Below are positions 1 to 32,710 of a stretch of 32,710 nucleotides of DNA, piece after piece. The position numbers and the translations under genes were made by a program. The notes below the pieces were generated by a model. It searched no databases and was not told the DNA's origin. It saw only the letters and a program-made list of their open reading frames with translations. Source of the DNA: an uncultured Bacteroidales bacterium. GTDB lineage: Bacteria; Bacteroidota; Bacteroidia; Bacteroidales; Paludibacteraceae. The DNA is taken from contig ONUF01000018.1 in the NCBI GenBank assembly GCA_900321005.1, forward strand, positions 1 through 32,710. Reading direction: 5' to 3'. How positions within the stretch are numbered: position 1 is the stretch's first letter; the number at the start of each line of letters is the position of its first letter.

Positions 1-371
1 TTGGTCATGGCGAACGCCTCGAGGCGACCCATCAGGATACAGTTGGTGATGATCAAACCGAGATAGACGGATAGCTGCATAGCCACGTCGTACGCAAACG
101 CTTTGAGGATCTCGCTGACGAGTGTCACGAGCGCCGCTACGACCACGAGTTGCACGATGATACGTACACGCATCGGGATGGTGTTGCGGATAAGCGACAC
201 GATGACGTTGGCCATGGCGACGATGATCGTCACGGCGATACCCATAACGAGGGCAGGCTTCAGTTGCACCGTTACGGCGAGAGCCGAACAGATACCGAGG
301 ATCTGCACTACGACAGGGTTATTGGCGTTAAGAGGACCTAACAATGTGTCCTTAGTCTTCTGACTCAACAT
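1..371 (-). CDS. nqrD: Na+-translocating NADH:quinone reductase subunit D (partial, C-terminus outside window)
   Basis: An integral membrane subunit of the Na+-NQR complex, which oxidises NADH, reduces quinone and pumps Na+ across the inner membrane. The frame from the ATG at 371 reads [20 protein letters not shown] and continues through hydrophobic helices typical of NqrD, including an [13 protein letters not shown] segment and an ITNCILMGR segment. Only 123 codons are present of a protein usually about 205-210 residues long. The start lies inside the end of nqrC (20-base overlap), so the two are probably translationally coupled. Subunits E and F would be expected beyond the left edge. The start choice is supported by the conserved GPLNANNPV segment following shortly after it. 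Confidence 0.93.
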
Positions 372-1002
372 CTTCGACCTCCTTTTCGTTTAAGAATTCA
401 ACATAGTTATTCACGAGTTCCTCGTTGAGCATCGTGCTGACGCCGGTCGAGGTGATGGTAGCGCCGGAGATGGCATCTACTTGCTCCTGACCTTCAGCAC
501 GCGTACCGGCCTTGAGGACCGCCACGGAAACGACCTGTCCTTCGGCGTTACGGATATGCTTGCCCTCGAACTGAGCGCGGAAAGGCATGTCCACGATCTT
601 AGCGCCCAGACCCGGTGTCTCGGACTCGTGGTTGAAGTTAACACCATAAATGGTGTTCTTGTCCTCGTCGAGTGCCAGATAACCGCCGATACCGCCCCAC
701 AGACCTTTACCACTGAGCGGCAAAACGTACTTGACAGCACCGTTGAGGTTAGCCACATACACCTCGGCTTCGCCGTAAACGAGCGTGTCCTGCACGAGGG
801 TGTAATACACCTCTGCGGGATCAGCCTGCGAGAAGTCCACCTTGAGTGCACCGAGGATCTGTTTCTGCTTGTCGAGCAGGATGTTAGCGTCCTGACGCGG
901 CTTGAGCGCCTGGTTAGCGAGCGCCAACAGGACCGCTACGATAATCACCACAATCGTCATATAGACGAAGGTGTACACATTCGAATTCGTATTCAGTTTC
1001 AT
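352..1002 (-). CDS. nqrC: Na+-translocating NADH:quinone reductase subunit C
   Basis: Subunit C of Na+-NQR, anchored in the inner membrane with a periplasmic FMN-binding domain. The 216-residue product has one N-terminal membrane helix (about residues 11-31) and the flavinylation motif D-A-I-S-G-A-T at residues 176-182. In this family the last Thr of SGAT (T182 here) carries covalently bound FMN, attached by ApbE. The start overlaps the nqrB stop in an ATGA arrangement, and the 3' end overlaps nqrD. The acidic C-terminal tail (residues 207-216) is not a recognised domain. Identification is firm from the motif, length and operon position. Confidence 0.96.
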
Positions 1003-2237
1003 TTTGCGCCTCCTTCCTCTAAACTCTCATTCTCTAAACCCTCAACCTTCGCAGCGCGAGCAGCGCGCTTGCGTATATTTGCCTGCACTACACACCAGTC
1101 GATCAGCGGAGCGAAGGCGTTCATCAGCAGGATAGCCAGCATCATTCCCTCCGGATAACCCGGGTTAAGAACGCGCACGAGCACTGCCACGAGACCGATC
1201 AGGAAGCCGTAGATCCACTTGCCGCACTCAGTACGAGCCGAGGTGACAGGGTCGGTAGCCATGAACACCGCACCGAAAGCGAAACCGCCCGATACGAGGT
1301 GCATGTACCACGGATACTGCGCTGCGAGGTTAGCCTCGTTGCCGCCGATGTTAAAGAGCCAAGCGGTCAGACCACCGCCGACGAAGATCGCCAGCATCGT
1401 CTTCCAGCTCGCCACGCCCGTAGCGATCAGCAGGATAGCGCCGAGCGCGATAGCCCAGATGCAGGTCTCACCTACCGATCCCGGTACAAGGCCGTTGACC
1501 ATGTCCCAGAACGATTCGGTCACAGGAGTGCCGGTAGCCATCTGCGTGAGCGGCGTAGCACCCGAGAAACCATCGACGAGCGCGTGACCGCCATCCCAGC
1601 CCCAGGTACCTTCCGTGCGGATGAACGGCTTGTCACCGGTCATCGAACTCGGGTACGCAAAGAACAAGAACGCACGCGTGATCAGCGCTACGTTGAAGAT
1701 GTTATAACCCGTACCGCCGAACACTTCCTTCGCGAAGACAACCGCGAAAGCCACGGCGATAGCTACTTGCCACAGCGGCGTGTTGATCGGCACGATGAGC
1801 GGAATGATGAATCCCGTTACGAGGAAGCCTTCCGCCACCTCTTCGTGCTTGATCTGCGCTACGATGAACTCAATTCCCAGACCTACAGCGTACGCCACGA
1901 TGATATACGGCAGCACAGCCAACAGACCGAAGCCGAAGGCTTTCCACCAGAGGGCGCAGGTCATACCTGCTGCCAACTGACCGGTAGCCAACAGGTGCTG
2001 GTAGCCGACGTTGAACATACCAAACAGCATCGCCGGAACAAGCGCCATGACCACGAGGATCATCGTACGTTTGCTGTCGCTACCGTCGTGGATATGCGTG
2101 CCGTTGCGTTTAGCGGTCGTCTGCGGCGTAAACAGGAAGGTGTCAAAAGCGTCATAGAACGAGCTTAACCAACTCAGCTTACCGCCTTCTTCGAAGTTCT
2201 TACCGAACTTCTTCCATATCTGATAAAGCTTTTCCAT
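999..2237 (-). CDS. nqrB: Na+-translocating NADH:quinone reductase subunit B
   Basis: The large multi-helix membrane subunit of Na+-NQR that holds riboflavin and a covalent FMN and forms part of the Na+ path. The 412-residue product contains the flavinylation motif SGAT at 225-228, followed by PLTQM; T228 is the expected FMN-linked residue. Many transmembrane helices run from about residue 57 to 390. The start overlaps the nqrA stop by one base (TAATG), implying coupled translation. The last residues (VEGLENESLEEG) are encoded by a degenerate 7-nt repeat array (1016-1043) and are probably a lineage-specific tail rather than part of the core fold. Confidence 0.97.
   Translation of the reverse strand: MEKLYQIWKKFGKNFEEGGKLSWLSSFYDAFDTFLFTPQTTAKRNGTHIHDGSDSKRTMILVVMALVPAMLFGMFNVGYQHLLATGQLAAGMTCALWWKAFGFGLLAVLPYIIVAYAVGLGIEFIVAQIKHEEVAEGFLVTGFIIPLIVPINTPLWQVAIAVAFAVVFAKEVFGGTGYNIFNVALITRAFLFFAYPSSMTGDKPFIRTEGTWGWDGGHALVDGFSGATPLTQMATGTPVTESFWDMVNGLVPGSVGETCIWAIALGAILLIATGVASWKTMLAIFVGGGLTAWLFNIGGNEANLAAQYPWYMHLVSGGFAFGAVFMATDPVTSARTECGKWIYGFLIGLVAVLVRVLNPGYPEGMMLAILLMNAFAPLIDWCVVQANIRKRAARAAKVEGLENESLEEGGAK
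1016..1043. repeat. Degenerate heptamer array inside the 3' end of nqrB
   Basis: Four 7-nt units on the plus strand: CCTCTAA, ACTCTCA, TTCTCTA, AACCCTC. They lie in frame and encode the acidic C-terminal tail of NqrB. The array is related in sequence to the one at 8811-8852. Confidence 0.55.
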
Positions 2238-3646
2238 TACTCAATCTCCTTCTTTAAATTGTCCAACGCCTCGCGTACGATGGCCTGCAGCGGCATTTTC
2301 GACGTGCAGACATACTCGCACAGCGCAAAATCTTCGGGTGCCACCTCGTACGCGCCGAGTGCCTCCATGCGGTCGATATTTCCCGCGATCATAGCCTTGA
2401 TCAGGTACTCGGGGTAGATATCCATCGGGAAGACGCGGTCGTACTCGTTGCTGACGATGATCGCACGGCGACCACCCTTCAGACGGGCATCCCAGGTATA
2501 CCTTTTCGGTCCGAACAACCAACGCGTGAACCCGTTGTCAAGCATCTTCGCGGGGTCTGTGCAACCTGCGTTGAAGGCTTTGAACCGCGGCAGAAGCCAG
2601 CCCATGAACTCATGGTTCTCGCTGCCCTCGTCCAGCACCGTGAACTGATTGTCATAGATGGAAATCATTTCACCATTTTCACCATTAAGCGCAGCGTCAC
2701 CATTAAGCGCGCGTCCGGAAAGTACGTTTCCGGCGATAAATCGACACGGGCACTCAGTGTGCACGTTCGATTTAAAAATTGCGCTCACCGGCATACCCGG
2801 CAGGACGTTGTAATACTGACGTCCGTACGCGAGCGGACCGGTCAGCGCCACCTTCTTCTGCATATCGACGATGCCCTTCTGGAAGAGCCGACCGATAAGC
2901 GCAAGGTCCTGGATGTTGAGCGTGAAGACCGTCTCGCCCTTCGCCAGCGGCGCGAGGTTGTTCAGCTGCACACCGACGTTGCCGGCAGGGTGCGGTCCGT
3001 AAACCTCGAAGAGAGTACACTCTTTTAACTCTCTAAACTCGGTAGCCTTGGCACCGCCACGGATACCGACATACACCGGCGCGAGTTTCGCGAGTGCCGA
3101 TACACCGGCCTGCAACGTAGGCAGCTGGCCTTTTAACACCCATTCATAATTGGGGGCACAAGGCGCACTGTCAAAACTCGAAATAAAAATAGCGCGTGGT
3201 TGCTTGTTCGGCATCGCGATGCAATCGTATGGACGTTGCTTCATCAATGCCCAGAGGCCTGATTTAAGCAACAGTGCCTTGACCTCTTCACCATTAAGCG
3301 AAGCGTCACCATTTGCACCATTCTTTACCTCGAAGGTCGCGTATTCGATCTTCGAATCAGCGAGCACGTCGATGGAGAGGATCTTACGACGGTCTCCACG
3401 CACGATCTCTTTGACTTCGCCACTCACCGGCGAGGTAAAGAACAAGCTCTCAAACGCCTTGTCGTGGAAGAGCGGGCTACCCGCTTTCACGCGATCGCCG
3501 ACTTTGACATCCAACTTGGGTGTGATGCCGGCGAAATGGTCGGGCACTACGTGAAAGACCTCCGGCCTCCGTACGCTACCCAGCGTCTCAGCCGCCTGTC
3601 CCTCAAACGGAATGTCCAATCCACGTTTCAGTTTGATTGTTTGCAT
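2237..3646 (-). CDS. nqrA: Na+-translocating NADH:quinone reductase subunit A
   Basis: Peripheral subunit A of Na+-NQR, which sits on the cytoplasmic face and is implicated in quinone binding. The 469-residue product starts MQTIKLKRGLDIPFEGQA and has the RPxVFHVVPDHFAGITPKLDVKVGDRVKAG-type biotinyl-lipoyl-like N-terminal region characteristic of NqrA. It is first in the operon, with a promoter at 3786-3817. The protein is longer than most NqrA proteins I know (about 450 residues). The excess fits two low-complexity insertions, around NGDASLNGE and LNGDAALNGENGE. Both are encoded by a 25-nt DNA repeat present twice in the gene with one mismatch (2680-2704 and 3289-3313). Confidence 0.96.
   Translation of the reverse strand: MQTIKLKRGLDIPFEGQAAETLGSVRRPEVFHVVPDHFAGITPKLDVKVGDRVKAGSPLFHDKAFESLFFTSPVSGEVKEIVRGDRRKILSIDVLADSKIEYATFEVKNGANGDASLNGEEVKALLLKSGLWALMKQRPYDCIAMPNKQPRAIFISSFDSAPCAPNYEWVLKGQLPTLQAGVSALAKLAPVYVGIRGGAKATEFRELKECTLFEVYGPHPAGNVGVQLNNLAPLAKGETVFTLNIQDLALIGRLFQKGIVDMQKKVALTGPLAYGRQYYNVLPGMPVSAIFKSNVHTECPCRFIAGNVLSGRALNGDAALNGENGEMISIYDNQFTVLDEGSENHEFMGWLLPRFKAFNAGCTDPAKMLDNGFTRWLFGPKRYTWDARLKGGRRAIIVSNEYDRVFPMDIYPEYLIKAMIAGNIDRMEALGAYEVAPEDFALCEYVCTSKMPLQAIVREALDNLKKEIE
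2680..2704. repeat. 25-nt direct repeat, copy 2, within nqrA
   Basis: This matches 3289-3313 at 24 of 25 positions. On the coding strand it encodes NGDAALNG. Both copies use the same reading frame and sit in low-complexity stretches of NqrA. Confidence 0.85.
3289..3313. repeat. 25-nt direct repeat, copy 1, within nqrA
   Basis: This matches 2680-2704 with a single mismatch and is read in the same frame (NGDASLNG). The two copies are about 600 bases apart in a gene whose family does not carry such a peptide repeat as far as I know. Confidence 0.85.
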
Positions 3647-3692
3647 GTTAGTAAATGTTTGATATGTATTGTTTGTTTGTCAAAATCACGCG

Positions 3693-3713
3693 ATAATATA
3701 CAAAGTATATTAT
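3693..3713. promoter_or_regulatory. 21-bp perfect palindrome in the nqr leader
   Basis: Two 9-bp arms (ATAATATAC and GTATATTAT) separated by AAA. It lies 47 bases upstream of the nqrA start and downstream of the proposed nqr transcription start, so it is either an operator or an RNA hairpin in the leader. The role is inferred from symmetry and position only. The sequence is AT-rich, so chance is not excluded. Confidence 0.4.
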
Positions 3714-3785
3714 AATGTGTGGTAGGATACGATATTCCCTCGAAACACTCTCGAAATGAACAGTGCTCACTCCACAATCAGCCTG

Positions 3786-3817
3786 CAAAATTACAAAAAA
3801 GATTTCATATACGCAAG
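3786..3817 (-). promoter_or_regulatory. Bacteroidota-type promoter of the nqr operon
   Basis: On the minus strand the -7 element TAATTTTG (3786-3793) matches TANNTTTG. Twenty bases upstream is CTTGCGTATATG, matching the extended -33 element seen in six other promoters of this window. The predicted start near 3779 gives a leader of about 130 nt before nqrA. Confidence 0.65.
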
Positions 3818-3884
3818 CGCGCGAGGCATTTTTCAATAAAAAAAGCAAAAATTGCTATTTTTATTTGTTAATTTATTTTTCCGA

Positions 3885-3916
3885 TTTTCAAATATTCGAT
3901 TTTTGTCGTACCTTTG
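3885..3916 (+). promoter_or_regulatory. Bacteroidota-type promoter of the 3938-8820 gene cluster
   Basis: The -7 element TACCTTTG is at 3909-3916. The -33 region is TTTTCAAATAT starting at 3885, with the same 20-nt spacing as the other promoters here but TTTT in place of TTTG. The start codon at 3938 is about 15 nt from the predicted transcription start, so the leader is very short. This promoter diverges from the nqr promoter. Confidence 0.6.
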
Positions 3917-3937
3917 TACCGCTAATTGTGCGCATAT

Positions 3938-5188
3938 ATGAACCTGTTGATCATTTTGCTGAGCGTGATGACGTGGACCGTGGAGAGTAAGAACGCGGTT
4001 TCTTTAGCCGAAGGCGGGACGGTGCCGTATGACATCGAGGTCAGTTATGCGAACACATATAACAAAGGTCAATTGCGCGCGGGAGATGTAGCTGCGCTGA
4101 CACTCAGTAACTTAGGCGGTATTACGGTGGAGCGCGTGTCGCTGGCTATGCGAGCCAATGCCTCGAAAGGGGCGGGTACAATCGTGTTGGTTTGCAACGA
4201 TGCGCAATTGGCACAGAAGACCGTGAATTGGCAGAGCGTGAGTGCGGATGTGGAAGTGTTTAGCGGCCAGCAGCACGGCGTGGATAGTATGGCTATTCGT
4301 GTCACGGGTACAGAGAACTCGATATACGTCGATGCTTTCACGATTGAGTATTCGCCGCGCGCGCCGATGAGCGTGGTGCTGATGCGCGGGAGTACGCCGA
4401 TAGAGACGCTGATGGAAGAGCACGGGATGAGCGGGGTGATCCTGCCGTGGTTGGAGGACGAAGACCATTGGCGGTTTAGAGGATGGAGCAAAACAGAGTT
4501 TTGGACCGTGTATGACGAACCTACATACCAGCATTCGAATACGCGCTATTATCCGGAAAATGACACGCTATGGGCCGTGTATCAATGGGAAGAAGTGAAC
4601 ACAAGCGAGAGGACCTATGAAGAGGCAGGCGTGTCGGGCGTCTATATGTATGTCAACCGAAACAAGGATGCGTACCTTGCATTGACGGGTGTGCCGGTGA
4701 GCGGCAAAATGGCATGTGCTGAAGCGAATGTATATGACGACAACCAACATTATATGATCTCGTTCGTGGGAACCGACACGGCATATATTACGCATGTGCC
4801 AACGAGTACGCCGATAGGTTATAACGGTACACAGATGGCTGCGAAGGCTTCACCTTGGCGCGTGTATCATGAAGGCGACCAGACACTTTTCTGGACCACA
4901 ATAGGAGGCAAGAACTATGTGCTGTGGTTGAATCTCATGGACAGCTCTGATTCCGAACAATATGCCGGTCTATTTAGGGCAGATCCGGGACCTTCGTACA
5001 TGGGATTGTTAGGGACGATGATGCCAACGGAGATCTATGCCTTCACGTGCCATCCCGAGACGGGAGTGGGGATAGAGAGTGTTCAGGATTCAGAAGGTAG
5101 GAATCAGAAGATACTCCGAAACGGACAAGTGTTGATTCTCCGACAGGGAGAAACTTATACGGTAACAGGATTAAAAGTGAAAGAATGA
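3938..5188 (+). CDS. Secreted protein of unknown function with InlB/Flg_new-like repeat and short T9SS-like tail
   Basis: I do not recognise an overall family. The 416-residue product starts with a signal peptide (MNLLIILLSVMTWTVESKN). Residues about 130-220 include a segment with F-x-GWS and a D-T-L-W-AVY ending, resembling the Listeria-Bacteroides (Flg_new/InlB) repeat. The C-terminus, KILRNGQVLILRQGETYTV then TGLKVKE, has the G-x-hydrophobic strand and Y-x-hydrophobic-x-G-x-x-V pattern of a short type IX secretion sorting tail, also seen in the two nucleases of this window. An upstream in-frame TTG at 3926 is possible, but the ATG at 3938 gives a clean signal peptide. The stop overlaps the next start (ATGA), so it is probably translated together with the peptidase. 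Confidence 0.75.
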   Translation: MNLLIILLSVMTWTVESKNAVSLAEGGTVPYDIEVSYANTYNKGQLRAGDVAALTLSNLGGITVERVSLAMRANASKGAGTIVLVCNDAQLAQKTVNWQSVSADVEVFSGQQHGVDSMAIRVTGTENSIYVDAFTIEYSPRAPMSVVLMRGSTPIETLMEEHGMSGVILPWLEDEDHWRFRGWSKTEFWTVYDEPTYQHSNTRYYPENDTLWAVYQWEEVNTSERTYEEAGVSGVYMYVNRNKDAYLALTGVPVSGKMACAEANVYDDNQHYMISFVGTDTAYITHVPTSTPIGYNGTQMAAKASPWRVYHEGDQTLFWTTIGGKNYVLWLNLMDSSDSEQYAGLFRADPGPSYMGLLGTMMPTEIYAFTCHPETGVGIESVQDSEGRNQKILRNGQVLILRQGETYTVTGLKVKE

Positions 5189-7230
5189 AAGGATTATTGA
5201 TTATATTATCGGTGTTGACCGGCATCTTAGGCGGAGAATATAACGCCAAGACGCTGAGTGTAGCTGAACAAGACAGTATTTTAGCGGTCAGTGGTCAGAC
5301 ATCAGCGGTCAGTGGCCGTTATCGGCTGGAGAAAGAGAATGCGCAGAAGATCTTCCGTCATTCGGAAGTGGCGGATTGGTTTATCGTGGACACCATGCGC
5401 CATACCCGTAAGCAGTTAGGCGGAGGACCGGTCCGCGATGCGATAATGAGTCCGAACGGGCGCTATGTGGCATTTGCAAAAGGCAATAACCTGTATGTTC
5501 ATAAACTCGATTTCGGAACCGAAGTGGCGGTGACGAAGGACGAGAACCCGGATATCATCAACGGTGTAGCCGATTGGTTGTACGAAGAGGAGTTTGCGAC
5601 GACGGCGCTGTTTGCATGGAGTCCCGATTCGAAGAGCCTGGCGTTTGTGCGATTGGACGAGACGGAAGTTCCCACTTTCTCGTGGGAGGCCTATTTAATG
5701 AATGAGGGAGTGAGTGAATTAGGGAATGAGAGATATCCGCAATACTCGCGGATAGAGAGTTTAAGGTATCCGAAGGCGGGGTGCGCGAATGCGAAGGCGA
5801 GTGTGTGCGTCTATGATGTCGCAACGAAGGGCATTCTAACGTTGAAGGATTTAACGAATGAGCGAGTGAGTGATGTCTATTTTCCGCGATTGAAGTGGAA
5901 AGACGAAAACACGCTGATGGTATTGCGCGTGAATAGGGATCAGACAAAGATGGAGGTATTTGCTTGCAATGCCAAATCAACGGTGGCGAGTCTTTGGTAC
6001 CGCGAGGAGAGCAAGAAATATTTTGTGGATTACAGCTTGTTTGATGAGTGGCAATGGTTAAGCGACGGCCGCGTGATTGTGCTCAGTGAGCAGGACGGTT
6101 GGCGTCAAGCCTATTTGTACAAAAACGACGGAACCCAAGTGCGTGCGTTGACGCCGGAAGGCATCGATGTGACCGCCATCTACGGGGTGAATGCCCAGAC
6201 GCAAACGCTATATTACCAGGCTGCGGCGACACCGAGTACAAGGCAGATATACGCGGTAGGGTTTAAGAAGTCAGTTATCAGTAATCAATTATCAGAAGGA
6301 GAAGGCTTCTGGTCGGCGCGATTCGATAAAGAAGCGACCAGAGCGGTGTTCTGTTATCAATCGTTTGACACTCCGAATACCTATAGTTTGTGTAAGGTGG
6401 ATGGTGTAAAGTGTAAGGTAGAAAGGACGATTGCGGACAATAAGGAAGTGCAGGAAGCGTGGCAAGCGAATGAATTGCCGGAGCCGGAGTTGATGAATAT
6501 CAACGGCCTGGAAGCGATGCTGATGATGCCGAATGAGGGAGTGAGTGAATTAGTGAATGAGGGAAAACGACCTTTGGTCGTTATGCACTACAGTGGTCCG
6601 GCAAGTCAGCGGGTGCTGAACCGGTGGCGTAAGAAATTTGAGTACGCGTTAGTGGAGGCAGGTTATGCGGTGCTGATCGTCGATCCGCGCGGCTCGGATT
6701 GCAAGGGTAGAGCTTGGCGCAATGAGACCTATATGAGTCTGGGACAGAAAGAGGCGGATGACCTGATCATGGCCGCCAAGGAGATGGCGAAACGCGATGA
6801 CATAGACGGCGAGCGCATGGCGATTATGGGATGGAGTTACGGCGGTTATCAGACACTCTTCACGATGAGTCAGAAGAACCATCCGTTCAAGGCCGGCGTG
6901 GCAATTGCGCCGGTGACCGATTGGCGGTTATACGACAGTGCGTACACGGAGCGCTATATGCGTCGTCCGCAGGTGAATGCCCGCGGGTATGAAGAAGCAT
7001 CGCTGCTGTCGCGTGCCAAGGACTTGACGGGCAGCGTGCTGATTATCCATGGTACGGCAGACGATAATGTCCACGCCCAACATACCTGGCAGTATATCGA
7101 CGCGCTGGTGCAGGCTGATAAGCAGTTTGAGATGCAGATCTATACGGATGACAATCATCATCTGCGCAAGGGCAATAACGCGCAACATATGCATAACAGA
7201 GTGCTGAACTTCCTTCGGAAGGCACTCTAA
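5185..7230 (+). CDS. Dipeptidyl peptidase IV-type S9 serine peptidase
   Basis: An exported S9-family exopeptidase expected to release dipeptides, typically X-Pro, from peptide N-termini. The 681-residue product has a signal peptide (MKGLLIILSVLTGILGG), a beta-propeller region with DWLYEEEF near residue 130 (the Glu pair that binds the substrate amino terminus in DPP IV), and an alpha/beta hydrolase domain. The predicted triad is Ser551 (GWSYGGY), Asp626 (HGTADDNVH) and His658 (YTDDNHH). It is slightly shorter than most Bacteroidota DPP IV proteins. The propeller is interrupted by several in-frame low-complexity peptides (for example NEGVSELGNE and NEGVSELVNE) encoded by 7-nt repeat arrays. 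It overlaps the preceding gene by 4 bases. Confidence 0.92.
   Translation: MKGLLIILSVLTGILGGEYNAKTLSVAEQDSILAVSGQTSAVSGRYRLEKENAQKIFRHSEVADWFIVDTMRHTRKQLGGGPVRDAIMSPNGRYVAFAKGNNLYVHKLDFGTEVAVTKDENPDIINGVADWLYEEEFATTALFAWSPDSKSLAFVRLDETEVPTFSWEAYLMNEGVSELGNERYPQYSRIESLRYPKAGCANAKASVCVYDVATKGILTLKDLTNERVSDVYFPRLKWKDENTLMVLRVNRDQTKMEVFACNAKSTVASLWYREESKKYFVDYSLFDEWQWLSDGRVIVLSEQDGWRQAYLYKNDGTQVRALTPEGIDVTAIYGVNAQTQTLYYQAAATPSTRQIYAVGFKKSVISNQLSEGEGFWSARFDKEATRAVFCYQSFDTPNTYSLCKVDGVKCKVERTIADNKEVQEAWQANELPEPELMNINGLEAMLMMPNEGVSELVNEGKRPLVVMHYSGPASQRVLNRWRKKFEYALVEAGYAVLIVDPRGSDCKGRAWRNETYMSLGQKEADDLIMAAKEMAKRDDIDGERMAIMGWSYGGYQTLFTMSQKNHPFKAGVAIAPVTDWRLYDSAYTERYMRRPQVNARGYEEASLLSRAKDLTGSVLIIHGTADDNVHAQHTWQYIDALVQADKQFEMQIYTDDNHHLRKGNNAQHMHNRVLNFLRKAL
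5284..5318. repeat. Heptamer array inside the peptidase gene (N-terminal region)
   Basis: Five units: GCGGTCA, GTGGTCA, GACATCA, GCGGTCA, GTGGCCG. It is read in frame as the AVSGQTSAVSGR segment just after the signal peptide. Confidence 0.75.
5701..5722. repeat. 22-nt exact direct repeat, copy 1 (peptidase gene)
   Basis: Identical to 6532-6553. It encodes NEGVSEL and belongs to the AATGAG/GTGAAT heptamer-like family also present at 8811-8852. A related shorter piece encoding TNERVSD lies at about 5855-5875. Confidence 0.85.
6268..6295. repeat. Heptamer array inside the peptidase gene
   Basis: Four units: AAGTCAG, TTATCAG, TAATCAA, TTATCAG. It encodes the SVISNQLSE segment of the propeller. 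Confidence 0.7.
6389..6423. repeat. Heptamer array inside the peptidase gene
   Basis: Five degenerate units: TGTGTAA, GGTGGAT, GGTGTAA, AGTGTAA, GGTAGAA. It encodes CKVDGVKCKVE. Confidence 0.65.
6532..6553. repeat. 22-nt exact direct repeat, copy 2 (peptidase gene)
   Basis: Identical to 5701-5722 and read in the same frame (NEGVSEL). It lies at the junction between the propeller and the catalytic domain. Confidence 0.85.
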
Positions 7231-7258
7231 GTTTAATGTTTAGTGTTTAAAGTTTAAA
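7231..7258. repeat. Heptamer array filling the peptidase-kinase gap
   Basis: Units GTTTAAT, GTTTAGT, GTTTAAA, GTTTAAA begin immediately after the peptidase stop codon and occupy most of the 40-base gap before the kinase. Confidence 0.75.
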
Positions 7259-7270
7259 AGTTTATATATC

Positions 7271-8227
7271 ATGAAGAAGTACGCTTTGGGAATCGACTTG
7301 GGAGGAACAGGTACCAAGTTCGGTTTAGTCAATGAAGAAGGACAAGTTCTTCGCAGTAATTCTATCCCGACACAGCAGTACCCGGACATCGACGAGTATT
7401 GCGACGTGCTGTGTGCGGGTTTGAAACAGCTCGTGGAAGACGAAGGTATCACGATGGCGGATGTAGTCGGTGTCGGTTGCGGTGCGCCGAACGCGAATTT
7501 CTATTCGGGTTGCATTGAGCAGGCTCCGAACCTGCCGTGGAAAGGGGTAGTGCCGTTTGCTAAACTGATCAGCGAGCGCATGGGCGTGAAGTGCACGATT
7601 ACCAACGATGCGAATGCGGCTGCGCAAGGTGAGATGATCTACGGCTCGGCGCGCGGAATGAAGAATTTCATCGTGATTACTCTTGGTACGGGTGTCGGAT
7701 CGGGTATCGTGATTGACGGCAAACTGCTCTATGGTCATGACGGTTTTGCGGGTGAGTTAGGTCACTGTAAGATCGACCATTCGGGCAACGGTCGTCTCTG
7801 CGGTTGCGGTCAGAAAGGTTGCATCGAAGCTTATGCTTCGGCTACGGGTGTAGCGCGCACGGCGAAAGAGATCGTGACGAGTACGACGCAACCGACCATC
7901 CTGCGTGAACTGCCGGACATCGACCATATCACGAGTAAAGACGTGTTCGATGCGGCTGAGAAGGGCGATTTGGTAGCAAAGCAGATCTTCGATTATACGG
8001 GTCGGTTGCTCGGCGAGAAGTTGGCGGACTTCGTGCATTTCTCGAGTCCCGAAGCTATCATCCTCTTCGGCGGTCTGACGAAGTCAGGTCACTGGATCAT
8101 GGATCCGATTCGTGAGGCACTGGATGCGAACCTGATGCCGATATGGAAAGGTAAAATTCCAGTATCCGTCTCTATTCTCAAAGACAGCGACGCCGCTATC
8201 TTAGGCGCGTCTTCGTTAGCGTGGTAA
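7271..8227 (+). CDS. ROK-family sugar kinase, probably glucokinase
   Basis: A cytoplasmic kinase expected to phosphorylate glucose or a related hexose with ATP. The 318-residue product has the N-terminal phosphate-binding motif DLGGTGTKFG at about residues 9-18. It also has the catalytic TNDANAAAQGE segment, the ELGH motif and the ROK zinc motif CGCGQKGCIE. The length is normal for the family. It follows the peptidase by 40 bases and overlaps the deacetylase start by 7 bases, so it is probably in one transcript with both. Substrate specificity among hexoses cannot be settled from motifs alone; glucokinase is the usual annotation of close Bacteroidales relatives. Confidence 0.85.
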   Translation: MKKYALGIDLGGTGTKFGLVNEEGQVLRSNSIPTQQYPDIDEYCDVLCAGLKQLVEDEGITMADVVGVGCGAPNANFYSGCIEQAPNLPWKGVVPFAKLISERMGVKCTITNDANAAAQGEMIYGSARGMKNFIVITLGTGVGSGIVIDGKLLYGHDGFAGELGHCKIDHSGNGRLCGCGQKGCIEAYASATGVARTAKEIVTSTTQPTILRELPDIDHITSKDVFDAAEKGDLVAKQIFDYTGRLLGEKLADFVHFSSPEAIILFGGLTKSGHWIMDPIREALDANLMPIWKGKIPVSVSILKDSDAAILGASSLAW

Positions 8228-8820
8228 AACTGAGAGACATATGGCAAACCCTTTACCCGTACGGTGTGTTCCGTACGGGTAAAGCGGTGTACCTGACCTT
8301 CGACGACGGTCCTATTCCCGAAGTGACTCCGAAGGTGTTGGCGATCCTGGCGCAATACAAGGTTAAGGCAACCTTCTTCATGGTGGGTGAGAACGTGGAC
8401 AAGCACCCCGAGGTGTATGAACAGGTGGTCAAAGCCGGTCATCGTATCGGTAACCACACCTATAATCATCTCAAAGGATGGCATTGCACTACGGCAATCT
8501 ATCTGGGGAATGTAGAGCAGTGCCAGGAGCGTATCGGGGATACGAATCTGTTTCGTCCGCCCTACGGCAAGGCGACATGGTTGCAACGGAGGATGTTGCA
8601 TCTCATGGGTTACAAACTTATCTATTGGGATATCCTGACGCGCGATTACGATAAGCATGTGACACCGGAGCAGATGCTACGACTCATTCAGCGCGAGACG
8701 CGCGAAGGGAGCATCATCAATTTTCACGACTCATTGAAGTCCAACGAGCGCATGTTGGAAGTGCTGCCTAAAGCCATCGAATGGCTACAAAAAGAGGGCT
8801 ACGAACTCGCAACCCTCTAA
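8221..8820 (+). CDS. NodB-type polysaccharide deacetylase
   Basis: A carbohydrate esterase family 4 enzyme that removes acetyl groups from N-acetylated sugars in a metal-dependent reaction. The 199-residue product is essentially a single NodB domain. It has motif 1 TFDDGP (Asp28, Asp29), motif 2 with metal ligands His79 and His83 (GNHTYNH), motif 3 RPPYG, motif 4 DILTRDYD and motif 5 INFHDS. The start is a GTG that overlaps the kinase stop region by 7 bases; no in-frame ATG lies nearby. No signal peptide is evident, so it may act on a cytoplasmic or lipid-linked substrate, although the family often acts on envelope polymers. The stop codon lies in a heptamer array. Confidence 0.9.
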   Translation: MVKLRDIWQTLYPYGVFRTGKAVYLTFDDGPIPEVTPKVLAILAQYKVKATFFMVGENVDKHPEVYEQVVKAGHRIGNHTYNHLKGWHCTTAIYLGNVEQCQERIGDTNLFRPPYGKATWLQRRMLHLMGYKLIYWDILTRDYDKHVTPEQMLRLIQRETREGSIINFHDSLKSNERMLEVLPKAIEWLQKEGYELATL

Positions 8821-8852
8821 TTCTCTCATTCACTAACTCACTCATTCATTAA
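8811..8852. repeat. Heptamer array between convergent deacetylase and panB genes
   Basis: Six degenerate units: AACCCTC, TAATTCT, CTCATTC, ACTAACT, CACTCAT, TCATTAA. The array contains the stop codons of both convergent genes. Its reverse complement resembles the 22-nt repeat in the peptidase gene (AATGAG and TTAGTGAAT blocks). I see no rho-independent hairpin here. Confidence 0.75.
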
Positions 8853-9664
8853 TAGCTTTCTTCTGCGGAAGGGAAGCTGCTATCTTTGACGCCGGAGATA
8901 TATTCGCCTACGGCGGATTTGACTTCGTCAGCCATGTGCGCGAAATGGCGCAGGAACTTTGGCTTGAAGCCTTGGTTGAGACCTAACATGTCATGGAGGA
9001 CGAGGACTTGTCCGTCGCATTGGTTGCCGGCTCCGATACCGATGACGGGACACGAGACGGCTTGGGTCACTTTCGCCGCGAGGGCCGCCGGGATCTTTTC
9101 GAGCACAATAGAGAAACAACCCGCTTCGTCCAGCAGTTTGGCATCGTGCAGCAGTTTTTCCGCTTCTGCCTCTTCTTTGGCGCGCAGCCCGTATCCGCCG
9201 AATTGGTTGACGGATTGCGGCGTGAGACCGAGGTGTCCCATGACGGGTATACCGGCTTGAATCATATGCCGAATCGCCGGCAGAATCTCTTCGCCGCCCT
9301 CGAGTTTGACGGCATCGCAACCGCTCTCTTTGAGGATCTTGATAGCGTTTCTTACCGCGTCCTCTTCGCTCACCTGATAACTGCCAAACGGCATGTCGCA
9401 TACCACGAGCGCATGTTGCGCCGCGCGTACGACACCTCTGGTGAGGAAAATCATCTCATCGACGGTGATAGGGAGCGTGTAGTTGTTTCCGCAAACGACA
9501 TTGCTGGCGCTGTCGCCAACAAGCAACATGTCGATGCCGGCTTCGTCCACAAGCGAAGCCAGGGTGAAATCATAACTCGTCAGCATGGCGATCTTCTCGC
9601 CGTTGGCTTTCATCTGACGCAGTTTGGCCGTTGTCATGCGGCTGTTTTGTACATGAACAGACAT
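8849..9664 (-). CDS. panB: 3-methyl-2-oxobutanoate hydroxymethyltransferase
   Basis: The first committed step of pantothenate (coenzyme A) synthesis: transfer of a hydroxymethyl group from 5,10-methylenetetrahydrofolate to 2-oxoisovalerate, giving ketopantoate. The 271-residue product matches PanB end to end. It has MLTSYDFTLASLVDEAGIDM, the metal-site LLVGDSASNVV, CDMPFGSYQ, AVKLEGG, MGHLGLTPQS and the GIGAGNQCDGQVLVLHDMLG region. The length is standard. Its start is 2 bases from the stop of the upstream permease gene, so the two are probably co-transcribed even though no functional link is obvious. Confidence 0.97.
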   Translation of the reverse strand: MSVHVQNSRMTTAKLRQMKANGEKIAMLTSYDFTLASLVDEAGIDMLLVGDSASNVVCGNNYTLPITVDEMIFLTRGVVRAAQHALVVCDMPFGSYQVSEEDAVRNAIKILKESGCDAVKLEGGEEILPAIRHMIQAGIPVMGHLGLTPQSVNQFGGYGLRAKEEAEAEKLLHDAKLLDEAGCFSIVLEKIPAALAAKVTQAVSCPVIGIGAGNQCDGQVLVLHDMLGLNQGFKPKFLRHFAHMADEVKSAVGEYISGVKDSSFPSAEESY

Positions 9665-9666
9665 TA

Positions 9667-10626
9667 TTATTTATTTTTTAGTATTATCCAAATAATCACC
9701 GGTGCTCCGAAGAGGGCGGAGACGGTGGAGATAGGCAGCGGGTAGATGAAGAGCGAACATAGTACATCGCAAATCAACAGCAGGCATGCACCTATGAGTG
9801 CCGAGGCCGGGAGCGTGATACGGTGGTTGGAGGTATTAAAAATACCTCGGGCGATATGCGGTACCGCCACACCGATAAACGCAATGGGTCCGCAGAAAGC
9901 CGTCACGCCGCCTGCTAACAGACCTGTCGCCAACACAATATATAGACGCGTGCGCGACACATTTATGCCCAACCCGCGTGCGTAATCTTCGCCCAAGAGC
10001 AATCCGTTCAGGGGTTTGACCGTAAGTAACACAAAGAGCGTACCTACCAACAGAATAGGCAGCAGCATCTGCATGTCTCCCCAACCGACGCTGCTGAGGC
10101 TGCCGAGCGTCCAGACGATGAACAGTTTGAGGGCGTCGGGATTAGCGAAGTTCTGCAGCAGACTCACGAGCGCGCCGGCGATAGAACCGAACATCAAGCC
10201 CACGATCAACAGACTCACGTTGTTTGTCACGCGCCGACTCACTGCCAGCACCAATAGCAGCACGGCGATAGCGCCTGCACATGCCGCAAACGGAATACTG
10301 ACGGCTGATAACTGAATGCTGAATGCTCCTAACATCGTCAGCAATGCCACACCGAGGCTGGCGCCCGAACTCACGCCGAGCGTATAAGGACCGGCTAAGG
10401 GATTGCGGAAAAGCGTCTGCATAATCAGACCCGAAACGGATAACGCAGCGCCCGCTAAGATAGCCGTGATGGCTTTGGGAAAACGAATGGCGTGCAGGAT
10501 GTTTTGCTCCATGGGATTGAGTTCTCCAAACGGCCACAGCCAAAGGCTGCCGCTGCATACATCGAGGCAGAAAAGGACAGCCAGCAGGGCACTCAATCCG
10601 ATAAATATGGTCGCGTTTCGCTTCAT
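9667..10626 (-). CDS. FecCD/BtuC-family ABC transporter permease (iron-siderophore, heme or cobalamin type)
   Basis: An inner-membrane permease of the type II importer family that takes up iron chelates, heme or vitamin B12. The 319-residue product has the family hallmarks RFPKAITAILAGAALSVSG, MQTLFRNPLAGPYTLGVSSGASLG and the C-terminal GPIAFIGVAVPHIAR segment that contacts the ATPase. About nine or ten hydrophobic helices are present. I place the start at 10626 because an ATG further upstream (10647) lies within the promoter. No ATPase or binding-protein gene is adjacent; the neighbour is panB. The segment FSIQLSAVSIPF in a helix is encoded by a heptamer array (10295-10322). The substrate cannot be assigned. 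Confidence 0.88.
   Translation of the reverse strand: MKRNATIFIGLSALLAVLFCLDVCSGSLWLWPFGELNPMEQNILHAIRFPKAITAILAGAALSVSGLIMQTLFRNPLAGPYTLGVSSGASLGVALLTMLGAFSIQLSAVSIPFAACAGAIAVLLLVLAVSRRVTNNVSLLIVGLMFGSIAGALVSLLQNFANPDALKLFIVWTLGSLSSVGWGDMQMLLPILLVGTLFVLLTVKPLNGLLLGEDYARGLGINVSRTRLYIVLATGLLAGGVTAFCGPIAFIGVAVPHIARGIFNTSNHRITLPASALIGACLLLICDVLCSLFIYPLPISTVSALFGAPVIIWIILKNK
10295..10322. repeat. Heptamer array inside the FecCD permease gene
   Basis: Plus-strand units ATACTGA, CGGCTGA, TAACTGA, ATGCTGA, with a partial fifth (ATGCTCC). On the coding strand it encodes a hydrophobic stretch (SIQLSAVSI) without disturbing the frame. Confidence 0.7.
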
Positions 10627-10644
10627 CGTTTTCGAAAAACGATG

Positions 10645-10676
10645 CAAAGGTACTGCTTTTTTTTGATATACGCAAA
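10645..10676 (-). promoter_or_regulatory. Bacteroidota-type promoter of the permease-panB operon
   Basis: On the minus strand the -7 element TACCTTTG is at 10645-10652 and TTTGCGTATATC starts at 10676, with a 20-nt spacer. The upstream element overlaps the U-tract of the clpB terminator. The predicted leader is only about 12 nt. Confidence 0.75.
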
Positions 10677-10702
10677 AAAAAAGAGCGCCGAAACGCTCTT
10701 TT
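10674..10702 (-). terminator. Rho-independent terminator of clpB
   Basis: On the minus strand a 9-bp stem (AAAAGAGCG and CGCTCTTTT, 10679-10687 with 10694-10702) with a 6-nt loop is followed by a run of Ts. It begins 3 bases after the clpB stop codon. Confidence 0.85.
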
Positions 10703-10704
10703 CT

Positions 10705-12771
10705 TTAATTCCTAAACGCCAGTTCCCCGTCTTTGAGTTCGACGATGATGGGTTTGTCTTGGGTGACTTTTCCGCCGATAATCGCTTTACTCAACTCATT
10801 GAGTACCAAACGTTGGAGTGCTCTCTTTACGGGTCGTGCACCGAATTGCGGGTCATAGCCTTCTTTGGCGATGTAGCGTATCGCATCGTCGGTGACGCGC
10901 AGGTCGAAACCTTGGTCGGCGAGCATCTTATGGATGCGGTTCACTTGGAGACCGACCACATCGCGGATATTGTCTTCGGTCAGTTCACTGAAGTGGATGA
11001 TGTCGTCGATACGATTGATGAACTCCGGCCGAACCTGTGCACGCAGTTGCTCTTCCGTGAGGTTGGAGGTCATGATAATCAAGGTGTTCTTGAAATTGAC
11101 CACACGCCCTTTGTTATCCGTCAGACGACCGTCGTCCAGCACTTGCAGGAGGACATTGAATACATCCGGGTGGGCTTTCTCGATCTCGTCGAAGAGTACG
11201 ACGGAGTAGGGTTTGCGGCGGATAGCTTCGGTCAGTTGACCGCCTTCGTCATAGCCTACGTAGCCCGGAGGCGCACCGATCAGACGCGTGGCGCTGAACT
11301 TCTCTTGGTATTCGGACATGTCGATACGCGTGATCATGTTCTCGTCGTCGAAGAGGTAGTCCGCAAGGGCTTTCGCGAGTTCGGTTTTACCGACACCGGT
11401 GGTGCCGAGGAAGATAAAACTGCCGATGGGTCGTTTGGGGTCTTGGAGGCCTGCTCTCGATCTACGTATCGCATCGCTGACCGCCGCTATCGCCTCGTCC
11501 TGACCGATGATACGCTTGTGCAGTTCCTCCTCGAGATGCAGTAACTTGTCGCGCTCCGATTGCATCATCTTCGCTACGGGGATTCCCGTCCAACGGGCTA
11601 CTACCTCGGCGATATCGTCTTCATCGACTTCCTCTTTGATGAGAGCCTGGTCGCTGATGGCATGCAAGGATTCCTGTGCGGACTTGATATTCGCTTCGGC
11701 GGCAGGGATTTGGCTGTAACGGATCTCGGCTACTTTGCCGTAATCACCTTCGCGCTCGGCAACTTCGGCCTGATGCTTGAGCGTCTCGATACGCGCTTTC
11801 TCGTTCTGGATGGTAGCCACATAGCCTTTCTCTTTGTTCCAGCGCGCATTGAGTTCGTCGGATTGCTTCTTGAGGTCGGCGAGTTGCGTCTCTATCGTTT
11901 TGAGTTTTGCCTCATCCTTGTCGCGCTTGATAGCTTCGCGTTCGATCTCGAGTTGCTTGATCTGGCGGTCGAGGGTATCAATCTCTTCCGGTTTGGAATC
12001 GACTTCCAAACGTAGTTTGGCAGCCGCCTCATCAATCAGGTCAATCGCTTTGTCAGGAAGAAAACGGTCGGTTATATATCGCGCGGAGAGCGTGACAGCC
12101 GAGATAATAGCGTCATCCTTTATTCGCACCTTGTGGTGGGTCTCGTAGCGCTCTTTGAGACCACGCAGAATGGATATCGTTGCCGCCTCATCGGGTTCAT
12201 CGACCATCACCTTTTGGAATCGTCTCTCAAGGGCCTTGTCGGTCTCGAAATATTTCTGGTACTCGTCCAAGGTCGTGGCACCTATCGCCCGCAGGTCACC
12301 ACGCGCCAGGGCTGGTTTCAATATATTCGCCGCATCCATGGCACCGCTCGATTTACCGGCACCTACGAGGGTGTGAATCTCATCAATAAACAGAATGATC
12401 TCACCTGCAGCAGCTACCACTTCGTTCACTACGCCTTTGAGTCGTTCCTCGAACTCACCCTGGTACTTCGCACCCGCGATGAGGGCACCCATATCGAGTG
12501 AGTAGATCTGTTTTTTCTTCAGGTTCTCCGGCACATCGCCGCGCACGATACGATGGGCTAAGCCCTCCGCGATGGCGGTCTTTCCGACACCCGGTTCACC
12601 GATTAAGATAGGATTGTTTTTGGTACGCCGCGAGAGGATTTGCAGCACACGCCGGATCTCGTCGTCACGTCCGATGACTGGATCCAGTTTGCCTTCCCGA
12701 GCCCGCTCACAGAGGTTGATGGCGAACTTCTTGAGGTTTTCGTTTTGATTGTTCGTGTTCGTTGCATTCAT
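10705..12771 (-). CDS. clpB: ClpB-type AAA+ disaggregase lacking the N-terminal domain
   Basis: A Hsp100 chaperone that, with DnaK, pulls polypeptides out of aggregates. The 688-residue product has AAA domain 1 (Walker A GEPGVGKT, Walker [10 protein letters not shown]), a coiled-coil M domain (about residues 250-370) and AAA domain 2 (Walker [10 protein letters not shown], Walker [12 protein letters not shown], arginine finger region PEFINRID). Usual ClpB proteins have about 860 residues; here the N-terminal Clp_N domain is replaced by an Asn-rich 15-residue leader. In domain 2 the segment between MTSNL and RPEFINR is only 9 residues, about 20 fewer than in E. coli ClpB. The M domain excludes ClpA/ClpC. 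It resembles the short ClpB isoform made by internal initiation in E. coli, but here it is the only form encoded. Confidence 0.93.
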
Positions 12772-12803
12772 AGTTGTATGTTTTTAAGTTTACACCCTCT
12801 ATA

Positions 12804-12821
12804 GCACAAACCCCGCGCCAA
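12804..12821 (-). promoter_or_regulatory. Sigma54-like (-24/-12) promoter of clpB
   Basis: On the minus strand the sequence TTGGCGCG, four bases, TTGT fits the sigma54 consensus YTGGCACG-N4-TTGC with two mismatches and correct spacing. It lies about 35 bases upstream of the clpB start. No TANNTTTG element was found in the expected position for clpB. The assignment rests on consensus match only. Confidence 0.5.
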
Positions 12822-12832
12822 ACCCCTTAAAA

Positions 12833-12847
12833 CTGACAAAATGGCAG
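12833..12847. promoter_or_regulatory. Inverted repeat CTGNCA-N3-TGNCAG upstream of clpB
   Basis: Plus strand reads CTGACAAAATGGCAG, a near-perfect inverted repeat. It is placed just upstream of the sigma54-like element of clpB and in the spacer shared with the divergent acyltransferase promoter. It is probably a binding site for a heat-shock regulator or activator; no regulator is identifiable here. Confidence 0.45.
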
Positions 12848-12872
12848 TATTGCGTATTTTTGCTGACATTTA

Positions 12873-12904
12873 TTTGCATATATCGTAAAAAAGCAGTACC
12901 TTTG
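12873..12904 (+). promoter_or_regulatory. Bacteroidota-type promoter of the acyltransferase-exporter-cys cluster
   Basis: TTTGCATATATC starts at 12873 and TACCTTTG is at 12897-12904, with a spacer of exactly 20 nt. The start codon at 12938 follows after a leader of about 27 nt. This is the only promoter I can see for the nine genes through 21886. Confidence 0.8.
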
Positions 12905-12937
12905 CAGGCCGCAAAGGTTTTGAACGAAAATTAGAGC

Positions 12938-13585
12938 ATGAATCGCTATACAATTGGTAAGATATGTAAGTTCTTTTTTCACTGGCACTACGACATTCAA
13001 GTGACCGGTGAAGCGTGCTTGCGGGACGAGGCGACGCACCTGGTGCTGCCGAACCACACGGCCTACATAGACCCCTTGCTGCTGTTCAGTGAGATGTGGT
13101 GGCTGCCCATTAGTCCGATGGTGGACGAGTTATTCATGCGCAAGCGTTTCTACCGGCATATACTGAACAAAGCGGATGCCATCGAGGTTCCGGATTTGAA
13201 CAAGAGCGCTATGTCGCGTGAGGAAGGAGTTGCGGCTGCAGGGTCGCTGAGCAGAATAGCAATAGACAGCCTGGCCAAAGGGAAACAACTCTGTTTCTAT
13301 CCTTCGGGTCACGTGAAGACGGTGGACAGGGAAGTGATTGGTAACCGGCGGATGGCCTACGAAGTATGCAAAGAGTTGCCCGCGGGTGTGCGCGTAATCC
13401 TATGTAGAATGCGCGGGTTAGAGACGAGTCTCTGGTCCAAACTCAAACCGAAAAAATGGAAATGGCGCCGCACGGTGACGATGGTCTTCGAAGACCATAC
13501 CGACGATGTGCGCAACTGGGCACAGACGCTCGACCGACGCGCGTTTAACGAGCAACTCGAGAAATGGTATAATCAGCAATCATAA
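12938..13585 (+). CDS. PlsC-like lysophospholipid acyltransferase
   Basis: A membrane-associated acyltransferase of the 1-acylglycerol-3-phosphate family, which transfers an acyl chain to a lysolipid or a related acceptor. The 215-residue product has the catalytic HX4D motif at His40-TAYI-Asp45 (NHTAYIDP). A second block, LCFYPSGH, stands where the family has FPEG; the Glu-to-Ser change in that block is a deviation that weakens assignment to the glycerophospholipid pathway. The start ATG is set by the promoter about 30 bases upstream. It leads a run of plus-strand genes and is 14 bases from the TolC gene. Acceptor and pathway are not determined. Confidence 0.78.
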   Translation: MNRYTIGKICKFFFHWHYDIQVTGEACLRDEATHLVLPNHTAYIDPLLLFSEMWWLPISPMVDELFMRKRFYRHILNKADAIEVPDLNKSAMSREEGVAAAGSLSRIAIDSLAKGKQLCFYPSGHVKTVDREVIGNRRMAYEVCKELPAGVRVILCRMRGLETSLWSKLKPKKWKWRRTVTMVFEDHTDDVRNWAQTLDRRAFNEQLEKWYNQQS

Positions 13586-13599
13586 TTTTTACATCATAC

Positions 13600-15081
13600 A
13601 TGAACAAGTATACATACATTATTATCTTTTGTCTCTTGTGTTTTGTTTCGGCAAAGGCTCAAGACACCTTGGTCTACACCCTCACGCAATGTCGTGAAAT
13701 GGCGTTGACGAGTGGTATGTCGGCCAAATCGCAGGAGGAGTTGCGTCTGGCAGCGAAATACAACCGTCAGGCAGCGCTGGCGGCGATGTTCCCGCGTATC
13801 ACAGCGAACGCTTCGTATATGTGGAATAACGCTAACGTACACCTCTTGGAGAACTCCTCGACCTTCAAGTCCGGAACCGCAACCGTCAATCCCGACGGAA
13901 CGTCGAATTTCGTATGGAGCGACGAGAGCGTAGTAGGACGGATCGAAGAGGCCGCAAAGGGTACGGTGTTCGAAGAGGCGGTGACAGGTTTGGCCGACAA
14001 GGCCGGACAGGAACTGGCGGATGGCTATAAGTTGCTCTACGACAAGTTGTCGCCGGACATGAGTCAGATCTTCGTAGCGCATGTGGGTGTGACCCAACCG
14101 ATATACGTCGGTGGTCGGTTGATACAGATGTACAAGATCGCGCAAGCGGCGGAGAACATCGCGACGATCGAGTCCGAAGCCAAACACGACGATATCATCT
14201 ACGCGGTGGACGAGGCCTACTGGCGCGTAGTGTCGGTGTCGAAGAAGAAAAACCTCGCGGAGCAGTATTATCAGCTGCTGTGTCAGTTGGAGGGCGATGT
14301 CAAAGAGGCGCTGACTGAAGGACTGGTGACGCAGGCGGACCTGCTGAAGGTGACCACCAAACGCGGCGAAGCGGAGGTGAAGAAACTGCAAGCGGAGAAT
14401 GGTCTCACGCTATCGAATATGGCGTTGGCGCAGGTCTGCGGTTTGCCACTCACTACGGGCTTTATCTTGGATGAGAGCGGTCTGTCCGAGACCCTCCTGC
14501 CGACCGATTCGATCAGTGCCGAAGCGGCGGTAGCCAACCGCGCCGAGATCCAACTGCTGGAGCAATCGCAGAAAATCGCGAAGTCCAATGCGAAGTTGGC
14601 GGCGGCGGGACTCCAACCGAATATCGTTGCTTCGGCGGGTTATGTGTATTCCAATCCGAATGTCGATAACGGCTTCAGCAACCGCTGGAACGGTCGCGGG
14701 TTCTTCACGGCTGGCGTAGTGGTTAATGTGCCCATCGCTCATGCCGACGCTATCCTGCGCTATAAAGCTGCCAAACATGCGGCGAACGCCATGGTGCTCA
14801 AGACCGAAGAGACCCGTGAACTGCTGACCCTGCAGACCACCCAGGCCAACCAGAAACTGATGGAGGCGCAGCAGAAAATCGCCCTTGCGCGACTCACCCA
14901 GAACAACGCGGCCGAAGTGCTCCGCATGGCGCAGGAGTCCTACGACGCAGGTATGATCACCGCCTCGGAACTGATGCAAGCCCAGACGGCATGGCTCGCT
15001 GCGGCCTCCGACCTCGTGGATGCCGAAGCGGAAGCCAAGACCACCGAGACCAAGTTGCGTAAATACTTACGCCAATTGTAA
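13600..15081 (+). CDS. TolC-family outer membrane efflux protein
   Basis: A trimeric outer-membrane channel component of a tripartite exporter. The 493-residue product starts with a signal peptide (MNKYTYIIIFCLLCFVSAKA, cleaved before QDTLVYTL). Two long alpha-helical, Ala/Gln/Glu-rich hairpin repeats follow, with the OEP motif pattern in LTLQTTQANQKLMEAQQKI and AQESYDAGMITASELMQAQTAW. The length is normal for TolC-type proteins. It is directly followed by HlyD-type and two ABC-2 permease genes, so it should form their outer-membrane exit. The export substrate is unknown. Confidence 0.92.
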   Translation: MNKYTYIIIFCLLCFVSAKAQDTLVYTLTQCREMALTSGMSAKSQEELRLAAKYNRQAALAAMFPRITANASYMWNNANVHLLENSSTFKSGTATVNPDGTSNFVWSDESVVGRIEEAAKGTVFEEAVTGLADKAGQELADGYKLLYDKLSPDMSQIFVAHVGVTQPIYVGGRLIQMYKIAQAAENIATIESEAKHDDIIYAVDEAYWRVVSVSKKKNLAEQYYQLLCQLEGDVKEALTEGLVTQADLLKVTTKRGEAEVKKLQAENGLTLSNMALAQVCGLPLTTGFILDESGLSETLLPTDSISAEAAVANRAEIQLLEQSQKIAKSNAKLAAAGLQPNIVASAGYVYSNPNVDNGFSNRWNGRGFFTAGVVVNVPIAHADAILRYKAAKHAANAMVLKTEETRELLTLQTTQANQKLMEAQQKIALARLTQNNAAEVLRMAQESYDAGMITASELMQAQTAWLAAASDLVDAEAEAKTTETKLRKYLRQL

Positions 15082-15106
15082 ATTTGATATTTGAGATTTT
15101 AGTTTG
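15079..15106. repeat. Heptamer array between tolC-like and hlyD-like genes
   Basis: Four degenerate units: TAAATTT, GATATTT, GAGATTT, TAGTTTG. The first unit includes the TolC stop codon and the array ends two bases before the next ATG. Confidence 0.6.
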
Positions 15107-15108
15107 AT

Positions 15109-16101
15109 ATGAAAAATCGTAAAGAAGAAAGTCTGCTGTTGGGCCTCATCGCCCTGTTGGCAGTAGTCGTTATTGTAGCGGTAGTAGGTATCCTGGCCCT
15201 CCGGCCGGAGAAGACCCTCATTCAGGGTGAAGCGGAAGCGGCCGAATACCGCGTGTCCGGTAAAGTGCCCGGACGTATCGAGATGTATTTCTTCGAAGAA
15301 GGGGAACAGGTCAAGAAAGGCGACACACTGGTAGCCATCTATTCGCCCGAAGTGGAGGCCAAGAAAGCACAAGCGCTCGCGGCGCGCGACATGGCAGAGG
15401 CCGTGAACCAGAAAGCCAAGAACGGCGCGCAGCGCGAGCAGATCACCGGCGCGTATGAACTATATCAGAAAGCCAAAGCCGGAGAAGAGATTTATCGTAA
15501 GAGTTACGAGCGCGTGCAGCGCTTGTATGACAAAGGCGTAGTCAGCGCCCAGAAACGCGACGAGGTAGAAGCGCAGTATAAAGCAGCGGTAGCTACCGTC
15601 AAGGCGGCGAAGAGCCAGTATGAGATGGCGCTTGCCGGAGCACGCAAGGAAGACAAAGCGGCGGCTGAAGCACAGGTGGCTCGCGTGGATGGTATACTCC
15701 AGGAGGTAGCAGCGGCTGAGGCTGAGAAATACCTGCTCTCGCCTTGCGACGGAGAAGTGAGTGAGCGTTTCCCCAAACCCGGCGAGTTGGTAGGACAGGG
15801 TAGTCCCGTGCTGTCGATCGTGGACCTTAGCGACGTGTGGTTTACCTTCGCCGTGCGCGAAGACATGTTGGACAAATTCCCCGTGGGAAGCGTGATTGAG
15901 GTCACTATTCCGGCACTTGGTACGCATACCAAATACCCGCTGACCGTCACCCATATCAAAGCCATGGGTACTTATGCTACATGGCGCTCCACCAAGCAAA
16001 ACGGAGGCTATGACGTTCGTACCTTCGATGTTAAGTGTCGTCCTACCGTCACCATCCCGAATCTTCGTCCGGGTATGACCGCCCTTGTTGCTGAAAACTG
16101 A
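15109..16101 (+). CDS. HlyD-family membrane fusion (periplasmic adaptor) protein
   Basis: The adaptor that links inner-membrane permeases to TolC. The 330-residue product has one membrane anchor (about residues 10-32) and a split biotinyl-lipoyl domain (VSGKVPGRIEMYFFEEGEQV near 45-64, with the second half YLLSPCDGEVSERFPKPGELV). A central Ala/Lys/Glu-rich coiled-coil hairpin and the SIVDLSDVWFTFAVRE beta-barrel block complete the fold. The architecture matches YbhG/YhiI-like adaptors. Its stop codon lies inside a heptamer array (16088-16115). It is 20 bases from the first permease gene. Confidence 0.92.
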   Translation: MKNRKEESLLLGLIALLAVVVIVAVVGILALRPEKTLIQGEAEAAEYRVSGKVPGRIEMYFFEEGEQVKKGDTLVAIYSPEVEAKKAQALAARDMAEAVNQKAKNGAQREQITGAYELYQKAKAGEEIYRKSYERVQRLYDKGVVSAQKRDEVEAQYKAAVATVKAAKSQYEMALAGARKEDKAAAEAQVARVDGILQEVAAAEAEKYLLSPCDGEVSERFPKPGELVGQGSPVLSIVDLSDVWFTFAVREDMLDKFPVGSVIEVTIPALGTHTKYPLTVTHIKAMGTYATWRSTKQNGGYDVRTFDVKCRPTVTIPNLRPGMTALVAEN

Positions 16102-16115
16102 TCGCTGAGTACTGA
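16088..16115. repeat. Heptamer array across the hlyD-like stop codon
   Basis: Units TTGCTGA, AAACTGA, TCGCTGA, GTACTGA. The TGA in the second unit is the HlyD stop codon, and the array ends 6 bases before the GTG start of the next gene. Confidence 0.75.
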
Positions 16116-16121
16116 CGACTT

Positions 16122-17297
16122 GTGAAGTATATCTTCATCAATATATGGCGTGTACTGCTGCGCGAACTTCATATGATGTTCGCCCGCCCGCTGTACCTGT
16201 TTGCGTCGGTGGGTGTGATGCTGCTGTCGACCTTCTTCTTCCTTACCTTGATGCAAGGCGGTAGTGCGGAGAAGATGCCGGTGGCGGTCGTCGATCTCGA
16301 CCAGACCTCTATCTCACGGCGCCTGATACACGAGATGCAGGCGACGCCTTCGGTGGATATCCAACTCATCACGAACTCGTACCCTGAGGCCCGCGAGGCG
16401 ATGCAGCAAGGGCGCATATACGGTATCTTCGTCATCCCCGAGTGTTTCTACGACGAACTCGTCAGTTTCAAGCGGCCGAAGATGGATTTCTATGTGACGA
16501 ACGCCTATACGGTGGGCGGTAACACGGCGTACAAACAGATGCTGACGATGGTCAACCTCACGTCCGGTGCGTTCCAGCGCGAGGTGTTGCGCAAGAAAGG
16601 GCTGCCCGACGAGATCATCATGCACCGCATCCAACCGCTGGCTATCGAGGGACATATGATCGCCAACCCTTGGGGCAACTACTCGGTCTATCTGGTGAGT
16701 ACTATCCTGCCAGGTATTCTGGGTCTTATATGTCTGATGCTGACCATCTTTGCGATTGGTTTTGAACTCAAGATGCGTACCTCGCACGCTTGGCTCAAGG
16801 CCGCGGGAGGTAATTACACGGTGGCGATGATCGGCAAACTGATCCCGTACACGCTCATCTATATCATCCTCGGCGTCGGTTGCCATATCATCCTTTATCG
16901 CTTTACTGGATTCCCGGTCTACGGTAGCCACAGCCGCCTGATGTTCGGTTTGCTGCTGTTTATCTTCGCGATGGAAGGACTAGGAATCACCCTGATAGGC
17001 CTGTTACCCACCCTGCGCGACGCCCTCTCGATCGGTGCGCTGTACTCCATGTTGGGTTTCTCGCTCTCAGGTTTCACCTATCCGCAGATGTCGATGTTGG
17101 CGCCGGTGAAAGCACTCAGTTATATGGAACCGCTGCGGCATTATTACCTCATCTACGTCAACGAAGCGTTGATGGCCGCGCCGGTGGAGAACAGTATCCC
17201 GCATATGCTGGCGCTCACGGCTTTTATGCTTGCCTCGCTCTTTGTCGCCCCGCGCTTGTGTAACGCACTCATTTATCAGAACTACCCGCTCAAATGA
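16122..17297 (+). CDS. ABC-2 type permease, first of a pair (YhhJ/YbhR-like)
   Basis: An inner-membrane exporter permease. The 391-residue product has an N-terminal helix (about residues 25-45), a large extracytoplasmic domain with PVAVVDLDQTSISRRLI typical of ABC-2 type 3 permeases, and a C-terminal cluster of five helices. The start is a GTG (VKYIFINIW); no ATG is positioned better. It overlaps the next permease by 4 bases (ATGA). No gene for an ATP-binding subunit is next to it, so either an unlinked ATPase is shared or the pair works without a dedicated one. Confidence 0.88.
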   Translation: MKYIFINIWRVLLRELHMMFARPLYLFASVGVMLLSTFFFLTLMQGGSAEKMPVAVVDLDQTSISRRLIHEMQATPSVDIQLITNSYPEAREAMQQGRIYGIFVIPECFYDELVSFKRPKMDFYVTNAYTVGGNTAYKQMLTMVNLTSGAFQREVLRKKGLPDEIIMHRIQPLAIEGHMIANPWGNYSVYLVSTILPGILGLICLMLTIFAIGFELKMRTSHAWLKAAGGNYTVAMIGKLIPYTLIYIILGVGCHIILYRFTGFPVYGSHSRLMFGLLLFIFAMEGLGITLIGLLPTLRDALSIGALYSMLGFSLSGFTYPQMSMLAPVKALSYMEPLRHYYLIYVNEALMAAPVENSIPHMLALTAFMLASLFVAPRLCNALIYQNYPLK

Positions 17298-18499
17298 AAG
17301 AAGTGTTCTATCCCATATTATCCGCTTTCGTGAATGAGCTTCGGCGCATTTTCCGCGATCCGGGCGTGACGGTGATCTTCATCGTCGCGACACTCGCGTA
17401 CCCGCTGATCTACAAGGCGCTCTATTGGAACGAGCAGATCACGAATGTGCCGGTGGCGGTGGTGGACCTGAGCAACAGTCCGCAGAGTAGGGAGTTTCTG
17501 CACCGGTGGAACGCTTCGCCGGATATACGACTGACCCATACCTGCACCTCGATGGCCGAAGCCGAACGGCTGTTGCGGGACCAGAAAGTGCACGGCATCA
17601 TCTATTTCCCGCGGGACTTCGCGAACCAACTGGCCGATCCGCTGGGACAGGCCCATATCTCGCTCTATTGCGACATGTCGTCCTTCCTCTATATGAAGGC
17701 AATCTACCTCAGTTGCAACAACGTCATGCTGGAGTCCATGCGCAATATCCAGATCGACCGCTATGAGCAGATGGGTATGGATAAAGAGTTCGCGTGGGCA
17801 TTGGTTCAAGACGCGCCTTATACGGAGACAGCACTCTTCACGCCCACCGGAGGCTACGGTTCGTTCCTCATTCCGGCGGTACTCGTGCTTATTCTCCACC
17901 AGACCCTTTTCTTCGGCATCTGTATGCTCGGTGGCACGGCGCGCGAGGAGGGACTGGATCAGTATTCGATTCGCAGTCTGATTGGTCGGTCGATCGCGTA
18001 TTTCCTGATTTACTACGCCCTGGCGGCGATATTACTCGGTTTCTTCCCGCGCTTGTTCGGTATTCCGCATATCGGCGCGATCGGCGACATATTATTGCTG
18101 ATGATTCCCTATATCTTGGCCATCGTCTTCTTCTCGCTATGCGTGTCGGTTTTTATCCGCAATCGTGAATCAGGGTTGGTGTTGCTGATTTCCACTTCTT
18201 TGATTTTCCTTTTCATGGCGGGTATCTCCTGGCCGAAAGAAATGATACCTTCCGCATGGCGCTACCTCTCGTTCTTCATTCCTTACACTTGGGGCGCACA
18301 CGGATTTATCCATATTAACTCGATGGGCGCGACGCTCTGGCAGACACGCATGGAGTATTTCGCGCTCTGGGGACTCACGGTCGGCTATTTTGCACTCGCT
18401 TGCATATTGTTCTACATCAAAAATATTCGAAATCATGACGGAGCAACAGATAGAAGCTCGTGCCCAACGGGCGACAGAACTCTTCAAGCAGGGCTTTAA
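17294..18499 (+). CDS. ABC-2 type permease, second of a pair
   Basis: A paralogue of the preceding permease with the same plan: an N-terminal helix, the extracytoplasmic PVAVVDLSNSPQSREFL domain, and five C-terminal helices (from about residue 190). The two probably form a heterodimer. The normal end of the protein appears to be near YIKNIRNH (codons to about 18434). The reading frame runs on 65 bases into the next gene in another frame, adding a polar 20-residue tail with no resemblance to the family. This is an unusually long overlap for this window. Confidence 0.87.
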   Translation: MKEVFYPILSAFVNELRRIFRDPGVTVIFIVATLAYPLIYKALYWNEQITNVPVAVVDLSNSPQSREFLHRWNASPDIRLTHTCTSMAEAERLLRDQKVHGIIYFPRDFANQLADPLGQAHISLYCDMSSFLYMKAIYLSCNNVMLESMRNIQIDRYEQMGMDKEFAWALVQDAPYTETALFTPTGGYGSFLIPAVLVLILHQTLFFGICMLGGTAREEGLDQYSIRSLIGRSIAYFLIYYALAAILLGFFPRLFGIPHIGAIGDILLLMIPYILAIVFFSLCVSVFIRNRESGLVLLISTSLIFLFMAGISWPKEMIPSAWRYLSFFIPYTWGAHGFIHINSMGATLWQTRMEYFALWGLTVGYFALACILFYIKNIRNHDGATDRSSCPTGDRTLQAGL

Positions 18500-18914
18500 C
18501 TGCGCACAAGCGGTTTTTGCTTCCTGCGCGGACTTGTACGGTATCACGGACGAACAACTCGCCCTGCGGCTCTCCGCCTCTTTCGGCGGTGGTATGGGCA
18601 GAATGCGTCTGGTATGTGGTGCGGCCAGCGGTATGTTTATGTTGGCAGGACTCCAAAACGGTAGTGCCACACCTCATGACAACGAGGGCAAAATGGCGAA
18701 CTACGCTTTCGTGCAGCAGTTAGCAGGAGAGTTCAAGGCTAAGTACGGATCGCTCATCTGTGCGGAGTTATTAGGACTTGCGCCGAAAGGGCAATGTAAT
18801 TGCCAACTCGACTTAGACCCACGACCTGCAGAGCGCACATCCGAATATTACGAGAAACGACCCTGCCCGGAGATGATTGCTGAGGCAGTACGAATCTATT
18901 TACGAAGCTTATGA
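18435..18914 (+). CDS. C_GCAxxG_C_C family protein (putative redox protein)
   Basis: A small Cys-rich family of unknown biochemical role, often proposed to be redox-active. The 159-residue product carries conserved blocks: FNCAQAV, FGGGMGR, VCGAASGMFMLAG, ICAELLG, QCNCQ and RPCPEMIAEA. I chose the ATG at 18435 because the family begins with a helix similar to EARAQRATELFKQGFNCAQ. An upstream in-frame ATG at 18390 would lie deep inside the permease. It overlaps the permease by 65 bases and the cysK start by 4 bases. Position before cysK and cysE suggests a link with sulfur metabolism, but this is inference. Confidence 0.82.
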   Translation: MTEQQIEARAQRATELFKQGFNCAQAVFASCADLYGITDEQLALRLSASFGGGMGRMRLVCGAASGMFMLAGLQNGSATPHDNEGKMANYAFVQQLAGEFKAKYGSLICAELLGLAPKGQCNCQLDLDPRPAERTSEYYEKRPCPEMIAEAVRIYLRSL

Positions 18915-19804
18915 TAGTTCAAAATCTGATAGAATTGATTGGTAAGACGCCGATGTTGGAGGTGCAACCGGGTCTGCTGCTCAAATTAGAGCGCTTTAAT
19001 CCCGGTGGTTCGGTCAAGGACCGCACGGCGCTGGCGATGATTGAGGACGCTGAGAAACGCGGTATATTGACACCGGGCGCAACGATTATTGAACCCACGA
19101 GTGGTAACACCGGTGTTGGCCTCGCGTGGATTGGTCGGCTCAAAGGATACAAAGTTATTCTGACGATGCCCGAGACGATGTCCATCGAGCGGCGCAACCT
19201 GCTGGCAGCCTATGGCGCGGAACTTGTGCTCACGCCCGGTGCCGAAGGCATGAAAGGCGCGATAGCGAAGGCTGAGGAGTTACGCGATAACACACCCGGC
19301 GCTATCATCTTGGGGCAGTTTGTGAACCCAGCCAACCCTGCCATCCATTATGCGACAACCGGTCAGGAGATATGGGAAGACACCTGCGGCCAAGTGGATG
19401 TGTTCATTGCCGGTGTAGGCACAGGTGGCACGGTCAGCGGAGTAGGGCGTGCGCTCAAAGAGAAGAATATGCTCGTGGAGATTATCGCTGTCGAACCCGC
19501 TTCGTCTCCCGTCTTGTCCGGTGGCCAACCCGGTCCGCATAAGATACAAGGTATCGGTGCAGGTTTTGTGCCTGACACCTATCAGGCGAGTTTTATAGAC
19601 CGTGTGATACCGGTCACGAACGAAGATGCGATGGACGCGGCGCGGACACTCGCCAAGAACCATGGTCTGCTCGTCGGCATCTCTTCCGGCGCGGCGTTTG
19701 CTGCGGCGCTGCAGCTGAGTGCACAACCTGAATACAAAGATAAAACGATTGTTGTCCTCTTGCCCGACACAGGAGAAAGATACCTGTCGGTGATTGGAAA
19801 TTAA
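18911..19804 (+). CDS. cysK: Cysteine synthase (O-acetylserine sulfhydrylase)
   Basis: A PLP enzyme making L-cysteine from O-acetylserine and sulfide in the cytoplasm. The 297-residue product has the PLP lysine K36 in GGSVKDRTA and the substrate loop TSGNTG (residues 63-68). It also has GVGTGGTVSG (PLP phosphate binding), the GIGAGFVP segment and SSGAAFAA. The length is slightly short for CysK (usually about 305-315). It overlaps the previous gene by 4 bases and is followed by cysE after 31 bases, giving a compact cysteine-synthesis module. Confidence 0.96.
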   Translation: MIVQNLIELIGKTPMLEVQPGLLLKLERFNPGGSVKDRTALAMIEDAEKRGILTPGATIIEPTSGNTGVGLAWIGRLKGYKVILTMPETMSIERRNLLAAYGAELVLTPGAEGMKGAIAKAEELRDNTPGAIILGQFVNPANPAIHYATTGQEIWEDTCGQVDVFIAGVGTGGTVSGVGRALKEKNMLVEIIAVEPASSPVLSGGQPGPHKIQGIGAGFVPDTYQASFIDRVIPVTNEDAMDAARTLAKNHGLLVGISSGAAFAAALQLSAQPEYKDKTIVVLLPDTGERYLSVIGN

Positions 19805-19835
19805 GAATTAAGAATTAAAAATTAAGAATTATAAA
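19801..19835. repeat. Heptamer array between cysK and cysE
   Basis: Units TTAAGAA, TTAAGAA, TTAAAAA, TTAAGAA, TTATAAA. The array contains the cysK stop codon and fills the whole gap. The TTG start of cysE falls exactly where the sixth unit would begin. Confidence 0.85.
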
Positions 19836-20522
19836 TTGAACGGATTAATTAACATAGCGCAACTGAAACAACTCGTGCTCTATCTGCAAGGCGAGGTGTT
19901 TCCTGAGTATTATCCGTCCGTGGAGCGTCCGAAAGATCTGTGTCTGCCGGAGGCTTTCTGGGCACAGATACCGGAAATCAAACGACTCATCAACACCGAT
20001 GTGGATGCCGTGCTGCATAATGACCCCGCAGTAACGGACCGCGGCGAAGTGATTCTTTCTTATCCGCTCCAATATGCGATGATTCATTACCGCGCGGCGC
20101 ATGTACTCTACCAACTCGGCGTGCCGCGTATTCCGCGTATGTTGACCGAATTGGCGCACAGCCGAACCGGCATAGACATCCATCCTGCTGCACAGATCGG
20201 TGAGTATTTCTGCATAGACCACGGTACCGGTGTCGTCATCGGCGAGACAGCTATCATCGGTTCACATGTGGTGCTCTATCAGGGTGTCACGCTCGGTGCG
20301 AAAAATTTCGAATACGATGCAGAGGGCAGACCCAAAGATATCCCGCGTCATCCGATTTTGGAGGACCATGTCACCGTCTATTCCAATACTTCTATCCTTG
20401 GCCGTGTACGTATAGGCCATGACACCGTTGTTGGCGGTAACATATGGCTCACACAGGACGTGCCGGCCAACAGCATCGTGTTGCAAAGTACGCCGGAAAT
20501 ACGAATAAAGAATAAAGCATAA
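19836..20522 (+). CDS. cysE: Serine O-acetyltransferase
   Basis: Makes O-acetylserine from serine and acetyl-CoA, the substrate of CysK. The 228-residue product has an N-terminal helical region (shorter than in E. coli CysE, 273 residues) and a C-terminal left-handed beta-helix of hexapeptide repeats. The active-site block is GIDIHPAAQIG, FCIDHGTGVVIGETA and VLYQGVTLGA. The start is TTG, in register with the heptamer array; no in-frame ATG upstream was found. The C-terminus (EIRIKNKA) is encoded by another heptamer array and does not end in the Ile that in classical CysE inserts into CysK. Confidence 0.93.
   Translation: MNGLINIAQLKQLVLYLQGEVFPEYYPSVERPKDLCLPEAFWAQIPEIKRLINTDVDAVLHNDPAVTDRGEVILSYPLQYAMIHYRAAHVLYQLGVPRIPRMLTELAHSRTGIDIHPAAQIGEYFCIDHGTGVVIGETAIIGSHVVLYQGVTLGAKNFEYDAEGRPKDIPRHPILEDHVTVYSNTSILGRVRIGHDTVVGGNIWLTQDVPANSIVLQSTPEIRIKNKA
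20502..20522. repeat. Heptamer array forming the end of cysE
   Basis: Three units: CGAATAA, AGAATAA, AGCATAA. The last unit supplies the stop codon and the array encodes the final residues RIKNKA. Confidence 0.65.
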
Positions 20523-20527
20523 ATACC

Positions 20528-21886
20528 ATGAAATATTTTTTAGCCATCATCGGCGGAGGCCCTGCGGGCTATACAGCCGCGGAGAAAGCTTCCAAGGCAG
20601 GTAAAGATGTAGTGCTCTTTGAGCAAAACGCCGTAGGCGGCACCTGCCTCAATGTGGGTTGTATTCCCACCAAGTCCTTGCTCTATGGTGCCAAGCAGTA
20701 CTATAACGCGACGCACGCCACCAAATACGGTGTCACGGCGGAAAATGTGGCCTTCGATTTTGCAGCCATGCAGAAACGCAAGACCATCGTCGTTCGCAAA
20801 CTGGTTGCCGGTATCAAGCAACGGCTGAATAACGAACATTGTACCCTTGTCAGCGGCTTTGCCAAAGTAATCAGTTGTCAGCCTTCAGTTGTCAGCATAG
20901 AGTGCAACGGCGAGACCTACGAAGCCGAAAACCTCATGATCTGTACGGGTTCTACGAACTTCGTGCCGCCTATTCCGGGTATCAAGGATAATCCTGCTAT
21001 TTGGGACAGTACCGATGCACTCGCTGCGACTGAACTGCCGAAATCGATTATTATTGTTGGCGGTGGCGTCATCGGAATGGAGTTCGCGACGCTCTACCAT
21101 GAACTCGGCGTGCCCGTAACGGTCATCGAAGCCATGCCTACTATCCTGCCGAATCTGGACCCAGATGTCGTACAAATCCTGCTCGATAAATACCGCAAAG
21201 CCGGAATCAATATCCTTACGTCCACCAAAGTGACGAAGATAGAAGGTAACGATGTGTACGTGGAGAGTAGCATAAAGGATGCTGAAAAGTCTAGGATTAC
21301 CAGCACAAAGGTCTTGGTTAGTGTCGGTAGAAGAGCGAACCTCAACGGTCTCGAGGCATTGAACGACCTTGAACTCAACCGCGGGGCGATTGTGATTGAT
21401 GATTTCTGTAAGACGAACCTGCCGAACGTCTATGCTTGCGGCGATGTCACGGGTAAGATTATGTTGGCGCATGTGGCTGCACGCCAAGCCGAAGTGGCTG
21501 TCGGTCGTATGTTGAAGCAGATTCCGCTGCAGCGTATTGCGTACAATGCGATTCCGTCGGTGGTCTATACCAATCCCGAGATTGCGTCGGTCGGTATCAC
21601 CGAGGCGCAAGCGGCAGAGATGAACATACCTATAGAAGTGAACAAACTGCCGATGACTTTCTCCGGTCGCTTCATGGCGGAGAACGAAGGAGAGACGGGG
21701 CTGTGCAAAGTAATAACAGACGCCAAGAACCATTCGATCCTTGGCGTCCATCTTATCGGTAATCCGTGTTCAGAATTTATCGCGGCGGCTTCTTTTGCGG
21801 TGCGTATGGGTTATACCACGGCGGAATTCCAACAAGTGGTTTTCCCGCATCCTACCGTCAGCGAGATCTTACACGAAGCGATTTAG
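20528..21886 (+). CDS. lpdA: Dihydrolipoyl dehydrogenase
   Basis: The FAD-dependent E3 that reoxidises dihydrolipoamide with NAD+ in 2-oxoacid dehydrogenase or glycine cleavage complexes. The 452-residue product has the N-terminal FAD motif GGGPAG, the redox disulfide C40-x4-C45 (GGTCLNVGCIPTK), the NAD motif VGGGVIGMEFA, the CGDVTG FAD block and the C-terminal catalytic pair H441 and E446 (PHPTVSE). No E1 or E2 subunit genes are nearby. A heptamer array (20868-20895) encodes the VISCQPSVVS segment in frame. Its 3' end overlaps the convergent barrel gene by 3 bases. Confidence 0.95.
   Translation: MKYFLAIIGGGPAGYTAAEKASKAGKDVVLFEQNAVGGTCLNVGCIPTKSLLYGAKQYYNATHATKYGVTAENVAFDFAAMQKRKTIVVRKLVAGIKQRLNNEHCTLVSGFAKVISCQPSVVSIECNGETYEAENLMICTGSTNFVPPIPGIKDNPAIWDSTDALAATELPKSIIIVGGGVIGMEFATLYHELGVPVTVIEAMPTILPNLDPDVVQILLDKYRKAGINILTSTKVTKIEGNDVYVESSIKDAEKSRITSTKVLVSVGRRANLNGLEALNDLELNRGAIVIDDFCKTNLPNVYACGDVTGKIMLAHVAARQAEVAVGRMLKQIPLQRIAYNAIPSVVYTNPEIASVGITEAQAAEMNIPIEVNKLPMTFSGRFMAENEGETGLCKVITDAKNHSILGVHLIGNPCSEFIAAASFAVRMGYTTAEFQQVVFPHPTVSEILHEAI
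20868..20895. repeat. Heptamer array inside lpdA
   Basis: Units TAATCAG, TTGTCAG, CCTTCAG, TTGTCAG. It encodes VISCQPSVVS between the FAD-domain strands and keeps the frame. Confidence 0.75.
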
Positions 21887-23328
21887 AAGTTGTACTTCGT
21901 CATGAGTTGCACGCGGTGGTTGGTCACCCAGTGCAGGTTGGTCTTGGCGATTCCGTACAGGTTGGTGGTACCGGCTTGTCCGTATTGCACGGAGGTGATC
22001 TCGTACTCCAGACCTAACTGGAACTTGCCAATTGTATAGAGCAGGGTGGGTGACAGACGCCACATCCGGTTCATGTTGTTGGCGCGAGGCGTATATAAAT
22101 CATCCGGGTGGCCGTCATGGTTACCATCGTAGAGCGCTTCTTTCGTTCCGAGATTCTCAATATATCCGGCAAAGAGAATACCCTGCAGTTTCTGCGGGTG
22201 TTTGTCTTCCTGCGCCCCTATTTTGCCGCCATACACGATACTCAGCCATGAGGACGATGCGCGGAGCGGCGTATATTCCCACGAGCCATCGGCGTTCTTG
22301 GCTTTCACACCGTAGCCGCTGTTGAGGTTCATGTGTTCGCCAGCCTCCGAGAAGATGGTCTTCGCTTTGATCGAGAACTCGCCTTTCTTGTATTGCAGGT
22401 AGAGGAAAGGCGAAGCGGTGGTAATACGGTCCTTGACCCTGACGGAAACCGAATTTCCTGCTACATCAACCGCACCTATCTGTCTGGGTTTGATACTCAG
22501 TACATCGGCACCGGCACGAAGCAGGAAACCGTTGGTGTGAACGCTCAGGCCTAAATAGGCTTCCGGCGTCTTGCTGTACATGATAAAATCAGCGGCTTGG
22601 ACGGCTGCACCGGTGGTTGATGGACCGACGGAGCAGTATTGCATCTGCCATAACAGAGAACCCGTGAGGGTGACATATTTACCCAGACGAGCATCCATCT
22701 TTACTTGCGGCGAGCGGTTGAATGGTCCGAAGGGAGCACCGGAAGCCAGCGAGATGACGTCGCAGAGATCTGCGGCCATCGGATGCCATGTCTGACCAAT
22801 CGTCAGATCGACACGCGCAAAGTCCTTGCCGTTCATCTTCAGGCTGTCCCAGCCGAGGGTCAGGTATGCCTGACGCAGGCGGAACTGTGCCACACCGGTA
22901 ACGGGGTGATAGACTTTCGTACTCAAGCCCGTATAGAAATCCGCTTCGATCTTCGCGCCGAACTCCGTGTTGCGCCATTTATATCCAACGATATTGACAC
23001 CTACACGGGTGGTCAAACTCAGGAAACGGAAGGTACTTACGGCGTTCAGGTCTTGGCGTGCCACACCCGTCATGTATTGTTCGCCTTCCGCTTGGTTCCA
23101 TGCCTCGTCATACGGCTGGTAGTTATATAAATCACCGGTGCCGGACATGGACTCGCGGCTGTCAAATACGAAATAGTTACGCACAAATCCGTACGGTTTG
23201 AAATGCTGCTTGAGGTGCGATTTTACCGCCTCTTTCTTCTCCGCTTTCTGCGCTTCTTTGCTTACTTCCTGTGCCCAAACCGGAACAAGAAGCAAAGAAC
23301 AAAGCGCTATTAATAGGTACTTTTTCAT
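21883..23328 (-). CDS. Outer-membrane beta-barrel (porin-like) protein
   Basis: A predicted outer-membrane channel. The 481-residue product has a signal peptide (MKKYLLIALCSLLLVPVWA, cleaved before QEVSK). A short Lys/Glu-rich segment follows, then many alternating amphipathic strands (for example FRLRQAYLTLGWDSL and PFLYLQYKKGEFSIKAKTIF), and the protein ends in an aromatic residue (MTKYNF) as barrel proteins do. It lies 19 bases behind the DASS transporter gene, which suggests that it is the outer-membrane partner for uptake of the same anion. It overlaps lpdA at the 3' end. The family name is not certain. Confidence 0.8.
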   Translation of the reverse strand: MKKYLLIALCSLLLVPVWAQEVSKEAQKAEKKEAVKSHLKQHFKPYGFVRNYFVFDSRESMSGTGDLYNYQPYDEAWNQAEGEQYMTGVARQDLNAVSTFRFLSLTTRVGVNIVGYKWRNTEFGAKIEADFYTGLSTKVYHPVTGVAQFRLRQAYLTLGWDSLKMNGKDFARVDLTIGQTWHPMAADLCDVISLASGAPFGPFNRSPQVKMDARLGKYVTLTGSLLWQMQYCSVGPSTTGAAVQAADFIMYSKTPEAYLGLSVHTNGFLLRAGADVLSIKPRQIGAVDVAGNSVSVRVKDRITTASPFLYLQYKKGEFSIKAKTIFSEAGEHMNLNSGYGVKAKNADGSWEYTPLRASSSWLSIVYGGKIGAQEDKHPQKLQGILFAGYIENLGTKEALYDGNHDGHPDDLYTPRANNMNRMWRLSPTLLYTIGKFQLGLEYEITSVQYGQAGTTNLYGIAKTNLHWVTNHRVQLMTKYNF

Positions 23329-23330
23329 AC

Positions 23331-23351
23331 TGATTACTGATTACTGATTAC
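23331..23351. repeat. TGATTAC heptamer array between the DASS and barrel genes
   Basis: Three exact TGATTAC units fill the gap and supply the stop codon of the DASS gene on the minus strand. The same heptamer occurs five times at 28504-28538, on the coding strand in that case. Confidence 0.85.
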
Positions 23352-24754
23352 TTAAACGGGAATACTAATAGCACAGCGTATGAAGCCACGATACCTAACA
23401 GACCGATAATCAGGCCCACTTTGATCATCTCGTTCGTCTTGATAAGACCCGTCGAGCATGCGATAGCGTTCGGTGGCGTAGAGATCGGGAAGAGCATAGC
23501 GAACGATGTCGAAGCGGCTACGCAGACGAGCAAGGTCGTCACGCCGCCCAGACCGGCGAGGTTATCGGCCATCGCGCTACCTACTACTGCCAGAATCGGC
23601 ACCAAGAGGTTCGCAGCCGAAGAGTTAGCGATGAAGTTACTGAGCAGCCATCCGAGCAGACCGGCGATAACCAATACTGCGATAGCCGACCAGTTACCGA
23701 ACGGAATAGCTTCTACCAGCGCAGCTGCCAAGCCCGTCTTGTTAAGGGCAGTACCCAGCGCAAAACCACCGGCTACCATCCACAGCACATGCCAGTCAAT
23801 CTTCGCGAAGTCTTCACGCGTGAAGATACCCAGCACAGCGTATACCGCAAACGGAATAAGCGCTACTACGTTGGAGTTTAACTTCGTTAACTCACCCGTC
23901 ATCCAGAGGAGAATCGTACCCAGGAAGGTAATGGTTACCGTCCAGAATTTCCAATCGCGCTCGGTTTCACCGTGGATCTTAATCTCGATTTTCTCGGCCT
24001 TGAACGGATATAGGTGCTGGAGCAGCCACCATGCGAAGAGAATCATAAAGATCACTACCGGCACAAAGCGGAACATCCATGCCGCAAACCCGATCTCGAT
24101 TCCGTTGGAAGCCAATTGACCGATTGCAATCGCATTCGGAGGCGTACCAATCGGCGTACCCAAACCACCGATATTGGCGGCAATAGGAATAGCCATCGCC
24201 AAGCTCATACGACCACCTCCGTCAGCAGGTAAGGTCTTGATTACCGGCGCTAAGAAGGCCAACATCATCGCCGCGGTAGCGGTGTTACTCATGAACATCG
24301 ACATCACGCTGATAAGCGTCAAGAAGCCGAGCAATACCATGCTCGGTTTGGTGCCGAAAGGCTTGAGCAAGATACGCGCCAGATAGACATCCAAGCCCAC
24401 TTTGCTCGCCGCGATTGCCAATACGAATCCACCCAAGAAGAGCATGATAATCGGGTCGGCAAACGAAGCCATGAGTTCTTTGAAATTCACCAAATCACCC
24501 ATCTCGGGTTTGGTAAAACCTTTGTTCGAGACCGCGAGCAACAGCAGCACAATCGTACTCACAGAGGTCGCCCAAGCCGGGATGATCTCGAACATCCACA
24601 TCAGCGCCGCGTAGCAGAAGATCGCAATCGTGCGCTGCTGAACTACCGTCAATCCGTCGATATGAAACATCGATGCCGGCGCAAACCACAAAAAGAGCAC
24701 CGCCAGTATCGTCAACGGCAGTAAGACATACGTTTTAACGTTAAACGTTTTCAT
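23348..24754 (-). CDS. DASS/SLC13-family Na+-coupled anion transporter
   Basis: An inner-membrane symporter for dicarboxylates (such as succinate), citrate or sulfate, driven by Na+. The 468-residue product has two inverted-repeat halves with the Na+-site signatures SNTATAAMM and ANSSAANLL, and the paired loops GTPIGTPPNAI and PISTPPNAIAC. About 11-12 hydrophobic segments are seen. Succinate and other C4 acids would fit an organism with Na+-NQR and methylmalonyl-CoA mutase, but substrate cannot be read from these motifs. It leads the barrel gene in a two-gene operon. Confidence 0.92.
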   Translation of the reverse strand: MKTFNVKTYVLLPLTILAVLFLWFAPASMFHIDGLTVVQQRTIAIFCYAALMWMFEIIPAWATSVSTIVLLLLAVSNKGFTKPEMGDLVNFKELMASFADPIIMLFLGGFVLAIAASKVGLDVYLARILLKPFGTKPSMVLLGFLTLISVMSMFMSNTATAAMMLAFLAPVIKTLPADGGGRMSLAMAIPIAANIGGLGTPIGTPPNAIAIGQLASNGIEIGFAAWMFRFVPVVIFMILFAWWLLQHLYPFKAEKIEIKIHGETERDWKFWTVTITFLGTILLWMTGELTKLNSNVVALIPFAVYAVLGIFTREDFAKIDWHVLWMVAGGFALGTALNKTGLAAALVEAIPFGNWSAIAVLVIAGLLGWLLSNFIANSSAANLLVPILAVVGSAMADNLAGLGGVTTLLVCVAASTSFAMLFPISTPPNAIACSTGLIKTNEMIKVGLIIGLLGIVASYAVLLVFPFK

Positions 24755-24840
24755 TTTTTATACCTTATACTAAACTTTGATTGTCGTTATAAATCGTCCC
24801 GCGAATACGGCCAAAACGGCTTTTTTAGCAAAAACGGGTG

Positions 24841-24872
24841 CAAAAGTACAACTTTTTCTCCATATATGCAAA
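24841..24872 (-). promoter_or_regulatory. Bacteroidota-type promoter of the DASS-barrel operon
   Basis: On the minus strand TTTGCATATATG starts at 24872 and the -7 element TACTTTTG covers 24848-24841, with a 20-nt spacer. The leader to the start at 24754 is about 80 nt. It diverges from the nuclease promoter. Confidence 0.78.
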
Positions 24873-24900
24873 TTTTTTTTGTAAAAAAAATGTTTTGTTA

Positions 24901-24932
24901 TTTGCACATGTCAATTTTTTGTAGTACCTTTG
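24901..24932 (+). promoter_or_regulatory. Bacteroidota-type promoter of the nuclease genes
   Basis: TTTGCACATGTC starts at 24901 and TACCTTTG is at 24925-24932, with a 20-nt spacer. It places the transcription start near 24939 and supports the ATG at 24956 as the nuclease start, because the longer reading frame would begin upstream of the promoter. Confidence 0.78.
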
Positions 24933-24955
24933 CACCCGTTTTTAATTTTTGTACC

Positions 24956-26761
24956 ATGCAAAAGCATATTTATCTTTTGTCTTTGAGCGTAGCGGTCCTA
25001 TGTCTTTTGTCCGCCAACGTCTTTGCCAAATCCGTTACTCCGGCGGCGAACATCCCCTCGTATTGGTCCTCCGTGGACGGTAAGTCCGGTGCGGAACTAT
25101 GGAAAGCCATAAGCGCGCAAACCAACGTCGGCTTTTCTTCTATCGGTTACAAAGGCCTCTATTCGGCCTACCTCAAGACCGATCTCTATCCTGCTGATTC
25201 CGCAAGCAGAGCCGGTAAGATATGGGATATGTACGGCGAGTGTAACTTTGCCCCGACAAAGACCTGCGGTAGTTATAAAAGCGTATGCGATTGCTATAAC
25301 CGCGAGCACTCGATTCCGCAATCGTGGTTTGGCGGAGGAACAAGCGGAATAGGATGTGATATTTTCCATGTCCTCCCTACCGACGGAAAGGTTAATGGCG
25401 TTCGCTCGAACTACGAATACGGCGAAGTGAACGGAGGCACCAACTGGGTGGGCAATAAGTTCGGTTCGGCCGGCTCGTGGTCCACTGACAAGAAGACCAT
25501 TGCTTCGGCAGCAGGCGAGTCGGTGAGCGGAACGGGACAGGTCTTCGAACCCAAGCAGCAGTACAAGGGTGACATCGCCCGCGGTATCATGGGTACCATT
25601 ATCAAATGGCAACACTCCAGTCTCACCTCCGGCAATAACTTCTTCAATAGCACCTATACCGTTTCCGGCAATTTTGGTCTCACAAAGAAAGCCGTCGTGC
25701 TCCTGATGAAGTGGCACCGCGAAGACCCTGTATCGCGCAAGGAGATCGACCGCAATAACGGTATCCAGGAAACTCAGGGAAACCGTAACCCCTTTATCGA
25801 TTACCCGTACCTCGCGGAGTATATATGGGGCGAGAAAGCAGGTGAGACCGTGGACATGTCCAAACTCATGGCATCCTGCGATCCGGCCTTCGTGCCCGGT
25901 AAAAGTAACGGTTGGCGCGATGGTTCGGGACCCGACGATCCGACGGCTCTTTTCTTTGGTGTCACATGGTCCGTCAACGGCGAGAAACTTCAGGTGGACT
26001 CCGTCGCAGAGGCGAATCATATTTTCGCGCTGCCCGACGCTCCCGTCAGCTGCTCGTCCGAGAGCCCGGTCTTCACGGGCTGGACCGACGCACCCATTGA
26101 AGGGATAGCAGAAGATGCGCCTGCGGTGCTCTATACCGCTCTCGGTCAGTTCCCTCCCGTCATGGCAGACATCACTTATTATGCGGTCTTTGCCCACGCA
26201 GGAGAAGGTTCGTCTGAACCCGCTACCTATACCTATAGCGCCAACGACCCGATTGCCGATTGGTCCAATACAGCGACCAACAAAGGTTCGTACTGGTTGC
26301 TCGATAGCGGCAAAGAACTCATCTCTCCGGAAGTGGATCTCTCGGGAATCAGTTCTATCCAGGCCAAACTCCGCACCTTTGGCGGTACGCAATATGACCA
26401 GTTCAGCTTTGCTGCCGGTAACACCCGGATTGGTACGATTACTGTGAGCGAAGGTAGTATGATGACCGAGTATGAGTGGACGAACACCAAGTCCCTCTCC
26501 GGCAAATCGCGTATTACTTTCACCTGCTCCAATGCCGGATCCGGCAAAGGTGTCGGTTTCTCGTATGTCACCATCAACGCCACCGGCTCCGGTATCGCGT
26601 ACGACCGCTTTATCACTTCTTGCCAATCGACGACCGAGATCGTCCTTCCGTCCCTGCAAGGAGAGACAGAGGGTAGGCCGGTCAAACTCCTTGTCGGCGG
26701 TCAGATTTATATTCTCCTCGGCGATCAATTGTTTAACCTCCAAGGTCAACGCGTAAAATAA
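24956..26761 (+). CDS. Secreted endonuclease I family nuclease with InlB-like and T9SS-like C-terminal regions (paralogue 1)
   Basis: An extracellular non-specific nuclease of the endonuclease I family, likely degrading DNA and/or RNA for nutrition. The 601-residue product has a signal peptide (MQKHIYLLSLSVAVLCLLSANVFA) and the catalytic block NREHSIPQSWFGG (Glu117, His118). CDIFHVLPTDGKVNGVRSNYEYG (family D-x-H-x-L-x-PTD and RSN) follows. After about residue 320 comes an InlB-like segment (VFTGWTDAPIEG to ITYYAVFAHA), a beta-sandwich region, and a short sorting-like tail (GQIYILLGDQLFNLQGQRVK). The start was chosen from the promoter and signal peptide. It is 7 bases from a paralogue sharing the catalytic and InlB parts but not the beta region. 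Confidence 0.9.
   Translation: MQKHIYLLSLSVAVLCLLSANVFAKSVTPAANIPSYWSSVDGKSGAELWKAISAQTNVGFSSIGYKGLYSAYLKTDLYPADSASRAGKIWDMYGECNFAPTKTCGSYKSVCDCYNREHSIPQSWFGGGTSGIGCDIFHVLPTDGKVNGVRSNYEYGEVNGGTNWVGNKFGSAGSWSTDKKTIASAAGESVSGTGQVFEPKQQYKGDIARGIMGTIIKWQHSSLTSGNNFFNSTYTVSGNFGLTKKAVVLLMKWHREDPVSRKEIDRNNGIQETQGNRNPFIDYPYLAEYIWGEKAGETVDMSKLMASCDPAFVPGKSNGWRDGSGPDDPTALFFGVTWSVNGEKLQVDSVAEANHIFALPDAPVSCSSESPVFTGWTDAPIEGIAEDAPAVLYTALGQFPPVMADITYYAVFAHAGEGSSEPATYTYSANDPIADWSNTATNKGSYWLLDSGKELISPEVDLSGISSIQAKLRTFGGTQYDQFSFAAGNTRIGTITVSEGSMMTEYEWTNTKSLSGKSRITFTCSNAGSGKGVGFSYVTINATGSGIAYDRFITSCQSTTEIVLPSLQGETEGRPVKLLVGGQIYILLGDQLFNLQGQRVK
26660..26686. repeat. 27-nt repeat, copy 1, before the sorting-like tail of nuclease 1
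   Basis: It matches 28374-28400 at 25 of 27 positions and encodes GETEGRPVK. Codons just outside differ at third positions, so the core is more conserved than the flanking DNA. Confidence 0.75.
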
Positions 26762-26789
26762 ATATCCAATGTCCAATCTCAAATCTCAA
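26762..26789. repeat. Heptamer array covering the start of nuclease 2
   Basis: Units ATATCCA, ATGTCCA, ATCTCAA, ATCTCAA. The ATG start codon of nuclease 2 is the first triplet of the second unit, and the array encodes the N-terminal MSNLKSQ. Confidence 0.7.
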
Positions 26790-28478
26790 ATAGCGCTTGT
26801 GCTTGCGCTTTTCGTGGCGCAAGTCACAATCGCGAATGTTATCGAAGGAGTTGCCGCCATTCCTGACGGTTACTATGACGGCGTGAGCGGAAAGAAGACG
26901 CCGGCGGCTATCCTGACCGCACTCCAGACCTGTATCTCCAAAAACTACAACGAGATATCGTATAAGGGTCTTGAACCCCATTACCTCAATACCGACTTCT
27001 ACGCCGATTCGCTCTGGGATATGTATTCCACGTGCCATTTCGTCTATGAGGATGCCAATAAGGCGCAGAAAGCGGTGTGCGACGGTTGGAACAAAGAGCA
27101 TGTCTGCTGCCAGTCGTGGCTGGGTTCCGGACCTATGGTGTCCGACCTGTTCAATGTCTATCCCACCGATGCGCGTGTCAATAACCTGCGCTCGAATTAT
27201 CCTTATGGCGTGGTAGGCACGAACAAAGGTATCTCCAATGACCCCGATCACCACGCGTTGGGTAAACTGGGCACTTCCACGACGAGTGGTGTGGGTACGG
27301 TGTATGAACCTGATGATAAGTACAAAGGCGATTTCGCGCGCACGTTCTTCTATATGGTGGCGCGCTATCGCGATAAGATACTCAATTCCGGTGACGGTTC
27401 AACCATGTTCTCCTCCAATCCTACGGACCTCACGGCCTACAGCCTTTCTTTCTTGCTTGATTGGCATCGCAATGACCCGGTGTCGCAAAAAGAGATTGAC
27501 CGTAACCAAGCCGTTTATGGGGAGCAGAATAACCGCAACCCTTTCATTGATTATCCCGATCTGGTGGAGTATGTCTGGGGAACGATGAAGAACCAGCAAG
27601 TGGATCTTGAGTCCATGACGCCTACTTGTGACGGCGGTGGACAAGGACCGGTGGGGAATGTGAAATACGGCGTGTCATGGTCCGTGAACGGTACGATTGT
27701 TTCCGTGGATTCCATCGTGGAGAACAAGAAGATTCAGACGCTGCCGGAGATGCCTGAGTCGTGTTCGCCTACCAGTAATGTATTCGTAGGATGGAGTAGT
27801 GCTCCTATCAGCGGTGTTGCCGACGAGGCACCGGCGACGCTTTTCATCGCTTCCGACCAATTCCCGGCAGTGGATGCGGATATCATATACTACGCGGTCT
27901 TCGCGCACGCTGAGACCATCGACAATGGCAAAGTGGAGAGCACTGAATCCGTCAATATGAAGGCGCAAGGATTTTCCAATGGTCAGGCAGTAAGTTCCAT
28001 TCAGAAAGGAGACGTCACCATCACCTTCGGTAAAGGAACCGCCGGCTCGAATGTGCCTAAGTATTACAACACCGGCGAAGCAGTTCGTTGCTATCCGGGG
28101 AACACCTTCACGGTGACCGCTACCGAGATAACGAAGATCGTACTTACTTTCGGTTCCGGCGATTCCAATAACGCCATAACCGTCAGCACCGGTAATCTCA
28201 CCGGCAGTACGTGGACAGGTTCGGCCGACGAAGTAGTCTTCTCTGTGGGCGGTTCCAGCGGTCACCGCCGTATAGCCCAATTGGATGTCACGATGAACGG
28301 TTCCGGCGCACAGACGATCTATTCCGCTTTCCTCACCTCCTGCGATGGCACCGAAGATTTGCCTTCTCTTCAGGGAGAGACCGAGGGTAGGCCTGTCAAA
28401 GTGCTCATCGACGGTCACTTGTATATTAAGTTTGATGGTCGTCTGTACGACATCCTCGGCCGCCCCGCAAGAAATTGA
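26769..28478 (+). CDS. Secreted endonuclease I family nuclease with InlB-like and T9SS-like C-terminal regions (paralogue 2)
   Basis: The 569-residue tandem paralogue of the preceding nuclease. Its signal peptide (MSNLKSQIALVLALFVAQVTIA) begins with residues coded by a heptamer array. The catalytic block is NKEHVCCQSWLGSG (Glu110, His111), where paralogue 1 has SIPQS; the usual Pro is replaced by Cys and two adjacent Cys appear. SDLFNVYPTDARVNNLRSNYPYG follows. The InlB-like segment (VFVGWSSAPISG to IIYYAVFAHA) is shared, but the next beta region (about residues 390-530) is unrelated to that of paralogue 1. The tail GHLYIKFDGRLYDILGRPAR again resembles a T9SS sorting tail. The His-to-Asn change in the D-x-H block (LFNVYPTD) may alter activity. 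Confidence 0.88.
   Translation: MSNLKSQIALVLALFVAQVTIANVIEGVAAIPDGYYDGVSGKKTPAAILTALQTCISKNYNEISYKGLEPHYLNTDFYADSLWDMYSTCHFVYEDANKAQKAVCDGWNKEHVCCQSWLGSGPMVSDLFNVYPTDARVNNLRSNYPYGVVGTNKGISNDPDHHALGKLGTSTTSGVGTVYEPDDKYKGDFARTFFYMVARYRDKILNSGDGSTMFSSNPTDLTAYSLSFLLDWHRNDPVSQKEIDRNQAVYGEQNNRNPFIDYPDLVEYVWGTMKNQQVDLESMTPTCDGGGQGPVGNVKYGVSWSVNGTIVSVDSIVENKKIQTLPEMPESCSPTSNVFVGWSSAPISGVADEAPATLFIASDQFPAVDADIIYYAVFAHAETIDNGKVESTESVNMKAQGFSNGQAVSSIQKGDVTITFGKGTAGSNVPKYYNTGEAVRCYPGNTFTVTATEITKIVLTFGSGDSNNAITVSTGNLTGSTWTGSADEVVFSVGGSSGHRRIAQLDVTMNGSGAQTIYSAFLTSCDGTEDLPSLQGETEGRPVKVLIDGHLYIKFDGRLYDILGRPARN
28374..28400. repeat. 27-nt repeat, copy 2, before the sorting-like tail of nuclease 2
   Basis: Two mismatches to 26660-26686, same frame and same position relative to the C-terminal tail. 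Confidence 0.75.
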
Positions 28479-28538
28479 ACACTGAACACTGAATACTGAA
28501 TACTGATTACTGATTACTGATTACTGATTACTGATTAC
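28476..28538. repeat. Nine-unit heptamer array between nuclease 2 and the kinase-like gene
   Basis: Nine uninterrupted 7-nt units: TGAACAC twice, TGAATAC twice, TGATTAC five times. The first TGA is the stop codon of nuclease 2 and the array ends 2 bases before the ATG at 28541. The stepwise change of units suggests unit duplication with point mutation. Confidence 0.95.
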
Positions 28539-28540
28539 TT

Positions 28541-29125
28541 ATGAACACGAATAGCAAATTCATCATCACGATCAATCGTGAATTAGGTAGCGGCGGCCGC
28601 ACGGTAGGCCGTAAGTTAGCCGAGAAATTAGGTGTTCCATACCACGATAAAACGCTTATTCAGGCACTACAAGAGAGGTATAACCTGACCGCTGAGCAGA
28701 TAGAGCAACTCAAAGGCCATGAGATCAGTTGGTGGGAGAGTTTCAAACAGAAGATGACCGAAGATGTCTTTCGCGCGGAGACCCAGATCCTCAAGGCCCT
28801 CGCCAAAGACCAGTCTTGCGTCATCGCGGGGCGTACGGCTTTCTATATGTTCCGCGACCACCCGAATCACCTCTCTGTCTTCATCCATGCTTCGATGCTC
28901 AACCGCATGGAGCGTGTGGCGCGCGAGCAGGATATGAGCAAGGAGCAGGCGCGGCTCGTCATCGACAAAGTCGATAAGATGCGCGAGAACTACGTCAACG
29001 AGTTCGCCGGCACCAGCCGTTACGATGCTCGCAACTACCACCTTGTCCTCAACATGGACGAACTCAGCGAGGATGCCGCGGTAGATCTCATCCTTCAATA
29101 CATCCGTAGTTCTGCTCAAGGATGA
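28541..29125 (+). CDS. Cytidylate kinase-like family protein
   Basis: A P-loop protein of the cytidylate kinase-like family common in Bacteroidales; the substrate is not established. The 194-residue product has the P-loop region INRELGSGGRTVGRKLAEKL (residues about 8-27), in which RELGSGGRTVG replaces the classical GxxGxGK, then VIAGRTAFYMF and a lid-like REQDMSKEQARLVIDKVDK followed by REN. Gene end is marked by a hairpin terminator. It is separated from the nuclease only by the nine-unit heptamer array and has no promoter of its own that I can see. Confidence 0.82.
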   Translation: MNTNSKFIITINRELGSGGRTVGRKLAEKLGVPYHDKTLIQALQERYNLTAEQIEQLKGHEISWWESFKQKMTEDVFRAETQILKALAKDQSCVIAGRTAFYMFRDHPNHLSVFIHASMLNRMERVAREQDMSKEQARLVIDKVDKMRENYVNEFAGTSRYDARNYHLVLNMDELSEDAAVDLILQYIRSSAQG

Positions 29126-29144
29126 TCGAGAAAATCCCTGTTTC

Positions 29145-29157
29145 GCCCGCTTCGGGC
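29145..29157 (+). other. Short GC-rich hairpin downstream of the kinase-like gene
   Basis: GCCCG, CTT, CGGGC forms a 5-bp stem. It lacks a clear T-run, so it may only assist the terminator 20 bases downstream. Confidence 0.4.
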
Positions 29158-29177
29158 TGATAAACCACCCAAAAAAA

Positions 29178-29209
29178 GGAGACATTTCGATGATGTCTCT
29201 TTCTTTTTG
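29178..29209 (+). terminator. Rho-independent terminator after the kinase-like gene
   Basis: A 7-bp stem (GAGACAT and ATGTCTC, 29179-29185 with 29193-29199) with a 7-nt loop, preceded by an A-run and followed by TTTCTTTTT. It separates the nuclease cluster from the mut operon. Confidence 0.82.
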
Positions 29210-29279
29210 TCCGATTTTTCCAAAAAAATCGCTCCCACTATGCCCGAAACGGCAAAAATTGATAAAAAATGCAAAAATA

Positions 29280-29311
29280 TTTGCATATATCGCAAAAACT
29301 TCGTAACTTTG
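29280..29311 (+). promoter_or_regulatory. Bacteroidota-type promoter of the mutA-mutB operon
   Basis: TTTGCATATATC starts at 29280 and TAACTTTG is at 29304-29311, with a 20-nt spacer. The predicted leader to the mutA start is about 105 nt, much longer than for most other genes here. Confidence 0.8.
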
Positions 29312-29330
29312 TGCGGAATTTGAAATAAAC

Positions 29331-29391
29331 GTCGCGCAGCGACACTAAACTTGCTAAACGCTGCTTGCGGCTATAAACTTGCTGAAAGCAA
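29331..29391 (+). promoter_or_regulatory. Hairpins and repeated TAAACTTGCT in the mutA leader
   Basis: GTCGC-GCA-GCGAC (29331-29343) and TTGCT-GAA-AGCAA (29379-29391) can form hairpins, and TAAACTTGCT occurs at 29346-29355 and 29374-29383. The leader is therefore probably structured. I cannot match it to a known riboswitch. Confidence 0.4.
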
Positions 29392-29422
29392 TATAAACTT
29401 ATATAAACAAACATTTCTAATC

Positions 29423-31309
29423 ATGGCAGACAATGAAAAATTAAATCTGTTGGCCGATTTTGCGCCGGTATCCGCTCAGCAGTGGAAGGACAAGATCATC
29501 GCTGACTTGAAAGGTGCCGACTTCGACAAGAAGTTGGTATGGCGCACGCCGGAAGGATTCAACGTGCAGCCGTTCTACCGCCGTGAGGATCTCAAAGGCC
29601 TGAAGACCACCGTCTCTGCGCCCGGTCAGTTCCCATACGTCCGCGGTACGCGTACTAACAACGAGTGGGCAATCCGCCAGAACATCTGCGCTTGCAAGAA
29701 CGCTCGCAAGGCAAATGCGAAAGCCCTTGAGGTGCTCAACAAAGGTATCACGTCTCTCGGTTTCTGTCTCGACAAAGACAAACTGACGTACAACTTCATC
29801 AAAACGCTCCTCAACGGCATTTATGCACCGGCAGTAGCCATCAACTTCTCTATCTGCGCATGTGCAGCGCCGAAGCTGGCGAACATCCTCGTGCGTTACT
29901 ACGGCCGTATGGGCTATGACACCAAAGGCCTCATCGGTTCGATCAACGTCGATCCAATCAAGAACATGCTCCTCAAGGGAAAAGCCCTGACCCGCGAGCA
30001 GGTATCTCAGAAGATCGCCGAGACAGTAAAGGCGGCTAAATCGCTGCCGGGTTACCGCGTCGTAGGCGTCAACAGCGTCATCCTCAATAACTCCGGCGCG
30101 TATGCCGCACAGGAGCTCGCGTACGCTCTCGCTTGGGGTGCCGAGTACATGACGATGATGACCGAGGCAGGCATCCCGAACTACCGCGCAGCCAATGCGA
30201 TCCGTTTCAACATGGGTATCGGCGGTAACTATTTCATGGAGATCGCTAAGTTCCGCGCAGGCCGTCTGCTGTGGGCAAAGATCGTTGAGGCATACAAAGA
30301 CCCGATCTTCACAACCGCTCTCCGCAATGCCGCTAAGATGAACGTCAGCGCAGAAACGAGCCGTTTCAATATGACCGTCTTTGACGCGTATGTGAACCTG
30401 CTTCGTTCGCAGACCGAGACCATGAGTGCTGCTCTCGCAGGGGTCGATGAGATCACCGTAACGCCGTTTGACGTGACCTACGAAGAGCCGACGGATTTCT
30501 CCGAGCGTATCGCTCGTAACCAGCAGTTGCTGCTCAAGGAAGAGGCACATTTCGATAAGGTCGTTGACCCCGCAGCGGGTTCGTACTACCTGGAGAACCT
30601 GACGGCGTCTATCGCTGCAGAGGCTTGGAAGCAGTTCCTTGACATCCAGGAGCGCGGCGGCATGTACCAGCTCGTTTCTGAGGGCAAGGTACAAGAGCAC
30701 ATGGCAGCGAACCTCAAAGCACGTCTCGCTGACGTTGCTAAACGCAAAGAGGTGCTCCTTGGCTCGAACCAATTCCCGAACTTCACCGAGAAAGCCGGCA
30801 AGAAGATTAAGATTTCCGAAAAGGCATGCTGCTGCAAGGGTGCTTGCGAGCCGCAGATAGCTACGCTTCCGATCGCTCGTGCAGCAGAAGAGTTTGAACA
30901 GCTGCGTCTCGAGACCGAAGCCGCTAAGAAACAGCCGGTTGCGTTCATGCTGACCATCGGTAACCTCGCCATGCGTATTGCGCGTGCGCAGTTCAGTTGT
31001 AACTTCCTCGCGTGCGCAGGATACAAGGTTATCGACAACAACGGTTTTGCTACCATCACCGAAGGTATCAAGGCAGCCCGCAAGGCGAAAGCGGACATCA
31101 TCGTCCTCTGTTCGTCTGATGACGAGTACGCTGACCTCGCGCCGAAGGCATGGAAGAAGCTGCAGGGCAAGAAAGAGCTCTTCATCGTGGCCGGTGCCCC
31201 GGCATGTATGGAGGACCTCCAGAAGCTCGGCATCACTAACTTCATCCACGTCCGTTGCAACGTCCTCGAAACCCTCAAATCGTTTAACGCGCAGTTACTG
31301 AAAAAATAA
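29423..31309 (+). CDS. mutA: Methylmalonyl-CoA mutase small subunit
   Basis: The non-catalytic subunit of the two-subunit methylmalonyl-CoA mutase that interconverts succinyl-CoA and methylmalonyl-CoA in the propionate pathway. The 628-residue product starts MADNEKLNLLADFAPVSAQQ. It has the mutase barrel region (QWKDKIIADLKGADF, KLVWRTPEGFNVQPFYRRED, VDPAAGSYYLENLT) and a C-terminal Rossmann domain (about residues 510-628). That domain lacks the DxHxxG cobalamin motif, as expected for the small subunit. The start at 29423 is preferred over an in-frame ATG at 29351, which would add a non-conserved leader. A Cys cluster, C469-C470-C471-K-G-A-C475, sits in the linker before the Rossmann domain. 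mutB lies unusually far downstream (402 nt). Confidence 0.95.
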   Translation: MADNEKLNLLADFAPVSAQQWKDKIIADLKGADFDKKLVWRTPEGFNVQPFYRREDLKGLKTTVSAPGQFPYVRGTRTNNEWAIRQNICACKNARKANAKALEVLNKGITSLGFCLDKDKLTYNFIKTLLNGIYAPAVAINFSICACAAPKLANILVRYYGRMGYDTKGLIGSINVDPIKNMLLKGKALTREQVSQKIAETVKAAKSLPGYRVVGVNSVILNNSGAYAAQELAYALAWGAEYMTMMTEAGIPNYRAANAIRFNMGIGGNYFMEIAKFRAGRLLWAKIVEAYKDPIFTTALRNAAKMNVSAETSRFNMTVFDAYVNLLRSQTETMSAALAGVDEITVTPFDVTYEEPTDFSERIARNQQLLLKEEAHFDKVVDPAAGSYYLENLTASIAAEAWKQFLDIQERGGMYQLVSEGKVQEHMAANLKARLADVAKRKEVLLGSNQFPNFTEKAGKKIKISEKACCCKGACEPQIATLPIARAAEEFEQLRLETEAAKKQPVAFMLTIGNLAMRIARAQFSCNFLACAGYKVIDNNGFATITEGIKAARKAKADIIVLCSSDDEYADLAPKAWKKLQGKKELFIVAGAPACMEDLQKLGITNFIHVRCNVLETLKSFNAQLLKK

Positions 31310-31315
31310 TTGTAA

Positions 31316-31330
31316 ATAAACAAAGATAAA
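31316..31330. repeat. 15-nt motif ATAAACAAAGATAAA, present four times in direct and inverted orientation
   Basis: Exact direct copy at 31458-31472. Inverted copies are at 31504-31518 (two differences, one compatible with G-U pairing) and 31673-31687 (one difference). The two direct copies could compete for the same inverted partner at the mutB leader start. Confidence 0.8.
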
Positions 31331-31483
31331 CCCTGTCGCTCAGTTGTAACTCTTCGAGTTTGCTAGTATTTGTTCTATAGACCTATTTATAAATAAATTT
31401 AACATAGTTCTCCAGACCAAATCCTCACCGCAGAGCGGTAACAACTAAGCGCCAGCGATAAACAAAGATAAAAATTATCCGCT

Positions 31484-31663
31484 ATGGGTAGCAGATTTGA
31501 AAATTTATTTATGTTTATGGCCGACGTGAATGATACATGGATTTATAGTAGCTTTGCTACTGCGGAACAGGATAATAAGGCGCGTGTTGAGCTCGCTCAA
31601 AAACGCGTATTATTAGGCTGGTACGCTCAAGGCAGCGTAGGCCGAAAAATCCAGGTAGCATAA
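31484..31663 (+). CDS. 59-codon ORF inside the structured element (doubtful)
   Basis: An ATG-initiated frame, MGSRFENLFMFMADVNDTWI onward to GSVGRKIQVA, ends with TAA at 31661. I recognise no family. The DNA is largely accounted for by base-paired stems of domain C, so the frame may be fortuitous. Upstream there is no Shine-Dalgarno. It is recorded because it is open over most of the element and contains three tryptophan/tyrosine-bearing segments. Confidence 0.2.
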   Translation: MGSRFENLFMFMADVNDTWIYSSFATAEQDNKARVELAQKRVLLGWYAQGSVGRKIQVA

Positions 31664-31665
31664 AC

Positions 31666-31670
31666 GGAGG
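31666..31670 (+). promoter_or_regulatory. Strong Shine-Dalgarno GGAGG before the mutB leader ORF
   Basis: GGAGG lies 9 bases before the ATG at 31680, unusual in a genome where starts mostly lack such a sequence. Bases 31665-31668 (CGGA) can pair with TCCG at 31478-31481, which would hide part of it. Confidence 0.6.
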
Positions 31671-31679
31671 TGTTTATCT

Positions 31680-31715
31680 ATGTTTATTTACCATAATAAA
31701 ATTCAAAGCATATGA
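31680..31715 (+). CDS. 11-residue leader peptide overlapping the mutB start
   Basis: ATG at 31680 behind GGAGG encodes [11 protein letters not shown]. The TGA at 31713-31715 overlaps the mutB ATG (31712-31714) as ATGA. The leader start codon lies in the distal arm of the long inverted repeat. mutB itself has no Shine-Dalgarno directly before its ATG, so it may depend on translation of this leader. Existence of the peptide is inferred. Confidence 0.4.
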
Positions 31716-32710
31716 AGCCGAATTTTAAAGATATCAACATTAAGCAAGTTTCGGCCAGCAAGGTTGTTGGCCCGAACAACGCCGACTGGCAAACGCCGGA
31801 GCTCATCGACGTCAAGCCGATCTACACCAAAGAGGACCTGCAGGGCATGGAGCACCTCGACTACGTCTCGGGTATTCCTCCGTTCCTCCGTGGCCCGTAC
31901 AGCGCCATGTATCCGCTGCGTCCCTGGACCATCCGTCAGTACGCCGGATTCTCCACCGCCGAGGAATCCAACGCTTTCTACCGCCGCAACCTCGCGTCCG
32001 GTCAGAAAGGTCTGTCTGTCGCTTTTGACCTCCCGACCCACCGCGGCTACAACGCCGATAACATGCGCGTGGTCGGCGACGTCGGCAAAGCAGGTGTGTC
32101 CATCTGCTCCCTCGAGGACATGAAGGTCCTCTTCGCCGGCATTCCATTGAACAAGATGTCCGTCTCCATGACCATGAACGGCGCCGTGCTGCCGATCCTC
32201 GCGTTCTACATCAATGCCGGACTCGAGCAGGGTGCCAAACTGGAGGAGATGGCAGGTACCATCCAGAACGATATCCTCAAGGAGTTCATGGTGCGTAACA
32301 CCTATATCTACCCGCCTAAGTTCTCCATGAAGATCATCGCCGATACCTCCCAGAACATGCCTAAGTTCAACTCCATCTCCATCTCCGGTTACCACATGCA
32401 GGAGGCCGGTGCGACGGCAGATATCGAGTTGGCTTACACGCTGGCCGACGGTATGGAGTACCTCCGCGCAGGTGTCAATGCCGGCATGGATGTCGATACG
32501 TTTGCTCCGCGTCTGTCCTTCTTCTGGGCGATCGGTATGAACCATTTCATGGAGATTGCCAAGATGCGTGCAGGTCGTATGCTCTGGGCGAAAATTGTGA
32601 AATCTTTCGGTGCCAAGAACCCGAAATCCATGGCGCTCCGTACGCACAGCCAGACCTCCGGTTGGTCGCTCACCGAGCAGGACCCGTTCAACAACGTCGG
32701 TCGTACCTGT
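31712..32710 (+). CDS. mutB: Methylmalonyl-CoA mutase large (catalytic) subunit (partial, cut at window end)
   Basis: The adenosylcobalamin-dependent subunit that carries the radical rearrangement between methylmalonyl-CoA and succinyl-CoA. 333 codons are present, of a protein usually a little over 700 residues. The N-terminal half of the substrate barrel is unmistakable: [87 protein letters not shown] and [20 protein letters not shown]. The C-terminal B12-binding domain lies beyond the window. The start is set by the conserved N-terminal sequence and the ATGA overlap with the leader ORF. Confidence 0.97.

What the first reader, a model, noticed from the sequence alone, without database searches (positions are those of the whole stretch)
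31312..31691. Inverted-repeat-bounded, highly structured 380-nt element wedged between mutA and mutB
Partner subunit genes mutA and mutB are usually adjacent or overlapping. Here 402 nt separate them, and nearly all of that is a unit bounded by a 20-nt inverted repeat (19/20). Three nested domains lie inside, including a four-way junction with a hairpin of about 16 base pairs. The stems are seen directly. Whether it is a cis-regulatory RNA (for example cobalamin- or propionate-responsive), an independent small RNA, or a MITE-like insertion is inference. An ATAAT pentamer on both flanks would fit a target duplication but is AT-rich and weak evidence.
Basis: seen in the sequence. Interest (0 to 1): 0.85.

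Follow-up and report, generated by a model that had tools for sequence, protein, structure and literature searches.

The report
Twin four-way-junction mobile DNA element
The extra DNA between two enzyme genes is a pair of mirror-image, strongly folded repeats of an apparently undescribed mobile element family, whose fuller relatives carry a nuclease-like gene of unknown function beside or between such repeats and sometimes sit at the very same spot.

Summary
The 402-nt mutA-mutB spacer is filled by two inverted modules (31314-31471 +, 31505-31689 -). Each has AT-rich direct repeats around a cloverleaf, a four-way junction with strong covariation. A module model matches 91 of 151 congeneric genomes (10 or more modules in 37) and, weakly, 1 of 197 other genomes of the order. 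In 18 of 30 congeneric loci mutA and mutB lie 5-8 nt apart, the empty site.

Unexpectedly, in 24 of 24 loci examined for one GxxExxY subfamily (PD-(D/E)XK nuclease superfamily; 28 genes known) a module lies within 100 nt of the gene, in 14 on both sides; control loci 2 of 49. Four relatives carry a module-GxxExxY-cargo-module cassette at this same junction. The window unit is best read as a gene-less, non-autonomous form of such a cassette, like REPIN/RAYT but with another protein and a far larger fold. That the nuclease moves it, and that a gene was lost here, are inferred. The held literature gave no description.

The parts
31314..31471 (+). Module A (written outer repeat to inner repeat); the strand that folds better is the minus strand
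   Evidence: R1 covariance model 123.5 bits, E 1.2e-27 (this module is one of the 40 rows R1 was built from); related copies in own and congeneric genomes
31505..31689 (-). Module B, inverted relative to A, longer core; the strand that folds better is the plus strand
   Evidence: R1 60.2 bits, E 1e-12 (not among the rows of R1); nucleotide matches at G000:C17, C24, G006:C22, G018:C32
31314..31330 (+).
31331..31456 (-). Core A: four-way junction (P1, P4 hairpin, long P3 arm, P2 hairpin), given on its better-folding strand
   Evidence: family covariation
31457..31472 (+). Inner direct repeat of module A (GATAAACAAAGATAAA)
31473..31504 (.). Spacer between the two modules, where related cassettes carry GxxExxY and cargo genes; no gene here
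31505..31519 (-). Inner direct repeat of module B
31520..31672 (+). Core B: four-way junction, given on its better-folding strand
31673..31689 (-).
29423..31309 (+). mutA, methylmalonyl-CoA mutase small subunit (left flank of the insertion; ATG chosen by me inside the listed ORF)
31712..32710 (+). mutB, methylmalonyl-CoA mutase large subunit, runs off the window (right flank)

Best explanation
The 376-nt unit is a non-autonomous mobile element: two inverted modules of 158 and 185 nt with nothing coding between them. Each module is a cloverleaf (four-way junction) that folds better on one strand, bracketed by AT-rich direct repeats whose outer copies form the ends of the unit. The fuller form is a cassette in which such modules flank a gene for a GxxExxY protein (PD-(D/E)XK nuclease superfamily), sometimes with a second cargo gene. 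The own genome holds one such gene with modules beside it (contig C17). Proposed mechanism: during replication or transcription the module strand becomes single and folds; the GxxExxY nuclease, made in trans, recognises the four-way junction and cuts at the AT-rich repeats, so that a unit or module is excised or copied into new sites between genes. Shown here: structure and covariation, dispersal, empty sites, near-identical copies within genomes, gene-module association, and full cassettes at the same mutA-mutB junction in relatives. Inferred: that the nuclease binds the fold and moves the element, and that the window unit came from a gene-bearing cassette by loss of the gene.
For: Copies: 9 exact plus 7 one-mismatch repeat sites in the own genome (three of them the window's own), reversed control 0; modules in 91 of 151 congeneric genomes, at most 19 candidates scored per genome. 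Empty sites: 18 of 30 mutA-mutB junctions of 5-8 nt, three of them with 96-97% identity over the last 150 aa of mutA. Recent spread: module-sized matches within one genome, 171 nt at 96.5%, 174 nt at 94.8%, 170 nt at 94.1%, 181 nt at 91.7%. Structure: 18 of 19 RNAalifold pairs changed on both sides; 89.9% of cells paired against 64.6% shuffled and at most 48.2% slid. Partner: 24 of 24 examined loci of one GxxExxY subfamily have a module within 100 nt, 22 on the 5' side, 14 on both sides; controls 2 of 49 loci, one of which, L149, itself has the gene. Cassettes with this gene span the mutA-mutB junction in G042, G095, G091 and G041. Genomes with >=10 modules: 34 of 78 with a GxxExxY match, 3 of 73 without. 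Family: PF13366 E 2e-31, TIGR04256 E 1.4e-31; E43, D83, E93-x-K95, Q107xxxY111 invariant in the 32 aligned.
Against: No movement was observed, and no target-site duplication is visible. Three genomes with >=10 modules (G002, G006, G137) show no GxxExxY match, though MAGs are incomplete; 67 of 127 genomes without the subfamily gene still have modules. Genomes are related, so the Fisher tests overstate independence. Y1_Tnp matches are also enriched among genomes with any module, 41 of 52 against 50 of 99, p 0.00053, less clearly at >=10 modules, p 0.069. 3'-side modules point outward in only 10 of 16 cases, 5'-side ones in 20 of 22. In the covariation control the number of further pair types is not above shuffles (38 against 39.7; 420 of 500 as high) and pairs with double change only modestly so (18 against 15.7; 4 of 500). 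The AlphaFold model of the protein was poor (pLDDT 45) and no solved structure matched by sequence at E<=1.
Confidence: 0.6

Rival explanations
1. A MITE moved in trans by some other, unidentified transposase (DDE or Y1/RAYT type); the GxxExxY gene is a passenger that travels with the repeats.
For: Layout (short, AT-rich ends, inverted, dispersed, no coding capacity) is MITE-like. Y1_Tnp matches are enriched in module-bearing genomes: 41 of 52 against 50 of 99, p 0.00053.
Against: R1 finds no module in any of 20 Y1 loci; 20 of 37 genomes with >=10 modules have no Y1 match; the GxxExxY gene is beside modules in 24 of 24 loci examined. Many Y1 matches are weak and partial. I did not scan all module loci for transposase genes, so an adjacent one may have been missed.
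Confidence: 0.2
2. The modules are resident repeats and the GxxExxY gene is a homing-type gene that inserts next to or between them; it uses the modules as its target and does not move them.
For: The nearest module lies 6-100 nt from the gene; single modules, lone repeats and gene-less pairs are common in the loci read.
Against: Module-sized DNA has itself been copied within genomes and is absent from 18 of 30 mutA-mutB junctions; in the four GxxExxY cassettes read at this junction and in the window the parts next to mutA and mutB are modules.
Confidence: 0.12
3. The cloverleaf acts as RNA: a structured transcript that serves the GxxExxY protein as guide, scaffold or antitoxin, or an intervening sequence cut out of the mutA-mutB transcript; dispersal is secondary.
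For: Strand asymmetry: with RNA energies one strand folds better in 53 of 53 cores (mean 10.9 kcal/mol), its mismatches being G.A and G.U rather than C.T and A.C. Genes of the 23S rRNA intervening-sequence protein family occupy the same junction in two relatives.
Against: G.A and G.T mismatches are (from general knowledge) also better tolerated in single-stranded DNA, so the asymmetry does not separate RNA from DNA. In an inverted pair only one of the two modules is on its better strand in any one transcript. No RNA data.
Confidence: 0.15
4. A cobalamin- or propionate-responsive cis-regulatory RNA of mutB.
For: Position between mutA and mutB; strong fold.
Against: Absent from 18 of 30 congeneric junctions; same modules at many other loci; no Rfam match.
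Confidence: 0.02

Closest known systems
REPINs and their RAYT (TnpA-REP, Y1 tyrosine transposase) genes
   Same: Inverted pairs of structured repeats dispersed in intergenic DNA, with the same repeats next to a specific gene thought to move them (passages of PMC3116915)
   Different: Partner is a PD-(D/E)XK-superfamily GxxExxY protein, not a Y1 transposase; module is a cloverleaf core of 121-183 nt inside about 16-nt direct repeats, not a 20-40-nt palindrome; cassettes may carry a second cargo gene
MITEs, e.g. BrickBuilt of Porphyromonas gingivalis (also Bacteroidales)
   Same: Short non-coding element with inverted ends, many copies, presumably moved in trans (passages of PMC4596501)
   Different: BrickBuilt ends resemble those of named P. 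gingivalis IS and enclose a minisatellite; here the inside is a covarying four-way junction and no target duplication is seen. I had no IS library, so a match to known IS ends was not tested
23S rRNA intervening-sequence elements with four-helix-bundle protein (PF05635 / TIGR02436)
   Same: Such a gene fills this same mutA-mutB junction in two relatives, L170 by profile and L169 by 72% identity to it, with inverted repeats beside it seen by eye
   Different: Different protein; R1 finds no module there; that such elements are cut out of rRNA is recalled, not tested
Cas4/RecB-type nucleases
   Same: Weak PADLOC Cas4 matches, E 0.0043 and 0.0059, for a related GxxExxY protein; D, E-x-K and QxxxY positions invariant (the link of QxxxY to RecB/Cas4 is recalled)
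   Different: The subfamily protein itself gave no PADLOC match; cas genes nearby were not looked for

Membership tests
MITE / non-autonomous mobile element | Multiple dispersed copies with empty sites in relatives | tested here: met
MITE / non-autonomous mobile element | Terminal inverted repeats and no coding capacity | tested here: met
MITE / non-autonomous mobile element | Target-site duplication (frequent, not universal) | tested here: not met
   19 units inspected by eye, no convincing direct repeat outside the ends
MITE / non-autonomous mobile element | Ends shared with an autonomous element encoding the mobilising enzyme | tested here: inconclusive
   Modules shared with GxxExxY cassettes, but enzyme activity unknown; known IS ends not searched
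REPIN / RAYT | Inverted pair of structured repeats | tested here: met
   of neighbouring modules at most 150 nt apart among 60 rows, 8 of 8 pairs are tail to tail, the window's included
REPIN / RAYT | REP of 20-40 nt with GTAG/CGTC-type foot | tested here: not met
   cores of 121-183 nt in the 53 cores kept; the REP definition is from the title and start of the abstract of PMC3733652 seen in a listing
REPIN / RAYT | Y1 transposase gene adjacent to the repeats | tested here: not met
   0 of 20 Y1 loci contain a module; 20 of 37 genomes with >=10 modules lack a Y1 match
GxxExxY cassette family (defined here) | Cloverleaf module with flanking direct repeats | tested here: met
   R1 123.5 bits (a training row) and 60.2 bits (not a training row) for the two window modules
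GxxExxY cassette family (defined here) | GxxExxY gene between the modules | tested here: not met
   only 33 nt lie between the window modules; the genome's gene is elsewhere, C17:39688-40125
Cobalamin riboswitch or other Rfam cis-regulatory RNA | Match to the covariance model | tested here: not met
   0 matches at gathering score in the window; at E<=1 in five module loci only 2 matches, neither on a module
PD-(D/E)XK nuclease superfamily (partner protein) | Family profile match and catalytic residues | tested here: met
   PF13366 109.2 bits, cut-off 22; D83, E93, K95 invariant among 32 aligned proteins; which residues are catalytic is recalled
PD-(D/E)XK nuclease superfamily (partner protein) | Nuclease activity on junction or single-stranded DNA | not testable with these tools
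   needs biochemistry

The most novel reading that the evidence does not exclude
A new class of prokaryotic mobile element in which a PD-(D/E)XK (GxxExxY) nuclease, not a DDE, HUH or tyrosine/serine recombinase, recognises a folded four-way junction at the element's ends and spreads gene cassettes and their gene-less miniatures into the junctions between co-transcribed genes; other GxxExxY subfamilies would each have their own repeat, as RAYTs have theirs.
Probability: 0.4. Interest if true: 0.9.

Novelty: new variant of a known kind. Interest (0 to 1): 0.72.

Why it matters
GxxExxY proteins are widespread (29 of 60 sampled genomes of the order, own included), and the two held papers that name them gave me no role for them. 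Tying one subfamily, locus by locus, to a specific folded repeat gives the family a testable function, adds a REPIN-like system with an unrelated protein, and accounts for a recurrent insertion spot inside a core metabolic gene pair.

Tried and rejected
Riboswitch or cis-RNA for mutAB: rejected on absence from 18 of 30 junctions, dispersal and no Rfam match. Y1/RAYT as partner: tested genus-wide; enriched at genome level but no module in any of 20 Y1 loci. Invertible-promoter or dif-type element: considered from memory only, not tested. Transposase between inverted modules: not scanned for systematically. Phage carriage: 11 IMG/VR stretches hold the bare 18-nt repeat, not examined further; no viral relative of the protein found. 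PDB relatives by sequence: none at E<=1. AlphaFold with three sequences gave pLDDT 45, so no fold search was made. Target-site duplication: none found by eye. Order-wide scan of the module: one weak match (E 2.1e-4) in G268, not followed; only two other genera of the same family are visible in that listing, so the family is thinly sampled. Flank test: the mismatched-pair null was inflated by shared repeats (maximum 545); by its 95% cut (46) only 3 of 24 subfamily, 11 of 25 divergent and 3 of 40 control loci pass, so I also give raw scores in the full report. One search used 50 of the 60 rows; the 10 left out were weak, opposite-strand or outside the 24 loci (L342 1081, L343 21, L350 595, L355, L358 x2, L359 x3, L360 3130). 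One search used 24 of the 30 loci (left out: the own gene, and five with stops or partial matches). One search left out one opposite-strand row of 40.

Full report
What is there. mutA ends at 31309 and mutB starts at 31712. The 402 nt between them hold two modules in inverted orientation, 31314-31471 and 31505-31689, with 33 nt between them. Each module reads outer repeat (AAATAAACAWAGATAAA), core, inner repeat (about RATAAACAWARATAAA). Both strands of the region fold far better than shuffles: z -5.95 and -8.55, 0 of 100 shuffles as good.

The core is a cloverleaf. Folding 53 dissimilar cores (121-183 nt; cores more than about 93% alike to one already kept were dropped) shows a long outer stem P1, two short hairpins and a long arm interrupted by mismatches, many of them purine-purine. 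On a MAFFT alignment of 40 modules, RNAalifold predicts 19 pairs and 18 have changes on both sides. Standard pairs fill 89.9% of cells against 64.6% after shuffling (0 of 500) and at most 48.2% when the partner is slid; cells with double change are 195 against 62.0 (0 of 500). Two measures are weaker: pairs with a double change 18 against 15.7 (4 of 500), and further pair types 38 against 39.7 (420 of 500). The structure was derived from this alignment, which favours it over the slid versions. On 40 rows fitted to model R2 (one an opposite-strand row; 37 distinct) 34 of 40 pairs have double changes (this alignment leans towards the structure). Without any alignment, the nine outermost P1 positions of the 53 cores hold 415 Watson-Crick pairs in 477 cells.

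One strand is the better folder. With RNA energies the reverse complement of the outer-to-inner reading is more stable in 53 of 53 cores, by 10.9 kcal/mol on average. On that strand mismatches are G.A/A.G 54 against C.T/T.C 2, and G.T/T.G 32 against A.C/C.A 12 (36 distinct rows, one opposite-strand row left out). This points to a function of one single strand, RNA or DNA; it does not tell which.

It is a dispersed family. The own genome has 9 exact and 7 one-mismatch repeat sites, three of them the window's own, reversed control 0. The outer repeat with up to one mismatch occurs in 35 of 151 congeneric genomes, up to 14 sites; the reversed control rings once in each of 7 genomes. Covariance model R1 finds modules in 91 of 151, with at most 19 candidates scored per genome, 10 or more in 37. 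Of 198 genomes of the order, the own genome and one weak case match. Near-identical copies lie at different places of one genome: 171 nt at 96.5% and 170 nt at 94.1% in G002, 174 nt at 94.8% in G048, 181 nt at 91.7% in G149. A 393-nt pair is duplicated at 88.6% on both sides of a GxxExxY gene in G138. Three collapsed modules (L012, L089, L126) lack the core and one repeat, as if lost between the direct repeats. Neighbouring modules at most 150 nt apart are tail to tail in 8 of 8 cases among 60 rows.

The site is often empty. The 30 loci are the best of 62 genomes with a mutB match among 101 searched. 18 have 5-8 nt between mutA and mutB, 8 including the window have 364-1342 nt, and 4 were unresolved: mutA outside the locus in L149 and L151, a misplaced end in L154 and L166. 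Three empty sites come from genomes with 96-97% identity over the last 150 aa of mutA.

The partner gene. A GxxExxY gene next to a module (L083) led to a genus search: 78 of 151 genomes have a match at E<=1e-10. 28 genes are at least 65% identical over at least 140 aa; 24 of them came with a locus (L331-L354). R1 over all 30 loci gave 60 matches. Of the other four genes, G091:C77 and G041:C26 were read later and have modules too; G018:C63 was not read; for G153:C45 one search lists a module about 95 nt away. Two of the 40 rows of R1 (L069) come from one of the 24 loci. Control: the same search over 49 loci (29 mutB without the window, 20 Y1_Tnp) hits 2, L149 and L156; L149 has the GxxExxY gene itself. 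The protein is PF13366 PDDEXK_3 (E 2e-31) and TIGR04256 GxxExxY (E 1.4e-31), with G28, E43, D83, E93, K95, Q107 and Y111 invariant in 32 aligned proteins.

Same junction, full cassette. In G042, G095, G091 and G041 the mutA-mutB junction is filled by module, GxxExxY gene, second gene, inverted module; G091 has an extra module. The second gene differs: TPR protein, CAT-family acyltransferase, TfoX_N protein, or a 135-aa protein without a Pfam match. G044 has modules around a 308-aa protein without a Pfam match. I fetched these loci because the gene lay beside mutB or the junction was long, so they are not a census. The window differs in having nothing between the modules. The genome's own gene, C17:39688-40125, has modules on both sides, the 3' one not outward.

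Genome-level association. Genomes with >=10 modules: 17 of 24 with the subfamily gene against 20 of 127 without; 34 of 78 with any GxxExxY match against 3 of 73; for Y1_Tnp 17 of 52 against 20 of 99 (p 0.069). With any module: 24 of 24 against 67 of 127; 59 of 78 against 32 of 73; for Y1_Tnp 41 of 52 against 50 of 99 (p 0.00053). After removing two modules per gene, 22 of 24 carriers still have modules against 67 of 127, and carriers keep a median of 11 against 1. Shared descent inflates these p-values.

Wider GxxExxY genes. With an inverted-repeat score of at least 30 between the two flanks, 19 of 25 divergent GxxExxY genes and 12 of 24 subfamily genes of the genus score, against 4 of 40 control intervals, all four at Y1 loci; by the 95% cut of mismatched flanks (46, inflated by shared repeats) it is 11 of 25, 3 of 24 and 3 of 40. 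In other genera of the order, 11 of 24 score at least 30 and 12 of 24 exceed all of 100 shuffles, against 18 of 500 mismatched pairs at 30 or more. So inverted repeats around GxxExxY genes reach beyond this subfamily, mostly without a recognisable cloverleaf: R1 hits 2 of the 25 divergent genus loci, L386 beside the gene and L373 about 800 nt away.

Literature. 'GxxExxY' occurs in 2 held papers; in the one whose passage I read it is only an annotation beside a reverse transcriptase (PMC8934634), the other I saw in the listing only. PDDEXK_3 gave 0, rumen with Paludibacteraceae and transposable element 0. The search for Bacteroidetes MITEs gave 5 papers, of which I read passages of PMC4596501. 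REPIN architecture is from passages of PMC3116915. These searches show no description of this family; most subscription papers and all bioRxiv preprints are not held.

Mechanism. The simplest account is a REPIN-like system: a trans-acting GxxExxY nuclease that recognises the folded module, and gene-less pairs that it can still move. Structure, dispersal and association are shown; binding, cutting and movement are inferred.

Noticed in passing
L169, L170 (G080, G073 mutA-mutB junctions): Genes of the four-helix-bundle / 23S rRNA intervening-sequence protein family (PF05635 for L170, 72% identical protein in L169) fill the same junction, with inverted repeats seen by eye.
   Followed up: partly
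L145, L148, L150, L365, L366: Other GxxExxY subfamilies sit in the mutA-mutB junction of G047, G087, G061, G071 and G076 with inverted repeats but no module by R1.
   Followed up: partly
L368 (G003 mutA-mutB junction): A gene-less insertion (spacer 364 nt) with inverted ends of a different sequence (AAAGAAAAATGCG) fills the same junction; R1 does not match it.
   Followed up: no
L361-L364, L367: Cassettes at the mutA-mutB junction carry different further genes (TPR, CAT-family acyltransferase, TfoX_N, two without Pfam match), suggesting cargo exchange.
   Followed up: partly
L306, L316: Near-perfect palindromes found on both sides of the centre of Y1_Tnp loci, possible RAYT/REP pairs of this genus.
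   Followed up: no
L389-L410, L414, L418 (other Bacteroidales families): 11 of 24 GxxExxY genes have inverted flanks scoring 30 or more; some genomes give many matches (12 in G030, 10 in G197).
   Followed up: partly
window 24866-28478: Two tandem, related predicted proteins (631 and 569 aa) that look, from memory, like secreted endonuclease-I-type nucleases; family not tested.
   Followed up: no
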